Source: Candidatus Saccharimonadota bacterium (lineage in GTDB: Bacteria; Patescibacteriota; Saccharimonadia; Saccharimonadales; Saccharimonadaceae). From it: DNA of 64,000 nucleotides. The notes below the pieces were generated by a model. It was not told the DNA's origin. It was given only the letters and a program-made list of their open reading frames with translations, and searched no databases. Every line of letters begins with the position of its first letter. Position 1 is the stretch's first letter. The stretch is from positions 186,001-250,000 of the forward strand of contig JAFVBJ010000003.1 of the NCBI GenBank assembly GCA_017480035.1. Reading direction: 5' to 3'. Of the stretch, positions 1 to 64,000 are shown one piece after another. Position numbers and translations under genes: made by a program.

Positions 1-141
1 CTCCGCCGCATTTATCTGCGCTGGAAAATTTCCCATGCACTTGCCGTCGCTAGAAGTAACCAATCTTTTGGCCACAAAACCCAGCATGTCGGTCTCCCGA
101 AACTCATCCTCGCCGAACTGATCATCAAATTCAGGAGATAA
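1..141 (+). CDS. C-terminal fragment of an unidentified protein (cut by window edge)
   Basis: An open frame enters from the left edge and gives 46 codons before a TAA at 139-141. The tail is basic and ends in LIIKFRR. It is followed one base later by the ATG of the GT2 glycosyltransferase, and the AGGAGA ribosome binding site of that gene lies inside this frame's last codons. That arrangement says it is the upstream gene of the polysaccharide operon. The piece is too short to assign a family; a glycosyltransferase or other cell-envelope enzyme would fit the context, but that is inference. Confidence 0.6.
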   Translation, partial: LRRIYLRWKISHALAVARSNQSFGHKTQHVGLPKLILAELIIKFRR

Positions 142-142
142 A

Positions 143-1186
143 ATGCCGAAAAAATCCCCGAAACTTTCCATTCTCGTCCCAGTTTATAATGCCGCAGAAT
201 TTCTCCCACTTTGCCTTGAATCAATCATAAATCAAACCTACAAGGATTTTGAATGTTTCTTAATTAACGATGGCTCGACCGACAATTCACTAAAAATCTT
301 GCAAGACTACGCCAAAAAAGATAAACGCCTAAAAGTCCTCGACAAGAAAAATTCCGGCTATGGTGCTAGCCTAAATTTTGCGATGAAAAAAGCCATCGGC
401 GAATATATTAGCATCGTTGAACCGGACGATTTTCTAAACACTAAATTTTATGAGCTGCTCCTAGCACACGATGCCGACATCATAAAATCAAGTTTCATGA
501 AATTTTATGGTAAAACTTGGAAAACTATTCCTGAGCGCGTTTTTCATGAAGTAAGAAAAGATTTTCCAATTAACGGCACAAAAATCCGCCCAATAAAAAA
601 TCAAAAAATTTTCCTCGCCGACCCAACAATTTGGTCTGCTATCTACAAAAGAGAATTACTCGAAAAAAACCACATTAAATTCCTCGAAACTCCCGGCGCA
701 AGCTACCAAGATGCTGGTTTCCAGTTCAAAACTTTTGCTTCCGCTAAAGAAATTTTCTGTCTCGAAAAACCACTATATTATTATCGAAAGGACAATGAAA
801 ATTCGAGCGTAAAATCTGCAAAGAAAATCACTGCCGTTAAAACAGAATTTGATGAAATCGACGATTTTTTGAAGAAAGCCAAAAAACAAGAATACGAAAC
901 TATTGCTGATGCTTGTCGGTTCCGCAGTTATAACTGGAATTTGAATCGCTTGAAAATAAAAGAGGCTTTGAAGTTTGCGAAAATCGCCAAAAAAGACTAT
1001 AAAAACAAATCTTTTGACCCAAATTATTTCAAAAATGAACACCATGCTCGTGCTAACGAACTGAAATTCAGCACCAAGTACCCGACCGCATTCGTTTTTC
1101 TGCGTCCGTTTTTCCATTTCAAAAATTTCCTAAAACATTTACTCTGGAAAATCTTAAAACGTAAAAATGATATAATAAAAATATGA
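143..1186 (+). CDS. Family 2 glycosyltransferase (GT-A fold)
   Basis: 347 residues. The N-terminus reads SILVPVYNAAEFLPLCLES, the classic GT2 opening, followed by FLINDGSTDNS (nucleotide-binding Asp at about 43) and VEPDDF near residue 92, the DxD-type metal site. The C-terminal 120 residues are Lys/Phe-rich and less conserved. It probably transfers an activated sugar to a growing lipid-linked glycan at the inner face of the membrane. AGGAGA at 133-138 supports the ATG at 143. The end overlaps the next gene (ABC exporter permease) by 4 bases, so the two are cotranscribed. The sugar specificity cannot be told from sequence. Confidence 0.9.
   Translation: MPKKSPKLSILVPVYNAAEFLPLCLESIINQTYKDFECFLINDGSTDNSLKILQDYAKKDKRLKVLDKKNSGYGASLNFAMKKAIGEYISIVEPDDFLNTKFYELLLAHDADIIKSSFMKFYGKTWKTIPERVFHEVRKDFPINGTKIRPIKNQKIFLADPTIWSAIYKRELLEKNHIKFLETPGASYQDAGFQFKTFASAKEIFCLEKPLYYYRKDNENSSVKSAKKITAVKTEFDEIDDFLKKAKKQEYETIADACRFRSYNWNLNRLKIKEALKFAKIAKKDYKNKSFDPNYFKNEHHARANELKFSTKYPTAFVFLRPFFHFKNFLKHLLWKILKRKNDIIKI
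1168..1176 (+). promoter_or_regulatory. Extended -10 promoter for the exporter permease
   Basis: TGA-TATAAT lies inside the end of the GT2 gene, with TATAAT ending 6 nt before the ATG at 1183. A transcript from here would start at or next to the start codon. The permease may therefore have its own leaderless mRNA besides readthrough from upstream. Confidence 0.5.
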
Positions 1187-1983
1187 AGGTCTTAAACCGT
1201 AAAAACCGTATTCTGCTGACCGAACTGACGAAGACCGATTTTAAGCTTCGCTATCAGGGTTCAATTTTGGGCTATCTTTGGGCAATTATCAGACCGCTTT
1301 TAATGTTTGGAATTTTGTATCTCGTTTTTGCGAAATTCCTCCGCTTCGGCGCCGAAATCCCACATTATCCGGTCTATCTTCTCATCGGCACAGTCCTCTG
1401 GAACTTCTTCACCGAGTGTACTAGCCAAGGTATCCAATCGCTCATCATTCGCTCCGACTTGATGCGTAAAATTTCTTTCCCGAAATGGATTATCGTCCTC
1501 TCTGCGACCGCCACCGCCCTCATTAATCTCGGAATTAATTTAGTTGTCGTGATTATTTTCAGCCTCCTTTCTGGCGTCAGTATTTCGTGGACGTGGCTCC
1601 TCGTTCCGCTCTTAATTCTCGAACTTTATCTTTTGAGTTTTGGCCTCGCACTTTTTCTCGGTAGTATTAACGTCAAGTTTCGCGACATCCAGTCGATTTG
1701 GGAAGTTCTCATCCAGGCGCTTTTTTACGCTATCCCAATCATCTATCCGCTTCCAATGGTTATCCAATATAGCGATTTCGCCGCAAAAATCTTGATGTTA
1801 AATCCTATCGCCCAAGTCATCCAAGACGTGCGTTTTGCGCTCATCACTCCCGAAACTATCACCGGCTGGGAAATTCTCCCACATCTTGCTAAAAATATCC
1901 CGCTCGCTCTCGTTTTCATTATCCTACTAATCGGCATCCTCGTTTTCAAGAAAAAATCAAAATATTTTGCGGAGGAAATCTGA
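1183..1983 (+). CDS. ABC-2 type polysaccharide exporter, permease subunit (Wzm/TagG type)
   Basis: 266 residues with about six hydrophobic segments, the ABC-2 permease layout: a cytoplasmic N-terminal stretch (FKLRYQGSILGYLWAIIRP, typical of the family), TM1 near 33-55 and the last TM near 230-252. It would move undecaprenyl-linked polysaccharide across the membrane together with the ATPase encoded just downstream; the permease stop overlaps that ATG by one base. The length matches Wzm/RfbA/TagG proteins (about 260). It overlaps the GT2 gene upstream by 4 bases. Whether the substrate is an O-antigen-like glycan or a teichoic-acid-like polymer is not visible. Confidence 0.9.
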   Translation: MKVLNRKNRILLTELTKTDFKLRYQGSILGYLWAIIRPLLMFGILYLVFAKFLRFGAEIPHYPVYLLIGTVLWNFFTECTSQGIQSLIIRSDLMRKISFPKWIIVLSATATALINLGINLVVVIIFSLLSGVSISWTWLLVPLLILELYLLSFGLALFLGSINVKFRDIQSIWEVLIQALFYAIPIIYPLPMVIQYSDFAAKILMLNPIAQVIQDVRFALITPETITGWEILPHLAKNIPLALVFIILLIGILVFKKKSKYFAEEI

Positions 1984-2729
1984 TGAAAAAATCTAAAAAA
2001 GTCTCATACGCTATCACTGTTCGAAATCTCAGTAAATCTTTTAAACTCCCGACCGACAAATCTTGGGGCTTAAAACAAGCTATCCTAAATCGCATCAAAG
2101 GAATAAAAGGCTACAAAAAACAAGAAGTCCTAAAAAATCTCAATTTTAAGGTCAAAAAAGGTGAATTTCTCGGCATTGTCGGCCGAAACGGCTCCGGCAA
2201 ATCCACCCTCTTGAAAATTCTCTCCGAAATTTACGTCCCGGACAAAGGCACTATTAAAGTAAATGGCACGCTCGTCCCGTTCATCGAACTCGGTGTCGGC
2301 TTTAATCCCGAACTAACCGGCAAAGAAAATATCTATCTAAACGGTGCAATGCTCGGTTTTAGTAACTCCGAAATGGATAAAATGTACGACGACATTGTTG
2401 AATTTGCCGAACTCGAGCCATTCATGCACCAAAAACTCAAAAATTATTCCTCTGGCATGCAAGTTCGACTCGCTTTTTCCATCGCAATCCGTGCTCGCGG
2501 TGACATTTTAATTCTCGACGAAGTCCTCGCTGTCGGCGACGCCGCTTTCCAAGAAAAATGTAACGAATATTTTAGAAACCTAAAAGGGAATCAAACCGTC
2601 ATCATCGTTACTCATGACATGGAAAATGTTCGTCGCTTTTGCGACCGCGCGATTTTGCTTGAAGACGGCAAAATCATCGAAGACGGCAAACCAGACAAAG
2701 TCGCCGACGCTTATCTCAAATTATTCTAA
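1983..2729 (+). CDS. ABC transporter ATPase for polysaccharide export (Wzt/TagH type)
   Basis: 248 residues. Walker A is GRNGSGKST near residue 66, the signature YSSGMQVRLAFS near 158, and Walker B ILILDEVLAVGD near 178, followed by the H-loop VTHD. FIELGVGFNPELTGKENIYLNG between Walker A and the signature is characteristic of the polysaccharide/teichoic-acid export branch; that stretch is the reason to call Wzt/TagH. It lacks the C-terminal carbohydrate-binding domain of long Wzt proteins, so recognition of a capped glycan is unlikely. GGAGGA at 1970-1975 precedes the ATG. The last nine bases overlap the convergent glf gene. Confidence 0.92.
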   Translation: MKKSKKVSYAITVRNLSKSFKLPTDKSWGLKQAILNRIKGIKGYKKQEVLKNLNFKVKKGEFLGIVGRNGSGKSTLLKILSEIYVPDKGTIKVNGTLVPFIELGVGFNPELTGKENIYLNGAMLGFSNSEMDKMYDDIVEFAELEPFMHQKLKNYSSGMQVRLAFSIAIRARGDILILDEVLAVGDAAFQEKCNEYFRNLKGNQTVIIVTHDMENVRRFCDRAILLEDGKIIEDGKPDKVADAYLKLF

Positions 2730-3878
2730 AGATTTTACAAAATTTAGTGCGTTCAAAATCGCCACATCCATGTCCCAATAGCGATACGCTCCAAGCCTTC
2801 CGCCAAGCGTTATGTTCGGATAGCGGTCTTTTAAGAGCTCGACGTATTGCGCATAGAGGTTCTCATTCTCGGCGTTGTTAATCGGATAATATGCTTCGCC
2901 ACCACGTACAAAATCCGCTGGGTATTCTCGCACGGTATAAGATTTTGGTTGGCTTAAAACTTCCGGCTCGTGAATTTGATAATATTTATAGAAATGTGTA
3001 CGCGTATAAGCGACGTCTGCGTCCGCTTCATTTATTACAGCATGCCCAAGCTTCGAATCTGCACCTTCCGGAGTCGTTTCATCTACCCATTCCGCCTCAA
3101 AACGAAGGCTGCGATATGGTAAAACCCCGAGTTCATAATCAAGTAGTTCGTCAACTTGTCCACAATAAATAATTTGCATCTCAATCGGCAATTCATCCAT
3201 AATTTCGACGAAGGAAGTCGAAAGTTTTAACGTAATATTTTCGTTATCAAGCATTTTTTCGACGATTTTTCCGTATCCATCAACCGGAATCCCCTGATGT
3301 TTTGCGGTCATGAAATATCTATCATCGTGCGAATAACGCACTGGAATTCGTGACAAAATATCCGCCGAAAGATTTTCTGCTGATGTCGACCATTGTTTTT
3401 CAGAATAATTTTTAATGAAAGTTGTGTAAAGTTTCTCGCCCACGAGCGAAATACCTTTTTCTTCAAAATTTTTCGGATTTTTTATTCCGGCCTTTTCTGC
3501 TTCTGCTGCGACAAACTTTTCTGCTTCTTCCGCATCCATATTTGTCCCATAGAGCAAATTAATTGTGTCGAGATTAATCGGCATTGGATAAAGTTTTCCG
3601 TCGTGCCTGGTCGGAACCGTATGTATATAGTCGTTAAATTCGGTAAACTGCGTAATATAGTCCCAAACTTCGTCACTTTCGGTGTGAAAAATGTGCGAAC
3701 CGTATTTGTGAATCTCAATTCCAGTCTTTTTATCGCGATACGAATATGCATTTCCCGCGACATGGTCGCGTCGGTCAACCACGAGCACTTTTTTACCTTT
3801 TTTTGCCATTCTTTCTGCGACTGTCGCGCCGTAGAATCCTGCTCCCACCACAACTAAATCAAATTTTGAATAATCCAT
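2721..3878 (-). CDS. glf: UDP-galactopyranose mutase
   Basis: 385 residues, the normal length for Glf. The FAD-binding start LVVVGAGFYGATVAERMAKKGKKVLVVDRR and the motif GIEIHKYGSHIFHT are diagnostic; FIKNYSEKQWSTSAENLSADILSRIPVR holds the conserved active-site Arg region and RYWDMDVAI the C-terminal conserved block. It interconverts UDP-galactopyranose and UDP-galactofuranose, supplying Galf for the surface glycan. It is transcribed against the flanking cluster from its own promoter and converges on the exporter ATPase with a 9-base overlap. The start codon lies 6 nt from TATAAT, so its mRNA is probably leaderless. Confidence 0.95.
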   Translation of the reverse strand: MDYSKFDLVVVGAGFYGATVAERMAKKGKKVLVVDRRDHVAGNAYSYRDKKTGIEIHKYGSHIFHTESDEVWDYITQFTEFNDYIHTVPTRHDGKLYPMPINLDTINLLYGTNMDAEEAEKFVAAEAEKAGIKNPKNFEEKGISLVGEKLYTTFIKNYSEKQWSTSAENLSADILSRIPVRYSHDDRYFMTAKHQGIPVDGYGKIVEKMLDNENITLKLSTSFVEIMDELPIEMQIIYCGQVDELLDYELGVLPYRSLRFEAEWVDETTPEGADSKLGHAVINEADADVAYTRTHFYKYYQIHEPEVLSQPKSYTVREYPADFVRGGEAYYPINNAENENLYAQYVELLKDRYPNITLGGRLGAYRYWDMDVAILNALNFVKSLE

Positions 3879-3884
3879 ATATAA

Positions 3885-3893
3885 ATTATAACA
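3885..3893 (-). promoter_or_regulatory. Extended -10 promoter of glf
   Basis: On the minus strand TGT-TATAAT ends 6 nt upstream of the glf ATG (3878). No ribosome binding site fits between them, which predicts a leaderless message. Confidence 0.65.
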
Positions 3894-3912
3894 TACGCCC
3901 CACCTTAAAGTA

Positions 3913-3921
3913 TGCTATAAT
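3913..3921 (+). promoter_or_regulatory. Extended -10 promoter of the priming sugar transferase operon
   Basis: TGC-TATAAT, divergent from the glf promoter. The predicted transcript starts near 3928, about 14 nt before the in-frame GTG at 3942 and about 53 nt before the ATT at 3981 that has the ribosome binding site. Confidence 0.6.
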
Positions 3922-3980
3922 AACCATAAGCGACTGGCCAAGTGGGCATCCAGAGGCTACAGAATCGACAGGAGGTATTT

Positions 3981-5426
3981 ATTAAGCGCGATACTGGCAT
4001 CGTTTTTAGGGTGGCATTGGTTATCGGTGATATCATCGCAATTGTCACCTCTTTTCTTTATGCTTATCTTATTCGCACACATCTCGATTCTCGTCCTTAT
4101 TATTTCGTCGCCAATCCCGGCAAATTTCTCCTTGCTATCATGGCGCTTCTCCCGGTCTGGATTTTCATCCTTTTCGCCTTCGGTCTCTATTCAAAACGCA
4201 TTTTGATGGATCGTTCGCGCCTCCCTGAAATCTGGCGTCTCGCTGTCGCTAGCATCGTCGGTGTCATGGCTATTATCACGGTCGATTTTTTCCTCGACAG
4301 CAATCTTTTTCCGGTCCGCCCCATCGCACTCTATGCTATTCTGACAAATTTCCTCTCGCTCGTCCTGATTCGCAGCATTATCAAATACATCCGAAAACGC
4401 ATCCTCAGAAAGAAAATCGGTCTCCAGAAAGTCCTCATTATCGGCAATGACCCCTCGACCTCACGTCTCATCAGTAATATCGTTGGCTTCCCAGAGGAAG
4501 GCTATCGCCTCGTCGGCGTCGTTTCGCGCGTCGGACTTATCCCGAAAGACTTCCGCCATCTCCGTTTCAGCTCCCTAAAACAAGCTCTCGCCCGCACGAA
4601 GCCCGACGTCATCTTCCAAACTGACGAAAAATCGACCGAATATGTCTATCGCCAGTCCATCGAACGTCATATTCTTTATTATTCTGTCCCAACCGAATCA
4701 ACTCTTTCTCAAAACATGGGCGAGCTCGAACTCATCGGCACGACCCCTGTTATTCTCGTTAAAGCCACCCCTCTCATCGGCAGTTCAAAAGCCGTCAAAC
4801 GCACTATCGACCTCATAATCGGTGGCCTCATCTTCATCTTCGCACTGATTCCGATGGTACTCATCTATCTCGCCCAAAAACTCACTAGCCCAAAATCTCC
4901 AGCATTTTATTCTCAAATCCGCCTCACTCGCTATAATAAACGCGTCAAAATCTATAAATTTCGCTCAATGAAACCCGAATACTCCGGCCTTACCCCCGAA
5001 GACGCCTTCAAAAAGATGAAAAAACAGGGAATTATAAAAGACGCAAAAAAATATATCAACGAATATCGCAAAAACGGTGATTATCTCGAAAACGACCCTC
5101 GTATCACGAAACTTGGTGATTTTCTCCGCAAATCTTCTCTTGATGAACTTCCGCAGCTTATCAACGTCCTAAAAGGCGACATTTCGCTCGTCGGCCCGCG
5201 CGCTCTCATTCCGAGTGACTTAAAAAATTATGGCGACCGCAGCTTACTTCTCTCTGTTAAATCCGGTCTGACCGGCCTTGCCCAAGTTTCCGGTCGTCGC
5301 GACATCAGCGTTTCCGAACGCCGCGCTCTCGACATCTATTACGTCCAAAACTGGTCAGTACGCTTCGATTTTCAAATTCTCTTTCGCACCATTAAAGCCG
5401 TCATCACAGGGAAGGGCGCTAAATGA
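3981..5426 (+). CDS. Polyprenyl-phosphate sugar phosphotransferase (WbaP/WcaJ type) that starts polysaccharide synthesis
   Basis: About 481 residues. There are four or five TM helices in the first 150 residues, a CoA-binding-like Rossmann segment (VLIIGNDPSTSRLI) near 160, then the catalytic bac_transf domain: a TM near 275, YKFRSMK, DPRITKLGDFLRKSSLDELPQL and SLVGPRAL. It loads the first sugar-1-phosphate onto undecaprenyl phosphate. The start is uncertain. An in-frame GTG at 3942 has no ribosome binding site, whereas a perfect AGGAGG at 3970-3975 sits 5 nt before an in-frame ATT at 3981 whose product begins near the expected family N-terminus. ATT is a rare start, so I choose it tentatively. 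It overlaps the next gene by 4 bases (ATGA). Confidence 0.85.
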   Translation: MKRDTGIVFRVALVIGDIIAIVTSFLYAYLIRTHLDSRPYYFVANPGKFLLAIMALLPVWIFILFAFGLYSKRILMDRSRLPEIWRLAVASIVGVMAIITVDFFLDSNLFPVRPIALYAILTNFLSLVLIRSIIKYIRKRILRKKIGLQKVLIIGNDPSTSRLISNIVGFPEEGYRLVGVVSRVGLIPKDFRHLRFSSLKQALARTKPDVIFQTDEKSTEYVYRQSIERHILYYSVPTESTLSQNMGELELIGTTPVILVKATPLIGSSKAVKRTIDLIIGGLIFIFALIPMVLIYLAQKLTSPKSPAFYSQIRLTRYNKRVKIYKFRSMKPEYSGLTPEDAFKKMKKQGIIKDAKKYINEYRKNGDYLENDPRITKLGDFLRKSSLDELPQLINVLKGDISLVGPRALIPSDLKNYGDRSLLLSVKSGLTGLAQVSGRRDISVSERRALDIYYVQNWSVRFDFQILFRTIKAVITGKGAK

Positions 5427-8290
5427 AAAACTTGAAAGTTGCCCTAGTTTGTGATTGGCTGACAGAAATTGGCGGCGCCGAGGAGGTCTTGCTTGAATTC
5501 CATAGATTATTCCCAGACGCTCCGATTTACACCTCAATTTATCGCAAAGGGAAGATCGACTGGTTTAAAAACACCGAAATAAAAACCGGTTGGCTAAATT
5601 TTCTCCCCGTTTGGTCTCGCCGTTTCGTCGCCCCGCTCCGCCAGAACTTCTTTAAAAACCTCGACCTTTCTGGCTATGACCTCGTCATTTCTGTTACCGG
5701 TTGCGACGCCAAATTCATCAAAACTGACGGCTTCCACCTCTGTTTTTGTCACATCCCAACTCAATATTATTGGGGTAAACGCGAAGAATATCTTAAAAAC
5801 CCTGGTTTTGGCGCTTTGAACCCGCTCGTCCGTAAAATCTACCAAAAACTTCTCCCAAAGCTCGCCGAAAAAGATTTCCTCGCCGCGAAAAATCCTGACG
5901 AATTTTTAACTGTCAGCAACTTTGCCAAACAGGAAATTAAGACCTATTATAAAAGGGAAGCAAAAGTCATTTCTCCCCCTGTTAATACAACCCTTTTCGC
6001 ACAAGCTGTGGATAACTACAAAACAAAAAGAGGGAAAAGTCAAGCGAAAATAACAACATATAACACAATGAAATCAAATAAAAATCAAGTCCAAAAATCC
6101 GAACAAAAGTTTTACACAAAACTCAAAACTGTGGAAAACTTAAGTATTTTGACGCAAATTATCGCAAAATACCCGGACGGCTTCTATTTGAACTTTTCTC
6201 GTCAAGTCAACTGGAAGCGTCTTGATCTCGTCGTCGAAGCGTTCAAAAACTTGAGACTTCCGCTAGTTTTGGTTGGAAACGGTCCCGAGACGAAACGTCT
6301 AAAAAAACTCGCACGCGGCGCAAATAATATCACTTTCGTCGATTTCCTACCGAAAAAAGATCTCGCGCTGCTTTCCTCTCTCGCCAAAGCTTTCATTTTT
6401 CCATCAAAAGAGCCTTTCGGTATCGCCCCAGTCGAAGCTCTCGCCGCAGGTTGCCCAGTCATCGCCTTTGAAGGTGGAGGCGCCCTAGATTTCATTAAAA
6501 ACGGCAAAAACGGCCTCTTTTTCGAGTCCCAAACCGTCAAATCGCTTGAAAAAGCTCTCTTAAAATTCGAGACCAGCAACGTTTCCCTCGACCCCTCGAA
6601 AAAAATCTCCGCCTCCGTCCAAAAATTCTCCACCAAAAACTTCGAAAAAAAGCTCAAGAACGAACTCCGCAAACTATCTTTACATTCTTCGGTGTCTCCG
6701 GAGGTCGTTATCGAGGGTGAGCCTGGCAAGCGATTTTTGCGTTCTTCGGGGCTTCCGGAGCTTGCTAGTGAGGATGAGGGGTCGAGCCCTAACAGCGACG
6801 AAGTGAAATTCACTTTTTGGGAACGTCCGCAGGTTACGACCGAGGATGAGCGCCGCTCCCCCGTAACGACGGGCGGAGCGGACGCGTGTCCCAAAAAGTT
6901 GAATTTCATTCGTCGCGGCTTGGTGCTCGCTCTCCCCCTCCTCCTCTTCCTCTCAAACTTCCCGCTCATAACCTTTGGCGACACAAACTCCATGCACCTC
7001 AAACTTTCCCTCCCGCTCCTCTGGCTCCTTCTCTTCTCTGTTATTTCCCTAAAATCCGTCCTTAAATATCTCAAATCCAACCTAAAAACCCCGCTTCTCG
7101 CCTTCCCTGTTTTTCTCATCTTCTCTGTCCTCATCTCCCCTGACAAACTCCGCTCCATCCTCACCGCTGGCGTCCTCATCTGTCTTTTTTTCTCTGTTAT
7201 CGGTCTCACTATCTACTTAAAAACCGAAAAACTTCCGAAAAACTTCAAAAAAACTATCATCATAGAAACGGTCGTCATCTGTTTCTTCTGTCTCGCCCAA
7301 TCTCTGTTCGACACCCTCGGCACCCCAGAAAGCCTCACTAAAATCTGCGAAACTTGCAGGACCACCATTTTTGGCTTCCCCCATCCAAACGGCTTTGCTA
7401 TCGAGCCTCAATTCATGGGCTCACTTCTCATCGCACCTCTGTTTCTCGCCTATAATTCCCTATTAGAAAATAAATCGAGAAAAAATCAAGGGAGGAACGT
7501 CTTTGCCATTCTTATCATCGAAACGACTCTATTTTTCACTTTTTCCCGCGGTGCCATCTATGCGACTATTCTCGCTCTCATTTTCCTCATTTTCACCCGA
7601 AAAAGCCTGAAAAAAGCCCTTAAAATCCTCCTGCTCTCGCTCAATTCATTCATTTTGAGCCTCTGTTTACAGGGGTCGCTCGCCGTCATTGGACCTACAA
7701 ACGCCTCTTTCATTCAAGCCGCCGAAACTGCCATTTCTCAACTAACTCTCGGCAGAATCGCTCCTAGCGCCGAAAAAGCCCAATCCGCCCCCGAAAATGA
7801 CGTTTTTGAAGAACCAGAGATTTTCTCCACCCCTGTTGAAAATTCCGAAAATTCCTCAAACACCCCAAATTTCAGCGGTTATGTCGCCGAATCGACCGAT
7901 CGCCGGCTCGAACTTGCGACTTTCGCTCTAAAAATCTCTCTTGAGAGCCCGAAAAACACTCTTTTTGGCACTGGGCTTGGTTCCAGCGGCCTCGAAATGT
8001 ACAATCACTTCCCCGAGCGTCAGGGCCACGCTAAAGAAATCGTCCAAAACGAATATCTCGCAATCTTTCTCGAACTCGGCCTAATCGGCTCTATCGCCTT
8101 TATTCTTTCCATTATTACATTCCTAAAACTCGAAAAATTTCACTTTGAGCCTTACACTGCCGCGATTCTGCTAGCTTTTGCTATTACTCTCCTATTTTTC
8201 TCTGGCCTCCCGAACGCTCTCCATATTTATCTCCTCCCTGTTTTATGCTACAATCTAATGTATGATAAAGATCGTCTTTCCAGAGTATAA
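5423..8290 (+). CDS. Fusion: family 4 glycosyltransferase joined to an O-antigen ligase/polymerase-type membrane domain
   Basis: 955 residues in three parts. Residues 1 to about 420 are a GT4-type GT-B transferase: VCDWLTEIGGAEEVLLEF at the start, LVGNGPETKRL in the middle and the donor-site motif FPSKEPFGIAPVEALAAGCPVIAFEGGG. Residues of about 425-490 are a charged linker encoded by palindromic repeats (separate entry). Residues of about 493-955 hold around ten TM helices with the Wzy/WaaL-family features FGFPHPNGFA and GTGLGSSG followed by NEYLAIFLELGLIG. The first part would add a sugar to the lipid-linked glycan, the second would polymerise or ligate it. Such activities are normally separate proteins; the junction by repeat DNA suggests two adjacent genes were fused. 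It overlaps its upstream partner by 4 bases. Confidence 0.85.
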   Translation: MKNLKVALVCDWLTEIGGAEEVLLEFHRLFPDAPIYTSIYRKGKIDWFKNTEIKTGWLNFLPVWSRRFVAPLRQNFFKNLDLSGYDLVISVTGCDAKFIKTDGFHLCFCHIPTQYYWGKREEYLKNPGFGALNPLVRKIYQKLLPKLAEKDFLAAKNPDEFLTVSNFAKQEIKTYYKREAKVISPPVNTTLFAQAVDNYKTKRGKSQAKITTYNTMKSNKNQVQKSEQKFYTKLKTVENLSILTQIIAKYPDGFYLNFSRQVNWKRLDLVVEAFKNLRLPLVLVGNGPETKRLKKLARGANNITFVDFLPKKDLALLSSLAKAFIFPSKEPFGIAPVEALAAGCPVIAFEGGGALDFIKNGKNGLFFESQTVKSLEKALLKFETSNVSLDPSKKISASVQKFSTKNFEKKLKNELRKLSLHSSVSPEVVIEGEPGKRFLRSSGLPELASEDEGSSPNSDEVKFTFWERPQVTTEDERRSPVTTGGADACPKKLNFIRRGLVLALPLLLFLSNFPLITFGDTNSMHLKLSLPLLWLLLFSVISLKSVLKYLKSNLKTPLLAFPVFLIFSVLISPDKLRSILTAGVLICLFFSVIGLTIYLKTEKLPKNFKKTIIIETVVICFFCLAQSLFDTLGTPESLTKICETCRTTIFGFPHPNGFAIEPQFMGSLLIAPLFLAYNSLLENKSRKNQGRNVFAILIIETTLFFTFSRGAIYATILALIFLIFTRKSLKKALKILLLSLNSFILSLCLQGSLAVIGPTNASFIQAAETAISQLTLGRIAPSAEKAQSAPENDVFEEPEIFSTPVENSENSSNTPNFSGYVAESTDRRLELATFALKISLESPKNTLFGTGLGSSGLEMYNHFPERQGHAKEIVQNEYLAIFLELGLIGSIAFILSIITFLKLEKFHFEPYTAAILLAFAITLLFFSGLPNALHIYLLPVLCYNLMYDKDRLSRV
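6690..6916 (+). repeat. Three in-frame copies of a palindromic repeat forming the linker of the fusion protein
   Basis: Three related cores begin at about 6705, 6759 and 6828 (form CCGgAGnTtn-n-GAGGaTGAG), spaced 54 and 69 bp apart, so all are read in the same frame as (S/L/R)P(E/Q)-x-x-x-E-D/G-E. The third lies in a long inverted repeat: arm 6795-6825 is nearly the reverse complement of 6886-6916, with inner pairs GTCCGC/GCGGAC and GTTACG/CGTAAC. The 23-base core at 6832-6854 is identical to 42261-42283 at the end of dus. Base composition is more GC-rich than the flanks. Confidence 0.75.
8246..8254 (+). promoter_or_regulatory. Extended -10 promoter of the phosphotransacetylase gene
   Basis: TGC-TACAAT inside the end of the upstream gene; it ends 7 nt before the ATG at 8262, predicting a leaderless transcript. 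Confidence 0.55.
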
Positions 8291-9083
8291 AAACGAAATT
8301 ATCGTCGCCGCGATTGAGGTTGCGAAAGAGAAATACGGCCTTGAGTTCTCCCCTGTTTTTGCCGAATCTCTCGAAGAATCTTGTGAAAAAGTTAAAACCG
8401 GTGCTGCCGACGCCATGATTGCTGGCATCGAATATACTAGCCGTGAAGTCATCCTCGCTTGCCGAGATTTTCTAGGCATGAAAGATACAAACGACTATTC
8501 TGATGAAACCGGTCGCCCTCTGAAAAAAACTTTTTCTGCTAGTTTCGTCCTGACGAAGCCCGGCGCCCGTTCCTTCGTGCTTGGTGATGCCGCCGCTTGC
8601 AAAAATCCCGATGAACACATGCTTTACGACATCGTTCTCCAGACTGCCGAAACTGCCGAAGCTATCTTAGAAGAGCCTCCAAAAATCGCCATGCTCTCCT
8701 TCTCTACACTTGGTTCCGGCGGAAACGATGGCTCTATCGACCGCATCCGCACTGTCGTAAATCGCATCCATAAAGATTTCCCTGACCTCGCTATCGACGG
8801 CGAGCTCCAACTTGACGCTGCCATCAACGAGAAAATCGGTGACAAAAAAGCTCCCGGCTCAACTGTCGCTGGCCGTGCGAATGTCTTGATTGCTCCCGAC
8901 CTTAATTCCGGCAACATTCTCTATAAAGCCATCGAACAATTTGGCGACTACACTGCTGCTGGCCCGATTTTACAAGGCTTCGCCGCCCCTGTTTCTGACC
9001 TCTCGCGTGGCTCGACTAAAGAAGATGTCATTTCTGTTATCGACGTCATAATCGCTCTTATAAAAAGGAATCAGGATGCTTAA
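8262..9083 (+). CDS. pta: Phosphate acetyl/butyryltransferase
   Basis: 273 residues, shorter than a typical 320-340 residue Pta catalytic domain. Family blocks are clear: KIAMLSFSTLGSG, then GELQLDAAIN, then ANVLIAPDLNSGNILYKAIEQFG and GPILQGFAAPVSDLSRGST, which form the CoA and phosphate sites. It swaps the acyl group between CoA and phosphate; with acetate kinase this yields ATP from acetyl-CoA. No ackA is in the window. The gene overlaps the previous one by 29 bases and the next by 8. A butyryl-type substrate cannot be excluded. Confidence 0.85.
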   Translation: MIKIVFPEYKNEIIVAAIEVAKEKYGLEFSPVFAESLEESCEKVKTGAADAMIAGIEYTSREVILACRDFLGMKDTNDYSDETGRPLKKTFSASFVLTKPGARSFVLGDAAACKNPDEHMLYDIVLQTAETAEAILEEPPKIAMLSFSTLGSGGNDGSIDRIRTVVNRIHKDFPDLAIDGELQLDAAINEKIGDKKAPGSTVAGRANVLIAPDLNSGNILYKAIEQFGDYTAAGPILQGFAAPVSDLSRGSTKEDVISVIDVIIALIKRNQDA

Positions 9084-9582
9084 GCCATACTTTAAAAACG
9101 GCATTTTTTCTGAAAAAATCGACGCTATCACTCCCGGATTCATCGGCGCACTTACCATCGGACTTGTTCGTTACATGGGTGACGCGCGCACTGATGAACT
9201 TGGCATGGAACGTCCGCTCGCTGTCGCTTTTTCCGTCAAAAAATCCGAAAATTCCCAGATGATTTATGATTTTTTCAAGTCCACCTTTGACTTAGCGGGT
9301 CTTGACTACAAAAACCTCGGTGAAAAGTCCCGAGAAGACCTTAAAACTACCTTTTTTGATGACGGTTTCGACTGCGGAATCATGATTTACGACAAAAACG
9401 ACGAAATCAAGCTCGAGATTTTTGAGCGTGGCGACGACATTGGCGGTCTTGAGGCGAGTCTCCCCGGTGGAGTCAATTTCGAAGGAAAAGTTAAATCCGT
9501 CAATCACGCTCTCCCGATTCCCCAAATCGCCGTCAATCAAATCGAACATGCCCTAAACACCGAATTTGGCTTTGGTTTTTAG
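9076..9582 (+). CDS. Unidentified protein cotranscribed with pta
   Basis: 168 residues, no signal peptide or TM helix. The sequence has an N-terminal block ITPGFIGALTIGLVRYMGD and ends in the region ALPIPQIAVNQIEHAL. I do not recognise the family; the first block faintly recalls the first domain of phosphohexomutases, but no phosphoserine loop is present. The ATG at 9076 lies inside the last codons of pta (8-base overlap), so translation is probably coupled. MurC follows 27 nt downstream under its own promoter. Confidence 0.7.
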   Translation: MLKPYFKNGIFSEKIDAITPGFIGALTIGLVRYMGDARTDELGMERPLAVAFSVKKSENSQMIYDFFKSTFDLAGLDYKNLGEKSREDLKTTFFDDGFDCGIMIYDKNDEIKLEIFERGDDIGGLEASLPGGVNFEGKVKSVNHALPIPQIAVNQIEHALNTEFGFGF

Positions 9583-9594
9583 GAATAGAAGTTG

Positions 9595-9603
9595 TGGTAA
9601 AAT
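9595..9603 (+). promoter_or_regulatory. Extended -10 promoter of murC
   Basis: TGG-TAAAAT ends 6 nt before the ATG at 9610, so the murC mRNA should be leaderless. Confidence 0.55.
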
Positions 9604-9609
9604 ATACTT

Positions 9610-10836
9610 ATGAACATCTATATTTCTGGGATTTCTGGTACAGGCATGGGTCCACTCGCTCTGATGGCAAAAGATGCTGGCTTTAATGTTGTCGGCTCGG
9701 ATAAGCAAGCTGGTCCTATCGCCAAAGAACTCGAAGCTGCCGGAATCAGCTTCGAAATTGGCGCCCAAGACGGCACTTTTCTTGAAAAACAGGGAGAAAT
9801 TGACTGGTTTGTCTATACTTCTGCCCTCCCAAAAGACCATCCGGAACTAAAACTTGCCGAAGAAAAAGGTATTAAATGTACGAAACGCGACGAATTTATC
9901 GCTTTTCTCGTCGAAAAATTGAATTTGAAGATGGTCGCAGTCGCTGGCACTCACGGCAAAACGACCACGACTAGCATGCTGATTTGGGCTGTAAAACAAT
10001 TAAAGCTCCCGGCTGCATATCTCGTCGGCACTACTCTTGGTTTTGCTGAATCTGGTAGTTATAAACCTAATGACAAATTTTTCATCTACGAAGCTGATGA
10101 ATATGACCGCAATTTCCTTGCTTTTCACCCATGGCTTTCCCTCATCACTTTCGTTTCATACGACCATCCTGACATTTACAAAACCCCAGAAGATTACCTA
10201 GCCGCCTTCAAACAGTTTGAGTCTCAATCTGAGAAAGTCATCAAAGGTGGCGAAACTAATCCATTTTTGAAACTTGCTGGACGCGCTCGCCGTGAAGATG
10301 CCACGACCGCCATCAAAGCCCTTCATGAGATGGTGAACGAAGCGAATGTACTAAAAACTGAGGAGCAGATGGTGAATGTCCTCAACAAATTCCCTGGTGT
10401 TGGCCGCCGTTTCGAGAAAATCGCCGACGGAGTCTACTCAGATTACGCTCATCATCCCGAAGAAATTACTGCCACGATTGAAATTGCTAACGAGCAGGCC
10501 AAAATCTTAAATAAAAAAGGTGTTGTCGCAATTTATGAACCGCACCAAAACACTCGCCAACACGAAGTGAAATCTGGTTATAGATCCGCTTTTTCTGGCG
10601 CAGAAAAAGTTTTTTGGCTCCCAACTTACCTCACGCGCGAAAATCCCGAACTGAAAATCCTGACCCCAGAAGATTTTATCAAAGATCTCGATGAACCGGG
10701 GCTTGCTGAAGCTGTCGAGATGGACGACGACCTCGCGCGCAGGTTAAAAAATCTTGCAAATAAGGGCTATTTAATTCTCCTCATGACCGCCGGTCCGGCG
10801 GACGAATGGCTCCGTAAAATCTTCGCGAAAAACTAG
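9610..10836 (+). CDS. murC: UDP-N-acetylmuramate--L-alanine ligase family protein (MurC, possibly Mpl-like)
   Basis: 408 residues. The N-terminal Rossmann motif GISGTGMGPLALMAKDAG binds the UDP-sugar, the ATP loop is VAVAGTHGKTTTTSML near 112, the central FIYEADEYDRNF and SYDHPDIY motifs are the Mur-ligase metal and Lys regions, and SDYAHHPEEI in the C-terminal domain is the MurC/Mpl hallmark. It adds the first amino acid (or a recycled peptide) to UDP-MurNAc in the cytoplasm. It is shorter than most MurC (about 460-490) because several loops are trimmed. MurC and the recycling ligase Mpl are hard to tell apart here. Confidence 0.88.
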   Translation: MNIYISGISGTGMGPLALMAKDAGFNVVGSDKQAGPIAKELEAAGISFEIGAQDGTFLEKQGEIDWFVYTSALPKDHPELKLAEEKGIKCTKRDEFIAFLVEKLNLKMVAVAGTHGKTTTTSMLIWAVKQLKLPAAYLVGTTLGFAESGSYKPNDKFFIYEADEYDRNFLAFHPWLSLITFVSYDHPDIYKTPEDYLAAFKQFESQSEKVIKGGETNPFLKLAGRARREDATTAIKALHEMVNEANVLKTEEQMVNVLNKFPGVGRRFEKIADGVYSDYAHHPEEITATIEIANEQAKILNKKGVVAIYEPHQNTRQHEVKSGYRSAFSGAEKVFWLPTYLTRENPELKILTPEDFIKDLDEPGLAEAVEMDDDLARRLKNLANKGYLILLMTAGPADEWLRKIFAKN

Positions 10837-10838
10837 TG

Positions 10839-10847
10839 TGATATAAT
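10839..10847 (+). promoter_or_regulatory. Extended -10 promoter
   Basis: TGA-TATAAT overlapping the murC stop region; it ends 9 nt before the ATG at 10857, giving a leader of only about two or three bases. Confidence 0.55.
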
Positions 10848-10856
10848 TTAAGTACG

Positions 10857-11642
10857 ATGGGTGGTTTCTGGGAAAAACGAGTCAAAGAAGATACGAAGGA
10901 ACGTCGTTCCAAACATTTTTTGAATTTCATAAAATCCATCCGCACTTGGCAACTTATCTTGGTTATCATCCCTGTAATTTTTATGTCCGCAACTTTTCTT
11001 CGTTTCGACCACTTGAAAATGAATGAACTAAAAACCGCCGTACTTGAAGCCGATGCTGCCGGCGAAGATGAAAATGGGGAATTAAAAGAGGGCGAAACTG
11101 CCAAAACTCAAGAGGAAATCACCGCTGACATCACCGAGAAAATGAAAACTCTAAAAACTTTCACTGAGTCCCATACCGTTATCAATTTCATTGATAAAAA
11201 CGGCACTTCCGAGCTAGTTTTCGGTACCAGCTCATTCTATCTTGAACATCAATATAATCGTCTCGCACTCGCCGCTCTCACGAAGGCCCAGGAGCTCGCC
11301 GCCACCATCACCGACGACAACCCCAACGGCAACGTCTATGCTTATGCTAACAGCGTCTGTCGTCCGCAAGCGATTCGCTATGGTTGGGCTTGGAACTCCG
11401 CTCAATTCATCAGCTGCATGACCGGAGAAATCTCTAAATTCCCTGCCGCCGATTACGTCACGAGCCAAATCACCGCCAGCATCCCTTCGACTTCCCTTTT
11501 TCGCTATGATTTCGCCTCGCCGATTTGGTCGCCGACCTTGTCTGGTTTTTTCATTTTATTCTCAATCCTCCTAATTATTATTATCGTCATCCGCATCTTC
11601 ACTTGGATTTTACTCCGCATCGCTCTCCTTTTTCTAAAATAA
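10857..11642 (+). CDS. Unidentified two-TM membrane protein
   Basis: 261 residues. A basic N-terminus (KRVKEDTKERRSKHF) precedes TM1 near 32-49; an extracytoplasmic region of about 180 residues with a Cys pair in AYANSVCRPQ and AQFISCMTG is followed by TM2 near 234-256. The two Cys could form a disulfide outside the cell. It has no recognised domain. It stands alone between murC and a small conserved gene and is driven by its own extended -10 promoter. Confidence 0.75.
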   Translation: MGGFWEKRVKEDTKERRSKHFLNFIKSIRTWQLILVIIPVIFMSATFLRFDHLKMNELKTAVLEADAAGEDENGELKEGETAKTQEEITADITEKMKTLKTFTESHTVINFIDKNGTSELVFGTSSFYLEHQYNRLALAALTKAQELAATITDDNPNGNVYAYANSVCRPQAIRYGWAWNSAQFISCMTGEISKFPAADYVTSQITASIPSTSLFRYDFASPIWSPTLSGFFILFSILLIIIIVIRIFTWILLRIALLFLK

Positions 11643-11708
11643 TCAAAAATAACCATAAGCTTCACCCCTGTTTTCCTCTAAAAAGTCAGTTTTTCCCTAT
11701 AAAACCCC

Positions 11709-11737
11709 TTGACACCAGAGAAAATCCGTCTTAAGAT
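11709..11737 (+). promoter_or_regulatory. Canonical -35/-10 promoter
   Basis: TTGACA (11709-11714), 17-bp spacer, TAAGAT (11732-11737). Unlike most promoters here it has a full -35, and the gene has a real leader with GGAGGA about 5 nt before the ATG at 11764. This suggests strong expression. Confidence 0.65.
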
Positions 11738-11763
11738 AGGAATATATAAACTAAGGAGGAAAT

Positions 11764-11970
11764 ATGGCCTACAGCATCACTAACAGTAAAGGCATCACTT
11801 ATTACTTGCGTAAATCAGAAGTCACTCTCCGTGGCGGCAAACCACAGACTATCTACTTCTTCACAAAGACCGAAAATGGTGGCAAAGGTACTCCATGCGA
11901 CCTCCCAGCAGATCGCCAAGTTAACGAAAACCCACGCAACGGTTTCTTGACTCTTTCGAAGAAGAAATAA
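11764..11970 (+). CDS. Small conserved protein of the TNSKG...YYL type
   Basis: 68 residues, basic at the end (LSKKK). It contains TNSKGITYYLRKSEVTLRGG followed by QTIYFF and a C-terminal DLPADRQVNENPRNGF block. From memory, small proteins of this pattern are widespread in CPR bacteria, but no function is known to me. A strong consensus promoter, a good AAGGAGGA ribosome binding site and an intrinsic terminator 26 nt downstream make it a monocistronic, probably well-expressed gene. Confidence 0.8.
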   Translation: MAYSITNSKGITYYLRKSEVTLRGGKPQTIYFFTKTENGGKGTPCDLPADRQVNENPRNGFLTLSKKK

Positions 11971-11995
11971 TAGAGCCTGGCTTATTTAGGTATGA

Positions 11996-12023
11996 AAAAG
12001 CCCCGAATGTTCGGGGCTTTTTG
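11996..12023. terminator. Bidirectional intrinsic terminator
   Basis: Stem AGCCCCGAA / TTCGGGGCT with an A-run before and a T-run after. It serves the small gene on the plus strand and the lipoprotein gene on the minus strand. Confidence 0.9.
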
Positions 12024-12034
12024 TAGGAGTGTAA

Positions 12035-12805
12035 TTAGTGTTGGGTGAAATCGTCATATTTATCGCATGGTCTGAAATCTGCGCCAGAAACCTGTGGTGC
12101 GACATCTGCTGTCTGATTGGTTTTTAACCAATCAATCAATGACGGCAGGACCATCAACGATTGTTTTGCAACCGTTAGTCCGTCCACCTCGGTCGGCATT
12201 GTTTCGCCTGTATCAAAGAGATAGCTGTAGGTCGCCAAGTTCCAGCGCCTAGAATCGTTAGTATCCCAGTTCCCAATCGAGACACACGAAGTATTTGGAT
12301 CGCCGTCGTCCGTTCCTACCTGAACCATGATATATTGGTTCCCGAAAATGTAGAGGAACGATACCTTCCCGTTCTTCACGTCACTCGCGCCGGCAGCATA
12401 GCCGTATTGAGTGAAATTGAATCTCCCATCGACGATATATTCTCCGACTGCACTTTGGGCAATCAGTTCGTCGACGGTCGGTTCCGGCTCCTCTACTACC
12501 TCGGGTGTAGGCTCCTCTTTGACGGGCTCTTCTTTTGCCGGTTCTTCCGGCGCCGGCTCCTCTGGAGCAGATTCTTCTTCCTTCTTGGAAACTTCCGGTT
12601 CTGTCGGTTTCTCCGGCTCGTTCACCTCGACAACTTCTGTCTCGGGGGTCTCCGGAATCTCGATTTCGACCGCAGGTGTTTCTGTAACTTCCTCTTTCGG
12701 TGCCGGGGTGGGCTCAGCGGTTGCTCCCGCAGTGTTGTTGCCGCATCCCACGAGCGCCACCAAGAGTGTAACACACAGGAAACTTGCAAAAAACTTCTTC
12801 TTCAT
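12035..12805 (-). CDS. Secreted lipoprotein with a Pro/Glu-rich stalk
   Basis: 256 residues. A lipoprotein signal peptide (MKKKFFASFLCVTLLVALVGC, lipobox LVGC with Cys21) precedes a stalk of about 85 residues of Glu, Pro and Thr, then a globular domain of about 145 residues starting near DELIAQSAVGEYIVDGRFNF. The domain has three Cys, among them SCVSIGNWD and FRPCDKYDD, that could pair. It would be anchored in the outer leaflet of the cytoplasmic membrane and project through the cell wall. The domain family is not recognised. The start has GAAGGAGGG about 6 nt upstream. Confidence 0.85.
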   Translation of the reverse strand: MKKKFFASFLCVTLLVALVGCGNNTAGATAEPTPAPKEEVTETPAVEIEIPETPETEVVEVNEPEKPTEPEVSKKEEESAPEEPAPEEPAKEEPVKEEPTPEVVEEPEPTVDELIAQSAVGEYIVDGRFNFTQYGYAAGASDVKNGKVSFLYIFGNQYIMVQVGTDDGDPNTSCVSIGNWDTNDSRRWNLATYSYLFDTGETMPTEVDGLTVAKQSLMVLPSLIDWLKTNQTADVAPQVSGADFRPCDKYDDFTQH

Positions 12806-12866
12806 TTTTTACCCTCCTTCTTTTAAAGTGCGACAAAAAAATGTCAGAACAATGGAACTTGTATAT

Positions 12867-12875
12867 ATTATATCA
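12867..12875 (-). promoter_or_regulatory. Extended -10 promoter of the lipoprotein gene
   Basis: TGA-TATAAT on the minus strand, about 60 nt before the ATG. This gene has a normal leader with a strong ribosome binding site. Confidence 0.6.
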
Positions 12876-12911
12876 CATTTTCCAAAAAAGATAAATACCA
12901 AAGATAAAAAA

Positions 12912-12987
12912 TGGTGGGGGCAGCTGGGTTCGAACCAGCGACCAAGCGGTTATGAGCCGCCTGCTCTAACCACTGAGCTATGCCCCC
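12912..12987 (-). tRNA. ileX: tRNA-Ile2 with CAT anticodon (lysidine type)
   Basis: 76 nt with encoded CCA and discriminator A. Acceptor GGGGGCA pairs with TGCCCCC; D arm, anticodon arm (GGCGG-CTCATAA-CCGCT) and T arm (GCTGG-TTCGAAC-CCAGC) are all intact. The anticodon is CAT. The body from the D loop through the T stem is almost the same as E. coli ileX as I remember it (TAGCTCAGTGGTTAGAGCAG start, then TTGGTCGCTGG), and the closed 1-72 pair excludes an initiator. It therefore most likely reads AUA after C34 is converted to lysidine. An elongator Met tRNA is the alternative. Confidence 0.85.
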
Positions 12988-13016
12988 AGCGATTACTATG
13001 AAATTATATCATAAAA

Positions 13017-13025
13017 TGGTATAAT
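13017..13025 (+). promoter_or_regulatory. Extended -10 promoter of the pilus-region operon
   Basis: TGG-TATAAT, about 21 nt before the ATG at 13047, with a weak GAGG ribosome binding site at about 13039. Confidence 0.6.
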
Positions 13026-13046
13026 AATTAAAGCATAAGAGGTAAA

Positions 13047-13499
13047 ATGGTAGAAGAAAGAAGCAGGAAAGAGCGTCTCGAAGCAAAATCTCGTCGCATG
13101 AAGGCAAAACTCCTTCAGGAAATTTTGGTTCCAGAACGTCTCGTTCTTCTCGCCGTCCCAGTTCTCCTCGTCGCCTTTCTTGTCGGTTCCATCTCGAGTT
13201 TAACTCGCAACTGGTCCATCCGCCAGGAAATCGTCGAACGTGAAGCTGAACTCGCCTATTTAAATCTCCAAGTCGAAAGCTACGAACTCGAAAACCAATA
13301 TTATGCTAGCGAAGAATATCAAGAACTCGCCGCTCGTCGTCTTCAAAATAAGCAATTTTCCGGCGAAAATCTCGTCTATTTACCAAAAAACACTGAAAGT
13401 GCGAAAAACCGCCATAAAACAGCGACCAGCGAGGAGCAAAAAATCCTTAACGAAAAATCAAATTTCGATCAGTGGTTGTCATTTCTTTTTAATTTATGA
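13047..13499 (+). CDS. DivIC/FtsB-like bitopic coiled-coil protein
   Basis: 150 residues. The basic cytoplasmic N-terminus (about 28 residues) is followed by one TM near 29-50 (LVLLAVPVLLVAFLVGSI), a coiled coil of about 35 residues (EIVEREAELAYLNLQVESYELEN) and the motif SEEYQELAARRLQNK then GENLVYLP, which matches the septum formation initiator family in which a helix is followed by an ARE-LGLVKPGE-like block. FtsB/DivIC proteins link FtsL and FtsQ in the divisome. It sits just upstream of the pilus genes, where it may be independent of them. Confidence 0.7.
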   Translation: MVEERSRKERLEAKSRRMKAKLLQEILVPERLVLLAVPVLLVAFLVGSISSLTRNWSIRQEIVEREAELAYLNLQVESYELENQYYASEEYQELAARRLQNKQFSGENLVYLPKNTESAKNRHKTATSEEQKILNEKSNFDQWLSFLFNL

Positions 13500-13505
13500 T
13501 ATAAT
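13497..13505 (+). promoter_or_regulatory. Extended -10 promoter
   Basis: TGA-TATAAT at the stop codon of the DivIC-like gene; 10 nt separate it from the ATG at 13516, so the leader is only about three or four bases. Confidence 0.55.
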
Positions 13506-13515
13506 CATAAGCAGT

Positions 13516-14337
13516 ATGGGTAACGAAGGTCAAAAAAGCCCGCGAGACGTCGCGAGCGAAGATAAAAAGCACCCTTGGGAGATTCTTTCCGAGAGTGAAA
13601 CTTCCGCTGCTGAAAAAAGCGAGAAGAAACGTACAAAATTAGAAAAGAAAAAGGCAAATCGCGAAAAGCGTAAAGCGAAGCTCAATAGTTTCAAAGCTTG
13701 GGTGAAGAAAAATCCAATTTTGTTCTTCGGTTCGATTGTGCTTGTTATTACGGTAATCGTGACGATAGTCATCTTAATTGGCATTTTCACTGCGAAAAAT
13801 AAGCCAGATGACGCAAATAAGGATCTCTCTCCAATTGAAGTCACCGACATCACAGCCGATGTCGACAGTATCCTTTCTGCGAAAACTCCGGATCTCGCAT
13901 TCAGTTACGCATACAAGAACATGAAGAAAAATGCTGCCGATGGTATCTTTGTTGAAGGGACAGTTGGAATCGACCGCAATAAACTTGAAGATAACCTCGA
14001 CGAGTTCATGAAATCCGTCGAGTCCGACTACGACAAAATTGCTTATTCGCTCATTAAAATCATGATTCTTGATGATTTTGATGAAAATGATCGCGCGGAA
14101 TATTTCTTGACGCTTTTTGATGAAAAAAATTACGATCTCGACAAAAACCTTCGCTATATTTATATCCTCGTCGTTCGCTACCACTATCTAAAGACTGAAG
14201 ACACCGACAAATACAAAGAATGGACAGACACCTTATTTAAGGAATATAATCCAGATGAAATGTACATCGACAGCGATAGCGGTGAAATCGTCGAAAATCC
14301 AAACTCAGAAACCGAAAAATCGGAGGACGAAGAATGA
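13516..14337 (+). CDS. Unidentified bitopic membrane protein at the start of the pilus locus
   Basis: 273 residues from the ATG at 13516. An acidic then strongly basic cytoplasmic region (residues 1-60, with KKRTKLEKKKANREKRKAK) leads to one TM near 67-92 (LFFGSIVLVITVIVTIVILIGIF). The outside part is an all-helical acidic domain of about 170 residues with Tyr-rich repeats (YFLTLFDEKNYDLDKNLRYIY). TPR-like scaffolding is possible but not provable. Its stop overlaps the start of the giant secreted protein by 4 bases, so the two are translationally coupled. Confidence 0.75.
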   Translation: MGNEGQKSPRDVASEDKKHPWEILSESETSAAEKSEKKRTKLEKKKANREKRKAKLNSFKAWVKKNPILFFGSIVLVITVIVTIVILIGIFTAKNKPDDANKDLSPIEVTDITADVDSILSAKTPDLAFSYAYKNMKKNAADGIFVEGTVGIDRNKLEDNLDEFMKSVESDYDKIAYSLIKIMILDDFDENDRAEYFLTLFDEKNYDLDKNLRYIYILVVRYHYLKTEDTDKYKEWTDTLFKEYNPDEMYIDSDSGEIVENPNSETEKSEDEE

Positions 14338-17300
14338 AAAAGCTCAGTAATTTCAAATCAATCATGGGAAAAAATCTTTCTCATCTCGCTGGCGTCGCCA
14401 TGGTTGTCGTTTCGGCGCTCGTGCTAACCTTCGCTCCAATGGTCGCTCGTGCAGAAGACTACGGTGGCGGTAGTAGCGGTGGTACCGGTGATGGTGGTTA
14501 TAATACCGGTAAGTGTAACACTGGAAACTGCTATTCCCTCTGGAACGGTGCTTTCTGGCTTAAAATCCCTGCGAGCTCTGATGATATCGACCCGCGAAGT
14601 CTCGGATTTGGCACAGTCTTCTCCGGCGAACACATTACTGGCTGTAAAAGCGGTGGCGGCTATGCTTATGTCCTCGTCACCCGTCTTTCCCAAGGTGGTC
14701 TTGCCGGCATGGTTAACATTGATGAAGCGATGAAACGTGGTGGCGTCACTGACGGCGACGGCGGCTCGACCGTTGCCGGTAGTGAAATTGTTGCCGAAGC
14801 CGCTGCTCACGCCAAATTCCAAGAGCACTGGGCCGACTTTTATTCCCAACCCCCATACAACCAAAACTACACTGGTACTGACCTCTCATGGTTCTGCGCC
14901 GATCCGACTACAACCACCACCACTACTACGACAACAACCCCGCCACGTTATCGTTTGAACTGTGTTCCTGGCCTTGCCCGTGAGAAGCACCAAACTTGGA
15001 CTCGTATCGCAGTTAAGAATATTACCCTCGACGGCTATGGTAGTTGGCCAAATTCTCAGTGGAAAGCAACCGGTGTACGCTCATCGCTCACGACAGATTC
15101 TTGGTGGACCGGAGGGGGCGCGAGCGTCTTAACGATTGCAAAGCCGGGCGACTCCGTCCAGTTCTTGCATGAGTATTGTGCCGCGGACCGTTACGTTAGA
15201 CGTACGGCGGTTCAAGGCTCGTGGACGACCTCTGGCATTGGCGGTCCGTCTCACAATGTGATATTCGATATTCCGGCTAACAGATTCCAAATCCACGCTT
15301 CGCCAAACGATACTTACGCCTTTGGTAATGGTATCGAATGGGTCAATTCCGTTGCTGCAAGCCGCTCGGAATATGAAAATCTCTTCACTGACCCTGGGGC
15401 TAATGGCTATGCCGTCACCCCAGACCGCTACGGTCTCGGCACCCTTTCGCCGACTCCAGACAATAACTCGCATAACTGTAGTTCTGTCTCGCAGTATACT
15501 GCCTTGGTCCCATATCGCGCCAACGCTTCCTATCAGATTCCTGGTTACGATTCTGGCTGGGGTGGACCTTGTGCTGCTGCAACAAGTACTGATGGGCAGA
15601 CCAACCAAGTCGGTAAAACTATCTCTCAGTGGCACGAATTTAACATGGTAAAGGCATGGGAACAATACACCACCAACCGTAGTGGCAGCTGCGGATGCAA
15701 AAATGATACTGCAGTGTGGCATGCCTACATGTATTCTCCAGAATATTGGCAAGGTTACGGCACATGGTCATGGGAAGAAGGCTACGACTGTGAACTTAGC
15801 TGTAACAACTGTTGTACTTGCGATCAGTGGGATAAATATGATAACTGTACACACTATGCTGACCCTATTTATAAATATACCGACCCATCATACCAATGGT
15901 TCAGTCAATCTAAATCAAAAGACTACGGTACTGCAAGAAAAACTGCAACTGTCTACACCCCATTCAACTTCGTTACAACCACCACCTCATCACTCAACGC
16001 AGGAGATGTCATCTTCCAAGGTGGCGCAATCGGCTCCAGTTTCAAATGGTCTGTCGAAGCTCGTGCAAACGATAAGACGACCAGCAGTAGCTACTCTCCA
16101 TCTTTCCCATACGCAACCGTTACTCCGTCCTGGACAAAAGTTCGCATGGTCGAATTCCTCTACGCTCCTGACGCTGCGGGTGGAAACTCAAAAGTTGAAG
16201 GCAGTACAACTTGGAAAGACCCAAGTACAAACTTGAATGATTCTCAGACTGGCCCATGTCACTACTATAGTGGCGCGATACAATGTAAGGAAATTGAATC
16301 CATCTCCGGCAACCAAAACCCAGAAGGTCTATATATCGGAAATAAAGGCGGAAAGCCTTACACCCAAACCGTCCCAGACAACGATGAATATGTCGGCTAT
16401 AAATACTGTGTCGCCGTCGGATTCTTCCCGTCTGACTCGCACGATTATAAGAACAATACTCTTCAAAGGCAATATTCATATGGCCGTTGGGCGTTTGATG
16501 GTAGCGCTATGGACGCCGGTGACTACTGGAATATCTCTGGCGCATCCTGCCGCACCATCGCAAAGAAACCAAACGTCCAAGTTTGGAATGGTACGACCTA
16601 CACCGATAGCAGTGTCAACACCTCAATCACAAAGAAGTATGTGAATAAGGGTCTCGGTACGAGCTACAAGAACAACGAAACTGACATCTTCGGTTCTTGG
16701 ACTGAATATGCCATCATCGCTGGTGGCAGTACAAGAGGTATGGCTTCTGGTGCGATGCTCGGATATCAGAAAGAAACCTATAACTTCACTGGTGGTGGAC
16801 AACCAAACGAAGGCTCGAGCTATAAGTTACTATCTCCAATCACCATCGCAAACAACAAGAGCGGTGAATCTGGGCATAGCAACGTCAATGCTTCCGCTTC
16901 AATTAATACAAACCTCAGCCGTTTGCGTGCACGTTATAGCGACAAAGCCCAGACTTTTGCGGGCGGCTCACCGTCAAAGACTATCTATACTGCAGAGACC
17001 GGTATGCAATACGCATATTACGACGATGATGTTAATCTCTCAGCTTTCACTATTAAGAGTTATTCCGACACTAAAAATCATCCAAACCAGACCACAAGTA
17101 AAAATGGTAATGGTATCGTGAAATATCTCAGCGACGACGGCACAAAAGATAATACGCTTGTAATTTACGTCGAAGGGAAACTCACGATTGATGGAAACAT
17201 CACGCTCGGCAACACAAATACTCCAGAAAGGCTAGGAAACTTTGCCTCTGGTACGTCGACAAATTCAGCCGCGAAATTGCCACAAGTCTTGATTTTTGCG

Positions 17301-17732
17301 AAAGACATCGACATCAAAGAGAATGTCACACGTATTGATGCTTGGCTAATCGCCCCAGAAGGCACAATCAATACTTGCTCTGGCTATAAGATCCAAGATA
17401 ATCTTGCTGCTGCAGACGCTAAAGGACGATGGCACGGCAGCTACGGCAACTGCTACAAAACACTCGTAGTTTCCGGCCCAGTCTACGCTTCGAATTTGAG
17501 ACTGCTTCGTACTGCTGGTGGCACTCACGGTGCTGGCCAAGGCAATACTGGGAATGTCTTAACGAAACAATATGCCGCAACTGGCGAAGCAAGCGACCAA
17601 TATCTCGGCGCTGTCGCTCCGGCCGAAGTCTTTAATCTCCGCGCTGATGTCTATCTCTGGGCCTACAACCAAGCTCAAAGATACTCCGAAGCAGTCGTGA
17701 CATATACTCGGGAGCTCGCGCCGAGGTACTAG
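14334..17732 (+). CDS. Large secreted Cys-rich protein of the pilus locus, candidate tip adhesin
   Basis: 1132 residues. A signal peptide (residues 1-40, ending FAPMVARA) precedes a Gly/Ser-rich segment (about 41-60), a first domain to 188, a poly-Thr linker (about 191-202) and a long region rich in Tyr, Trp, Asn and Ser. A dense Cys block at about 451-510 contains SCGCKND, CELSCNNCCTCDQW and YDNC. The C-terminal 200 residues (IVKYLSDDG, IYVEGKLTIDGNITLG, RIDAWLIAPEGTINTC, NLRADVYLWAYNQAQRYSEAV) look like a conserved surface domain. It ends without a TM or sortase motif. Lying directly before four pilin-like genes, it is a good candidate for a PilY1-like or other tip protein; no metal-binding loop typical of PilY1 was found. 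Confidence 0.8.
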   Translation: MKKLSNFKSIMGKNLSHLAGVAMVVVSALVLTFAPMVARAEDYGGGSSGGTGDGGYNTGKCNTGNCYSLWNGAFWLKIPASSDDIDPRSLGFGTVFSGEHITGCKSGGGYAYVLVTRLSQGGLAGMVNIDEAMKRGGVTDGDGGSTVAGSEIVAEAAAHAKFQEHWADFYSQPPYNQNYTGTDLSWFCADPTTTTTTTTTTTPPRYRLNCVPGLAREKHQTWTRIAVKNITLDGYGSWPNSQWKATGVRSSLTTDSWWTGGGASVLTIAKPGDSVQFLHEYCAADRYVRRTAVQGSWTTSGIGGPSHNVIFDIPANRFQIHASPNDTYAFGNGIEWVNSVAASRSEYENLFTDPGANGYAVTPDRYGLGTLSPTPDNNSHNCSSVSQYTALVPYRANASYQIPGYDSGWGGPCAAATSTDGQTNQVGKTISQWHEFNMVKAWEQYTTNRSGSCGCKNDTAVWHAYMYSPEYWQGYGTWSWEEGYDCELSCNNCCTCDQWDKYDNCTHYADPIYKYTDPSYQWFSQSKSKDYGTARKTATVYTPFNFVTTTTSSLNAGDVIFQGGAIGSSFKWSVEARANDKTTSSSYSPSFPYATVTPSWTKVRMVEFLYAPDAAGGNSKVEGSTTWKDPSTNLNDSQTGPCHYYSGAIQCKEIESISGNQNPEGLYIGNKGGKPYTQTVPDNDEYVGYKYCVAVGFFPSDSHDYKNNTLQRQYSYGRWAFDGSAMDAGDYWNISGASCRTIAKKPNVQVWNGTTYTDSSVNTSITKKYVNKGLGTSYKNNETDIFGSWTEYAIIAGGSTRGMASGAMLGYQKETYNFTGGGQPNEGSSYKLLSPITIANNKSGESGHSNVNASASINTNLSRLRARYSDKAQTFAGGSPSKTIYTAETGMQYAYYDDDVNLSAFTIKSYSDTKNHPNQTTSKNGNGIVKYLSDDGTKDNTLVIYVEGKLTIDGNITLGNTNTPERLGNFASGTSTNSAAKLPQVLIFAKDIDIKENVTRIDAWLIAPEGTINTCSGYKIQDNLAAADAKGRWHGSYGNCYKTLVVSGPVYASNLRLLRTAGGTHGAGQGNTGNVLTKQYAATGEASDQYLGAVAPAEVFNLRADVYLWAYNQAQRYSEAVVTYTRELAPRY

Positions 17733-17742
17733 GAGTATGCGA

Positions 17743-18207
17743 ATGTTGAAACGAAAAACGAAAAAGGAAAAGAAAATCGCGCGGGGCGACATCAACTACA
17801 AGAAACTTTTCTTCGAAACGATGATCGTCCTCACGGTAGTGTTTTTCGCAACCATCGCAACTCTATACCCTGCTTTGAAAGCTGCCGGCGCATTTGACGA
17901 AAAACGTAAATACGCCGAGTTCGACTCTCTCATCGAAGAAGTCGAAAATTACGACTATTCCAAAGGCCGAGATACTGAGCTCGAAAAGCGTCTCGATATG
18001 GGCTTTGCAGAAACAAAATCCGGTCCGAAAACCTATTTCTACGCTCTTGCTCGCGGAATTTACTATTGTAATATCGGATATAGCATGACCGCCAAAGACG
18101 CTTTCAGCTACGTCGAGCATTATATGCCAGACGGCTTAACCAAAGCCGAGCAATACGAACATATGTCAAAAAAAGTTTTATGTGAAAGAAAGTTAGCAAA
18201 TGAATAA
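17743..18207 (+). CDS. Unidentified bitopic protein of the pilus locus
   Basis: About 154 residues. I choose the second ATG (17743) because AGGAG at 17731-17735 sits 7 nt before it and only 1 nt before the first ATG at 17737. A very basic N-terminus (KRKTKKEKKIARGD) precedes a TM near 25-46 and an exported helical domain of about 105 residues. There is no prepilin cleavage motif. It may assist pilus assembly (PilN/PilO-like topology), which is inference from position. It overlaps the next gene by 8 bases. Confidence 0.75.
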   Translation: MLKRKTKKEKKIARGDINYKKLFFETMIVLTVVFFATIATLYPALKAAGAFDEKRKYAEFDSLIEEVENYDYSKGRDTELEKRLDMGFAETKSGPKTYFYALARGIYYCNIGYSMTAKDAFSYVEHYMPDGLTKAEQYEHMSKKVLCERKLANE

Positions 18208-19207
18208 AACTATGAAAAAGGGAAGACTGAAAAAAGGATTTACGATTATTGAAGTCGTGCTCTTTTTGGCAATTTCTGGTGCTATCTTTGCCGCTATCAT
18301 GTCGAACACTGCCGCAACTGTCGCGCGTCGTCGCTATACCGATTCCGTCCAAAGTTTCGTCGAGGAAATCAGAAATGCTTATTCTGCTACCGTCAACGTC
18401 GAAAACTATCGTATCGCAACCGAAGACTCGAGTTATTTCTGTTCTGTCACCGCCGGGTTCATTAATGGCAGTTTAACGCCGAACTCTCTCATCGACAATT
18501 CCGCAAAAAAGACCGCTGACAATTATCCAGGTCGCACAAAATGTGCCGTCTACGGCCAAATCCTCACTTTTGGCGAAGGAGGCTCGACCAATATTAATCG
18601 CTATGATTTGATTGGTATCGCCGCAACCGACAAAATCGACATCAACGACAACGGTTCTGGCATCGACGAAACCCTCTCTAGCTTGAAAAAAGTCGGCGCA
18701 AATATTGTCACTATGACCCAGATTCCGATTAACGCCACCACTCCAACCACCTGTAAAGCTAGCCTCGCCGGTACCTCGAGCTATTACACCCCACAGTGGA
18801 CCGGCACTATCGAAAATAAAAAGGACCGCAACTTCTATCACGGTGCAATTATGATTGCCCGTTCACCACTTTCCGCTACCGTCCACACTTATTTCTATTC
18901 TGCTACCGGCGACATCTCACAGGACAATCCAGACGACGGTGTCTTTGAAGTCCAAAAATGGCTCAACACAACCGGAACTGGTTCTTGCGCTGGTTTCAAA
19001 ACTTCCGCCGACAAATTCGCCGCCATCGACCAAAGTCACTGGCGTAACGACAAAGACCTCGACATCTGTGTTGGCTCAGAGGACCTTTTCGCTACCAATT
19101 ATCATCGTCGCGCTATTCGCATCCATGCTGACGGTTCAACCGAATCTTCTGTCGAGCTCCTGTCCGAAACTGAATCAGACAATGTATGTACGGTGGTAAC
19201 GCCATGA
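18200..19207 (+). CDS. Type IV pilin-like protein (pseudopilin)
   Basis: 335 residues. The class III-type prepilin motif LKKGFTIIEVVLFLAISGAIFAAI gives a predicted cut between G and F near residue 14, with the conserved Glu at +5 of the mature protein. The mature protein is unusually long, about 320 residues, against 110-200 in most pseudopilins. The globular part has several Cys (YFCSVTA, RTKCAVYG, PTTCKAS, GSCAGF, LDICVG, DNVCTVV) that could pair. It would be inserted in the membrane and polymerised by the pilus machine, possibly as a minor pilin. It overlaps both neighbours. Confidence 0.85.
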   Translation: MNKTMKKGRLKKGFTIIEVVLFLAISGAIFAAIMSNTAATVARRRYTDSVQSFVEEIRNAYSATVNVENYRIATEDSSYFCSVTAGFINGSLTPNSLIDNSAKKTADNYPGRTKCAVYGQILTFGEGGSTNINRYDLIGIAATDKIDINDNGSGIDETLSSLKKVGANIVTMTQIPINATTPTTCKASLAGTSSYYTPQWTGTIENKKDRNFYHGAIMIARSPLSATVHTYFYSATGDISQDNPDDGVFEVQKWLNTTGTGSCAGFKTSADKFAAIDQSHWRNDKDLDICVGSEDLFATNYHRRAIRIHADGSTESSVELLSETESDNVCTVVTP

Positions 19208-20052
19208 GTAGATTAAAGAAGTTCTTAAAACGTGGTGACACTATCATTGAAGTCACCCTCGCAATCACAGTTTTTTCGCTCGTATCGGTCATCTCAATTC
19301 AGCTCATGGATCGTGATGTTGCCATCATCCAAGGCACCCTTGAATCCGAAATGGCTAGAAACGAAATCGACGCCCAAGCCGAAGCTCTCCGTTTCATTCA
19401 AAACGCCTACCTCTCCGAACGCGAAATCGCACAAGGCAGCCGTGAATACATGAATATCTGGCTTAAACTTTCCCGCACCAGCAGCGAAAATATCGCAAAA
19501 GCCGGTACTGGTCTTAACAACGACCCTGCCTCAATTTCGCAGTACACTTCCGTTGATTGTTCTACGTATTATAATACTTCGAACGACAGCAACGAAATTC
19601 ACAACATTTTCAAAGACAAAGCTTTCGTCATCAACACTCGTAAGCTCGACCCATCTAGTATTTCAAGTACTATCGTCCAATCGTTAGATGGCGCAACGAA
19701 AAAAACCAGCCTTTTCACTGAAGCTGCGCTTTATCCACGCATTCTTTTCCGACGTGGTAGCTCCGAAACAATCGACGACGCACTTCTCTCTGAATATTAT
19801 CCATCCGGTATGAAGCCGAGTAACGTCAATTATGACAATGTCGTTCGTGCCGAAGGTATCTGGGTTATTTCCGCTCGAGCTAAAACTACCGGCTCCACCA
19901 CCGATGTTCCAGAATTTTATGACTTCCATATCCGCACTTGTTGGTTCGCACCTGGCCATGACCGCCCATCCACCATCGCTACCACCATTCGTCTTTACAA
20001 CCCAGAGCTCGTCGAAGATCAAGTAAAAAATTATAAGTCGGGGAAGGATTGA
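19204..20052 (+). CDS. Type IV pilin-like protein (pseudopilin)
   Basis: About 282 residues from the ATG at 19204. Prepilin motif LKKFLKRGDTIIEVTLAITVFSLVSVISIQLM: Gly before the cut, then DTIIEV in which position +1 is Asp instead of the usual Phe and Glu+5 is kept. A +1 Asp is unusual and could alter methylation by the peptidase. The body is mixed alpha/beta with two or more Cys (SVDCSTYYN, IRTCWFAP). It overlaps the gene before by 4 bases and ends just before the next start. It is probably a minor subunit that initiates or caps the filament. Confidence 0.82.
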   Translation: MSRLKKFLKRGDTIIEVTLAITVFSLVSVISIQLMDRDVAIIQGTLESEMARNEIDAQAEALRFIQNAYLSEREIAQGSREYMNIWLKLSRTSSENIAKAGTGLNNDPASISQYTSVDCSTYYNTSNDSNEIHNIFKDKAFVINTRKLDPSSISSTIVQSLDGATKKTSLFTEAALYPRILFRRGSSETIDDALLSEYYPSGMKPSNVNYDNVVRAEGIWVISARAKTTGSTTDVPEFYDFHIRTCWFAPGHDRPSTIATTIRLYNPELVEDQVKNYKSGKD

Positions 20053-20054
20053 TG

Positions 20055-20918
20055 ATGAAGAAAATAAACTCAAAAAAAGGCTTTACCCTCGTCGAACTTT
20101 CGCTCGCATTGGTTTTTCTCGCAATTATTCTCTTAACTATCGCTTGGCTCACTATGCATATCACTTCGACCTATGAAAAAGGTCTCGCGATGAAAGCCGT
20201 GAACTCCACCGCAAAGGAAATCATCGACGATATGTCTCGCGCTATTGCTCAATCTCCAGCACGTACGGTAGAAAGTCTATGTGGCTCAATTTATAGCAAA
20301 AAACCGGTTCAAAAAAGCAACTGTATCGCTGATAAAGCCAGAAAATTCATGTATCAAGAGCGCTATGGCAACGTCAAAGTCAATGGTGAAGTTCAAAGCG
20401 TTCCAATCAACGGTTCGTTCTGTACCGGCCGATATTCTTATATCTGGAACACAGCATACGCTCTCAACACAGCAGATTATCCTCCGCAGTCGAGTGGCGT
20501 CAACTACGCTGCCAATATTAATGGCGATGCAACTTTCCGTCTCCGTAAAATCACTGATTTTGAACGCAAAGTTTGTACCCAACAGCTCGTCACAACATAT
20601 AATTATGGTGGAAACTTAACCTACACAGTTGACTGGAACCCAGAAATCAACGAAGAAATGCTCGACAACTCCGAAAACAATCTCGCTCTTTATGACATGG
20701 CGGTCTATGCACCAACTATTCATAAACTTACCGGCTCTGGCTTCTATTCTGCCTCATTCATTCTTGCAACACTTCGCGGCGGAGTCAACATCAACTCCTA
20801 CGGCGACTTCTGTACAGATCCGCCAGACAATCTCGACACGGATTTTGCATATTGCGCAATTAATAAATTTAACTTCTCAATGAGAGCAGCAGGTGAGAAG
20901 ACAACAACGGAAAGGTAA
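20055..20918 (+). CDS. Type IV pilin-like protein (pseudopilin)
   Basis: About 287 residues. The motif KKINSKKGFTLVELSLALVFLAIILLTIAWLTM is a textbook prepilin signal (cut between G and F, Glu+5). The start is chosen at 20055 (second of two adjacent ATGs) because GGAAGGA at 20042-20048 is 6 nt upstream. Cys residues SLCGSIY, SNCIADK, SFCTGRY, KVCTQQL, DFCTDPP and FAYCAIN suggest disulfides. The end is basic and polar. It follows the previous pseudopilin by two bases. Confidence 0.85.
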   Translation: MKKINSKKGFTLVELSLALVFLAIILLTIAWLTMHITSTYEKGLAMKAVNSTAKEIIDDMSRAIAQSPARTVESLCGSIYSKKPVQKSNCIADKARKFMYQERYGNVKVNGEVQSVPINGSFCTGRYSYIWNTAYALNTADYPPQSSGVNYAANINGDATFRLRKITDFERKVCTQQLVTTYNYGGNLTYTVDWNPEINEEMLDNSENNLALYDMAVYAPTIHKLTGSGFYSASFILATLRGGVNINSYGDFCTDPPDNLDTDFAYCAINKFNFSMRAAGEKTTTER

Positions 20919-20929
20919 AAGGAGAAAAT

Positions 20930-22246
20930 ATGAAAAAAATGTTAATCAAAACGAGAAAAGGTGGAGCATCAATGTTCGTTGTGATGTTTACAGTTATCAT
21001 TCTTTCAATCATCACGCTGAGTTTTACGCGCCTCATTATTTCTGAAGCCACCAAAACTTCCAATACCGACCTTTCTCAATCCGCTTACGATTCTGCACTT
21101 GCCGGCATTGAGGACGCGAAAGTTGCACTTCTCCGCTACCACGCTTGTCTCGACCAAGGCTATCGCAAAGGTACTGCTTCCAGCTCCAACGAATGTGAAA
21201 GATTGATTTACTACATGCAAGAGGGGATTGCCGACCAAGATTGTTCGACCGTCGCGAATGTTCTTCGCCGTGAACAATCTACTGACACTCATGGTGTCGT
21301 CGTTCAGGAAACTCAAAAGTCCACCGACTCCGGCAACAACTCAACCATGCTCCAAGCTTACACTTGTGTTACCATTCAAGAGGAACTCCCAGATTATCGT
21401 ACTACCTTGACCTCGAACAGCCGTCTTCGTATCATTCCGATTCGCTCATCAGTTATCGACAAAGTTGATAAAATCACACTTCGATGGTTCTCGGATGTCA
21501 ACGCTACAATGGCGAAAAAAGACAGCGGTAGCAGCAAATCGTTCTGTGGCAATGATACTTTTGCTAGTTATGACGACATCTTCAAGCTCTACCCACGCGG
21601 CAATTGTAATGGTAAAGAACAAGCCCCTCCATTCCTAACAGTTCGTCTCATCCAGACCGATGAAACCTTCGATTTGTCGGAGCTCTCATCGGCAAAATCC
21701 GCCAATAAAACCGACACTGGCCAGCTTTATTTCTTGCCAAGCAATACTTCTGGCACAACTTCAATCGCCAGCACCGAATGGGGCAAATCTGCCGACAAAG
21801 CCGAAAATAAAGTTACCCAAGTCAGATGTTCAGAGTCTGGCGACTTCTGGTGTTCTGTCGATTTAGCTTTGCCAGAAACTTTCAAAGGTTACACTACACG
21901 CAGCGATGCCAACACTTATCTTCTTGTTTCAATCCCTTATGGCACTCCTGATACTGACCTCTCCGCAAAAATCTACGCCGGAAGCTCTCTCCAACAATTC
22001 ACCGGCGTCCAAGCTCGTGTCGATTCAACCGGTCGTGCAAATGATCTCTACCGTCGCGTTGAAACTCGTGTCGAGCTCGTCGATACTTATTTCGCTTATC
22101 CAGAATTTGAAATCACCATGACTGGTGACCCATCAGGTACACTCAGTAAAACTTTCCATGCCACCTTTAACTGTTGGGGTGCCGATAACGGTAGTAAATG
22201 GGGCTGTAGCGATACTGTTGAAGACGCAGATTACTCATCGTGGTAA
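20930..22246 (+). CDS. PilX-like pilus assembly protein
   Basis: 438 residues. The start MKKMLIKTRKGGASMFVVMFTVIILSIITLSFTRLI resembles PilX N-terminal proteins, in which the region around the prepilin site reads G-x-x-(I/M)-x-(V/L) and the Glu+5 of true pilins is missing. The large exported part carries the repeated helix DSALAGIEDAKVALLRYHAC, typical of the PilX start, and a C-terminal beta-rich region with Cys (ATFNCWGAD, KWGCSD). PilX-type minor pilins work with PilY1-type adhesins, which fits the large secreted protein upstream. It is the last gene of the cluster, followed by a terminator. Confidence 0.8.
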   Translation: MKKMLIKTRKGGASMFVVMFTVIILSIITLSFTRLIISEATKTSNTDLSQSAYDSALAGIEDAKVALLRYHACLDQGYRKGTASSSNECERLIYYMQEGIADQDCSTVANVLRREQSTDTHGVVVQETQKSTDSGNNSTMLQAYTCVTIQEELPDYRTTLTSNSRLRIIPIRSSVIDKVDKITLRWFSDVNATMAKKDSGSSKSFCGNDTFASYDDIFKLYPRGNCNGKEQAPPFLTVRLIQTDETFDLSELSSAKSANKTDTGQLYFLPSNTSGTTSIASTEWGKSADKAENKVTQVRCSESGDFWCSVDLALPETFKGYTTRSDANTYLLVSIPYGTPDTDLSAKIYAGSSLQQFTGVQARVDSTGRANDLYRRVETRVELVDTYFAYPEFEITMTGDPSGTLSKTFHATFNCWGADNGSKWGCSDTVEDADYSSW

Positions 22247-22251
22247 AAAAT

Positions 22252-22273
22252 AAACGGCCTTCGGGCCGTTTTT
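22252..22273 (+). terminator. Intrinsic terminator ending the pilus cluster
   Basis: AAACGGCC-TTCG-GGCCGTTTTT: a stable UUCG tetraloop hairpin with T-run, 6 nt after the PilX-like stop. Confidence 0.92.
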
Positions 22274-22334
22274 GAATTCCTAAATTACGGTAATCTTTTA
22301 CTGCGCAAAGTATTTTCATACCGCGTCGTTCCGC

Positions 22335-22361
22335 AAATAAAAAAGCAAGCTTTTTGCTTGC
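22335..22361 (-). terminator. Intrinsic terminator of the initiator tRNA
   Basis: On the minus strand GCAAGC-AAAAA-GCTTGC is followed by TTTTTTATTT, 13 nt after the tRNA 3' end. Confidence 0.85.
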
Positions 22362-22374
22362 GTCGCTCCTTGTA

Positions 22375-22451
22375 TGGTGGCGGGGGTTCGATTTGAACGA
22401 ACGACCTTTTGGTTATGAGCCAAACGAGCTACCAGGCTGCTCTACCCCGCG
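22375..22451 (-). tRNA. Initiator tRNA-fMet (CAT)
   Basis: 77 nt with encoded CCA. The 5' half CGCGGGGTAGAGCAGCCTGG matches bacterial initiators almost base for base, the anticodon arm is TTTGG-CTCATAA-CCAAA, and the T arm is GTTCG-TTCAAAT-CGAAC. The 1-72 position is a C-C mismatch, where E. coli has C-A; either is unpaired, as formylation needs. Only two G-C pairs (not three) adjoin the anticodon loop on this reading (G30-C40, G31-C39), with T29-A41 in the third place. Confidence 0.95.
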
Positions 22452-22516
22452 ATATAACACTTATTTATCTTATCATCTATTAATTAAATTGTCAACTCTC
22501 TAATTCTCCTATCTTG

Positions 22517-22525
22517 TGATATAAT
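22517..22525 (+). promoter_or_regulatory. Extended -10 promoter of the GT-C membrane protein
   Basis: TGA-TATAAT ends 6 nt before the ATG at 22532, giving a leaderless message. AGGAGG at 22538-22543 lies inside the frame and 3 nt before a second ATG at 22547. Confidence 0.6.
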
Positions 22526-22531
22526 ATACTT

Positions 22532-24142
22532 ATGTTTAGGAGGTCTATGGAAAAGTTTTCCGATTTTTTCAAAAATATTAAAAAATGGATAGAGAATCAT
22601 AAAACAATTTTCGCTCTGCTCGTGACCGCGCTTTTTGTCGGCGCACACATCCCGCTTCTCATGAATCATGAAGTCACAAACGACGAAGCTATCGTTTGGG
22701 GTCTCTCAAAAGAAGTAAACCTCTCTAACGCTTATGAACTAAATTCGGCCGAGCCGCATCCGCTTCTCTGGCAATTCATGCTCGCCCCGCTTTCCCAAAA
22801 CAACCTCCCGCTCATCTCGATGAGCATTCTCTCCCTTGCTCTCGTTGTGCTCGCAGTTTTTCTTTTTGTACGCTTTGCTCCGTTTGGTTTTCTTGCGAAA
22901 CTAATTTTTCTTCTCTCCTCCTCTTTTTGCTATTTTAACCCCATCATCGCCCGTGATTATTCTCTGATTCCGCTCGCGATTTGTCTCATCTCTCTCGCAT
23001 ATAAATCTCGCCACGAAAAACCTTTCCGCTATGGTCTTTCTCTCGTGCTCCTTTCCCAGACCCACTTCTTGATGTACGGTCTTCTCGCTGTGCTCGTACT
23101 TGGTTTCTTCGCCGAAGAATTATTCGCCAAAAAATCCTTCTCGAAAAAACTCCTCGCCCTTCTCCTCTGTTTCTTGCCGGTCGGTCTCTCGGTGCTTAGC
23201 TCCGTCCCGCTCGTCATCAATTCCTTCAATAACCAAGCCATCATAAACGGCGAAGCTACTAGCGACACTGAAGCTGGCGGCATTCTCGAAAACACTATCG
23301 GAGCCTACTTTGGCTACTACGTCATCGCCCTGAACGTCATCTCGATTGTCGCCGCCGTAATCATCATCCTCAATTTCTTCGCCGCCAACTTGAAAATCGG
23401 GCTTTATTTCCTCGCAGGCACTGGTTTTTGGTATTATGTCCTCGCTAATATTTACCAAAGCTATTATTATTTCGACCAAAAAGTGACGATTCTCTCTCTT
23501 ATGATGCTCCTTTCGCTCTGGCTCATCAAGCTTGAAAAAGAAGAAAAACATAATTTCCTCAAAGAATTCGTGAGCCATTCCGAAATCGTCAAAATCCTGA
23601 AGAAAAAAGTCGCATATCCAGCTGTCATTCTTCCGTGCTTCATCGTCATGTTGACTATCCCGCACGCTTTCGTTGTCGCTAACAACGAAATGAATCTCGC
23701 CACCAATTCTAGCGAACAAGCCGCATTCATCAACAAAACCGTCGAAGACGGCGCACTCATCATTGAAGGCGACATAGCTGCTTCAGTTTTCTTTGACGCC
23801 GCAACTCATCTCCAAGTCGAAAAAGACGTAACCTATTACGACGTCCCACTCGATTCTTATGATGACTATCATATCAAACTCCGTTACGACGGTGTCGATG
23901 ATGAACGCTACAGAAAATTTAATCGTTTGTCTGATGAAGCGTTGTCGAAACTTATCGCCGAAGCTTCCGCGAAATATGAACACATCTACTACGTCTCGAC
24001 CATACTGACGAATTGCAAGGGTGAATCTACCGACTACAATGCCGAACTTGTCGCAAACTACGAAAGACTCGCCACTTTAAATGATGGTAAATACATGACG
24101 AATCTAAAAAACGTCCCGCTCAGCTTCTATAGAGTCAAATAG
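22532..24142 (+). CDS. GT-C fold membrane glycosyltransferase (PMT_2-like)
   Basis: 536 residues with about ten TM helices. The first periplasmic loop carries TNDEAIVWGLSKE, the Asp-Glu pair of GT-C enzymes that use polyprenyl-phosphate sugars, followed by the family's HPLLWQF block. The C-terminal 150 residues form an exported domain (VEDGALIIEGDIAASVFF...). It would transfer a sugar from a lipid carrier to an exported acceptor. Start: the leaderless ATG at 22532 or the ATG at 22547 after an internal AGGAGG; the products differ by five residues. It lies next to the pilus locus and tail-to-tail with the PMT gene, with no base between the stops. Confidence 0.75.
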   Translation: MFRRSMEKFSDFFKNIKKWIENHKTIFALLVTALFVGAHIPLLMNHEVTNDEAIVWGLSKEVNLSNAYELNSAEPHPLLWQFMLAPLSQNNLPLISMSILSLALVVLAVFLFVRFAPFGFLAKLIFLLSSSFCYFNPIIARDYSLIPLAICLISLAYKSRHEKPFRYGLSLVLLSQTHFLMYGLLAVLVLGFFAEELFAKKSFSKKLLALLLCFLPVGLSVLSSVPLVINSFNNQAIINGEATSDTEAGGILENTIGAYFGYYVIALNVISIVAAVIIILNFFAANLKIGLYFLAGTGFWYYVLANIYQSYYYFDQKVTILSLMMLLSLWLIKLEKEEKHNFLKEFVSHSEIVKILKKKVAYPAVILPCFIVMLTIPHAFVVANNEMNLATNSSEQAAFINKTVEDGALIIEGDIAASVFFDAATHLQVEKDVTYYDVPLDSYDDYHIKLRYDGVDDERYRKFNRLSDEALSKLIAEASAKYEHIYYVSTILTNCKGESTDYNAELVANYERLATLNDGKYMTNLKNVPLSFYRVK

Positions 24143-25801
24143 CTAAACTCCCGTCATTTTCGGGTAGCAAACAATAAATGAGAGTAAAACTGCCGCAATG
24201 TAATATGGAATTAATTTGCGGATGAACGGAATTTGTTTAAATATATTCACAACCGCGAGAATCGCAAAAATGCTTGCCGGTAAGTAATGATAGAGGAACA
24301 TTGGGCGTGAAATCAACCCGTACGGCAGCCAAAGCGACAACCATGCGAGCAAAATATATGTCGACGACGCGTCCTTTTTCTTGATTCCAAAATAAAGCGA
24401 AATGAAAAGCCCAATTATCGAAACATACGCAATCGTATAATTTGCCATGAGGGAAATACTTGTCTTTTCCGTTCTATCGAGTGCATAAAGCATTGGCTTT
24501 AATGCAATCGGCCAAGTATACCATTTCGACGAATACGGATGTGGCGTATTCTCGTGTGAGTGATATCTATAAAGATGTAAACTTTGTTTTGAAACATCAT
24601 TTAAACCATGCGCATTAGTTGTGTTCGGAAAAAGCAGATAACTCGAACAATAAATCGTCCCCGGAATTAGGATGAAACACAAAAATCCGCGCAACGTCCA
24701 TTTTCTGACATTTTTTTCAAACAAGTTCTTGAAAATTTCTCGGAATCGCAATGTTTTTGTCGTCCAAAATCCCTGGTCAAGCAGATATTTGAAGAAAAGT
24801 ATCGCTAGCCCAATCCCGCCGAACGCTCCGCTCCATTTTGTCGCGAACGCACAGCCAAAGAACACTCCGGAAAGTAAGAAATTCCTGAATTTTTTGCCCT
24901 CGACAAATTTAAACATGAAAAGATACGAAAGCATCGTAAATAAACAAAGCCACGAATCAATCGTCCCAATTCTCGTTTGCGTAAAATGTAGTCCAGATAA
25001 CGAAACTAAAATCGCCGTGAACCGCGCATATCCCGATTTTTTGAAAATCTGTTTCGCGAGAAAATACGCTACGATTACGATAATAATTCCGCAAATTGTT
25101 CCGCCCATGCGCCAAGTAAACGGCGTCATTCTCCCTGTAATCGCAATCGGAATCGACTGCAAAATTTTTCCGAGCGGCGGATGCACTGTCTCCCACCCGA
25201 CAAGTCCGTTTGCATATTCATACGCCGTTTGCGCAAAATAAACTTCATCAAAATACGTTGTATTCATCGACGTCGGATGCGTCACCACGGTATCTTGCTC
25301 GTCGACTAATTCACCCATCGTCGTTTCCAAATTTTCTTCAGCAAAAATTTCTCGCTGTACGGTCACTCCGCTGATTAGCTTTTCGTTCTCGTCTAGCACT
25401 CCGATTTCGCCATACGAAATTTCTCGGCCAGCACTAGATGTAATTCTGATTCCGGAGGTTTTTCGATTAATTGCAATTCTCGTCCATTTGAACGACCCCT
25501 CAAACGCATATTCCTTCCCAGAATTATATGTCGTTTTCCCAGATTCCAATACGGAATATTTCCCCGTGAAGTCCGCTTCCGTCTCGCCGGTATAAATCAT
25601 TACCGCCGAAACTCGTTTTTCCTCCGGCAGAACAATCGTAAAATATTCATTCGCTTGCGCCCGATGAAAAGTCTGTGGTGCGACGTCGTCTCCGAGATTT
25701 AAAAACGCCAAAATCGAATACGCGATTACAATCACCGCGAGAAAAATCACATCAAAAATTTTTTCGCGGTTCTTTTTAGCCCACTGCTTTAGTTTTTGCA
25801 C
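24143..25801 (-). CDS. Protein O-mannosyltransferase family protein (PMT, GT39)
   Basis: 552 residues. TM1 is near 15-35. A beta-rich insert of about 130 residues follows that looks like a galactose-binding (F5/8) module (FTIVLPEEKRVSAVMIYTG ... EISYGEIGVLDENEKL). The catalytic loop TTYFDEVYFAQTAYEYANG and HPPLGK carry the PMT Asp-Glu and His-Pro-Pro motifs, then TRIGTIDSWLCLF and about eight more TMs. It would move mannose or a similar sugar from polyprenyl phosphate onto secreted proteins; pilins next door are plausible targets (inference). It starts with GTG after AGGAGA and is the last gene of a four-gene minus operon. Confidence 0.88.
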   Translation of the reverse strand: MQKLKQWAKKNREKIFDVIFLAVIVIAYSILAFLNLGDDVAPQTFHRAQANEYFTIVLPEEKRVSAVMIYTGETEADFTGKYSVLESGKTTYNSGKEYAFEGSFKWTRIAINRKTSGIRITSSAGREISYGEIGVLDENEKLISGVTVQREIFAEENLETTMGELVDEQDTVVTHPTSMNTTYFDEVYFAQTAYEYANGLVGWETVHPPLGKILQSIPIAITGRMTPFTWRMGGTICGIIIVIVAYFLAKQIFKKSGYARFTAILVSLSGLHFTQTRIGTIDSWLCLFTMLSYLFMFKFVEGKKFRNFLLSGVFFGCAFATKWSGAFGGIGLAILFFKYLLDQGFWTTKTLRFREIFKNLFEKNVRKWTLRGFLCFILIPGTIYCSSYLLFPNTTNAHGLNDVSKQSLHLYRYHSHENTPHPYSSKWYTWPIALKPMLYALDRTEKTSISLMANYTIAYVSIIGLFISLYFGIKKKDASSTYILLAWLSLWLPYGLISRPMFLYHYLPASIFAILAVVNIFKQIPFIRKLIPYYIAAVLLSFIVCYPKMTGV

Positions 25802-25809
25802 GAAGTCTC

Positions 25810-27240
25810 CTATGCTTTTGTCGCTCTGCGCGCTGCAACACGCACCGCTTCATTGAACGAAAGGGAAATGTGTGGAGCTGTTGCTAGGTCGACCACTCGA
25901 AGTTCTGCTTTCATCGCCAAAACAATCTCTTGAATCATCAAATCTGCGTTCGGTGCCACGATTGTCGCTCCGAGGATTTTATTTTCTTTGTTTGTCACAA
26001 TTTTCACAAAACCATCTTGATATTCCGCTGTATTCGAAGCCGAAACTGTCGAAAGTGGCACCAAAACTTGTTTGTAGCGCAAATCTCTCGCGATACATTC
26101 ATCTTCTGTTAATCCAACTGCTGCAACCTTCGGGAAAGTATCAGTCATACGGACAAATCCACGATAATTCACAGTTCCTTTTGCGCGGTTCACAATGTTC
26201 GACGCCGCAATCGCTGCTTCGTAGCTCGCTTTTTCAGTCGAAGAAAGTTCCGCACTGTCCGCATGCTTATCAACTGCTACGTCTGCTACATCACCACAAG
26301 CATAGATATTCTTTGCTGATGTCTGCATCATGCTGTTGGTATGGATTCCGTTGCTCGAGAATTTCACTTCTGCATTCGAAAGTCCGAGGTCAACCGCCGG
26401 CTCACTTCCTGTTGCAAGCACGACCGCTTCGACTTTGACGGATTTTTCTTGTCCACCACGCATAAATTGAACTTTAATCACGTCAGTTTTTCGTCCATTT
26501 GGCAGAGTTTCTTTTCCGGCTTTCGTTGTCGCGACCACTCTTGATGAAGTCAAAACGTTAATTCCAAGCGTTTTCGAAAATCTCTTCTCAATCACTTCGC
26601 CCGCCTCCGGATCCTCCTTCGGCAAAAGTCGTTCCGAGATTTCTGCAATTAGAACTTTCGCGCCCATTTCAGCAAAATATTCCGCCACTTCACATCCAGT
26701 TGAGCCACCGCCAACCACCATTACAACTTTCGGAAGTCGACGCAAAGTAAAAACATCCTCCGGCAGCAAACATTCTGCCTCGCTTGAACCAGTAATTCCC
26801 GGGTCAATCGGTGTCGCTCCAGTTGCAATAATAAACTTTTTCGATGTAATATTTTCATTTTCGCCCACCGAAATTTCGTTTGGCGAAATAAATTGTGCAA
26901 ATCCTTCGAGACACTTCACGCCTGCATCCTCAAACTCTTTTTTCGAGTTTGCACCTGCACGTTTTTGTGCGACGAGATTCCAGTTTAAGACCGAAGGATA
27001 GTTATATTTCAAAGAAGTAGAAGAAAGTCCAAATTTCGAAGCTTCAATCGCCCCGAAAAAAGTCTGTGAAAAATGTGATGCTGCAGCATAAGGAATATCT
27101 CGGCGGTTCACGTTTGTTCCGCCCCAAGTTCCCGCCTCGACTAGCGCAGTTTTTAATCCAGCTCCGGCCGCCATCATCGCCGCCGTACCGCCTGCCGCGC
27201 CACTTCCAATCACTACTAAATCATAATCATATTTTTTCAC
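25810..27240 (-). CDS. Flavoprotein of the disulfide reductase family lacking the redox-active cysteines
   Basis: 476 residues with the full layout of class I flavin disulfide reductases: FAD motif VVIGSGAAGGTAAMMAAGAG, central ATG motif FIIATGA, NAD(P) motif MVVGGGSTGCEVAEYFAEMG, second FAD motif IYACGDVAD and a dimerisation domain. The active-site block, normally GGTCxNxGCxPSK, reads GGTNVNRRDIPYAA: both Cys are gone, replaced by Asn and Asp. The C-terminal His-Glu pair is altered to PHISLSFNEAV. It thus cannot be a lipoamide or mercuric reductase; NAD(P)H transhydrogenase, diaphorase or quinone reductase activity is possible. It starts with GTG 4 nt after AGGAGG. Confidence 0.85.
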   Translation of the reverse strand: MKKYDYDLVVIGSGAAGGTAAMMAAGAGLKTALVEAGTWGGTNVNRRDIPYAAASHFSQTFFGAIEASKFGLSSTSLKYNYPSVLNWNLVAQKRAGANSKKEFEDAGVKCLEGFAQFISPNEISVGENENITSKKFIIATGATPIDPGITGSSEAECLLPEDVFTLRRLPKVVMVVGGGSTGCEVAEYFAEMGAKVLIAEISERLLPKEDPEAGEVIEKRFSKTLGINVLTSSRVVATTKAGKETLPNGRKTDVIKVQFMRGGQEKSVKVEAVVLATGSEPAVDLGLSNAEVKFSSNGIHTNSMMQTSAKNIYACGDVADVAVDKHADSAELSSTEKASYEAAIAASNIVNRAKGTVNYRGFVRMTDTFPKVAAVGLTEDECIARDLRYKQVLVPLSTVSASNTAEYQDGFVKIVTNKENKILGATIVAPNADLMIQEIVLAMKAELRVVDLATAPHISLSFNEAVRVAARRATKA

Positions 27241-27251
27241 ATTACCTCCTT

Positions 27252-27497
27252 CTAAATAATTTTATCTTTACTTTCAAACAGATAAGCCAAATCTTCGTTG
27301 TATTTCTTAATCTCTCTTGCTAGCTTCTGGTTCAAGTCATTTTCCGTAATCATCGACCGCTTCTTACTCCATGCCATGACTTTATCTGTCACTTTATCTG
27401 CAATTATCTCCGCCGTTCCCGCGTGTAGCCCCAACACTCTCGCTTCACGTTTGATTTCTTCATGCACTTTCTTTTTTGATAGCTTTGCTAGACTCAT
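27252..27497 (-). CDS. Small helical protein, distantly ATP-cone-like
   Basis: 81 residues, all helical, basic start (LAKLSKKKVHEEIKREA). The C-terminal part, AEIIADKVTDKVMAWSKKRS then ITENDLNQKLAREIKKYNEDLAYLFES, resembles the second half of ATP-cone domains of ribonucleotide reductases and NrdR, but the nucleotide-binding RxG start of a cone is missing, so the match is weak. It overlaps the upstream membrane gene by 4 bases (ATGA) and precedes the flavoprotein gene by 11 nt. Confidence 0.6.
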   Translation of the reverse strand: MSLAKLSKKKVHEEIKREARVLGLHAGTAEIIADKVTDKVMAWSKKRSMITENDLNQKLAREIKKYNEDLAYLFESKDKII

Positions 27498-28207
27498 TTT
27501 GCCCCCAAAATCCTAAATGCAATGATGAAAATCGCAAGCGTCAGAAAGAGCGTTCCGGACATCGCCTTGAGGAAATTCTTGTTTTTAACGCGCCATTTTT
27601 GGACGTCAACAACCGTACTCCCTCGACGGATAAAAAACCTCAGCACAAATAGCGGCAAAATTGCAATGAACGTATAGCCCAGAATGCTCAAAAACTGCCA
27701 TTCAAATGGCAAAAGTACCACTGAATTTCCAGCCACCAGCATCAGGACGAACGAAAAAGGCATTTCTGCGAATGCGGTCAACATCCCAAGGCTAAACGCC
27801 TCAACATTGCTCTCTGTTAACTTTGCACGGTTATTGATGTGCCTAGCAACCGACTTTGGTAACCAAAGTTCAGTCGATCGCCTAGACTTATAGTAAAAAA
27901 ACCAAATCAAAAGTGCAAGCATAAGCAGTACGGAAGCCATCACCGCCATACAAGTCGTCGAGAGCGAACTCTCTGTGAGTGTTGCAATCAGAAATGCAAT
28001 CGTCGTCACCGTCAGACAGATTAAAAGTGCCGACCCGAAAATATAATTCGAAACTAGAAATTTTGTCTTTTTTCGAATGTGTTTGCCGAGGCTTGCGTGG
28101 TACAAAAGTAGTAATGCTCCAAGCTCGCATTGCAGGGAAGCGTGGACGATTGCAGACAAAAAAATTATGCAAAGTTGTACACCATTAACAGATAAAAGAC
28201 CGTCCAT
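27494..28207 (-). CDS. Unidentified membrane protein with about six TM helices
   Basis: About 237 residues starting at the ATG at 28207, which lies 6 nt from a minus-strand TATAAT; an in-frame GTG at 28225 lies within the promoter and is rejected. Hydrophobic segments fall near 8-30, 45-68, 75-100, 140-165, 170-195 and 215-235. The layout recalls LysE/DsbD-like small transporters, but I see no diagnostic motif. It is the first gene of the minus operon with the cone-like protein, the Cys-less flavoprotein and the PMT enzyme, so it could supply or use reducing equivalents across the membrane (speculative). Confidence 0.7.
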   Translation of the reverse strand: MDGLLSVNGVQLCIIFLSAIVHASLQCELGALLLLYHASLGKHIRKKTKFLVSNYIFGSALLICLTVTTIAFLIATLTESSLSTTCMAVMASVLLMLALLIWFFYYKSRRSTELWLPKSVARHINNRAKLTESNVEAFSLGMLTAFAEMPFSFVLMLVAGNSVVLLPFEWQFLSILGYTFIAILPLFVLRFFIRRGSTVVDVQKWRVKNKNFLKAMSGTLFLTLAIFIIAFRILGAK

Positions 28208-28213
28208 AACGAC

Positions 28214-28222
28214 ATTATAACA
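28214..28222 (-). promoter_or_regulatory. Extended -10 promoter of the minus-strand flavoprotein/PMT operon
   Basis: TGT-TATAAT on the minus strand, ending 6 nt before the ATG at 28207: leaderless type. Confidence 0.6.
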
Positions 28223-28368
28223 CACTTATGGTTATTTTTGAACCTGTTGGAACGTTGTAAAAAATACAACATTCTCTCTGTAAAATCCACAAAATTTAAT
28301 GCTTATGCTTGCATAAAAAATCTTTTTTGATAATATGCGGCGCTACAAAACATTAAACGGAGGAAAAA

Positions 28369-29820
28369 ATGACTAAAATCATCATAACAATACTAACTCT
28401 AGCTTTGGGCTTTGCCCCACCTTTATCTACGCTCGCCACTTCTGATAACCTTGCATTTAACGAAGAAAGGAGTGGCGAGAGCACCTCAGAAGCGAGCACT
28501 AACGAGGAGCCAGTGACAGTTGGCGTCGAAGGCTCCTCAAAGGTCAAGCGCTCTGCAAAAAAGACCCAGAAAGCCTGCGCAGCGGGTTATTTCCGGAGTC
28601 CTCTAACCAATCGCTGTAAAAAACTCGTCACTGTCAAAGAAACCACTTCGACCATCACCACCACGACCTATAACCCGTCGACCGGAAAAGCCACCGTTAA
28701 AAAAGTTTGCAAAAGTGGCTATTGGTGGAACAAGAAAACCGAGCGCTGCAATAAGAAAAAGGCCTGCAAAATCGGCTACGTTTGGCAGTCTAGCGACAAT
28801 TCCTGTAAGAAAATCATCTGCAGCTTCGGTTTTAAAGTCCAAGATTCGTCAAATCTCTGCAAGCGTATCATCTGTGAAAAAGGAAAAATCTTGAACCAAG
28901 TCACCGGAAACTGTGTTATAAACCGTAATGGCAAGTATAAGACCTGTGAAACCGGCTGGACGCTCGATCTGATGACTCTAAAGTGTGCGCTCATCGGTAC
29001 AAAAGGCTCGAATGACCCGCGTTCCATCGCCGCTGCTAAATCTGCCGGCATCAAACAATCCGCTAGCACCGTGAAAAAATACGTCCTAAAATCAAACATC
29101 ACGCTCGCAGACATCGAAACTCCGAGCGACACATCTGATGCACCAACACAGTCTGACATCTCAACCGAGACCGAATCCACGACGAGAGATTGCGGAGAGG
29201 GGAAATTTTTGAACCCAAAAACCAATCGTTGCAAAAATCTGCAAACTATTACTGAAACCTCGACCGGCAAAACTATCACCACTTACGACCCCGAAACCGG
29301 CGAAGCTACCACAGTAAAAGTCTGCAACGAAGGCTATTACTTAAAAGAAGAAACGAATCGCTGTAATAAAATTCCCGCCGATTCAACTTCATCCAACTCC
29401 TCAAGCAGTTCAAGTTCATCTTCAAACTCATCTTCGTCCGCCACAAAAACCTGCCCAGAAGGGAAATTCTTGAACCCAAAAACCAATCGTTGCAAAAATC
29501 TCCAGACCGTCACAGAATCTTCCACTGGAAAGACCGTTACGACCTACGATCCCGCGACCGGTGAATCCAAAACCGAAAAAATTTGCAACGAAGGTTATGA
29601 ACTGAATCCTGATACGAACCGGTGTAAGAAAAAGAAAGAGAACGCTGGCGAGGAATATCCGCTCGAAGTTCCGGAGCTCGGTAGTGAAGGAGATAATAAT
29701 TTTGTTGCGATTGGCTCCGTCGCCGCCATTATCGCTGTTGGGACTGGTTTTATTATCTTCCAGTTCCGTCACGAGATAGTTAAATTCGTTAAAGGGATGA
29801 AAAAGAGGCAAAAAGCTTAA
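28369..29820 (+). CDS. Surface protein with tandem Cys repeats and a C-terminal membrane anchor
   Basis: 483 residues. A signal peptide (about 1-25) is followed by a polar spacer and at least seven copies of a small module of the form C-x2-G-(Y/F/K)-x-x-(N/S)-x-x-T-x-R-C-K, for example CAAGYFRSPLTNRCKK, CKSGYWWNKKTERC, CEGKFLNPKTNRCKN-type and CNEGYELNPDTNRCKK. Longer units of about 60 residues alternate with ITETSTGKTITTYDPETG linkers; two are near-duplicates (29190-29400 and 29450-29640). A Ser-rich stretch lies near 345-360 and a TM near 448-468, with basic KKRQKA after it. Each module has two Cys and probably forms one disulfide. Good GGAGG ribosome binding site. A host-contact or wall-spanning role is inference. 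Confidence 0.85.
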   Translation: MTKIIITILTLALGFAPPLSTLATSDNLAFNEERSGESTSEASTNEEPVTVGVEGSSKVKRSAKKTQKACAAGYFRSPLTNRCKKLVTVKETTSTITTTTYNPSTGKATVKKVCKSGYWWNKKTERCNKKKACKIGYVWQSSDNSCKKIICSFGFKVQDSSNLCKRIICEKGKILNQVTGNCVINRNGKYKTCETGWTLDLMTLKCALIGTKGSNDPRSIAAAKSAGIKQSASTVKKYVLKSNITLADIETPSDTSDAPTQSDISTETESTTRDCGEGKFLNPKTNRCKNLQTITETSTGKTITTYDPETGEATTVKVCNEGYYLKEETNRCNKIPADSTSSNSSSSSSSSSNSSSSATKTCPEGKFLNPKTNRCKNLQTVTESSTGKTVTTYDPATGESKTEKICNEGYELNPDTNRCKKKKENAGEEYPLEVPELGSEGDNNFVAIGSVAAIIAVGTGFIIFQFRHEIVKFVKGMKKRQKA

Positions 29821-29825
29821 AAATG

Positions 29826-29834
29826 TGGTAAAAT
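29826..29834 (+). promoter_or_regulatory. Extended -10 promoter
   Basis: TGG-TAAAAT ends 9 nt before the ATG at 29844. Confidence 0.5.
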
Positions 29835-29843
29835 GAGGGCAAT

Positions 29844-30458
29844 ATGAGTAAACGTCTTGATAAGATTAATTTAGCATTAAAAATCATCATTAGTTTATTT
29901 GGTGTCGGGCTCTTTATTGCCCACCTCATCGATCCGGTCGCATGGCCAAAAACTTGGAGCTATCTCGTCACAATCATCTTGCCTTTCAGTCCAGATATTA
30001 TTAAAATCTTCGGTCTAAACACTTCAACTCGTCTCCAAATCGCATTCTCTCTGTTTCTCGGTATGGCGATGGTTGCAGGAATTGATTTCGACCTCTATAA
30101 AATCTGGTATATTTTCGGCAATCCATGCTACGACAAAATCGCTCACTGTCTCTCTGGCGTACTTGGCGCCTTTGTCGCAAAGGAAATCCTTGACAATAAC
30201 TATGATGGCCGAAGCATAAAAGTTACTGGCGGAAAGACCGTCGTAAAACATTACGACACTAGGTTTACTTGGCTTTTTATCGTCTCTTTTGTTGCTTTGA
30301 CCGCTGCTGGCTGGGAATGTTTTGAATTTCTCTACGACCAAATCACTGGCGGTTCAATGCAAACTTTAATCGCCGAAGGTGTTGATGACACAATGTGGGA
30401 CATTCTAGGTGCTCTCGCCTTTGGTATTATCGCCGCTTTCCCCCTCTCGAAAAAATAA
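29844..30458 (+). CDS. Membrane protein of the YjdF/DUF2238 type
   Basis: 204 residues with five or six TM helices. The motifs YDKIAHCLSGVLGAF near 93 and GWECFEFLYD with DDTMWDILGALAFG in the last third place conserved His, Glu and Asp residues in the membrane, as in YjdF/DUF2238 proteins, whose function is unknown to me. It lies between the Cys-repeat surface protein and dnaK and has its own promoter. Confidence 0.7.
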   Translation: MSKRLDKINLALKIIISLFGVGLFIAHLIDPVAWPKTWSYLVTIILPFSPDIIKIFGLNTSTRLQIAFSLFLGMAMVAGIDFDLYKIWYIFGNPCYDKIAHCLSGVLGAFVAKEILDNNYDGRSIKVTGGKTVVKHYDTRFTWLFIVSFVALTAAGWECFEFLYDQITGGSMQTLIAEGVDDTMWDILGALAFGIIAAFPLSKK

Positions 30459-30480
30459 TTTTTCTCATTCCACCCCTGTT

Positions 30481-30507
30481 TTAGCACTCTTGACGTTCGA
30501 GTGCTAA
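30481..30507 (+). promoter_or_regulatory. CIRCE element and promoter of dnaK
   Basis: Perfect inverted repeat TTAGCACTC-N9-GAGTGCTAA, the HrcA operator. The spacer supplies the -35 (TTGACG, 30490-30495), and TATAAT follows at 30513-30518 with 17-bp spacing. HrcA bound here would cover the polymerase site, so dnaK should be released on heat or protein-folding stress. No hrcA is in the window. Confidence 0.95.
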
Positions 30508-30574
30508 TGGACTATAATATACTCAAGAATTAGCAGTATATAACATAGAGTGCTAAAAAGAAAGGAAATATATT

Positions 30575-32467
30575 ATGGGAAAAATTATTGGAATTGATCT
30601 CGGAACAACCAACAGTGCGTTTGCATACATGGTCGCCGGGAAACCAGAAGTCATTACGAACGCTGAAGGCGACAGAACTACCCCGAGCGTCATCGCTGTC
30701 ACGAAGAAAGGCGAACGCCTCGTCGGTAAAGTTGCACAGCGTCAACGTGTCACGAACCCAAAGAACACAATCTATGGCATTAAACGTCTCATTGGTCGTA
30801 AATTTGAAGACGAAGAAGTAAAACACGACCTTGATATTATGCCATACGAAATCGTCAAAAAGGGAAATGCTGTCGCTGTAAAAATGGACGGCAAAGAATA
30901 TACTCCAGAAGAAATTTCCGCAATGGTTCTTAGTAAAATTAAAGCCGATGCCGAAGCTTTCCTCGGTGAAAAAGTTACCGAAGCAATTATTACTGTCCCT
31001 GCATATTTCGACGACTCTCAACGTCAAGCAACTAAAGACGCCGGCAAAATTGCTGGCCTCGAAGTGAAACGTATCATTAACGAGCCAACTGCTGCTGCTC
31101 TCGCTTACGGCCTCGACAAGAAAAACGAAGAGCAAATCGTTGTCTTTGATCTCGGTGGCGGTACTTTCGACGTCTCGATTCTCGAAATCGGCGACGGTGT
31201 CTTCGAAGTGAAAGCCACGAACGGTGATACCCATCTCGGCGGCGAAGATTTCGATAATATCATCGTAAACTTCCTCTGTGACGAATTTAAGAAGGAATCC
31301 GGAATCGATATTAAAAATGATGCCGCAGCTATGCAACGCGTGAAAGATGAAGCTGAAAAAGCCAAAAAGGAACTTTCAAGCGCAACTTCGACCGACATCA
31401 ACCTTCCGTTCCTTTCAGCCGACGAAGACGGTCCAAAACATTTCGAATACACTCTCACTCGTGCAAAAATGGAAGAACTTGTTGAACCTCTCCTCGATCG
31501 TCTCGCCGAGCCAGTGAAAAAAGCTCTTAAAGATGCAAAGCTCGAAGCAAAAGACATCGACGAAGTTGTTATGGTCGGTGGTATGACCCGTATGCCAGCT
31601 GTCGTTGAAAAAGTCAAAGAACTCTTCAACAAAGAGCCAATGCAAGGTGTTAACCCAGACGAAGTCGTTGCTGTCGGTGCCGCAATTCAAGGTGGTGTCC
31701 TTCAAGGCGATGTAAAAGATGTTCTTCTTCTCGACGTGACCCCACTTACTCTCGGTATTGAAACTATGGGTGGCGTCCGCACTCCACTTATCGACCGAAA
31801 CACTACTATCCCAACCTCAAAATCTGAAGTCTTTAGTACCGCAAGCGACAACCAACCACAAGTTGAAATTCACGTCCTTCAAGGTGAGCGCGAATTTGCG
31901 AACGACAACAAATCTCTCGGCCGCTTCATTCTTGATGGCATCGCTCCAGCTCCACGCGGCGTTCCACAAATTGAAGTCACTTTCAATATCGACGCAAACG
32001 GTATCTTGAATGTTACCGCAAAAGACAAGGGAACTGGTAAAGAGCAATCAATCACCATTCAAAACTCTGGCAACATGAGCAAAGATGATATTGAAAAAGC
32101 TCAAAAAGAAGCTGAAATGCACGCTGACGAAGATAAAGCAAAGCGCGAAACTATCGACCTTAGAAACCATCTCGAGAATGCCGTCTACCAAGCTGAAAAA
32201 ATGCCTGATGAATACAAGGGTAAAATCAGCGACGAAGACAAGGAAACTATCAAGAAAGCTGTTGAAGAAGCAAAAGAAGTCTTGAAAGACGAAAATGCTG
32301 ACAAAGACAAGCTCGAATCCGCCGCAAAAGATTTGAACGATAAAATCATGCCAATCGGCGCAAAGATGTATGAACAAGCATCAAAAGACGAAGCTAAAGA
32401 CGACAAAAAATCAGACGACAAAAAATCTGATGACGATGCCGTAGAGGGTGAAGTTGTAGATAAATAA
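30575..32467 (+). CDS. dnaK: Chaperone DnaK (Hsp70)
   Basis: 630 residues, full length. Diagnostic blocks are [46 protein letters not shown] and [21 protein letters not shown] in the ATPase domain, then the linker [19 protein letters not shown] and the substrate-binding domain with LGRFILDGI and [13 protein letters not shown]. The tail is acidic and Lys-rich ([14 protein letters not shown]), ending VEGEVVDK, as is common. It folds and protects proteins with DnaJ and GrpE, neither of which is encoded here; dnaK is followed by an unrelated methyltransferase. It is under CIRCE control. Confidence 0.98.
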
Positions 32468-33099
32468 TGGGCAAGAAACCCCATAAAGCAGAAGAACCTC
32501 AACAGGTCTCAAAAATTGAGACTGAGGTTCTTTTGCATTTAATGAAAGAAACTCTAGAAAATTCCATCCCGGGCGACCTTGTTGAATTTGGTTGCTATCG
32601 TGGCGATACTAGCGTCCTTTTTGAGAGAGAACTCGAGAAATTCCGTCGTGAAAATCCCGAGAAATCTCTGAAGTTTCTCTGGCTCTATGATTCTTTTGAA
32701 GGCCTCCCTGAAAAATCAAAAGAGGACCAAAGCCCTGCCGGCAATCAGTTCAAAGCTGGCGAACTTCTCGTCACAAAGCGCGAAGTTATCGAAAAATTCA
32801 AGAAAAACGGCCTTAAAATCCCGAAAATTCGCAAAAATTTCTTTGAAAATCTCGATGAAAAAGCTGATATTCCAGAAAAAATCAGTTTCGCTTTTCTCGA
32901 CGGCGACCTCTATCAAAGCATCAAAACAAGCTTGAAGCTCGTCGAAAACCGCATGAACAAAAATAGCATTCTCGTCGTCCATGATTATAATAATCCCGAA
33001 CTCCCCGGAAGTTCCAAGGCCGTCGACGAATGGCTTCGTAAAAATCCAGGAAAATCTCTCGAAATCCGCGAAACTCTCGCCATCATAAAGTTCTTATGA
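32467..33099 (+). CDS. TylF/MycF-type SAM-dependent methyltransferase
   Basis: 210 residues. LVEFGCYRGDTSVLFERELEKF is the SAM loop, WLYDSFEGLPEKSKEDQ the family block with acidic residue, and ISFAFLDGDLYQSIKTSLKLVE with VVHDYNNPELPG the metal-linked catalytic region (Asp/His) of TylF O-methyltransferases. In the family such enzymes methylate sugar hydroxyls of antibiotics or surface glycans; here a glycan substrate is plausible. The ATG overlaps the dnaK stop, so it is cotranscribed with dnaK and presumably heat-inducible, which is odd for such an enzyme. Confidence 0.82.
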   Translation: MGKKPHKAEEPQQVSKIETEVLLHLMKETLENSIPGDLVEFGCYRGDTSVLFERELEKFRRENPEKSLKFLWLYDSFEGLPEKSKEDQSPAGNQFKAGELLVTKREVIEKFKKNGLKIPKIRKNFFENLDEKADIPEKISFAFLDGDLYQSIKTSLKLVENRMNKNSILVVHDYNNPELPGSSKAVDEWLRKNPGKSLEIRETLAIIKFL

Positions 33100-33106
33100 T
33101 AAACAA

Positions 33107-33142
33107 GAAAACCTCCCCGAAAATTAAGGGGAGGTAGTTTTG
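33107..33142. terminator. Intrinsic terminator after the dnaK operon
   Basis: ACCTCCCC / GGGGAGGT hairpin (33111-33135) with flanking A and T runs. It also overlaps the 3' end of the convergent minus gene. Confidence 0.85.
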
Positions 33143-33738
33143 TGTGAGGAGGTAAAAATCCACGATTTCGGTTTTGAATCGTCTTCGTCCGTACTGAAAT
33201 GCCGGTAATCTGCCAGATAAAGCGACGCTTCCCGCCGTCCATATTCTTCGTATTGTAAGTACAACTCATCCGAAATCCACCAAGTTCCCGCGACAACATA
33301 CATCACGATTTGAAAACAGTGTTTTAGATGTGAGAATACCCAGACGACTTCAGAAAATATAGTCAAAACTAGCGCCGGCATGAAGAACCCAAATAAAAGA
33401 CAGATTATCGCCGCAAGCAACGCAATTTTCCAAGATGAATCAACCGCAACTTGAAATTTCGCTGTCCGAAAAATCAGAAGCTCCCAGAGTTGATAAATCT
33501 CATCACGGATTTTCTCCATATCCTTCAGCATTTCGATCCGAATCATTTCTTTTTCCTTGCCGCTCATCTTCGTTAAATCTTCAGATAGTTCCGCTTTGCT
33601 CGAAACATATTCATATGCCCGTGCATTTTCATAGATTCCTTCAGCTTCCTGTCCAATCCGTTCGCGAATCAGTCGTTTCGTCATTTCGATATCGCCCCGA
33701 AAAAACAAGACGATTTCATACAAAAAATCACGAATCAT
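33124..33738 (-). CDS. Unidentified membrane protein
   Basis: 204 residues. A helical, charged N-terminal region (about 1-100, with ELSEDLTKMSGKEKEMIRIEMLKDMEKI) precedes two hydrophobic segments near 104-130 and 135-155 and a polar tail. No family is recognised. A strong GGGAGGTGA ribosome binding site precedes the ATG at 33738. The 3' end runs into the terminator shared with the dnaK operon. Confidence 0.75.
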   Translation of the reverse strand: MIRDFLYEIVLFFRGDIEMTKRLIRERIGQEAEGIYENARAYEYVSSKAELSEDLTKMSGKEKEMIRIEMLKDMEKIRDEIYQLWELLIFRTAKFQVAVDSSWKIALLAAIICLLFGFFMPALVLTIFSEVVWVFSHLKHCFQIVMYVVAGTWWISDELYLQYEEYGRREASLYLADYRHFSTDEDDSKPKSWIFTSSHKTTSP

Positions 33739-33792
33739 AAAATCACCTCCCTCTTAAAGAACAATTACCACCTTATAAAATCATACCAGAAT

Positions 33793-34602
33793 TTATTGGA
33801 CAAGTAAAATGATTAAGATTATCGTCGCGAGAATCACGCGATAATATCCAAACGCCGAAAGCGCTTTTTTCTTCTCAAGAAACTTCATCACGAACGTGAG
33901 TGCAAGCATTCCAGAAGCGAACGCGATGATGTTCGAAAGTAGAAGCGTCCCAAAATTCGCCCCGATGTATGCGCGTGAGCTCGACGAAACGAGCGATTTT
34001 AAGCACACTCCAATCATAATCGGAATCGACGCCATGAACGAATAATTTGCTGCCGCTTTCGAGTCCATCCCCATCACGCGTCCCGCCAAAATCGTCGATC
34101 CAGACCTCGAAACACCCGGAATCAGCGCAAAAGTCTGAATCAAACCAATCGTGAACGCTCGTTTGTGTGGTAATTTTTCTTCGTCTTTCACTTTTGAAAG
34201 ATGCGGCAGTTTCTCGACAAAAATCATCAATATACCAACTACTCCCATCGCTATCGCAATCGTGTAGAGTGATGAGAAAAATCCGTTGCTCTCGATGAAT
34301 TTCGAAAGTAAAATTCCGATAATCCCCGCCGGAATCGACGTGAGAAGCAAGTTAATCGCCATGTGCCAATCTTTTTTCTTAAAAATGTCATTCAGAATCT
34401 TCGCGATGCGCTTGCGATAATACCAAAGCAGTGCGAAAAGTGTACCGAAATTAATCAGCTCGAGGAAAAAGTGAAAATCTTCCGCTCGTCCACCCCCATC
34501 AAGCAATCTCTGGATAATTTCGAGATGTCCAGACGACGAAACCGGGACAAATTCCGTCAAACCTTGCGTTAAACCTAAAACAATCGACTCAAAAATATTC
34601 AT
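33793..34602 (-). CDS. uppP: Undecaprenyl-diphosphatase (BacA type)
   Basis: 269 residues with about eight TM helices. The catalytic blocks are GLTQGLTEFVPVSSSGHLEI at the start and LIPGVSRSGSTILAGRVMGM near 150, which carry the Glu, Ser, His and Arg of the active site. It removes one phosphate from undecaprenyl diphosphate outside the membrane, recycling the carrier needed for peptidoglycan and for the glycan cluster at the left of the window. Its ATG is 6 nt from a minus-strand TATAAT. Confidence 0.95.
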   Translation of the reverse strand: MNIFESIVLGLTQGLTEFVPVSSSGHLEIIQRLLDGGGRAEDFHFFLELINFGTLFALLWYYRKRIAKILNDIFKKKDWHMAINLLLTSIPAGIIGILLSKFIESNGFFSSLYTIAIAMGVVGILMIFVEKLPHLSKVKDEEKLPHKRAFTIGLIQTFALIPGVSRSGSTILAGRVMGMDSKAAANYSFMASIPIMIGVCLKSLVSSSSRAYIGANFGTLLLSNIIAFASGMLALTFVMKFLEKKKALSAFGYYRVILATIILIILLVQ

Positions 34603-34608
34603 ATCTCC

Positions 34609-34614
34609 ATTATA
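34609..34614 (-). promoter_or_regulatory. -10 box of uppP
   Basis: TATAAT on the minus strand ends 6 nt before the ATG; no TG extension. A GGAGA lies inside the 6-nt gap, too close to act as a ribosome binding site. Confidence 0.5.
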
Positions 34615-34644
34615 CTTTTGTTTTGATTTTTCGTCAAAATGTTA

Positions 34645-34650
34645 TATAAT
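34645..34650 (+). promoter_or_regulatory. -10 box with short hairpin leader
   Basis: TATAAT about 55 nt before the ATG at 34705. The leader holds a small hairpin CCCCTTATTTTACAGGGG (34671-34678 region) and then AAGGAGG. Confidence 0.5.
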
Positions 34651-34704
34651 CAAGCCAGGACCCCTTATTTTACAGGGGCACAGCACATTAAGGAGGTTAG
34701 GAAT

Positions 34705-35178
34705 ATGAAAATTAAACTCAAGAAAAGGGGCAACACGTACACTTTTACGGTCAAAAATGGTGGTGTGACAGATTTTCTGTTTGGTTTTAGCGACCTCAGT
34801 GCTTTTGGTAACCCTACCAAAAAGCCCGAAAAAATTCGCGGCAATTTTCGTAAATGCAACAAAATTTTGTTGAATCACGATCTGAACGAGCTGTCTATCG
34901 CTCTCTCGACTGGTGATTATTTCGAAATCGCACCGCCGGTTTTCTCGCGCGGCCGCACCGAAAAAGACATCGAAGAATATTGTGGCATGTACGAAAAAGG
35001 TTCCGTTAAGCCGGAACTACCACACCTCGAGCTCCAGATTACTGTCCCCCCCGGAAACGGTATTAAAGTCTATTCAATCAAGTCCGGATATTGGACACAC
35101 CTCATCAACCAAGCTGGTGCTTTCTACGAAACAAACGACATTGCCGCTATCGAAGAAGCCACCGGCGCATATTTCTAG
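34705..35178 (+). CDS. Unidentified small protein
   Basis: 157 residues from the ATG that has AAGGAGG 8 nt upstream. It is basic at the start (KIKLKKRGNTYTFTVKNGG), with beta-rich sequence, DLNELSIALSTGDYFEIAPPVF in the middle and HLELQITVPPGNGIKVYSIKSGYW near the end. There is no signal peptide, TM or Cys pair. It is a monocistronic gene with its own promoter and terminator; the family is unknown to me. Confidence 0.75.
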   Translation: MKIKLKKRGNTYTFTVKNGGVTDFLFGFSDLSAFGNPTKKPEKIRGNFRKCNKILLNHDLNELSIALSTGDYFEIAPPVFSRGRTEKDIEEYCGMYEKGSVKPELPHLELQITVPPGNGIKVYSIKSGYWTHLINQAGAFYETNDIAAIEEATGAYF

Positions 35179-35185
35179 CTCAAAA

Positions 35186-35216
35186 GGCCTCGCCAACTCT
35201 GGCGGGGCTCTTTACT
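35186..35216 (+). terminator. Intrinsic terminator
   Basis: GGCCTCGCC / GGCGGGGCT hairpin followed by a T-rich tract, just after the preceding stop codon. Confidence 0.8.
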
Positions 35217-35232
35217 TTTTTTGAAAAATGTG

Positions 35233-35238
35233 TATAAT
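35233..35238 (+). promoter_or_regulatory. -10 box of rpsT
   Basis: TATAAT about 50 nt before the ATG at 35288; the leader ends in AAAAGGA, a standard ribosome binding site. Confidence 0.5.
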
Positions 35239-35287
35239 TATAGGAAGACAAATTATTAACTAACTTTTTGAGTAAAAGGAAAAATTA

Positions 35288-35698
35288 ATGCCGATTATTA
35301 AATCCGCAAAGAAAGCTGCTCGCCAAGCAGTCAAACGCACCGCCCATAACGGTGAAATCAAGCGTGCCATCAAAGCCGCTGTTAAAACTTTTAAATTAAA
35401 CCCAACTGCCGAAAATCTTTCAAAGGCTCAATCGGAATATGATAAAGCTGCGAAAAAAGGCCTGATTAAGAAAAATACTGCTTCCCGCAGAAAAGCAAAT
35501 CTCGCAAAAATCGCGAAAGCTGCCGGCACAAAACCTGCTGCAAAGAAAGCCATGAAAGCTCCTGCTGCTAAATCTGTTGCTAAAGCTCCAGCTAAAAAAG
35601 CTGCTCCAGCAAAGAAACCAGCCGCAAAAAAGACTGCAACCGCAAAAACCGCTGCGAAGAAGCCAGCAACTAAGAAAACTGCAACAGCTAAAAAATAA
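35288..35698 (+). CDS. rpsT: 30S ribosomal protein S20 with long Ala/Lys/Pro tail
   Basis: 136 residues, whereas S20 is usually 85-90. Residues 1 to about 85 match S20: SAKKAARQAVKRTAHNGEIKRAIKAA, then a helical hairpin and KKGLIKKNTASRRKANLAKIA. The last 50 residues are a histone-H1-like string of PAKKAA/KPAAKKTATAK units. The tail would be disordered and strongly basic and could touch rRNA or DNA. The gene ends in a large hairpin terminator. Confidence 0.92.
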   Translation: MPIIKSAKKAARQAVKRTAHNGEIKRAIKAAVKTFKLNPTAENLSKAQSEYDKAAKKGLIKKNTASRRKANLAKIAKAAGTKPAAKKAMKAPAAKSVAKAPAKKAAPAKKPAAKKTATAKTAAKKPATKKTATAKK

Positions 35699-35700
35699 CA

Positions 35701-35783
35701 AAAGAAGAAACCAATTCTTCGCGACCTAAAGACTTGGTCATAGCGGCCCGGAGCGGGGAGCGAAGAATTCGGTTTCTTTTTTG
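35701..35783 (+). terminator. Long branched hairpin terminator after rpsT
   Basis: Arms 35701-35722 and 35760-35782 are nearly perfect reverse complements and end in a T-run. The 37-nt apical part holds a second small hairpin (GACC...GGTC) and a GC-rich CGGCCCGGAGCGGGGAG. It is larger than needed for termination and has the same plan (A/T-rich arms, GC-rich CCGGAG core) as the palindromic repeats elsewhere here. Confidence 0.75.
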
Positions 35784-35788
35784 TTATC

Positions 35789-35797
35789 TGTTATAAT
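35789..35797 (+). promoter_or_regulatory. Extended -10 promoter of mutM
   Basis: TGT-TATAAT ends 6 nt before the ATG at 35804; predicted leaderless. Confidence 0.6.
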
Positions 35798-35803
35798 AAA
35801 TAT

Positions 35804-36706
35804 ATGCCAGAATTACCTGAAGTCGAAACTATTCGTCGTGGGCTTGAAAGTTTCATCAAAAATGCGAAGATAAAAACCGTCGAAATTTTTTGCGACAAAT
35901 CTTTTCTCGGCCCGAAGGAACTCGTCGAAAATCAAAAAATCATAAATCTGCGTCGCAAGGGAAAAGCTCTTCTAATCGATCTCGAAAACGGCATTACGCT
36001 TCTGATTCATCTTCGTATGACCGGCCAACTTATTTTTCGCGGAAAAAATGTTAAAACTCTCGACCTCATCGAATCCGGTCATCTGAAACAATCAGATTCT
36101 TTTGCCGGTGGTCATCCGAGTGAAAATTTCGTCGACAATCTCCCGAACAAACAAACTCGTGTCGCATTTACCCTCGAAAATGGCAAACTTTTCTTCAACG
36201 ACCAACGCAAATTTGGCTTTATCAAAGTCCTCGAAACCACCGAAGTTGAAAACGATCCATTCATCAAAAAACTCGCTCCAGAACCTTGGGACATGAATGT
36301 TGTAAATTTTACAACAAATCTCATGCGCCATAAATCTCAACCTATCAAAGCTACTATTTTAGACCAAAAAGTCATCGCTGGTATCGGCAACATCTATGCC
36401 GACGAGGCTCTTTTCTATGCCAAAATCCATCCAAAACGCCAGACTGGCAGCCTGACTGATACCGAAATCGAGAAATTGCTCGAAGGCGCAAAAACTGTCA
36501 TGCAAAGCAGCATCGACTCCGGCGGTTCAACCATGCAAACTTACGTCAAAGCCGACGGCACAAAAGGCGATTATCTCCGACTTTTTGCAAAAGTTTTTCG
36601 TCGTGAAGGCGAACCGTGTGTGAATTGCGGTACTGAAATCATAAAGATTCGCGTTGCCGGTCGTGGCACGCATATCTGTCCGAAATGTCAAAAGGAGAAA
36701 AACTAA
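35804..36706 (+). CDS. mutM: Formamidopyrimidine-DNA glycosylase (Fpg)
   Basis: 300 residues. MPELPEVETIRRGLE supplies the catalytic Pro1 (after Met removal) and Glu; LRRKGKALLIDLE the conserved Lys; LDQKVIAGIGNIYADEALF the helix-two-turn-helix; and CVNCGTEIIKIRVAGRGTHICPKC the C-terminal zinc finger with catalytic Arg. It removes 8-oxoguanine and other oxidised purines and nicks the abasic site. It is slightly longer than usual (about 270) because of an insert around 85-105. The stop overlaps the start of the holA-like gene by one base. Confidence 0.96.
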   Translation: MPELPEVETIRRGLESFIKNAKIKTVEIFCDKSFLGPKELVENQKIINLRRKGKALLIDLENGITLLIHLRMTGQLIFRGKNVKTLDLIESGHLKQSDSFAGGHPSENFVDNLPNKQTRVAFTLENGKLFFNDQRKFGFIKVLETTEVENDPFIKKLAPEPWDMNVVNFTTNLMRHKSQPIKATILDQKVIAGIGNIYADEALFYAKIHPKRQTGSLTDTEIEKLLEGAKTVMQSSIDSGGSTMQTYVKADGTKGDYLRLFAKVFRREGEPCVNCGTEIIKIRVAGRGTHICPKCQKEKN

Positions 36707-37326
36707 TGCTCCACATTTTCTATGGCGAAGACCGCCAAAAATCTGACGAAGAAGCGAAGAAAATCCTTGGCAAAAATTACGAAAACATTGACGCCGAGAA
36801 CCTTGAAATTTCCGACCTCCCGACCATTTTTCTCGGCACTTCACTTTTTGAAAGTTCCCGCAAAATCCTCATCAAAGGCCTCGCGGACAGAAAAGATTTC
36901 TTCGACGAACTCGAAAAATATGTCGACACGCCTCATGAAATTGTCGTTTTTGAAACAAAAATCAACGGCAACTGGACGAGCTTCAAAAATCTCAAAAAAA
37001 ATAAAAATGTCGACATAAAAGAACATAAACTCGCGGAAAAAGTCGACCGTTTTCTTGCTTTTAACATCTTCGACACTGCCATCAGAAACCCAAAACAAGC
37101 CCTGAAGATGCTAAAAAAAGCTGAAGAAACCGAAGATGCCTACGCAATACTTGGCGCTTGGGCCTCAAAAGCCGTAACAAATCTAAAATCCAATCCAACG
37201 TCGAAGAAAAATCGCTCGATAGTGAAAGAACTCGCAAAAATCGACCATCTCTTAAAGTCCACCAAATTCTCTGAAAACCCCTGGAATTTACTTGAATCAT
37301 TCATTCTTCGCCTCGAAATTCTCTAA
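36706..37326 (+). CDS. Short HolA-like protein (DNA polymerase III delta subunit)
   Basis: 206 residues from the ATG that follows AAGGAG. The pattern FYGEDRQKSDEEAKKIL near the start, then IFLGTSLFESSRKILIKGL and HEIVVFETK, and the final helices IVKELAKIDHLLKST...NPWNLLESFILRLEIL match the order of conserved blocks in HolA, the clamp-loader subunit that opens the sliding clamp. It is only about 60% of the usual 330 residues: the AAA+ lid region is missing or strongly shortened. HolA is often divergent in CPR bacteria. The call rests on pattern only. Confidence 0.55.
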   Translation: MLHIFYGEDRQKSDEEAKKILGKNYENIDAENLEISDLPTIFLGTSLFESSRKILIKGLADRKDFFDELEKYVDTPHEIVVFETKINGNWTSFKNLKKNKNVDIKEHKLAEKVDRFLAFNIFDTAIRNPKQALKMLKKAEETEDAYAILGAWASKAVTNLKSNPTSKKNRSIVKELAKIDHLLKSTKFSENPWNLLESFILRLEIL

Positions 37327-37362
37327 TTCCTGAAAAAATATGCTAAAATGCTTGCAAAAAAG

Positions 37363-37391
37363 TTGACATTATGCTAATGTTTAAGTATAAA
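37363..37391 (+). promoter_or_regulatory. Canonical -35/-10 promoter of the DHH-like gene
   Basis: TTGACA (37363-37368), 17-bp spacer, TATAAA (37386-37391), about 25 nt before the ATG at 37417. Confidence 0.6.
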
Positions 37392-37416
37392 AGGTCAAAA
37401 ATAGGTCAAAATAAAA

Positions 37417-39345
37417 ATGCAAAACGATGTAGAAGAAAAAACTAGCCTCGGTGGCGTCCCAAAAGACGGTGCTTACTCTGGCGATGATGCAATAGCCGCC
37501 GCTGCAAAAGCTGCCGCAGAGAAAAAAGTTCAATCAATAGACGAGCAACTCGGAAACATTCCGAAAAAAGTCGCAGAAAAAATCAAAGCCTGCGAAAATA
37601 TTCTTGTTGCCTTGAGCCAAGACCCGAGCGTCGATGAAATCAGCGCCGCTATCGGTCTGACAATGATATTAAACAGACTCGGAAAACATGTCACCGCGAT
37701 TTATTCCGGCGAAACTCCGAATACTCTCGAGTTCTTAAAACCAGAAGAAACCTTCGAAAAAGACACAAATTCTCTCCAAGATTTTATTATTGCCCTCAAC
37801 AAAGACAAGGCTGACCACCTTCGTTACAAAATTGAAGGCGACTACGTCAAAGTCTACATCACTCCGTACAAGACTACTATTTCCCAAAACGACCTCGAAT
37901 TTTCTCAAGGCGATTTCAATGTCGACCTCGTGATTGCTATCGACGTTGATTCTGCCGAAGTTCTCGATGCTGCGCTCGAAGAATATGGCCGCATCATGCA
38001 CGATGCAACAGCAATCAACATCACCACCAACCAAGCCGGACATTTCGCCGAGCTTGAATGGAGCGACCCGTCGCAGTCCTCAGTCTGTGAAATGATTATG
38101 AATTTGACTAAAGAACTGGAATTTTCGGACATCGATCAGCCAATCGCCACCGCGCTCCTCACCGGTATCGTTTCTGCTACCGAGCGCTTCAGTAATGCTC
38201 GCACCACTTCAGAAACGATGCAGATTTCATCTCAACTGATGCAATCTGGTGCCGACCAACAATTAATCTCGACTAATATCATGCAACCAGCTGAAAAACC
38301 AGCTGAAGAAGCGCCAGCCGAAGAGGAAAAACCAGTTGAAGAAACTCCGGCCGAGCCAGTTGCTCCGCCAGAACCACTTATTCCAGCCCCATCTCTCGCT
38401 CCGGCACCAGCCGCCGAACCAGCCCCAGAAGCGCCTGCGGCTCCAGAGGCGCCTGCTGTTCCAGAGACACCTGCTACTGAACCGACCGCCGAACAGCAAC
38501 TCGAGCAAGCCGTTGCTGCTCCTGCAGCTACGACCGGCATGCCAGAGACTTTGGCGACCGAGCTCGCAAACGCTACCCCAGAAACTCCAGAAATCCTCGT
38601 TGGTACACCAGCTCCAGAAGCTCCAAAACCATCAATTTCACTTGAACCTGCTGGTCCGGAAGGCCTCGCTGCCCCGACCGCTATTGAAACTGAACCAATC
38701 CAGAACGACACGATGACCCTCCCTGGCCAACCAAGCCAAGACGACGTCCAAGCCGCGATGAATGAAATATTGAATCCTGGTTCCGCCGCTGAATCTACTT
38801 CGGAAACTCCGGCAGCTCCAGAGACTCCAACCGATGCTCTCCCGCAAATTGTTTCACAGGGTTCCGTCATGGCTCAAAATGTCGCCGAACCGCTCCCAGA
38901 AACCCCAGATTACGGTGCTATGATTGATCAAGCCCTCTCAGAAGCAACCGCCGCTCCGGCAAATCCAGCCGTCCAAGCTGCTCCAGCCGTTCCGGAAACC
39001 GCTCCTGATGCTGCGTCGCTTCCAAATATGCAATTTGATGCTAACGCTACGCCGGCTGCGATGATGAATCCGACCCCAGCCGAAGCTCCAGTCGCTGAGA
39101 CTCCAGCTGCTCCAGCCGCCCCAGAAGTTCCGGCTCAACCAGTTGAGGTTCCGCAGGATACAAATATCGAGCTTCCTCCTCCGCCGGCCCCAGATGTTGA
39201 TATGAGCGCCGCCGGTATGCCTCCGGCAGTCGCTACGGCCCCAGAGCCAGCTGCTCCAGCCACCGAAGCTCCAGTCGCTGAGACTCCAGCTCCAGTCGAA
39301 CCGGCTCCAACTGACCCATCCGCTTTCCAAATCCCGAAAGCATAA
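37417..39345 (+). CDS. DHH phosphoesterase-like protein without the DHH motif, with a Pro/Ala/Glu-rich tail
   Basis: 642 residues. Residues of about 50-285 follow the DHH/NrnA order: ILVALSQDPSVDEISAAIGLTMILNRLGKHVTAIYSG (motif I, in which the usual D-x-D becomes DPSVDE), DLVIAIDVDSAEVLD (motif II) and ATAINITTNQAGHFAELEWSDPSQSSVCEMI. The last is where active enzymes have IDHH; here the two His are absent. Residues 290-642 are a disordered Pro/Ala/Glu tail with many APETPA/PAAPE repeats. It is probably a non-catalytic, nucleotide-binding or scaffold protein. The nearest active relatives are nanoRNase and cyclic-dinucleotide phosphodiesterases. Confidence 0.75.
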   Translation: MQNDVEEKTSLGGVPKDGAYSGDDAIAAAAKAAAEKKVQSIDEQLGNIPKKVAEKIKACENILVALSQDPSVDEISAAIGLTMILNRLGKHVTAIYSGETPNTLEFLKPEETFEKDTNSLQDFIIALNKDKADHLRYKIEGDYVKVYITPYKTTISQNDLEFSQGDFNVDLVIAIDVDSAEVLDAALEEYGRIMHDATAINITTNQAGHFAELEWSDPSQSSVCEMIMNLTKELEFSDIDQPIATALLTGIVSATERFSNARTTSETMQISSQLMQSGADQQLISTNIMQPAEKPAEEAPAEEEKPVEETPAEPVAPPEPLIPAPSLAPAPAAEPAPEAPAAPEAPAVPETPATEPTAEQQLEQAVAAPAATTGMPETLATELANATPETPEILVGTPAPEAPKPSISLEPAGPEGLAAPTAIETEPIQNDTMTLPGQPSQDDVQAAMNEILNPGSAAESTSETPAAPETPTDALPQIVSQGSVMAQNVAEPLPETPDYGAMIDQALSEATAAPANPAVQAAPAVPETAPDAASLPNMQFDANATPAAMMNPTPAEAPVAETPAAPAAPEVPAQPVEVPQDTNIELPPPPAPDVDMSAAGMPPAVATAPEPAAPATEAPVAETPAPVEPAPTDPSAFQIPKA

Positions 39346-39347
39346 CC

Positions 39348-39392
39348 AAAATCCTCCGTTTTATGCTAAAATAGAATAAACGGAGGATTTTT
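39348..39392 (+). terminator. Hairpin that is terminator and promoter-containing leader at once
   Basis: Arms 39348-39361 and 39378-39392 (AAATCCTCCGTTT / AAACGGAGGATTT) are perfect complements followed by T. The loop holds TGC-TAAAAT (39364-39372), an extended -10, and the right arm contains the GGAGG ribosome binding site of the next gene (ATG 39394). Readthrough RNA would form the hairpin, terminate and hide GGAGG; RNA started in the loop lacks the left arm and leaves GGAGG free. Confidence 0.7.
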
Positions 39393-39393
39393 A

Positions 39394-40080
39394 ATGAAAA
39401 AAACCATCATCAACGCTTTTATTGCTGTTTCGCTCGGAATTGTTGGAGTGCTCGTCCTCACTGCCGGCATCTATAGAATTTTAAACGACAGGGAAAAACT
39501 CCCAGAAATTCCAACTCCTGAAGTTTCCGAAGGTATGCGTGGCGAACTCGGCATCGACAAAAACGTCAACGAATCGACCGTCGACAACTATCTCGGTCGT
39601 TCCGACTCGGTTTACCGCGACATGCGCCTCCTTGTCGACCCTGCAAACTACGAATCAATCGGCGGAGACCGTTATCTTTCTGGTATTATTAAAGGTTTTG
39701 AAGTCGTTCCGCTTCCATATCTCATCGAACCAGAAGGTCTCCCGGAGTCAGTTGGAAAGTCATACGCCGGTAAAACTCTCTTTTCTCGCCTCGCAAACGG
39801 CAAAGTAATTGCAAACTACGACGAATCAAAACAAATCCTTGAAGATCTCTTTCCGAAAGACAAAAATATCTTCCTTATGTGTGGTGGTGGCGGCTATGCT
39901 GGCATGACAAAACAACTCCTTGTTGATCTCGGTTGGGACGAAAACAAAATCTGGAACGTCGGCGGATATTGGTATTATGAAGGTAAAAATAAAATCGTCA
40001 TCAAACATGAAGATGGCACCTACGCTTTCTGGAAACTAAACGTCCACAACATCGATTTCGATTCATACACGGAGCTCTAA
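39394..40080 (+). CDS. Membrane-anchored rhodanese-like protein
   Basis: 228 residues. One N-terminal TM (about 5-27) precedes an exported domain. IFLMCGGGGYAGMTKQLLVDLGWDENKIWNVGGYWYYEG matches the rhodanese active-site loop (Cys-x-G-x-G-x-x-A), followed by the helix and L/V-x-GG block that end rhodanese domains. It may carry sulfur or act in thiol redox chemistry outside the cell. GGAGG lies 8 nt before the ATG. It is followed by a thioredoxin-fold-like gene with one base between. Confidence 0.75.
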   Translation: MKKTIINAFIAVSLGIVGVLVLTAGIYRILNDREKLPEIPTPEVSEGMRGELGIDKNVNESTVDNYLGRSDSVYRDMRLLVDPANYESIGGDRYLSGIIKGFEVVPLPYLIEPEGLPESVGKSYAGKTLFSRLANGKVIANYDESKQILEDLFPKDKNIFLMCGGGGYAGMTKQLLVDLGWDENKIWNVGGYWYYEGKNKIVIKHEDGTYAFWKLNVHNIDFDSYTEL

Positions 40081-40081
40081 A

Positions 40082-40633
40082 ATGCCAAAATCGCAAAAAG
40101 ATTCAAAACGCACTATCAATAAAAAACTCATTCTCATCTCGATTGCCACGCTGGTTTTTCTCGCAATTTTTGGCTTCGTTTTATATATTATTCTCGGCGG
40201 TTCAAACAAAGTTATCGAAGTTGAGGAGTCAGTTATTCTCGACGCTGAATATAAAAACACTGATGGCAAACAAATTGAAATTGCAAAGGAGGTGGACGAA
40301 GACAAAGTTGTCCCTTTTTTTGAAAATCTCATCGCCGAGCAAAAATCTTTTGTTCTCTACGTCTCACTTCCGATTTGCAACGGTGATGCCGCAAAATTCA
40401 AAGAATACGTTCTCGACTTTCAACGCAAAAACAACCTCAGTTTTTACTACTTAACTTCCGACTACGTCAAAGAATTAAGTGTTTATAAAACTGTAAAATA
40501 TTATCCGTCCGTGATTCTTTATAGTAACGGTAAAATCACGAATTACCTCCGTTATGATTCCGATTTAGACCTCGAATATTACAAATCTTACGAAGGTTTT
40601 GAGCGTTGGTTTAATGCGAACGTCGAGTTTTAG
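40082..40633 (+). CDS. Membrane-anchored protein, thioredoxin-fold-like without CxxC
   Basis: 183 residues. Basic N-terminus, TM near 19-40, then an exported domain. KSFVLYVSLPICNGDAAKFKEYVLDFQRKNNLSFYYLTSDYVKELSVYKTVKYYPSVILYSNGKI has the strand-CxxC-helix...cis-Pro order of a thioredoxin fold, with a single Cys (ICNGD) in place of CxxC and YPSVILY at the cis-Pro site. It may be a redox partner of the rhodanese-like protein upstream or a bacteriocin-accessory-like protein. This is pattern-based. Confidence 0.6.
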   Translation: MPKSQKDSKRTINKKLILISIATLVFLAIFGFVLYIILGGSNKVIEVEESVILDAEYKNTDGKQIEIAKEVDEDKVVPFFENLIAEQKSFVLYVSLPICNGDAAKFKEYVLDFQRKNNLSFYYLTSDYVKELSVYKTVKYYPSVILYSNGKITNYLRYDSDLDLEYYKSYEGFERWFNANVEF

Positions 40634-41293
40634 ATGGAACCGTACGAAGAAATTTTTCTAATAGACAAACCTGCCGGAATTAGCAGTTTTGGCGTGGTTG
40701 CGCGTGTTAGGAGGAAACTTCGCGAAACTCATGGTAAGAAAGCGAAAGTTGGCCACACCGGGACTTTGGACCCATTCGCGACCGGACTTTTGATTATTTT
40801 GGCGGGCCGAGCAACGAAAAAATCCGATGAATTTTTGAAAAAAGATAAAGAATATGAAGCGACAGTTTTTCTTGGAAAAACCAGCACGACCGGCGACATC
40901 GAAGGTGAAATCGAAACCGTCTCCGAAAAAGTCCCGACGCTCGATGAAGTGAAAGCAGCTTGCGAGAAACTAACCGGCGAAATCGAACAAACCGTTCCGA
41001 TTTTCTCCGCCGTGAAAATAAACGGCGAGCGAGCGTACAAACTCGCGAGGAAAGGGAAGAATGTCGAAATGCCGACCAGAAAAGTGACGATTTATAGCCT
41101 CGAGATTCTTGATTATCATTATCCAGAGTTGAAAATTCGCACTCACGTTTCAAGCGGAACTTATATCCGCACACTCGGCGAGGATATTGGTAAGTTCCTC
41201 GGGACCGGCGCTTATCTCACTGCGCTTCGCCGCACCAAAATCGCCGACTATTCCGTCGAGGACGCCTTGAAACTCGACGAGTTTATGTTATAA
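40634..41293 (+). CDS. truB: tRNA pseudouridine-55 synthase
   Basis: 219 residues, shorter than E. coli TruB (about 314) because the C-terminal PUA domain is missing, as in several small genomes. IDKPAGISSFGVVARVRR opens the family; GHTGTLDPFATGLLIILAG carries the catalytic Asp; then KEYEATVFLGKTSTTGDIEG, QTVPIFSAVKINGERAYKLAR and VSSGTYIRTLGEDIGKFL. It makes the universal U55 pseudouridine in the T loop of tRNAs. The start codon directly follows the upstream stop. Its last codons contain the dus promoter. Confidence 0.95.
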   Translation: MEPYEEIFLIDKPAGISSFGVVARVRRKLRETHGKKAKVGHTGTLDPFATGLLIILAGRATKKSDEFLKKDKEYEATVFLGKTSTTGDIEGEIETVSEKVPTLDEVKAACEKLTGEIEQTVPIFSAVKINGERAYKLARKGKNVEMPTRKVTIYSLEILDYHYPELKIRTHVSSGTYIRTLGEDIGKFLGTGAYLTALRRTKIADYSVEDALKLDEFML

Positions 41294-41294
41294 T
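41286..41294 (+). promoter_or_regulatory. Extended -10 promoter of dus
   Basis: TGT-TATAAT spans the truB stop codon and ends 6 nt before the dus ATG (41301): leaderless type. Confidence 0.6.
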
Positions 41295-41300
41295 ATTATT

Positions 41301-42278
41301 ATGTCAAACATCTGGACCATACTCGAAACTCCCTTCACTGTCCTCGCCCCCATGGAAGGCGTGACCGATTGCGTTTTTCGTGCCGTAATCGAAAAAGCCG
41401 GTCGCCCCGACCTCTTTTACACCGAATTTACAAACGTTTCTAGCTTCGCCTCCGAAAAAGGTCGTCACGACGCCCTCGAACGCTTAACTGTAAAAGAAAA
41501 AGACAAACCAATCATCGCTCAAATCTGGGGCAAAAACCCAGAACATTTCGGCAATCTCGCAAAAGAACTTGAGAGCATGGGCTTTTCCGGCCTCGATTTA
41601 AACTTTGGCTGCCCTGACCGCCATGTCAACAAAGCTGGCGGTGGCGCCGCGATGATAAAAACTCCCGACCTTGCCGTCGAATGCATCAAACAAGCAAAAG
41701 AAAACACGAATCTCCCTGTCTCTGTGAAGACTCGTCTCGGTTTTACCTATACGCACGAATATAAAGATTGGCTCAGCCTCCTCTTGAACCAAAACCTCGC
41801 CGCCCTGACCGTCCACCTTCGCACCCGCAAAGAGATGTCAAAAGTCCCCGCCCACTACGAACTTATCCCTGAAATCATCAAACTTCGAAACGAAATCGCC
41901 CCTGAAACAAAACTCATCATCAACGGCGACATTCGCGACAAAAACCACGTCAGAGAACTTCATGAAAAATACCCTGAGGTCGACGGCTTCATGATTGGCC
42001 GCGGCGTCTTCGCAAACCCATTTTGCTTTACCGATAAGATCCCGACAAAAGACGAACTCCTCGACCTCTTCAAATTTCACCTCGACAAATACGATGAGCA
42101 CGCAAAAGAAGTCGAGCGCTACCCCTTCGAACCCCTCAAACACTTCTATAAAGTATATATTAATTCTTTCGATGGCGCCTCCGATCTCCGCGTAAAGCTG
42201 ATGGATTGCAAAACTACCACGGAACTGAGAGATAAACTGTCTCACTTCGTGGCTTCCGGAGGTTACGACCGAGGATGA
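41301..42278 (+). CDS. dus: tRNA-dihydrouridine synthase
   Basis: 325 residues. LAPMEGVTDCVFRAVIEKAG begins the FMN-binding barrel; DLNFGCPDRHVNKAGGGAAM holds the catalytic Cys; then VSVKTRLGF, LTVHLRTRKEMSK (FMN/His region), LIINGDIRDKNH and DGFMIGRGVFANPF. It reduces uridines in the tRNA D loop using NADPH and FMN. The last residues (FVASGGYDRG) and the stop codon come from the palindromic repeat at 42204-42346, so the natural end of the gene may have been replaced. Confidence 0.94.
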   Translation: MSNIWTILETPFTVLAPMEGVTDCVFRAVIEKAGRPDLFYTEFTNVSSFASEKGRHDALERLTVKEKDKPIIAQIWGKNPEHFGNLAKELESMGFSGLDLNFGCPDRHVNKAGGGAAMIKTPDLAVECIKQAKENTNLPVSVKTRLGFTYTHEYKDWLSLLLNQNLAALTVHLRTRKEMSKVPAHYELIPEIIKLRNEIAPETKLIINGDIRDKNHVRELHEKYPEVDGFMIGRGVFANPFCFTDKIPTKDELLDLFKFHLDKYDEHAKEVERYPFEPLKHFYKVYINSFDGASDLRVKLMDCKTTTELRDKLSHFVASGGYDRG

Positions 42279-42346
42279 GCGCCGGAGCCCCGTGACGACG
42301 GGCGCGCAGGACGCGTCCACGAAGGAGACAGTCTATCTTGCAATCT
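42204..42346 (+). repeat. Palindromic repeat at the 3' end of dus
   Basis: Core GGTTACGACCGAGGATGAGC (extended to 42261-42283) is identical to 6832-6854. Outer arms are inverted copies of the neighbouring dus sequence: GATAAACTGTCTC...TTCGTGG (42231-42252) against CCACGAAGGAGACAGTCTATC (42317-42337), and GATTGCAA (42204-42211) against TTGCAATC (42338-42345). The right arm ends about 12 bp upstream of the rpsO promoter. There is no T-run, so it is not a simple terminator. Confidence 0.75.
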
Positions 42347-42357
42347 CGAGGCAATTG

Positions 42358-42366
42358 TGCTATAAT
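42358..42366 (+). promoter_or_regulatory. Extended -10 promoter of rpsO
   Basis: TGC-TATAAT ends 7 nt before the ATG at 42374, so the rpsO transcript should begin at or next to its start codon. Confidence 0.65.
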
Positions 42367-42373
42367 ACGATTC

Positions 42374-42640
42374 ATGATTACAAAAGAGAACAAAGAGAAA
42401 GCTATCGCAAAGACCGCTCGCTCAAAGAAAGATGTTGGTTCTCCAGAGGTCCAGGTTTCAATTCTCACTGAGAGAATCAAAGAAGTCACTGAACACGTCA
42501 AGAACAATAAACATGATTTCATGGCTCGTCGCGGTTTGATGCAGATGGTCGGACGCCGCAAAAAGCTCTTGAAATACCTCGAAAAAACTGATTTCGAGCT
42601 CTACAAGAAAACTGTCGCGAAACTCGGCCTTCGTAAGTGA
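42374..42640 (+). CDS. rpsO: 30S ribosomal protein S15
   Basis: 88 residues, normal length. VGSPEVQVSILTERIKEVTEHVKNNKHDFMARRGLMQMVGRRKKLLKYLEK is the conserved S15 core that binds 16S rRNA helices 20-22. The start ITKENKEK is the usual place. In E. coli, S15 represses its own translation through a leader pseudoknot; here the predicted leaderless mRNA has no room for that. The pnp gene, usually next, is separated by a minus-strand alarmone synthetase. Confidence 0.97.
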   Translation: MITKENKEKAIAKTARSKKDVGSPEVQVSILTERIKEVTEHVKNNKHDFMARRGLMQMVGRRKKLLKYLEKTDFELYKKTVAKLGLRK

Positions 42641-42696
42641 TCTCGAATTAATAGCCTTCAACTTGGTTTTGAATCTAATTTCAAACTCGGTTGCAA

Positions 42697-42732
42697 GAAA
42701 AAGTCCCCCGGTATCAAACCGAGGGATTTTTG
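42697..42732. terminator. Bidirectional intrinsic terminator between rpsO and the alarmone synthetase
   Basis: AAGTCCCCCGGT / ACCGAGGGATTT hairpin (42701-42730) with A and T runs on both sides. A second, weaker hairpin (TTGGTTTTGAA / TTCAAACTCGG) precedes it. Confidence 0.85.
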
Positions 42733-42744
42733 TTGGAGAAGAAT

Positions 42745-43461
42745 TTAGAGATCAAAGTTCTCGAGTTTACTGAGGTCAGGAATATCTTCAGCACCGAGTG
42801 CTTCCTCATCATTCTCGTCGCGTAAATGCTCAATCATCTCATCAAATCCGCATAGATAGTTCGCCACCTCAGCAAGTTTTGCCTCCGTGTCTTTGCTCGG
42901 ATGCGGGTTTTTGTATTTGAGCTTATGCTCAATACTCGCCCAGAGATCCTGCGCCTTCGTGCGAATTTGAATCTCGACCGGTACCCAAACGGCTTTATCG
43001 CCCTTGGCCGCAGAGACTTTCACCTCAGCAAGAATGTGTAGCGAACGGTACCCATTTGGCTTCGGTTTGTCGAGGATATAATCTTCAACCTCGACAATCC
43101 TCATCGCGTTTTTGGGTTTCGTCTTCTCAATCTGCGCCTTGAGCGTATCGCGAATCTCGTAGACGTCGCGCAAGAACGGAGTGACAATGCGGATTCCCGC
43201 AATATCTTTCATCTTCTCGAAGCCAGCAGCGCTGCGTTCCCATCCTCTTCTATCGAGTTTCTCGAGCGCCGAGTCGAACGTCTTGAGCCTGCTCTTAACG
43301 GTGTCAAACGGGCTTCCGTTCTTCAAACCGTCTTTGTCTTTTCGGTCATATTCGACCGTCAGCTGAATGTTCTTGATTCTCGCTTCCGCGATATTCAACG
43401 CACATTCTCTGAGCACCTTCACCTTCTCAAACTCTTCTTTCAAAAAATTTAAATCGTCCAT
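42745..43461 (-). CDS. Small alarmone synthetase (RelA/SpoT synthetase domain only)
   Basis: 238 residues, the size of RelP/RelQ. MKDIAGIRIVTPFLRDVYEIRDTL, DYILDKPKPNGYRSLHILAEV and VPVEIQIRTKAQDLWASIEHKLKYK contain the synthetase Arg/Lys, Tyr and Glu-x-Gln residues that bind GTP and ATP. There is no HD hydrolase and no TGS/ACT domain. It makes (p)ppGpp in response to stress; whether another enzyme degrades it cannot be seen in this window. The acidic tail is typical. Its 5' leader is long (about 110 nt) and structured. Confidence 0.93.
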   Translation of the reverse strand: MDDLNFLKEEFEKVKVLRECALNIAEARIKNIQLTVEYDRKDKDGLKNGSPFDTVKSRLKTFDSALEKLDRRGWERSAAGFEKMKDIAGIRIVTPFLRDVYEIRDTLKAQIEKTKPKNAMRIVEVEDYILDKPKPNGYRSLHILAEVKVSAAKGDKAVWVPVEIQIRTKAQDLWASIEHKLKYKNPHPSKDTEAKLAEVANYLCGFDEMIEHLRDENDEEALGAEDIPDLSKLENFDL

Positions 43462-43593
43462 ACATTTTTACCCCCTTGTGGACATGTACTTGAGGTTGGT
43501 TAGCCTCACTTGTGCTACCCCTAACAAATTGCCGTGTAGGCTCTAGGGAAAACAGATTATTGAACCACCAATATTCCATCTATCATTATAGCA
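43462..43593 (-). promoter_or_regulatory. Promoter and structured leader of the alarmone synthetase gene
   Basis: Minus-strand TGC-TATAAT at 43585-43593 is followed by about 115 nt before the ATG. The leader contains a likely stem TAG(AG)CCTACAC... / ...GTGAGGCTA and GGTTAGCC/GGCTAACC-type pairings, then AAGGGGGT near the start codon. Such a long leader is unusual in this genome and suggests post-transcriptional control; it does not match a riboswitch I recognise. Confidence 0.5.
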
Positions 43594-43617
43594 CAAAATG
43601 ACAAAAAAGTCAATCTA

Positions 43618-43626
43618 TGCTACAAT
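43618..43626 (+). promoter_or_regulatory. Extended -10 promoter of pnp
   Basis: TGC-TACAAT; predicted start near 43633, about 110 nt upstream of the pnp ATG. Confidence 0.6.
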
Positions 43627-43639
43627 AAAAACATAAATT

Positions 43640-43730
43640 AACTGGGAAGACGGCGGATACCTGCGTCTGAGCCGGGGAATGATGGTATACTCTCCCGTTT
43701 GGTCGCAGATATCTGGTGTTTTCCCAAGAA
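43640..43730 (+). promoter_or_regulatory. Long hairpin in the pnp leader (candidate RNase III site)
   Basis: Almost the whole leader folds into one stem: CTGGGAA (43642-43648) with TTCCCA(A) (43721-43727), then GGATACCTGCG pairing with CGCAGATATCTGG-type sequence, closed by a short loop around 43680-43690. In E. coli the pnp leader forms a comparable duplex that RNase III cuts to start autoregulation; the same control is inferred here. Confidence 0.65.
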
Positions 43731-43742
43731 AGGTAATTTTTC

Positions 43743-45941
43743 ATGGAAATAATCAATCCAAAGGGTCTAAAAACTCTCTCGGTCTCGACTGATTTTTGTG
43801 GCAAAAAGCTCACACTCGAAGTCAACCGCGTCGGTTTCAGAACCACAAGCTCTGTTCTCGTCACTTATGGCGATACAGTTGTTCTCGGCTCGGTTGTTGT
43901 CTCTGACAAGCCGGTCCAACAAGATTTCTTCCCACTCTCTATCGATTACGAAGAAAAATTCTATGCAGCCGGGAAAATCAGCGGCAGCAAATTCATCAAA
44001 CGCGAAGGAAAACCAGCTGACGAGGCAATTCTTATCGGTCGTCTCATCGATCGCCCAATTCGCCCGCTTTTCCCGAAAGGCTATCGTCAAGAAGTTCAAG
44101 TTGTCGCAACTGTTCTCTCGATGGATCCATCTTTCCGTCCTGACGTTATCGGTATGCTCGCTGCATCAAGCGCTCTTATGAACGCTGGCGTTCCGTTCGA
44201 CGGACCTGTCGCTGGCCTCCGCATCGGTCGTGTCAACGGTGAATTTAAAGCCTTCTTGACCCCTGAAGAACGCGAAGCTTCCGACCTCGACCTCGTTGTC
44301 GCCGTGAAAGACCACAAAGTCGTCATGGTCGAAGCTGGCGCAAACGAAGTTCCAGAAGAAGTTATTATTGATGCAATGCGCTGGGCAGTTGAAAATGTCC
44401 AGCCAGCTCTCGAACTCCAAAACGAACTTCGCGAGAAAATCGGCGTCGAAGAGAAAGAATACGAACTCATCCTCCCAGATGAAGAAATCCAAAAAACCGT
44501 CGATGAATGGACGAAAGAAGCCTTCAAAGGTAAAGACGGCAAACAGGGAACGAAGATTCGCGGAAATGTCCTCGAACGCAAGAAGATTTGCGATGAACTC
44601 CGTGATGAAATGGATGCTGAACTCGCTTTGAAACTCGGTGAAGGCGAAACTGACGAGGAAAAAATCGCTGACTATGAAGCTCGTTTGAAATCTGAATATG
44701 ATGCAGCCTTCGAGCTCGCCGTTCACCACGAAGTTCGCCGCGCCATCGTCGAAGATGGTGTCCGCCCAGACGGCAGAAAAACCACCGAAGTCCGTCCGCT
44801 CAGCTCACAAACTGGCATTCTTCCGCGCGTCCATGGCTCAAGTCTCTTTACCCGCGGCTTAACTCAAGCTATGAATATCGTAACGTTAGCTCCGCTTTCC
44901 TTCGCTCAAATCGTTGACACAATGGAAGTGACCGACGGCGAACGCCGCTACATGCACCACTACAACGCTCCTGGCTACACTGTTGGTGAATGTTCACGTC
45001 TCGGCTCCCCAGGACGCCGCGAAGTTGGTCACGGCTACCTCGCAGAGCGCGCTCTCACCCCTGTTCTTCCTTCGAAAGAAGACTTCCCATATGCAATCCG
45101 CTCCGTGACTGAAATTATGTCTCAAAACGGTTCAACCTCAATGGCCGCAACTTGTTCAAGCTGTATGGCTCTTATGGATGCCGGCGTTCCGTTGAAGCGC
45201 CCAGTCTCTGGTGTTGCTATGGGTCTTATGGTTGACGTTCCTGCTGGAACGAATATCACCGAAAAAGACATCGACAAAGCTTATGTCCTTACTGATCTCA
45301 TGGACGCTGAAGATTTCGCTGGTGATATGGACTTCAAAGTCACCGGTACAACCGAAGGTGTCACTGCTCTCCAGATGGATATGAAAGTTCACGGTCTTCC
45401 GGTCGACATTCTCGAAAAAGCTATCAAACAGTCTCATGAAGGTCGCATGTTCATCTTGAACCACATGCTCTCGGTCATCCCAAAACCGAACGAAAAACTC
45501 TCTCCGTATGCTCCGCGTATCGAGAAACTCCAAGTCAAACAAGATAAAATCGGCGCTATCATCGGTAAAGGTGGCGAAATGATTAATAAAATCACGACTG
45601 AAACCGGCGCAACCGTCGACATCGATGATGACGGTCTTGTGACAATCTCGAGCTCGAACTCCGAGTCAATCGATAAAGCTCTCGCTTGGATTAAAGGTCT
45701 CGTTGAAGAACCGGAAGTCGGTAAAATCTACACCGGAACAGTCGTTTCGATTAAGGAATTTGGCGCATTCGTCAACATCCTCCCTGGCATCGATGGCATG
45801 CTTCATATTTCTCAAATCTCCGATAAACGTCTCGCAAAAGTCGAAGACGCCCTAAAAGTCGGTCAAGAAGTAAAAGTCCGCCTCGAAGCAATCGACGATA
45901 AAGGCAGATTATCCCTCTCGATGAAACACTTGTCAGAATAG
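43743..45941 (+). CDS. pnp: Polyribonucleotide nucleotidyltransferase
   Basis: 732 residues, full length. The order is first RNase PH domain (about 10-230; DFFPLSIDYEEKFYAAGKI), helical linker (about 235-330), second catalytic RNase PH domain (SSLFTRGLTQAMNIVTLAP, AGVPLKRPVSGVAMGLM), KH domain (IGAIIGKGGEMINKITTETGA) and S1 domain (VGKIYTGTVVSIKEFGAFVNILPGIDGMLHIS). It degrades RNA 3'-5' with phosphate and can add tails. The weak AAAGG ribosome binding site lies just below the leader hairpin. Confidence 0.98.
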   Translation: MEIINPKGLKTLSVSTDFCGKKLTLEVNRVGFRTTSSVLVTYGDTVVLGSVVVSDKPVQQDFFPLSIDYEEKFYAAGKISGSKFIKREGKPADEAILIGRLIDRPIRPLFPKGYRQEVQVVATVLSMDPSFRPDVIGMLAASSALMNAGVPFDGPVAGLRIGRVNGEFKAFLTPEEREASDLDLVVAVKDHKVVMVEAGANEVPEEVIIDAMRWAVENVQPALELQNELREKIGVEEKEYELILPDEEIQKTVDEWTKEAFKGKDGKQGTKIRGNVLERKKICDELRDEMDAELALKLGEGETDEEKIADYEARLKSEYDAAFELAVHHEVRRAIVEDGVRPDGRKTTEVRPLSSQTGILPRVHGSSLFTRGLTQAMNIVTLAPLSFAQIVDTMEVTDGERRYMHHYNAPGYTVGECSRLGSPGRREVGHGYLAERALTPVLPSKEDFPYAIRSVTEIMSQNGSTSMAATCSSCMALMDAGVPLKRPVSGVAMGLMVDVPAGTNITEKDIDKAYVLTDLMDAEDFAGDMDFKVTGTTEGVTALQMDMKVHGLPVDILEKAIKQSHEGRMFILNHMLSVIPKPNEKLSPYAPRIEKLQVKQDKIGAIIGKGGEMINKITTETGATVDIDDDGLVTISSSNSESIDKALAWIKGLVEEPEVGKIYTGTVVSIKEFGAFVNILPGIDGMLHISQISDKRLAKVEDALKVGQEVKVRLEAIDDKGRLSLSMKHLSE

Positions 45942-45949
45942 AGAAAATG

Positions 45950-45958
45950 TGCTAAAAT
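45950..45958 (+). promoter_or_regulatory. Extended -10 promoter of rplS
   Basis: TGC-TAAAAT between the pnp stop and rplS, with a leader of about 26 nt containing AAAAGG. Confidence 0.55.
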
Positions 45959-45990
45959 AGGATAAGTTTAAATAATAAAAGGTTAATATA

Positions 45991-46458
45991 ATGAGTTTTT
46001 CTATCTTAAAGAAAATTGGCGATGCCCAGAAAAAGAATGCCGTTGTTGATGTTCGCTCTGGTGATACCGTCAAGGTTACCCAAAAGATTAAGGAAGGCAA
46101 TAAGTTCCGTTCACAGGTTTTCGAAGGTGTCGTAATCCGCACTGACAGAAAAGACTCGCACACGGCTCGTATTACCGTCCGTAAAATCGCTTCTGGTGTT
46201 GGCGTTGAGAAATCATTCCTCATCCACAGCCCATTAGTCGAAAAAATTGAAGTTACAAAACGCGCAAAAGTCCGTCGCAAGAACTTGACTTATCTCCGCG
46301 AACGCTCTGGTAAATCAGCACGTCTTTCTGGTAAAGATTTCGACCGCGCAGCAGTCAACGAACTTCCAGAAGAAGCTCCAGTCGAAGAAGCTAAAGCAGA
46401 AGAATCTGCAGAAGCTCCAAAAACTGAAGAAGCTAAAGAAGAAAAAGCTGAAGCTTAA
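45991..46458 (+). CDS. rplS: 50S ribosomal protein L19 with acidic tail
   Basis: 155 residues; typical L19 is about 115. Core blocks are VRSGDTVKVTQKIKEGNKFRSQVFEGVVI, RITVRKIASGVGVEKSFLIHSPLVEKIEV and KVRRKNLTYLRERSGKSARL. The last 40 residues are Glu/Ala/Lys-rich (EEAPVEEAKAEESAEAPKTEE...), acidic, opposite in charge to the S20 tail. L19 sits at the 30S-50S interface. A terminator follows directly. Confidence 0.95.
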   Translation: MSFSILKKIGDAQKKNAVVDVRSGDTVKVTQKIKEGNKFRSQVFEGVVIRTDRKDSHTARITVRKIASGVGVEKSFLIHSPLVEKIEVTKRAKVRRKNLTYLRERSGKSARLSGKDFDRAAVNELPEEAPVEEAKAEESAEAPKTEEAKEEKAEA

Positions 46459-46461
46459 TTT

Positions 46462-46491
46462 AAAAAGAACCCCGAAAGGGGTTCTTTTTTG
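46462..46491. terminator. Bidirectional intrinsic terminator between rplS and pilB
   Basis: AAAGAACCCC-GAAA-GGGGTTCTTT with A/T runs on both sides; GNRA-type tetraloop. Confidence 0.92.
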
Positions 46492-46505
46492 TATCTTTGG
46501 TTATG

Positions 46506-48146
46506 TTAAATCACACGTCCGACTTCTTCGATTGTCGTATCACCACGAAGCGCAGCAAGAATACCTTTTTGTTCGAGCGTAATCAACCCGAGACCTTTTG
46601 CGGTCTTTTCAATCATGTCTGTATTTACGTCTTCGACATCGCCACGAATGAATTTCTGAATTTCCTCCGTCACCGAAAGTTGTTCCATAATACAAACACG
46701 GCCCTTATATCCGAATGGATCTTCTTCGCCATTTGGCTTTGCCTTCCAAAGCACGAAGTGGTCCGGATTCCATTCATGTCGAAGTTCATTTTCAATTTGT
46801 TCCTTGGTTAGGCCGTCAAGCACGCGAAGTACATATTTTCTCGTTGCCTCATCCGGCTCATATTCTTCTTTCGAATCCGAAAGACGACGCACAAGACGCT
46901 GTGCAATCACCATACGAATTGAGCTTGAGAAAATCGGGTTTGTGCCGATGAGGTCAATCATACGCGAAAATGCGGCCGCAGTTGTGTTGGCGTGGAATGA
47001 AGAAAGAACTAAGTGACCGGTAATCGAAGCCTGAATCGCAGTCTTTGCCGTATCGCCATCACGAATCTCACCCACCATCACGACATCCGGGTCGAGACGA
47101 AGCACAGAACGAAGGCCATCCGCGAACGAACCACCGTTCGTCGTATCGATTGGAATTTGTGAAATACCAGTAATGCCGTACTCGATTGGGTCCTCAAGTG
47201 TGATAATCTTTCTTTCGGTCGAGTTGAGCGCGTTAATAATTGAATAAAGTGTCGTCGACTTACCAGAACCCGTAGGACCAACCATCAAAACAAGTCCGCG
47301 TGGGTGTGAGACGACTTCTCGAATCGCATCGAGCTCTTGCTCGGTCATGCCAAGAAGGTCGAGGTTAAGAAGACTTTCATCAAAGTTAAAGAGACGAAGC
47401 ACGGCGTCTTGGCCATACATCGTCGGGATTGTCTCAACACGAATGTTCAGAAGGTGAGAAGTGCCATCAACAAACACGTCTTTTTGCATGTGGCCAGATT
47501 GCGGAGTTGTCGCGGCGGTCGAAACGCCAGCGCGGGATGATAGCTCGCCCATAAAAACACGATAACGCTCGCGCTCAATGTTCGCGACTGGGTGAAGCAT
47601 GCCATCAACACGCATACGAATGCGGATTGCGTCGCGCAAGTTCTCAATGTGAATATCAGATGCACCAAGCTTGTCTGCTTGGTCGAGAAGGAAATCAAAA
47701 ACTTTGTCAGTACCAACTTCGTTGAGAGTTTTTGAAACCTGTGCGAGTGTTTCCGAGTCGCCTTCGGAAGCGATTTTAATGTCGTCGTAATGAATCTCTT
47801 TTGGTGGGTCATAACGCAACATGAAAACGTTATAGCCCGAAAGAGAAATCAGGAAGAAATCACATTTTTCACCATAATTTTGGTATTGCTGTGACATTTT
47901 TTCAATCACTGAACGCGGCGTCTGGCTTGTTACCATGAATTGATAGTGTTCTTCATTTCCGCCTTTTTGGAGTGGGATAATGTAATCGCTATGCATCTGC
48001 TCTTTGTCGAGCAAGTGTGGCACGAGCGGAATAGTGTTTTCAAACGAGCGTGTGTCGAGATACGGTAATCCCAAAATTCTCGCACGATTTTTGGTCGCGT
48101 TTTCCTCATTATCGCGTCGCTTTTGTTGAATATCTTCTTCGTTCAT
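46506..48146 (-). CDS. pilB: Type IV pilus extension ATPase (PilB/GspE family)
   Basis: 546 residues. After an N-terminal domain (about 1-140) come ASDIHIENLRDAIRIRMRVDG, Walker A LMVGPTGSGKSTTLYSIINAL, the Asp box IITLEDPIEYGITGISQIPI, Walker B VVMVGEIRDGDTAKTAIQASITGHLVLSSFHAN and the C-terminal FIRGDVEDVN...AAKGLGLITLEQKG pattern. The tetra-Cys zinc site of many GspE/PilB proteins is absent. It powers polymerisation of the pilins encoded at 18200-22246. It is alone here, away from pilT, pilC and pilD. Confidence 0.94.
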   Translation of the reverse strand: MNEEDIQQKRRDNEENATKNRARILGLPYLDTRSFENTIPLVPHLLDKEQMHSDYIIPLQKGGNEEHYQFMVTSQTPRSVIEKMSQQYQNYGEKCDFFLISLSGYNVFMLRYDPPKEIHYDDIKIASEGDSETLAQVSKTLNEVGTDKVFDFLLDQADKLGASDIHIENLRDAIRIRMRVDGMLHPVANIERERYRVFMGELSSRAGVSTAATTPQSGHMQKDVFVDGTSHLLNIRVETIPTMYGQDAVLRLFNFDESLLNLDLLGMTEQELDAIREVVSHPRGLVLMVGPTGSGKSTTLYSIINALNSTERKIITLEDPIEYGITGISQIPIDTTNGGSFADGLRSVLRLDPDVVMVGEIRDGDTAKTAIQASITGHLVLSSFHANTTAAAFSRMIDLIGTNPIFSSSIRMVIAQRLVRRLSDSKEEYEPDEATRKYVLRVLDGLTKEQIENELRHEWNPDHFVLWKAKPNGEEDPFGYKGRVCIMEQLSVTEEIQKFIRGDVEDVNTDMIEKTAKGLGLITLEQKGILAALRGDTTIEEVGRVI

Positions 48147-48174
48147 TTCTCACCCAAGTCTAAATTATATAAAA

Positions 48175-48183
48175 ATTATACCA
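48175..48183 (-). promoter_or_regulatory. Extended -10 promoter of pilB
   Basis: Minus-strand TGG-TATAAT; a second TATAAT without TG extension lies closer at 48164-48169. Confidence 0.5.
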
Positions 48184-48213
48184 TAACCGTTATCATTTTT
48201 TCATAAAAACCGT

Positions 48214-48219
48214 TATAAT
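48214..48219 (+). promoter_or_regulatory. -10 box of rnhB
   Basis: TATAAT ends 6 nt before the ATG at 48226; no TG extension (CGT precedes). Leaderless type. Confidence 0.5.
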
Positions 48220-48225
48220 TTATGC

Positions 48226-49200
48226 ATGGAAAAAATCATTCTCGGTATCGACGAAGTTGGACGCGGACCGTATGCCGGACCGCTTGTGATTGGCGCCTGT
48301 ATTTTGCCGAAAAACCGCGAAGAAAGTCCTTGGATTGATGAACTAAACGATTCGAAAAAACTTTCCGAGAAAAAGCGCGAAGAGCTCTACGAGATTATTA
48401 AAAAAGAGGCTCCTGCCTCCGCAACCGGTTGGGTTTCAAGCAAAGAACTCGACGAAATCGGTATGAGCGCCGCGTTGAAACTTGCTACTCGTCGCGCCGT
48501 CGAACAAATCCGCGAAAAGAAAGTTCCGTTCACCGAAATAATCATCGACGGCATCTCGAATTTTCTCGTCGGCACCACGCTCGAAAATCATGTCACAACG
48601 ATGAAAAAAGCCGACTTTTTAATTAAAGAAGTTTCTGCCGCATCAATCGTCGCAAAAGTTGAACGTGACAACTACATGAAAAACCTTGCGAAAAAATATC
48701 CGGGATATGGCTTCGAAAAACACGTCGGCTATGGCACTGCTTTTCATCAAAAAGCGATGGAAAATCTCGGTCTTACGCCGGAACATCGCCGTAGTTTTGC
48801 CCCGGTCAAAAAACTCGCCAAAATGCCCGAAAATCTTGAAAATAACAGGGAAAGTGTTGTAAAAAATACAACAACAAAAATCGGGCAACTCGGTGAACAA
48901 AAAATCGTCGATTTGCTCGAGCGAAACGGCCATAAAATTCTCGTTCGAAACTACAAAACGAAGTTCTATGAAATCGACATCGTTTCGCGAAAAAACGCCA
49001 AAATTTTCTTCACGGAAGTCAAAGCTCGCAAAGATTCTACTCATGGCACACCTGCCGAGATGGTCGGAAAAAAGAAACTTGAAAAAATGCAGCTTGGCGC
49101 AGAATGTTTCATGAAAGACAAAAAACTGACCGAAAAATTCACTTTAGCCGTCGGTACTGTTGAAGGCGAAAAACTTGATTGGTTTGTCCTCGAAGACTAA
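48226..49200 (+). CDS. rnhB: RNase HII fused to a YraN (UPF0102) domain
   Basis: 324 residues. Residues 1-200 are RNase HII: ILGIDEVGRGPYAGPLVIGA (Asp, Glu), NDSKKLSEKKREEL, then IIIDGISNF and AASIVAKVERDNYM with the other acidic residues; it removes RNA from RNA-DNA hybrids. After a linker (about 200-222), residues 223-324 match YraN/UPF0102: IGQLGEQKIVDLLERNGHKILVRNY, FYEIDIVSRKNAKIFFTEVKAR with the D...ExK nuclease-type motif. rnhB and yraN are neighbours in many bacteria but are usually separate proteins. The fusion suggests both act on the same nucleic acid. Confidence 0.92.
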   Translation: MEKIILGIDEVGRGPYAGPLVIGACILPKNREESPWIDELNDSKKLSEKKREELYEIIKKEAPASATGWVSSKELDEIGMSAALKLATRRAVEQIREKKVPFTEIIIDGISNFLVGTTLENHVTTMKKADFLIKEVSAASIVAKVERDNYMKNLAKKYPGYGFEKHVGYGTAFHQKAMENLGLTPEHRRSFAPVKKLAKMPENLENNRESVVKNTTTKIGQLGEQKIVDLLERNGHKILVRNYKTKFYEIDIVSRKNAKIFFTEVKARKDSTHGTPAEMVGKKKLEKMQLGAECFMKDKKLTEKFTLAVGTVEGEKLDWFVLED

Positions 49201-49202
49201 TT

Positions 49203-49211
49203 TGGTATAAT
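49203..49211 (+). promoter_or_regulatory. Extended -10 promoter of the ATP-grasp gene
   Basis: TGG-TATAAT directly after the rnhB stop, ending 6 nt before the ATG at 49218. Confidence 0.6.
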
Positions 49212-49217
49212 AAAGAC

Positions 49218-50168
49218 ATGGAAGATTTCTTCAAAGTTAATCCAGATAATTTAACTATGTCGACCAAATCGCTCCAAAAAATCTTAAAAGAGCGTGGCTG
49301 GACGGCTGATTTTTTGCGTGGCACGCATCAATACGTTTTCGCAAAACGAAAAGACGGCAAAGTTTTCAAAATTGCTGGCACCGCGCCAGAAATGACGAGC
49401 CTTTTTGCTGGCCGCATCGCCGACGACAAGCTCGTTACTTATGAACTTCTGAAAAATGCCGGCGTCAAACAAGCTGAAAGTGCAGTTGCAACTGCCGCTT
49501 CGATTTCATATTTGTTGGAAAAATATGGCAAAATCGTCGTAAAGCCAATCGACGGCGCTCATGGCAACGGCATTACAACGAACTTGACTGACTTTGAATC
49601 CGCGATGGCAGCAGTTGAAACCGCCAAAAAATTCTCGCCTTCCGGTATGATGATGGCGCAAGAACAACTTGATTTTACCGGTTTTGAAACTCGCGTAATT
49701 TGCATTAACTACGAATTCGTTGAGGCTCTTTCGCGCATCCCAGCACACGTCACTGGTGACGGCGAGCACACTGTCTCCGAACTTATTGATCTTGAAAACA
49801 ACACGATTCGTACCGAAGCTTACAAATCAAATCTCGCTTTTATTTACCGCGATTATGCCGAAAAATACATGGAAGAAGTCGGAAATAGGGACTATGTTCC
49901 GCAAAAATCCGAAAAAGTTCAAGTGATTAAAATGTGCAATATTGGTCGCGGTGGCACCGTCGAAGACGAAACTGACACTTTCCCACTCGAGAAAAAAGCT
50001 CTTGCTGAAAAAATCGCCAAAACTCTCGACCTTCCGGTCGTCGGCATCGATTTCTTTGGCGACTATGTGCTCGAAGTGAATGCTTCGCCGTCGCTTTATT
50101 ATCCGCTTGATGGTCCGCGCGCCGATTTTGGCGTGGAAAAATTGGTTGATTTTTTGGAGCAAGCATGA
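49218..50168 (+). CDS. ATP-grasp ligase family protein
   Basis: 316 residues from the leaderless ATG at 49218. IVVKPIDGAHGNGITTNL is the ATP-grasp lysine and Gly-rich loop, MMAQEQLDFTGFETRVICINYEFVEALSRIPAHVTGDGEHTVSELI resembles the cyanophycin synthetase/GshF type of ATP-grasp (R...V, P-A-x-V-x-G-D-G), and VVGIDFFGDYVLEVNASPSLYYP holds the metal-binding Asp and Asn. It would join a carboxylate to an amine with ATP, for example adding amino acids to a peptide or glycan. The substrate is unknown. It overlaps the NUDIX gene by 4 bases. Confidence 0.82.
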   Translation: MEDFFKVNPDNLTMSTKSLQKILKERGWTADFLRGTHQYVFAKRKDGKVFKIAGTAPEMTSLFAGRIADDKLVTYELLKNAGVKQAESAVATAASISYLLEKYGKIVVKPIDGAHGNGITTNLTDFESAMAAVETAKKFSPSGMMMAQEQLDFTGFETRVICINYEFVEALSRIPAHVTGDGEHTVSELIDLENNTIRTEAYKSNLAFIYRDYAEKYMEEVGNRDYVPQKSEKVQVIKMCNIGRGGTVEDETDTFPLEKKALAEKIAKTLDLPVVGIDFFGDYVLEVNASPSLYYPLDGPRADFGVEKLVDFLEQA

Positions 50169-50557
50169 AAAACGAAAAAGCCTGCGGTGCAGTAATTGAA
50201 AACGACGGGAAAATCCTCCTAATTTTTCAGAACAATGGTTTCTGGGGATTTCCAAAAGGCCATGTCGAAAAAAACGAAACTGAAGCCGAAACCGCCGTTC
50301 GCGAAGTTTTTGAAGAAACCGGACTTTGGATTGCACTAGACGAAAAAAATCGTTTTGAATTTTCTTATGACATCAAGGATAAAAATATCCATAAAACTGT
50401 CGTGCTTTTCACGGCAAAAGTCGTCGACGACTCAAAATTCAAAAAACAGGACGACGAAATCGCCGAAATGAGATGGGTTGAAAAGGAGAAAGTTGAAACG
50501 CTCCTAACTTACGATGATTGGAAGGCTGTCTGGCGAAAAATCCAGAATGTGATATAA
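50165..50557 (+). CDS. NUDIX hydrolase
   Basis: 130 residues. A complete Nudix box is present: GFPKGHVEKNETEAETAVREVFEETGL (G-x5-E-x7-REUxEExGU). The flanking sequence AVIENDGKILLIFQ is typical of the MutT/ApaH-like group, and the motif suits diadenosine-polyphosphate or nucleotide substrates. It overlaps the ATP-grasp gene, so the two may act in one pathway or simply share an mRNA. Confidence 0.92.
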   Translation: MKNEKACGAVIENDGKILLIFQNNGFWGFPKGHVEKNETEAETAVREVFEETGLWIALDEKNRFEFSYDIKDKNIHKTVVLFTAKVVDDSKFKKQDDEIAEMRWVEKEKVETLLTYDDWKAVWRKIQNVI

Positions 50558-50558
50558 T
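50550..50558 (+). promoter_or_regulatory. Extended -10 promoter of the HD gene
   Basis: TGA-TATAAT at the NUDIX stop, 10 nt before the ATG at 50569. Confidence 0.5.
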
Positions 50559-50568
50559 CATAAAAGTT

Positions 50569-51015
50569 ATGGAAAAAACCAAAGCTTTCCAGGAAATTAC
50601 CGGAAGCGACAAATATCAACGCACAAAAGAGTTAAGACAACACGGCAACGTGACGGTTTTTGAACATTCGCTTGCAGTCGCAGAAACCAGCTTGAAAATA
50701 TCTAAAAAACTTCATATTAAAGTTAACGAAGAATCGATGGTAAAAGTTGCCTTGCTCCACGATTATTTTCTCTACGATTGGCACGACAAAAACCATCCAA
50801 AGATGCATGGTTTTCGTCATGCCACTTTTGCCGCTGATAACGCTATGCGTGATTTTGGCCTGACCGACAAAGAATATAGAGCAATTCGTTCGCACATGTT
50901 CCCGCTCAATCTCAGAATCCCGACCAGCCGCGAAGCTTTCATTTTAACTCTCGCCGACAAATATTGCGCCACCAGTGAAACTTTGAAAACTCGCAGGAAA
51001 CGCCGCACAGCGTAA
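50569..51015 (+). CDS. HD-domain phosphohydrolase
   Basis: 148 residues from the ATG placed 10 nt after TATAAT. The HD metal motif is spread as VFEHSLAVAETSLKI (His), VALLHDYFLYDW (His-Asp), GFRHATFAADNAM and LADKYCATSE (Asp). It is a single-domain uncharacterised HD protein (YfbR/YqeK-like size); a nucleotide substrate is likely for the fold but unproven. It is convergent with the glycyl-radical-like gene, with the stops side by side. Confidence 0.85.
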   Translation: MEKTKAFQEITGSDKYQRTKELRQHGNVTVFEHSLAVAETSLKISKKLHIKVNEESMVKVALLHDYFLYDWHDKNHPKMHGFRHATFAADNAMRDFGLTDKEYRAIRSHMFPLNLRIPTSREAFILTLADKYCATSETLKTRRKRRTA

Positions 51016-51468
51016 TTACTCATTAATTCCGTGGCCAACGTACGCTACATTTTGCGCTAGTGCTTGGTCTTGGAGTCTTGCCGCGCGCACTAAATCGTCC
51101 ACACATGAATTAACTGAATGTTTAACGCGGACAGCTTCCTCCGCTTTTTTGCCGTCATTCCAACGTTCGAGCGAACCGACGAGATAACCCGTGATTCGGC
51201 GCAATCTCTCAAAACGATTTTCCGAAAAATATTCACTGTGTGAGTTAAAATATTCCTCTGCTTTTTCTTCGCTCCCGTTTTTCATAATCAAAGAGACGCC
51301 GAGTTCAACTAGAACTGAAACGTGCATATTCTCATATTGGTCAACCGTCTCGAGTGCAGCTTTGATTTCTGCATCAGAAATTTTCGCATATTTATTCAAA
51401 GATTTTTTGAAACGAGCAAAGTCGAATTTTTCTGCATCTTCTGGTCTAAAATAAATAATATTTTTCAT
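51016..51468 (-). CDS. Stand-alone protein resembling the glycyl-radical tail of class III ribonucleotide reductase
   Basis: 150 residues. Residues 88-118, RLRRITGYLVGSLERWNDGK and then KAEEAVRVKHS, follow the pattern of the NrdD C-terminus (R-x-x-G-Y-L ... G-K-x-x-E-x-x-x-R-V-K-H), in which the Gly (here Gly94) carries the radical. The NrdD catalytic barrel and its zinc-binding Cys pairs are absent. The N-terminal 85 residues are helical and unfamiliar (FRPEDAEKFDFARFKKSLNKY...), and 33 residues follow the tail. The promoter holds two NrdR boxes, which independently links it to ribonucleotide reduction. Possible roles are a spare radical domain like GrcA/YfiD, or a regulatory or degenerate relative. 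AAGGAT lies about 7 nt before the ATG. Confidence 0.6.
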   Translation of the reverse strand: MKNIIYFRPEDAEKFDFARFKKSLNKYAKISDAEIKAALETVDQYENMHVSVLVELGVSLIMKNGSEEKAEEYFNSHSEYFSENRFERLRRITGYLVGSLERWNDGKKAEEAVRVKHSVNSCVDDLVRAARLQDQALAQNVAYVGHGINE

Positions 51469-51512
51469 TTTTTATCCTTCAAATATAAATTTTTTAAGCT
51501 ATTATGCTTATG

Positions 51513-51568
51513 ATTATAAATCCCATATATAGTGTTTGTCAATAGTAAAATAACACTATATATAGCGT
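51513..51568. promoter_or_regulatory. Pair of NrdR boxes at divergent promoters
   Basis: Box 1 (51520-51535, ATCCCATATATAGTGT) matches ACACTATATATAGTGT at 13 of 16 positions and fills the spacer between the minus-strand -35 (TTGACA, 51537-51542) and -10 (TATAAT, 51513-51518). Box 2 (51553-51568, ACACTATATATAGCGT) matches at 15 of 16. Starts are 33 bp apart, three helical turns, as in known NrdR operators. Box 2 lies just upstream of the plus-strand -35. Confidence 0.75.
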
Positions 51569-51576
51569 TTTTGCTA

Positions 51577-51605
51577 TTTACAAACATAATCGCTTTATGT
51601 ATAAT
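51577..51605 (+). promoter_or_regulatory. Promoter of the formate/nitrite-type channel gene
   Basis: TTTACA (51577-51582), 17-bp spacer, TATAAT (51600-51605). The leader has GAGAGG about 6 nt before the ATG at 51636. Its upstream edge adjoins NrdR box 2. Confidence 0.65.
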
Positions 51606-51635
51606 AGCCAATATCATAACAAAAAGAGAGGTCAT

Positions 51636-52238
51636 ATGAAAAAGAAAGAAAAGATTCGTTTGAAAGAATTAATTAATAAAAGTATTGGTGCCGCATTTCT
51701 GATTTCGCTCGGAAATTTCGCCCTTCTAAAACTCGGAAATCCACTCGGCCCTATCATTTTTGCTTTTGGCCTGCTTGGCGTTTGCTATCTCGGCCAAAAT
51801 CTTTTCACCGGAAAATGCGGCTTTCTTTTTGCGGACAAAATCAAACCTCTCGACCTCACAATTATTCTAATTATGAATATGCTCGCAGGATATTTAATCG
51901 GACTTTTATATTCCACGACTGACCCAACAATCATCGATGCCGCCGCTCAAAAAATTGCATCCTGGGATTTTTCGTTTGCTTTCTTCTTGAAGTCACTTTT
52001 CTGTGGCGCAATCATGTACCTTGCTGTCAAAATGTACAAAAACGGCACTCCGCTCGGCATAATTTTTGGTGTGCCGCTTTTTATTTTTTGCGGTTTCCAA
52101 CACTGTGTCGCCAACATCGTCACGCTTGGTGTTGCCACAACTTTTAGTCTAACTATTTTCCTCTGCATTATCGGCAATTTTCTCGGCTCTATTATTACTT
52201 GGTATTTCACAAAAGATTTTGAAACGAAAAAACGTTAA
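51636..52238 (+). CDS. Formate/nitrite transporter (FNT) family membrane protein
   Basis: 200 residues, six TM helices, shorter than most FNT channels (about 260-280). GAAFLISLGNFALLKLG near the start, YLGQNLFTGKCGFL at the first half-helix (compare the LFT/ELFT motif of FocA) and FCGFQHCVANIVTLG at the central-His half-helix (compare GFEHxxAN) support the family. FNT channels are pentamers that pass formate, nitrite or hydrosulfide. The neighbouring RNR-like gene and NrdR boxes make formate, the reductant of one class of NrdD, the most interesting candidate. The start follows GAGAGG at the expected spacing. Confidence 0.7.
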   Translation: MKKKEKIRLKELINKSIGAAFLISLGNFALLKLGNPLGPIIFAFGLLGVCYLGQNLFTGKCGFLFADKIKPLDLTIILIMNMLAGYLIGLLYSTTDPTIIDAAAQKIASWDFSFAFFLKSLFCGAIMYLAVKMYKNGTPLGIIFGVPLFIFCGFQHCVANIVTLGVATTFSLTIFLCIIGNFLGSIITWYFTKDFETKKR

Positions 52239-52300
52239 AATATTTTTAACTTTCTTTTAAGTTTCGCGCGCGATAATGGAATGAAAGAAAGGTAAAAATA

Positions 52301-53818
52301 ATGTTTAAAAATATGCTAAAAAGGAGCTGGCTTTCTATCAAGCGTAAAGTTGGCCGCACCGTGATACTAACGTTAATATTTTTCATGATGGCGAACCTCG
52401 TTCTTGCAGCATTTATTATTAAATCTGCGGTTTCCGCCCAAATGAATTACGCCAAATCAACCCTTGGTGGTACCGTCACCATCCAACCGGATATGGAAAC
52501 GATTCGTGAGAATCAAAAATCCGAGATGGAAAAAGGCGCAAATCCTGGCGAGATGTTTAAGGAAATGAATCGTCCGAGTGTTAGTGTTGAAACTGCGAAT
52601 GAAATCGCCACAACTTATACTGACTACATTAAAGATTATTCATACGAAGTTTCCACTTCCGCTAACAGCAACAGCCTTGAAATAGTCGAGACGAAAGGCG
52701 GCTCAAATCGTATGGGCGGCGGCTTCCCGAGTGGCCAAAATTTCAATTCTTCTGACACCGCTCTCGACACCGATATCACAATTTCTGGTATAAATGCGTA
52801 TGCTTATATTAGCGGCGTCAAAAATGAAACTATTTCAATCAAAGAGGGAACTTATTTCGACGAAGGTTCGACTGATTCTGTCATGGTTTCATATGAATTT
52901 GCTGAACTTAATTCGTTGAGTGTTGGAGACACAATCAAACTAAAAAATGCCTATACTGAAAAAGAAATTTCGCTGACCATTATTGGCATTTATGATAGTT
53001 CCGAAGAACGCGCCGATGCTAATACTATGTATATGAACACCGAAACTGCCGCAAAATTCTTGAGTGAAGATGATTATAACAGCGGCAACTACGATGTCGA
53101 TAATGTCAGTTTCTATATGACAAATTCCGACAATGCTGAAGAATTTGTCAATAAAATCAATGATGAATTTTCTGAACTTTCCGAAAACAATTTAAAGGTC
53201 GCTGTCGACACTTCTGAATATGATAGCATTTCCAGCTCCATCGAATCGGTTGGTGGTTTTGCAAACACTATTCTCATCATCGTGATTGTTGCCGCTATTA
53301 TCATCGTCACACTCATCGTCACAATTAACGTAAAAGACCGTCGCTATGAAATTGGTGTTTTGATGTCGCTTGGTGCTGACAAGAAAAATGTCATTGGCCA
53401 AATTGCTGCAGAGCTTCTCATGGTCGGAACTCTCGGTTTTGCACTTGCTAGTGTCACCGGAACTGTCTTTGCAGGTGCGCTTGGCGGAGCGATTGTCGAC
53501 AGCCAAACTACATCTTCAAACGAACAATCCGAAAAGAATTTTGGCCGCCCAGGTGCCGGAATGAGTGTGCCGAACCAACCAAGCAACAATTCACGTAGTT
53601 CGAAAAAATCTGAATCTTCTGAAGGAGCGCCAAACATGAAAGAAGCGATGCAAGCTGGTCGCGAAAACAAGAAAATTGAGTTGAATATTAACGCTGAGCC
53701 GCTCGATTATCTCCTTCTCTTTGTGACTGGATATATCGTAATTATCCTTGCACTCATCGTCCCGTCCGTCAGTATCATGCGCTATCAACCAAAAGAAATC
53801 TTAGCAGGAAAGGAATAA
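52301..53818 (+). CDS. ABC transporter permease of the MacB/FtsX type
   Basis: 505 residues. TM1 is near 21-43; a large exported domain (about 44-320) is followed by TM2 near 323-345, the DRRYEIGVLMSLGADKKNVIGQIAAELLMVG coupling motif typical of FtsX/MacB, TM3 near 365-390, a Ser/Asn/Gly-rich insert (about 400-455) and TM4 near 465-490. The long insert between TM3 and TM4, predicted extracytoplasmic, is unusual. With the ATPase downstream it forms an exporter or mechanotransmitter for a peptide or lipoprotein. AAAGG precedes the ATG. Confidence 0.9.
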   Translation: MFKNMLKRSWLSIKRKVGRTVILTLIFFMMANLVLAAFIIKSAVSAQMNYAKSTLGGTVTIQPDMETIRENQKSEMEKGANPGEMFKEMNRPSVSVETANEIATTYTDYIKDYSYEVSTSANSNSLEIVETKGGSNRMGGGFPSGQNFNSSDTALDTDITISGINAYAYISGVKNETISIKEGTYFDEGSTDSVMVSYEFAELNSLSVGDTIKLKNAYTEKEISLTIIGIYDSSEERADANTMYMNTETAAKFLSEDDYNSGNYDVDNVSFYMTNSDNAEEFVNKINDEFSELSENNLKVAVDTSEYDSISSSIESVGGFANTILIIVIVAAIIIVTLIVTINVKDRRYEIGVLMSLGADKKNVIGQIAAELLMVGTLGFALASVTGTVFAGALGGAIVDSQTTSSNEQSEKNFGRPGAGMSVPNQPSNNSRSSKKSESSEGAPNMKEAMQAGRENKKIELNINAEPLDYLLLFVTGYIVIILALIVPSVSIMRYQPKEILAGKE

Positions 53819-53819
53819 T

Positions 53820-54479
53820 ATGAACGCGAAGAAAAATACTTTAACGATTGAGAATCTTTCATATAGTTATCAAAATGGTGAACGCACTCAAAAAGTTTTA
53901 GATAACATCAATGCAAAATTCGAAGCCGGAAAAATCTATGCTATCGTCGGAGAATCCGGCTCCGGCAAAACCACTTTCTTAAGTCTCATTTCCGCGCTCG
54001 ACAAACTCCAAGACGGCGATGTAAAATACAATGAAAAAAGTTTGAAGAAAATTACCGGCCAAGAATTTCGTTTGAAATACGTCAACATCGTTTTCCAAAG
54101 CTACAATTTGATTAAATATATGACCGCTGCCGAAAACGTTGAAGTTGCTTCCGACTTTGACAATCGCAAAGTCGACCCAAACAAATATCTCGAAAAAGTT
54201 GGAATTACCGCCGAAGAGGGAAGAAGGCTCATCGGAAAACTTTCCGGCGGCCAACAACAACGTGTTGCGATTGCTCGTGCACTTGCGTCGAATTCTCCAA
54301 TCATCATGGCTGACGAGCCGACTGGAAACCTCGACGAAGATACTGAAGAAAAAATCATCGAAATCTTCCGCGACCTTGCCCATAAAGACGATAAAATTGT
54401 CATCATCGTCACTCACTCACGTCAAGTCGCAAAGAAAGCCGATCAAGTCTTGACCCTCCGTCGTGGTAAACTGAGCTAA
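53820..54479 (+). CDS. ABC transporter ATPase (MacB/LolD type)
   Basis: 219 residues. Walker [20 protein letters not shown], signature [32 protein letters not shown] with Walker B and D-loop, and H-loop VTHSRQ. All catalytic residues are intact, unlike the ATPase at 58450-59094. The ribosome binding site AAGGAA lies in the end of the permease gene one base away. It energises the permease upstream. Confidence 0.95.
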
Positions 54480-54483
54480 TCTG

Positions 54484-54492
54484 TGCTATAAT
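54484..54492 (+). promoter_or_regulatory. Extended -10 promoter of ychF
   Basis: TGC-TATAAT ends 7 nt before the ATG at 54500; leaderless type. Confidence 0.6.
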
Positions 54493-54499
54493 AACAGAT

Positions 54500-55495
54500 A
54501 TGAATTTGAAAATTGGAATCGTTGGACTTCCAAATGTTGGAAAATCAACGTTGTTTAATGCACTCACTAATGCCGGCGCACTTGCCGCAAATTATCCTTT
54601 TGCCACTATCGAGCCAAATGTCGGCATAGTTCCTGTTCCGGATGAGCGTCTTGACGTTCTCGCAAAAATGTATGAAACTGAAAAAGTTGTTCCCGCGACC
54701 GTCGAATTTGTCGACATCGCTGGTCTCGTCGCTGGCGCAAGTAAAGGTGAAGGTCTTGGCAATAAATTCCTCGCCCATATTCGCGAGTGTCAAGCAATTT
54801 GTCATGTCGTCCGTGCGTTTGTGAATGATGACATCGTTCGTGCCGACCAAAAAGTTGAAACTGATATTTTAGCGCAAGCTAAGGACGATATAGACATCAT
54901 CAATCTTGAACTCCAACTTGCCGATGATGAGACAAAAGAAAAAATCGCAGCGAAGCGCAAAAAAGATCCGGCGGATGAAAATATTCCATACTTGACCGAA
55001 AAACCTGTGATTTATATGTTCAATGTCGATGAAAACGGCCTGACTGACGAAAATCTTAAAGCAAAACTTCGTGAAATAGTTGCGCCAAATGAGGCGATTT
55101 TTGTGAACGCTAAACTCGAAGAAGAAATGTCCGACATGACGCGCAGCGAACGCAAAGAATTTTTGTCTAGCTATGGCGTTGAAGAAGATGCGCTCGGCGA
55201 ACTCATTAAGGCTGCATATAACACACTCGGTCTCCAAAGTTTCTTAACCGCCGGAAAAAAAGAGTGCCGTGCTTGGACTATCAAAAAAGGTGCAACTGCC
55301 CCAGAAGCCGCCGGCACAATTCATACTGATTTTGAACGCGGATTTATCGCAGCTGAAGTAATAAAATACGATGATTTAGTTGAATTAGGCTCTGAGCAGA
55401 ACGTCAAAGCTGCTGGAAAATTGGCAACTGTCGGAAAAACGTATATAATGGAAGAAGGCGACGTTGTTGAGTTTAAATTCAACGTCTCAAAATAA
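54500..55495 (+). CDS. ychF: Ribosome-associated ATPase YchF (OLA1 family)
   Basis: 331 residues, about 30 fewer than most YchF because the helical domain is shortened. KIGIVGLPNVGKSTLFNALTNAGALAANYPFATIEPN gives the P-loop and switch I, VEFVDIAGLVAGASKGEGLGNKFLAHIRE the G3 region, YMFNVDENG the unusual G4, and the C-terminal TGS-like part reads FLTAGKKECRAWTIKKGATAPEAAGTIHTDFERGFIAAEV. It hydrolyses ATP and associates with ribosomes; control by oxidative stress is known in the family. Confidence 0.96.
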   Translation: MNLKIGIVGLPNVGKSTLFNALTNAGALAANYPFATIEPNVGIVPVPDERLDVLAKMYETEKVVPATVEFVDIAGLVAGASKGEGLGNKFLAHIRECQAICHVVRAFVNDDIVRADQKVETDILAQAKDDIDIINLELQLADDETKEKIAAKRKKDPADENIPYLTEKPVIYMFNVDENGLTDENLKAKLREIVAPNEAIFVNAKLEEEMSDMTRSERKEFLSSYGVEEDALGELIKAAYNTLGLQSFLTAGKKECRAWTIKKGATAPEAAGTIHTDFERGFIAAEVIKYDDLVELGSEQNVKAAGKLATVGKTYIMEEGDVVEFKFNVSK

Positions 55496-55507
55496 TAAAA
55501 GGGTATC

Positions 55508-56335
55508 ATGGAAATAGATTTTCAAGCATTTATCGATAGCATCAGCCTTGAGCAAGTTATACGCCCATTAGTTTATATTGCAGTGGCTGTGATATTTTAT
55601 ATGATTTTAAGTAAAATCATCGGGCTTTTCTTTGAACGAAATAAAGATAAGCTAATCGAAAAGCAGATGAACCGTATTATCACCTTGAAAGCAATGACGA
55701 TGAGCATTATAAAATATATTATTGTTTTTGCCGTCATCCTTGCAATCATGGCAAACTATGGTATTGACGTAACCAGCCTTCTTGCCGGACTTGGCATCGC
55801 TGGTGCAATTCTTGGTCTTGCCTTCCAAGATTTCGTGAAAGATATTATCGCTGGTTTTTCAATTATCACCGAGAACCAATATGAAGTAGGCGATCTGATT
55901 GAAGTTGGAGGTTTCAAAGGACGCGTCACTGCGGTCGGCTTGAAGACTACTCGAATTCGAAACTATCGCGGCAAAGTCAAAATCATTAGCAACCGCAATA
56001 TTTCTGAACTTATCAACTGGTCTCGCCACGATACACTCGCTGAGGTCATTGTCTCGGCAAGCTACGAAAACGATCCTGACAAAGTCGAAGATGTCCTAAA
56101 TAAAGTCAAAGCTGAACTCGATGGTTCAATGGAACAAATGACTGGCGAAATCAAGATTTTTCCGGTTACTGGCTTGAACGAATCAAGCATTAGCTATACT
56201 ATCCAATGCGCTTGCAAATCATATAAGCATTTTGCTGTCCAACGTGCCATCCGTCGCGAAGTCTATAAAGCCTTCAAAGCCAATAAAATTAAGATTCCAT
56301 ACCCGCAGCTCGAGGTTCACAACTCTTCCAAATAA
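55508..56335 (+). CDS. mscS: Small-conductance mechanosensitive channel (MscS family)
   Basis: 275 residues, the size of E. coli MscS. TM1 near 18-40, TM2 near 60-82 and the pore helix TM3 (SLLAGLGIAGAILGLAFQDFVKDIIAGFSII, Ala/Gly-rich) are followed by the beta domain (YEVGDLIEVGGFKGRVTAVGLKTTRIRNYRGKVKIISN) and C-terminal alpha/beta domain. It opens when membrane tension rises and protects against osmotic shock. It follows ychF by 12 nt and is probably cotranscribed. Confidence 0.95.
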   Translation: MEIDFQAFIDSISLEQVIRPLVYIAVAVIFYMILSKIIGLFFERNKDKLIEKQMNRIITLKAMTMSIIKYIIVFAVILAIMANYGIDVTSLLAGLGIAGAILGLAFQDFVKDIIAGFSIITENQYEVGDLIEVGGFKGRVTAVGLKTTRIRNYRGKVKIISNRNISELINWSRHDTLAEVIVSASYENDPDKVEDVLNKVKAELDGSMEQMTGEIKIFPVTGLNESSISYTIQCACKSYKHFAVQRAIRREVYKAFKANKIKIPYPQLEVHNSSK

Positions 56336-56345
56336 CAGGGAATTG

Positions 56346-56354
56346 TGGTATAAT
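56346..56354 (+). promoter_or_regulatory. Extended -10 promoter of the 32-residue gene
   Basis: TGG-TATAAT, about 22 nt before the ATG at 56377, with AAAGGA between. Confidence 0.55.
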
Positions 56355-56376
56355 AAAGAAAAGTTAAAGGAAAAAT

Positions 56377-56475
56377 ATGTCAAAATCAAAGAATTTGAAA
56401 GCTAAGATTGTCGTCGCAAAGCTTGGACGCAACAACAACCACAAGCATAGCGCAAAACGCAAACATAACGGCTAA
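56377..56475 (+). CDS. Very small basic protein (32 residues)
   Basis: The product is strongly basic, with Lys, Arg, His and Asn predominating: it opens MSKSKNLKAKIVVAKLG and ends NHKHSAKRKHNG. It has its own extended -10 promoter, an AAAGGA ribosome binding site and an intrinsic terminator starting 2 nt after the stop, which together argue that it is real. Size and charge suit an rRNA-binding small ribosomal protein or a nucleic-acid-associated peptide; I cannot name a family. Confidence 0.65.
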   Translation: MSKSKNLKAKIVVAKLGRNNNHKHSAKRKHNG

Positions 56476-56476
56476 A

Positions 56477-56503
56477 AAATCTCCGAGTAATCGGAGATTT
56501 CTC
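56477..56503 (+). terminator. Intrinsic terminator of the 32-residue gene
   Basis: AATCTCCGA / TCGGAGATT hairpin (56479-56499) with A-run before and TTCTCTT after. Confidence 0.8.
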
Positions 56504-56511
56504 TTGTAAAG

Positions 56512-56520
56512 TGCTATAAT
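56512..56520 (+). promoter_or_regulatory. Extended -10 promoter
   Basis: TGC-TATAAT ends 6 nt before the ATG at 56527; leaderless type. Confidence 0.6.
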
Positions 56521-56526
56521 ATGCTT

Positions 56527-57525
56527 ATGGAAGATAATACTATTAATAATAATATCATTGGCGAAGCCGTAACTGGAATTTATCGCAAACAAACACTTGA
56601 AAAAATCAAAAACATTAAAGGGCTTATCCAAAAAGTGATCATTTGGGCTTTAGTTGGCGGTGCAATTTGTGGCGCTCTCCTCATCGTCCTAGTAGGTACT
56701 GGCGGAGGTGAAGTTCTAGGTAAATTTATGGGCACCCTCTTCATTCTCGCTGGTGCTGCTCTTGTCAGTCTCATCGACTTTAACAAAATCGAGAGTAAAA
56801 TTTCTTCGGTCCAAGTTTTTGCAACCATCGGTGTTGTTGCAAACATCCTTTGGATGCTGCTCTGGATTCTCGCGCTTTGGGGGCTTTTCGATATTTGGTC
56901 GTATGGCACTTCTACGTCAAGATACTATTCAAGTATCGTCGGTTATTCTCCGCTCGGTTTGCTCACTATGATTTCAACATATCTTTCTTCACTCGGATTT
57001 TTCGGCGCACTCACACTTGGCATTTACGAAGGAGAGAAAAAATCGACCATCCGTCCTTTGAAAATTACAGCGATTTCTTGTCTTGTTTACGTTGAATTTC
57101 ATGCTATTATCAATCTTTTCACCCAATTTTCGAGTGACGGCTCGTCATCATCAACTACATCTATATTAATTGAACGTTTTAATGTTCTGGCAGCTTTTGC
57201 TGGCTTCGTCTGGTTTGTCACAGCTCTGGTGGCATATTTCCTTGGTAGAAATGAACAAGCGAGCGTCGAGATGAAAGCAAAGAAAGAAAAAGATGACGCT
57301 CAACAGAAGATTTTGGAACAGGCCGCCGCAAATATTGCCGCCATGCAAGTTGCTCCAGCTGCACCATCAGCTCCAAAAACCGACATAGAACTTCGTGCCG
57401 AAATCGAAGAAAAAGTTCGCCGTGAGATGATTGAAAAAGAAGTTCGCGCTAAGCTCGAAAAAGAAATGGCTGAAAAAGCTGCTACTCCGGCCGCCGAAGC
57501 TCCAGTCGAGCCAAAAAACGAATAA
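56527..57525 (+). CDS. Unidentified membrane protein with charged coiled-coil tail
   Basis: About 332 residues. The start is taken at 56527, 6 nt after TATAAT; another in-frame ATG at 56521 is too close. TM helices fall near 38-60, 66-85, 97-120, 135-160, 170-190 and 215-240. The C-terminal 90 residues are a highly charged helix (EKVRREMIEKEVRAKLEKEMAEKAA) ending in an Ala/Pro/Glu stretch. No enzyme motif is visible. It converges on the degenerate FtsX-like gene with one base between the stops. Confidence 0.75.
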   Translation: MEDNTINNNIIGEAVTGIYRKQTLEKIKNIKGLIQKVIIWALVGGAICGALLIVLVGTGGGEVLGKFMGTLFILAGAALVSLIDFNKIESKISSVQVFATIGVVANILWMLLWILALWGLFDIWSYGTSTSRYYSSIVGYSPLGLLTMISTYLSSLGFFGALTLGIYEGEKKSTIRPLKITAISCLVYVEFHAIINLFTQFSSDGSSSSTTSILIERFNVLAAFAGFVWFVTALVAYFLGRNEQASVEMKAKKEKDDAQQKILEQAAANIAAMQVAPAAPSAPKTDIELRAEIEEKVRREMIEKEVRAKLEKEMAEKAATPAAEAPVEPKNE

Positions 57526-57526
57526 T

Positions 57527-58453
57527 TTATCCCGAAATTATCGCCGTTGTAATCAGATAAACGATTAGTGAGACAATTAGCGAAAAGGTAAAAATCTCAA
57601 AACTAAACATCAAATATATCTTGAAAATATCCTTCTTTGTTGCGCCAAATGTGCGATAAAGTCGGATATTTTTCTTGTCGATTCTCGAAAGAACAATTCC
57701 GAAAATTCCGAGTAAAATAATCGTCGCAGCGAGAATAACCAGAAATGTAATTATCGCAGCATTGATTGTTTTGTCGAGTTTTTCTTTAGTAGAAATAGTT
57801 TTATTAAACAGCTGGCTAGCCGAGACATTTTCATTTTTATAAAATCTATATGCAGAGTCTTCATCGCCAAAAATAACCAATGGTTCATATTCTTGCATCA
57901 GAAATCCTCTTTGAGCGAGAAAATCTATCACTGCTGTCGTGTTGTCCATCATAATATAAAACGGCGTCTCGTCGCCCGTGTATTCAGCATAAGATTGATA
58001 AAAATTTTCATCAATTTCCGCCTTATTTTTCTTCACGACTGGGATTTTTTCTCCGGAAATATAAAATGTTTTTTCGTGATTTAGAATTTTTCCCGCACGC
58101 TCCAAAATCACGTAGACCTTTTCATTTTGTTGGTTTAGGTATATGATTCTCGCACCTAAAGTTTCTCCACCATATTTTTTTGCCATTTTTGAAACTTTTT
58201 CGTCATAACTTCCAGGAATTTCACAATTTCCCGACAAATAATCGCCGTCGCACATCTTCACTGCCATCAAAACTTTCCCATCCGTCACTTTTGATTCATC
58301 AGAAAGTTCCTTTTGATTTTTTGAAATTTCATGGATAGTCGTTGCTGCGAAAATCCCAAAAACCACCCCGATGACAACTACACTACAACTCGTACAAAAT
58401 TTATGTGCTGAGATATTTTTGTGCCCGAGCTTGAATAGCCGAAAATTTTTCAT
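57527..58453 (-). CDS. FtsX/MacB-like permease with three TM helices
   Basis: 308 residues. N-terminal TM near 24-46, an exported domain of about 185 residues with a Cys pair (AVKMCDGDYLSGNCEIPGSYDEKV), TM2 near 233-257, a coupling loop (SRIDKKNIRLYRTFGATKKDIFKIYLMF, the FtsX/MacB pattern) and TM3 near 283-305. The usual fourth TM is missing, as the protein ends just after TM3. It is translated right after the degenerate ATPase (4-base overlap). It might be a sensory relative rather than a transporter. Confidence 0.75.
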   Translation of the reverse strand: MKNFRLFKLGHKNISAHKFCTSCSVVVIGVVFGIFAATTIHEISKNQKELSDESKVTDGKVLMAVKMCDGDYLSGNCEIPGSYDEKVSKMAKKYGGETLGARIIYLNQQNEKVYVILERAGKILNHEKTFYISGEKIPVVKKNKAEIDENFYQSYAEYTGDETPFYIMMDNTTAVIDFLAQRGFLMQEYEPLVIFGDEDSAYRFYKNENVSASQLFNKTISTKEKLDKTINAAIITFLVILAATIILLGIFGIVLSRIDKKNIRLYRTFGATKKDIFKIYLMFSFEIFTFSLIVSLIVYLITTAIISG

Positions 58454-59094
58454 GCGAGCCTCCCTTCTGCAAATGTCAAAATCCTCGTCGCAAATTTTTC
58501 GACCGCATTGTCATTGCTTGCAATGATTACTATCGCCTGATTCTTCTTCGCAAAATTTTTTAGAAGCGATAATAGAACTTTTGCATCATCATCTTTCAAT
58601 CCTTTTGTTGGTTCGCTCGCCAAAATAATTTTCGGATTCATATAACATGCCCGTGCAATCATTACTTTGACAAAAATATCCTTTTTTAACCCCTTTGGTT
58701 TTCTTTTTAGAATCTCAAAAATCCCGAGATTTTTTGCCATCGTTTCAGTGCGCCTTTTTTGTTCGATTTTTGAAATATTCGCAAAAAATCCCGGCAGGGA
58801 AATATTATCCGCAACCGATAAATCATTTTGAAAATCCTGTGAAACAATTCCAAAAACTGTGCGATATAAATTTTCACACTCACGTCTTTTTATTGCCGTA
58901 ATATCGTATCCCGAAATCACGATTGAACCACTCGAAGCTTTCTCTACTCCATGTAAAATATCAAACAACATCCCAGCTTCTTCTACGTTGCCTTTTACGA
59001 CGATAAATTCGCCATTTTTAGCATCAAAATTTACTTTCGAGACAAGTTCTTTTCCCTTACAAACCTTCGTCACTGACCTAAGTTTAATGCTCAT
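58450..59094 (-). CDS. ABC-type ATPase homologue with all catalytic motifs degraded
   Basis: 214 residues with the order and length of LolD/FtsE ATPases. The Walker A site reads VVKGNVEEAGMLFDILHG instead of GxxGxGKST; Q-loop GIVSQDFQNDLSV is kept; the signature LSGGQ is replaced by LKKDIFVKVMIARACYMNP; Walker B is KIILASEPTKG with Asp changed to Ser; the D-loop is GLKDD; and the H-loop is IASND with His changed to Asn. ATP binding and hydrolysis are therefore unlikely. It forms an operon with the three-TM permease. The frame is intact, so it is a maintained pseudoenzyme, not a pseudogene. Confidence 0.8.
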   Translation of the reverse strand: MSIKLRSVTKVCKGKELVSKVNFDAKNGEFIVVKGNVEEAGMLFDILHGVEKASSGSIVISGYDITAIKRRECENLYRTVFGIVSQDFQNDLSVADNISLPGFFANISKIEQKRRTETMAKNLGIFEILKRKPKGLKKDIFVKVMIARACYMNPKIILASEPTKGLKDDDAKVLLSLLKNFAKKNQAIVIIASNDNAVEKFATRILTFAEGRLA

Positions 59095-59103
59095 GTATAT
59101 CCA

Positions 59104-59112
59104 ATTATATCA
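59104..59112 (-). promoter_or_regulatory. Extended -10 promoter of the degenerate ABC pair
   Basis: Minus-strand TGA-TATAAT ends 9 nt before the ATG at 59094. Confidence 0.55.
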
Positions 59113-59835
59113 CTAAATTTTTACTTCAACTGCGCGCTCTTTTGGGCAAGTATTGAGGATTCTCACCATCGCATCTTTTTCAGCGTTCGTCACCCAAAGT
59201 CCGTATTTATATTTCACTGAAATTTGTCTCGCGATGTATTGGCAACGAAAACTTTTATTTTTTGGCAGCCACGTCGCCGCATCGCCATCCGATTTTTGCA
59301 TATTCGCGCTTGCATCTGCCGCCACCAAATTTAGCGGGTCAGTTGCAATTTTATATCGTTCGTCTTTCGTTTTGTACTGTGCGCCTTTTTGCCACGCATC
59401 CGACAGAGCCACGATATGATCAATTTGTACCTGCTTCGAGATTTGTTTTTTCTCTGTAAATTCGACTTCTTCGCCATTATACGGCTCATAATATTTTCCA
59501 GCAATCACGGTGCAATTATCCGTATCAAGTTTCGCCGTTTCGCCAAAATCACGTTTCAAAATCCTCTGTCTTAAATTACAACCGTTTTCGCTCGGCCATG
59601 TATCATAAAACTCTTCGCGTGCATAGCCGGTTTTCGGTGCGCGTCCTTTCACCTCAATTTTTTCGAGTACATCTTTTGCGAGCGGCGCATCGGGGTCGGA
59701 CACATTCGAACTGCCGTTCGCATCTTCTGTGAACTGGATTTTTTGCCATGCGTCCGGATTCAATAAAACCAGTGCAACAAAAGCTACTGTCGCTCCCAGC
59801 CCCCAAATCACTCTACGTTTTTGATATTTACCCAC
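59113..59835 (-). CDS. Secreted or membrane-anchored HNH nuclease (DUF1524 type)
   Basis: About 240 residues from the GTG that lies 6 nt after AGGAG (a TTG one codon earlier is too close). N-terminal TM or signal near 8-27. NGCNLRQRILKRDF, VQIDHIVALSDAWQKGA (Asp-His of the HNH site), DPLNLVAADASANMQKSDGDAATWLP and FRCQYIARQI are the blocks of DUF1524-type extracellular nucleases known mostly from Actinobacteria. It would cut DNA or RNA outside the cell, which suits a nucleotide-scavenging epibiont. Gene transfer from an actinobacterial host is a possible origin, unproven. Confidence 0.85.
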   Translation of the reverse strand: MGKYQKRRVIWGLGATVAFVALVLLNPDAWQKIQFTEDANGSSNVSDPDAPLAKDVLEKIEVKGRAPKTGYAREEFYDTWPSENGCNLRQRILKRDFGETAKLDTDNCTVIAGKYYEPYNGEEVEFTEKKQISKQVQIDHIVALSDAWQKGAQYKTKDERYKIATDPLNLVAADASANMQKSDGDAATWLPKNKSFRCQYIARQISVKYKYGLWVTNAEKDAMVRILNTCPKERAVEVKI

Positions 59836-59844
59836 CAAGTTCTC

Positions 59845-60510
59845 CTATCTTTTTGCGACTGCCATTGCATCATCGTCGTTGTCAAAATCATCTTCCGGCA
59901 ACTCGCCCAACATTCTCTTAATCAACATTTTCAAAGTCAAAAGTCCAACCACTTGTCCGTCTGAATTTACCACCATGAAGAAATATGAGCTAGTACGAAG
60001 AAAAGCCGAGAGCGCCTCCGAAAGTGTGTAATTTTCGCGCATATAATAAACTTTCTCATCCAGAAACGATGCCGCACGGTCCGTGTCTTTCACTTCAAGT
60101 GAATTTAAAAGCTTTGTGTGGATAATCCCCGCAATTCCACCTTTCGTATCGAGCACCGGGAAGTGTGAAAATCCAGATTTATAGAGCTTATCAAGCGTCA
60201 ACGGTCCCATAAAATCATTGATATGGACGAATGTAATTTCTCCGCGTGGAAGCATAATATCGCGCACTTTTTTATCCGAAAAAGTCATCGCCATCATAAT
60301 TTTTTCACGATCAGCTTCCGACAGAACATTTTTCGGCACTTTTTTCAGCACCCAAACCAAATCTTCTTCTGTTTCTGGCAGATAAATTTCCGGAATTTCC
60401 GGCTCAACATGGCGATATTTATCCAACTTTGGCCCCAACTTCTTTGCGAGCCAAATCATAAATTTGTTTTGTTTCTTTTTTTCTTCCATAGACCTCCGAT
60501 TTTCTCCCAC
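59845..60510 (-). CDS. CBS-domain protein, CorC/HlyC-like
   Basis: About 220 residues (GTG 60510) or 214 (ATG 60489, which has GGAGGT only 2 nt upstream). After a basic region come LSEADREKIMMAMTFSDKKVRDIMLPRGEITFVH and two CBS motifs (VRDIMLPR...SHFPVLD-GIAGIIHTK and RENYTLSEALSAFL...FMVVNSDGQVVGLLTLKML), the pattern of CorC/TlyC proteins but without the DUF21 membrane domain and with an acidic end instead of the transporter-associated domain. A CBS pair usually binds adenine nucleotides and regulates a partner; the partner is unknown. Confidence 0.8.
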   Translation of the reverse strand: MGENRRSMEEKKKQNKFMIWLAKKLGPKLDKYRHVEPEIPEIYLPETEEDLVWVLKKVPKNVLSEADREKIMMAMTFSDKKVRDIMLPRGEITFVHINDFMGPLTLDKLYKSGFSHFPVLDTKGGIAGIIHTKLLNSLEVKDTDRAASFLDEKVYYMRENYTLSEALSAFLRTSSYFFMVVNSDGQVVGLLTLKMLIKRMLGELPEDDFDNDDDAMAVAKR

Positions 60511-60526
60511 CGGACAACAAATGATG

Positions 60527-60545
60527 TATAATATATATTATATCA
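60527..60545. promoter_or_regulatory. Overlapping divergent promoters of the CBS and DsbA-like genes
   Basis: Plus-strand TATAAT at 60527-60532 serves the DsbA-like gene; minus-strand TGA-TATAAT at 60537-60545 serves the CBS gene. The -10 boxes are only 4 bp apart, so polymerases may compete. Confidence 0.55.
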
Positions 60546-60559
60546 AAATAGGAGTAAAA

Positions 60560-61261
60560 ATGAGAAAAACTACAGCAATTATTCTTGGAATTCTCGTCGC
60601 TATCATTATCGCTGTCGCTGGAAATGCCTACTTCCAGAAAAAAGCTTGGACTGATGCTGTCGGCAAATTTGATGAATGGGAAATTCAAGAGGGAAACGAA
60701 TATAATGGCAATATTGGTGACATCGTCATCGGTAACAAAGATGCAAAAGTCCGCATCATCGAATATGCCGATTTTCAATGTTCCGCTTGTGCGACTACTT
60801 TCCCATACATTCATGACGTCGTTGAAGAATATGGCGACCAAATCGCTTATATCTATCGTAACTACGCTATTAATTATCACCAAAACGCTACCGCTGCTGC
60901 TACTGCCGTTATCGCTGCGTACAACCAGGGGTATTTCTCTGAATATGCAACGCTAATGTTCGCCGGCCAAAACGATTGGTTCTATTCTGAAGGTGAAACT
61001 CGCGATAAACAATTTGAAGATTACTTCACGGCCGCGACCGATGGAAAAGGCGACCTCGAAAAATATAAATCTGACTTAAAGTCCCAGTCCATTAAGGATA
61101 AACTTGCTGTTGACCGCGAATTTGCTAACCGCGCTAATCTCACAGCTACCCCGCTTATCTTCATCAACAAAGAGAAATTTGACGTCGAATCCGCTAAGGA
61201 ATCAGAATTTAAACAATCTTTCAAAAACCGCATCAACGCCGCTCTAAAAGACGCTGAATAA
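60560..61261 (+). CDS. Membrane-anchored DsbA-like thiol-disulfide oxidoreductase
   Basis: 233 residues from the ATG with AGGAG 5 nt upstream. Signal anchor near 5-25. GNKDAKVRIIEYADFQCSACATTFPYIHDVVEEYGDQIAYIYRNYAI is the DsbA/Thioredoxin_4 active site with CSAC (Cys pair), and LTATPLIFINKEKFD gives the cis-Pro. It would introduce or shuffle disulfides outside the membrane. The secreted Cys-rich proteins in this window (14334-17732, the pseudopilins, 28369-29820) are natural clients. Confidence 0.9.
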   Translation: MRKTTAIILGILVAIIIAVAGNAYFQKKAWTDAVGKFDEWEIQEGNEYNGNIGDIVIGNKDAKVRIIEYADFQCSACATTFPYIHDVVEEYGDQIAYIYRNYAINYHQNATAAATAVIAAYNQGYFSEYATLMFAGQNDWFYSEGETRDKQFEDYFTAATDGKGDLEKYKSDLKSQSIKDKLAVDREFANRANLTATPLIFINKEKFDVESAKESEFKQSFKNRINAALKDAE

Positions 61262-61290
61262 AGCTTATGCTTGAATATTTTTCAATTCTT

Positions 61291-61299
61291 TGATAAAAT
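61291..61299 (+). promoter_or_regulatory. Extended -10 promoter of the 26-residue ORF unit
   Basis: TGA-TAAAAT after the DsbA-like stop; predicted start near 61306. Confidence 0.5.
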
Positions 61300-61302
61300 A
61301 GA

Positions 61303-61395
61303 ACCTGTTGTTTCTTTCAGAAGTCGTATTTGTCCTAGGTCGATTGGTTCTAATGGGACATGGGAACAACTATCATTAAGGAGTTGAATTTTAAC
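61303..61395 (+). other. Structured leader upstream of a very small ORF
   Basis: About 90 nt with several complementary segments: GAACC (61301-61305) and GGTTC (61346-61350), GTTGTT (61307-61312) and AACAAC (61365-61370), TGTCC (61332-61336) and GGGACA (61355-61360). These pairings overlap in space and could form a pseudoknot or alternative folds. It ends in AAGGAG. It does not match a riboswitch class I know. Confidence 0.45.
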
Positions 61396-61476
61396 ATGCG
61401 TAGACTTAAACGTGATACATCACGCAAGAAGTCGAAACTTCCTCCTGCCCCATGGCAAGAGTTCATCGAATACTAG
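61396..61476 (+). CDS. Very small protein (26 residues)
   Basis: It starts MRRLKRDTSRKKSKLPPAP and ends WQEFIEY. A basic half (Arg/Lys) is joined by a PPAPW hinge to an acidic-aromatic end. AAGGAG lies 12 nt upstream, a terminator follows 24 nt after the stop, and a promoter precedes it, so the unit is a complete tiny transcript. It could be an expressed microprotein, or a leader peptide within a regulatory RNA. Confidence 0.5.
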   Translation: MRRLKRDTSRKKSKLPPAPWQEFIEY

Positions 61477-61498
61477 ATCTATCGAAGTATTTGAGCCT

Positions 61499-61528
61499 AA
61501 ATCCCCTCTGTACTAGAGGGGATTTTTG
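61499..61528 (+). terminator. Intrinsic terminator before aspS
   Basis: ATCCCCTCT / AGAGGGGAT hairpin followed by TTTTT. Confidence 0.9.
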
Positions 61529-61537
61529 TGGTATAAT
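61529..61537 (+). promoter_or_regulatory. Extended -10 promoter of aspS
   Basis: TGG-TATAAT adjoining the terminator, about 28 nt before the ATG at 61565. Confidence 0.55.
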
Positions 61538-61564
61538 AAATAGGTTATAAATTTGAGAGACAAT

Positions 61565-63367
61565 ATGAGAGAATTATCACTAGATTTAAAAGGAAAAATT
61601 GGCGAAAAAGTTGAAGTAAAAGGTTGGGTTAATTCCCGTCGTGACCACGGTGGCTTGATTTTTATTGACCTCCGCGACGAAAAAGGCATTATCCAGCTCG
61701 TCGTCACTCCTGATACAAAAGATTCTTTCAGTCTCGCCGAATCCGTCCGTGACGAATTTGTCTTGTCCGCGACCGGAAAAATCCGTGAACGCGCACCTGA
61801 GCTAAAAAACCCAAACATCGAAACTGGTGAAATCGAACTAGTTGTTGAATCTCTCGAACTTTTAAACCGCTCCGACACTCCTCCGGTCAACACTCATGAC
61901 GACGGCCCAGAATCTGGCGAAGATTTACGTCTTAAATATCGCTATCTCGACCTTCGCCGCCCGTACATGCAGAGATTGCTTCGTCGTCGCTCTGAATTTT
62001 ATAAATTCCTTCGTGATTACATGTACGAAAAAGATTTTATTGAAGTGACGACTCCAATTCTCGCAAACAGCTCTCCGGAAGGCGCTCGTGATTTTCTCGT
62101 CCCATCTCGTCTTCATCCGGGTGAATTTTATGCTCTCCCGCAAGCTCCGCAACAATTCAAGCAACTTTTGATGGTTGGCGGTGTCCCGCGTTATTTCCAA
62201 CTCGCCCCGTGTTTCCGCGACGAAGACCCGCGCGCCGATCGTCTCTACGGCGACTTTTATCAACTTGATCTTGAGATGGCCTTTGTCGACAATGGCGAAG
62301 AAATCCGCAAAACTATGGAACCACTCATCAAAAATCTCGCGACCAAATTCGTCAATAAAAAACTCGTCCTAAAATCCGAAGTTGCGAAAAGATATTTGAC
62401 CGATGCTGACGATATGATTCCGCGCATCCCATACGACGTCGCGATGGATAACTATGGTGTCGACAAGCCAGACCTTCGCTATGGCATGGAACTTATCGAT
62501 CTCACAGAAGCTCTTAAAGACACCGAATTTAAAGTCTTCAAATCACCTTGCGTGAAAGCTCTCTGCGTGAAGAATGGCGCAAGCTTGACTCGTTCTCAAA
62601 TCGACAATTTCACCGAAAAAGCTCGCAAACTTGGCGCTGGCGGTCTTGCTTACATCATTTATGAAAATGGCACCGAAAAATCCCCAATCGCCAAATTCTT
62701 GAAAGAAGAAGAACTCAAAAAAATCAAGGAACTCACCGGCGCAACCGATGGCGACGCAGTTTTCTTTGGCTCCGACACACGCGAAAAAGTCAACAAAGTT
62801 CTCGGACAACTCCGTATCGAATTTGCCGACCACTTCGAGCTAAAAAATGACGCCGAAGTTGCACTTTGTTGGATTATTGATTTTCCATTCTACGAATTTA
62901 ACGATGGCGAAAAGAAAATCGATTTTGGCCACAACCCATTCTCGATGCCAAAAGGCGGTCTTTCTGCTCTCGAAAACGCTAAAACTGATGAAGAAAAACT
63001 TGCTATCGTCGCCGACCAATACGACATGGTAATGAACGGTTTTGAAATCTGTTCTGGCGCCGTCAGAAACCATAACCCAGAAATCATGTATAAAGTCTTC
63101 GGCATTCTTGGTTACGACAAAAAATACGTCGAAGAGCGCTTTGGCGGTATGCTAAACGCCTTCAAATTCGGTGCTCCACCGCACGCTGGTTGTGCCTTTG
63201 GTATCGAACGCATCTTCATGGTGCTCGAAGACGCGAAAAACATCCGCGACATCGTCGCCTTCCCGAAGAATGGCTCTGGTATCGATTTGATGATGGGCTC
63301 ACCTACTCCTGTCGACGATTATCAACTTGAGGATACTCATATCGCCGTTATCAGAGAAGAAGATTAA
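61565..63367 (+). CDS. aspS: Aspartate--tRNA ligase (possibly Asp/Asn non-discriminating)
   Basis: 600 residues, bacterial type. The N-terminal anticodon-binding OB fold (VKGWVNSRRDHGGLIFIDLRDEKGIIQLVV), catalytic motifs (RDFLVPSRLHPGEFYALPQAPQQFKQLLM; motif 2 YFQLAPCFRDEDPRADR; motif 3 GCAFGIERIFMVL) and the central GAD insert (about 290-420) are all present. It charges tRNA-Asp; in genomes lacking AsnRS such enzymes also charge tRNA-Asn, which cannot be decided here. The ATG is preferred over an in-frame TTG at 61553. Confidence 0.97.
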   Translation: MRELSLDLKGKIGEKVEVKGWVNSRRDHGGLIFIDLRDEKGIIQLVVTPDTKDSFSLAESVRDEFVLSATGKIRERAPELKNPNIETGEIELVVESLELLNRSDTPPVNTHDDGPESGEDLRLKYRYLDLRRPYMQRLLRRRSEFYKFLRDYMYEKDFIEVTTPILANSSPEGARDFLVPSRLHPGEFYALPQAPQQFKQLLMVGGVPRYFQLAPCFRDEDPRADRLYGDFYQLDLEMAFVDNGEEIRKTMEPLIKNLATKFVNKKLVLKSEVAKRYLTDADDMIPRIPYDVAMDNYGVDKPDLRYGMELIDLTEALKDTEFKVFKSPCVKALCVKNGASLTRSQIDNFTEKARKLGAGGLAYIIYENGTEKSPIAKFLKEEELKKIKELTGATDGDAVFFGSDTREKVNKVLGQLRIEFADHFELKNDAEVALCWIIDFPFYEFNDGEKKIDFGHNPFSMPKGGLSALENAKTDEEKLAIVADQYDMVMNGFEICSGAVRNHNPEIMYKVFGILGYDKKYVEERFGGMLNAFKFGAPPHAGCAFGIERIFMVLEDAKNIRDIVAFPKNGSGIDLMMGSPTPVDDYQLEDTHIAVIREED

Positions 63368-63391
63368 AGAAAACTAAAAAATCATAGAAAA

Positions 63392-63418
63392 TTAGCACTC
63401 ATCATTGACGAGTGCTAA
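63392..63418 (+). promoter_or_regulatory. CIRCE element and promoter of the clp gene
   Basis: TTAGCACTC-N9-GAGTGCTAA, perfect HrcA operator. -35 TTGACG (63405-63410) overlaps it and -10 TATAAT is at 63428-63433 with 17-bp spacing. The same regulator should control this gene and dnaK. Confidence 0.95.
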
Positions 63419-63442
63419 TTTTTTGTGTATAATAGAGGTAAT

Positions 63443-64000
63443 ATGCAAGACGATTTACAAGGAATAACTAATAGTCTCTCTGAAAACGCTCGTTTTGCGC
63501 TTCAGAAAGCTGATTTTTACGCTAAACGCTACAACCAAGGTGCAGTCCAAACTGAACATCTACTCCTCGGTATTCTCGCACAAGATACTTCAACCGGCGC
63601 ACGTCTCCTAGCCGATGAAAACGTCCGACTCGAAGATGCCGAAAAAACTATCAAATCCGAACCGGTAGAAATCCGTGAAAAAGAAATGTCGATGATGTCG
63701 CTTACCGAAGCTGTAGTCTTGACTCTTCGTATGTCTGCTAAAATTGTTCACGAACAGGGAATAAAAGTCATCGGTACTGAACATATATTATATGCTCTAA
63801 TTAACCAAGCGAACTCAAAAGCCGCTCTGATGCTTGAAAGTCTCGAAGTTGATCTCGACCAACTCGCTGACACAATCGAACGTTTGATTGAAAAACAATC
63901 CGAAGACACAAAAGTTGAAGAGAAAAAAGCCGAATACAAGCGCAAAATGCCAGTAAAATGGCTCAAACGCTACGGCCAAGATTTGACCGAGATGGCTCGT
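63443..64000 (+). CDS. Clp protease/disaggregase ATPase, N-terminal part (ClpC/ClpB family), cut by window edge
   Basis: The first 186 residues are seen. Two Clp_N repeats are clear: LSENARFALQKADFYAKRYNQGAVQTEHLLLGILAQ and LTLRMSAKIVHEQGIKVIGTEHILYALI, followed by an acidic, Lys-rich linker and LKRYGQDLTEMAR, the start of the first AAA+ domain. ClpC and ClpB cannot be separated without the middle domain; CIRCE control is compatible with either. The start codon lies 9 nt after TATAAT, with GAGGT between. Confidence 0.88.
   Translation, partial: MQDDLQGITNSLSENARFALQKADFYAKRYNQGAVQTEHLLLGILAQDTSTGARLLADENVRLEDAEKTIKSEPVEIREKEMSMMSLTEAVVLTLRMSAKIVHEQGIKVIGTEHILYALINQANSKAALMLESLEVDLDQLADTIERLIEKQSEDTKVEEKKAEYKRKMPVKWLKRYGQDLTEMAR

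Follow-up and report, generated by a model that had tools for sequence, protein, structure and literature searches.

The window, a stretch of 64,000 nucleotides from a Saccharibacteria-lineage genome of 772,806 bp, contains an open reading frame (ORF) in which two enzymes are joined by a linker built of palindromic repeats, raising the questions of what these repeats are and whether they made the fusion. The ORF was uninterrupted across all repeat copies, which were flanked by an N-terminal glycosyltransferase domain (Glycos_transf_1, E 9e-29, aa 254-386) and a C-terminal Wzy_C domain (E 1e-9, aa 695-894). The features of the locus were as follows.

5423-8290, + strand: fusion ORF of a GT4-type glycosyltransferase and a Wzy_C/O-antigen ligase, 955 aa (ORF call and domain matches).
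6685-6721, + strand: partial copy 1, the left half of the core (76% identical to copy 2).
6740-6797, + strand: partial copy 2, inner hairpin largely missing (model match, 30.4 bits, E 7e-5).
6788-6822, + strand: left outer arm, a putative inverted copy of the right arm, encoding linker residues missing in relatives.
6812-6899, + strand: full copy, branched hairpin (88-nt model match, 101.8 bits, E 1e-21).
6889-6923, + strand: right outer arm, putative host sequence opening the Wzy part (PKKLNFIRRG, at the point where that part begins in relatives).

The initial annotation had described three repeat cores in a single frame, one of them inside a long inverted repeat. Three related cores were present (6685-6721, 6742-6778, and 6814-6850), and they share one frame because their start-to-start spacings, 57 and 72 nt, are both multiples of 3; only the third (6812-6899) is complete, however, the others being partial copies. 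The inverted repeat was confirmed, its two outer arms being 74% complementary over 35 nt without gaps. The DNA fold of the 151 nt at 6780-6930 reached -54.4 kcal/mol (z = -10.6 relative to 200 dinucleotide-shuffled sequences). The copies within 6685-6923 were GC-rich, and the repeat is predicted to be translated as a hydrophilic linker.

The annotation had also reported that the core is shared with 42261-42283, and the shared segment proved to extend over 62 nt (42255-42316, 85% identical); for a 26-nt piece of the core, 0 chance matches were expected in the window. This segment belongs to a second full copy.

42241-42328, + strand: second full copy, at the 3' end of dus (model match, 98.3 bits).
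41301-42278, + strand: dus, a tRNA-dihydrouridine synthase gene ending inside the element (TIGR00737, E 5e-44, below the TIGR00737 cut-off).

The last codons of dus, encoding its C-terminal residues, and its TGA stop come from this copy, which lies just upstream of rpsO.

The core sought across the genome recurred at sites other than the second window copy, and a covariance model was built from five copies of the source genome. This model matched 158 of the 174 genomes of the genus, 47 of 295 genomes of the order, all from three genera of one family, and 7 of 380 genomes across the phylum, again confined to that single family. All named public records with the same core belong to Candidatus Saccharibacteria, and guts of goats, sheep, and buffalo are the source of many. 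No match to the core pattern was obtained outside Saccharibacteria when one genome per species was searched, the viral contigs searched yielded no copy, and the Rfam covariance models, at both thresholds, returned no matching family. The family thus appears to be confined to a single genus of Saccharibacteria and its two sister genera.

In an alignment of 89 distinct rows, 92.7% of the cells paired, 27 of the 33 pairs carried changes on both sides, and the covariation score was 0.438 versus 0.129 in shuffles. Pairing and covariation were far above those of shuffled and slid controls; the rows had been aligned to the model, which favours it, and the margin was nevertheless large. These findings make it very probable that the repeat is a lineage-specific dispersed palindromic element whose core of approximately 70 nt forms a conserved branched hairpin. 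Counted against this explanation was that no transposase or other enzyme of mobility was identified. A second core subfamily was present in the source genome in two copies (L216:1874-1964 and L217:1794-1888, GGACTCTTCGGAG...ACGAGCGAGAACAAG). In integron attC sites the outer part is conserved and the inside is variable; such a site was considered and dropped on general knowledge, the element showing the opposite layout.

Dropping copies with similar outer arms reduced 103 element matches to 56, of which 45 fell within ORFs of 200 aa or longer. Both orientations (25 antisense, 20 sense to the element) and several frames were represented; because related species share some insertions, these counts are not all independent events. 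By NCBIfam, the host genes encode TsaD, LepA, GatB, UvrB, Der, AlaRS, MnmA, TruB, IleRS, and TopA, and further copies lay in the genes for DnaX, a PcrA-like helicase, ValRS, and PolA. Alignments with solved homologues of TsaD, LepA, and UvrB continued to either side of the insert and lost few residues or none, whereas the stretch around the insert in GatB was unaligned. The tsaD gene is single-copy in the source genome, and empty sites were found in the nearest relatives for tsaD, lepA, GT-Wzy, and iscS-mnmA. Some copies were intergenic and terminator-like, as after rplA.

The simplest reading of the in-frame positions is that only in-frame events survived, and the open frames suggest that the insert peptides are translated. 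Gene-borne copies would survive only where frame and fold tolerate them, in domain linkers and loops. Since copies would persist only at such positions, the element would act as selfish DNA, close to neutral, and not as a functional module. A change from TGA to TTA in the lepA copy of the source genome was considered as selection for an open frame and rejected, TTA being common in other copies too.

In its outer 20-35 bp the hairpin was local to each site, one arm apparently being host coding sequence and the other its inverted copy. At four sites in the source genome an arm ran on into conserved host codons: in TsaD the right arm continues into FPLL, in GT-Wzy the right arm into the Wzy start, in IscS the left arm into EAAKDIL, and in LepA both flanks continue into host codons. 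Over the outer 20 nt, left and right arms matched at 80% within a copy versus 57% for mixed copies. The left host codons of lepA (37 loci, carrying various kinds of insert) scored a mean of 13.5 against their own right arm and 5.9 (sd 1.7) against the arms of other species. We considered whether the element brings its arms with it, their overlap with host codons having arisen later by drift. The innermost lower stem is fairly conserved (columns 12-14), as this would predict, but the left arms of different copies were no more alike over their outer 20 nt than mixed arms (57%), and the lepA arms mirrored the host codons of their own species, which makes carried arms improbable.

The strong covarying structure and the terminator-like intergenic copies would also suit a hairpin acting at the RNA level, as a self-removing intervening sequence, a ribosomal bypass element, or a regulatory RNA. 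Selection for an mRNA structure would give more G-U than A-C mismatches, yet the mRNA strand showed no G-U excess (24 G-U versus 37 A-C, based on about 60 transitions). The inserts also preserve the frame, the element occurs in genes in both orientations, one-sided changes were few compared with 465 two-sided cells, and Rfam gave no match, so that action as RNA is very unlikely. The element's own strand showed a weak G-T excess (60 versus 36, P 0.018), which was counted against the preferred explanation. It is most improbable, too, that the element prefers sites already palindromic, as some insertion sequences do in REP sites: site-specific arms would be expected, but empty lepA sites had a self-complementarity score of 5.5, like the 5.9 of mixed species, so the lepA site was not palindromic beforehand, and the arm opposite the conserved host codons was missing from empty tsaD, lepA, and GT-Wzy sites.

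The missing G-U excess points to a DNA-level process behind the arm symmetry. We favour, with less assurance than the dispersed element itself, a stem made at the site rather than carried. One arm would be the original host sequence and the opposite arm its inverted copy, and the copy may be produced and kept complementary by DNA-level copying, for example by template switching at the hairpin during replication. Template switching as proposed for coding palindromes of Nematomorpha (PMC6649704) is an example of a process that fits better than selection on RNA. Because the host arm differs between sites, a conversion that overwrites whichever arm is under less constraint is no less likely than copying during insertion itself.

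The interdomain linker of lepA (elongation factor 4) is an insertion hot spot. The 88 lepA loci compared comprised 29 with a short linker, 43 with a longer linker, and 16 split genes, counts from which frequencies are not readable because the loci are a non-random sample, many having been picked because the lepA hit came in pieces. The net extra length was divisible by 3 in all 43 longer linkers. Not every one of them is this element; the linker of one genome, G114, has two in-frame stops, and element remnants sought in it were none above background. In 16 genomes of the genus, lepA was split between the G domain and the rest.

L155-L166, L168-L170, and L213: split lepA loci (for example, in G100, L155:1208-1750, + strand, and L155:2435-3646, - strand).

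The split genes break in the interdomain linker, where other genomes carry inserts. Their halves are separated by 0.7-8.6 kb and, in G100, occupy opposite strands. In the N-terminal part a stop follows within a few codons of where the linker begins. Most C-terminal parts start from an ATG of their own, placed immediately ahead of TRALIF and close to a TATAAT-like box. Where this box lies a few bases before the ATG, as in the C-halves of L156, L157, and L160, it suggests leaderless transcripts. Some genomes are incomplete metagenome-assembled genomes; the split still recurs in many, with differing distances between the halves. On the tree, the split state required 9 changes, at least 4 of them forced by well supported branches, and the inserts required 20 changes, at least 6 forced. 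A split intein was considered and rejected, the split halves having no room for one. A different insert peptide, LEFLSTSYAG or its variant GFLSTSYAG, is shared by lepA linkers and a further protein gene (L188, L203, L186, and L102) and probably represents a further family of in-frame inserts.

That inserts cause the lepA splits is a guess, and inserts and splits may both simply reflect a tolerant linker. Tentatively, the element could be spread or maintained by a DNA process that inverts flanking host sequence into a stem arm, and turnover of inserts at tolerant sites such as this linker could lead to repeated core-gene fission; we regard this combined account as possible but somewhat doubtful.

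The initial annotation had proposed that the repeat created the fusion, and the comparison with relatives did not bear this out. In the 18 relatives examined first, the glycosyltransferase and Wzy parts were separate genes or, mostly, in different frames. One genome, G002, seemed fused by open-frame length and was rejected, its glycosyltransferase frame containing a stop. The nearest relatives, G060, G085, G178, and G179, were found via lepA, their lepA fragment being 84-88% identical. All four have one fused GT-Wzy ORF of 886-911 aa with a short, unrelated, non-palindromic linker, and the element sought at their GT-Wzy loci gave no match. Two separate genes thus characterise the more distant relatives and not the four closest. 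A comparable junction lies on contig 1 of the source genome, where an IscS-type cysteine desulfurase and MnmA form an 803-aa ORF (L216:647-3055) with the element at the junction, a fusion joining a sulfur donor to its acceptor enzyme; iscS-mnmA is also fused in G060, in which a search of the locus (L220) found no element.

The GT4-Wzy fusion appears older than the element because the four nearest relatives are fused with a short linker and lack it. The genomes compared thus indicate that the fusion predates the insert and that the element marks the linkers, having made neither the GT4-Wzy nor the iscS-mnmA fusion. That insertion of the element across the stop of one gene and the start of its neighbour did create the GT4-Wzy fusion can scarcely be credited: the element's position exactly at the junction and the separate genes or frames of the first 18 relatives speak for this, but the four nearest relatives and the same pattern at iscS-mnmA speak against it. 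The element would instead have inserted into the linker of an already fused protein.

Most known in-frame palindromes come from Rickettsia and Wolbachia, with a few cases elsewhere. The present elements, a rich family in a lineage of ultra-small episymbionts, come with about 150 sampled species and numerous empty sites for comparison. This brings within reach of direct tests the long-standing question of how in-frame insertion occurs and how the symmetry is maintained. Both the mirroring of host codons and the absent G-U signature favour a DNA-level mechanism; if the stem is indeed built from the entered gene, each insertion makes its own stem out of host sequence. Recurrent lepA fission at the insertion hot spot tentatively links the elements to the origin of split proteins. 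The literature searched yielded no description of such elements in Saccharibacteria, nor of split LepA, an absence that is weak evidence.

The closest known systems include the Rickettsia palindromic elements (RPEs), hairpin repeats of about 105-146 bp found between genes and in frame in conserved protein genes; a guanylate kinase that contains an RPE is both translated and active (PMC2229807). RPEs lose their repeat identity over time (PMC6649704). Like them, the present element is palindromic, measures roughly 100-150 bp, is dispersed within a single lineage, lies in frame in unrelated conserved protein genes, and is missing from the orthologues of relatives. Its recurrence in frame in many protein genes supports the annotation's view of an in-frame palindromic element resembling RPEs in a different lineage, the likeness being one of organisation. 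It differs in its Saccharibacteria lineage and may differ in its site-specific outer arms, which mirror host codons. Wolbachia and Methanocaldococcus jannaschii, other lineages again, carry stand-alone in-frame coding palindromes in housekeeping genes (cited in PMC2996958), and the likeness to them is by description. Bacterial MITEs and REP-type palindromes are short, dispersed, and palindromic and have no enzyme gene of their own (PMC10969869, PMC3733652). The element shares these properties, but many of its copies are intragenic and its termini vary; fixed terminal inverted repeats, as in MITEs, were not found, because copies differ from one another over the outer 20 nt (57% identity, the level of mixed arms). 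Nematomorpha have coding palindromes in mitochondrial genes, both arms of which can encode host protein and evolve in concert, for which template switching or repeat conversion has been proposed (PMC6649704). No dispersed conserved core is described for those palindromes, whereas the present element combines a dispersed core at the tip with an outer stem that appears to be host-derived.
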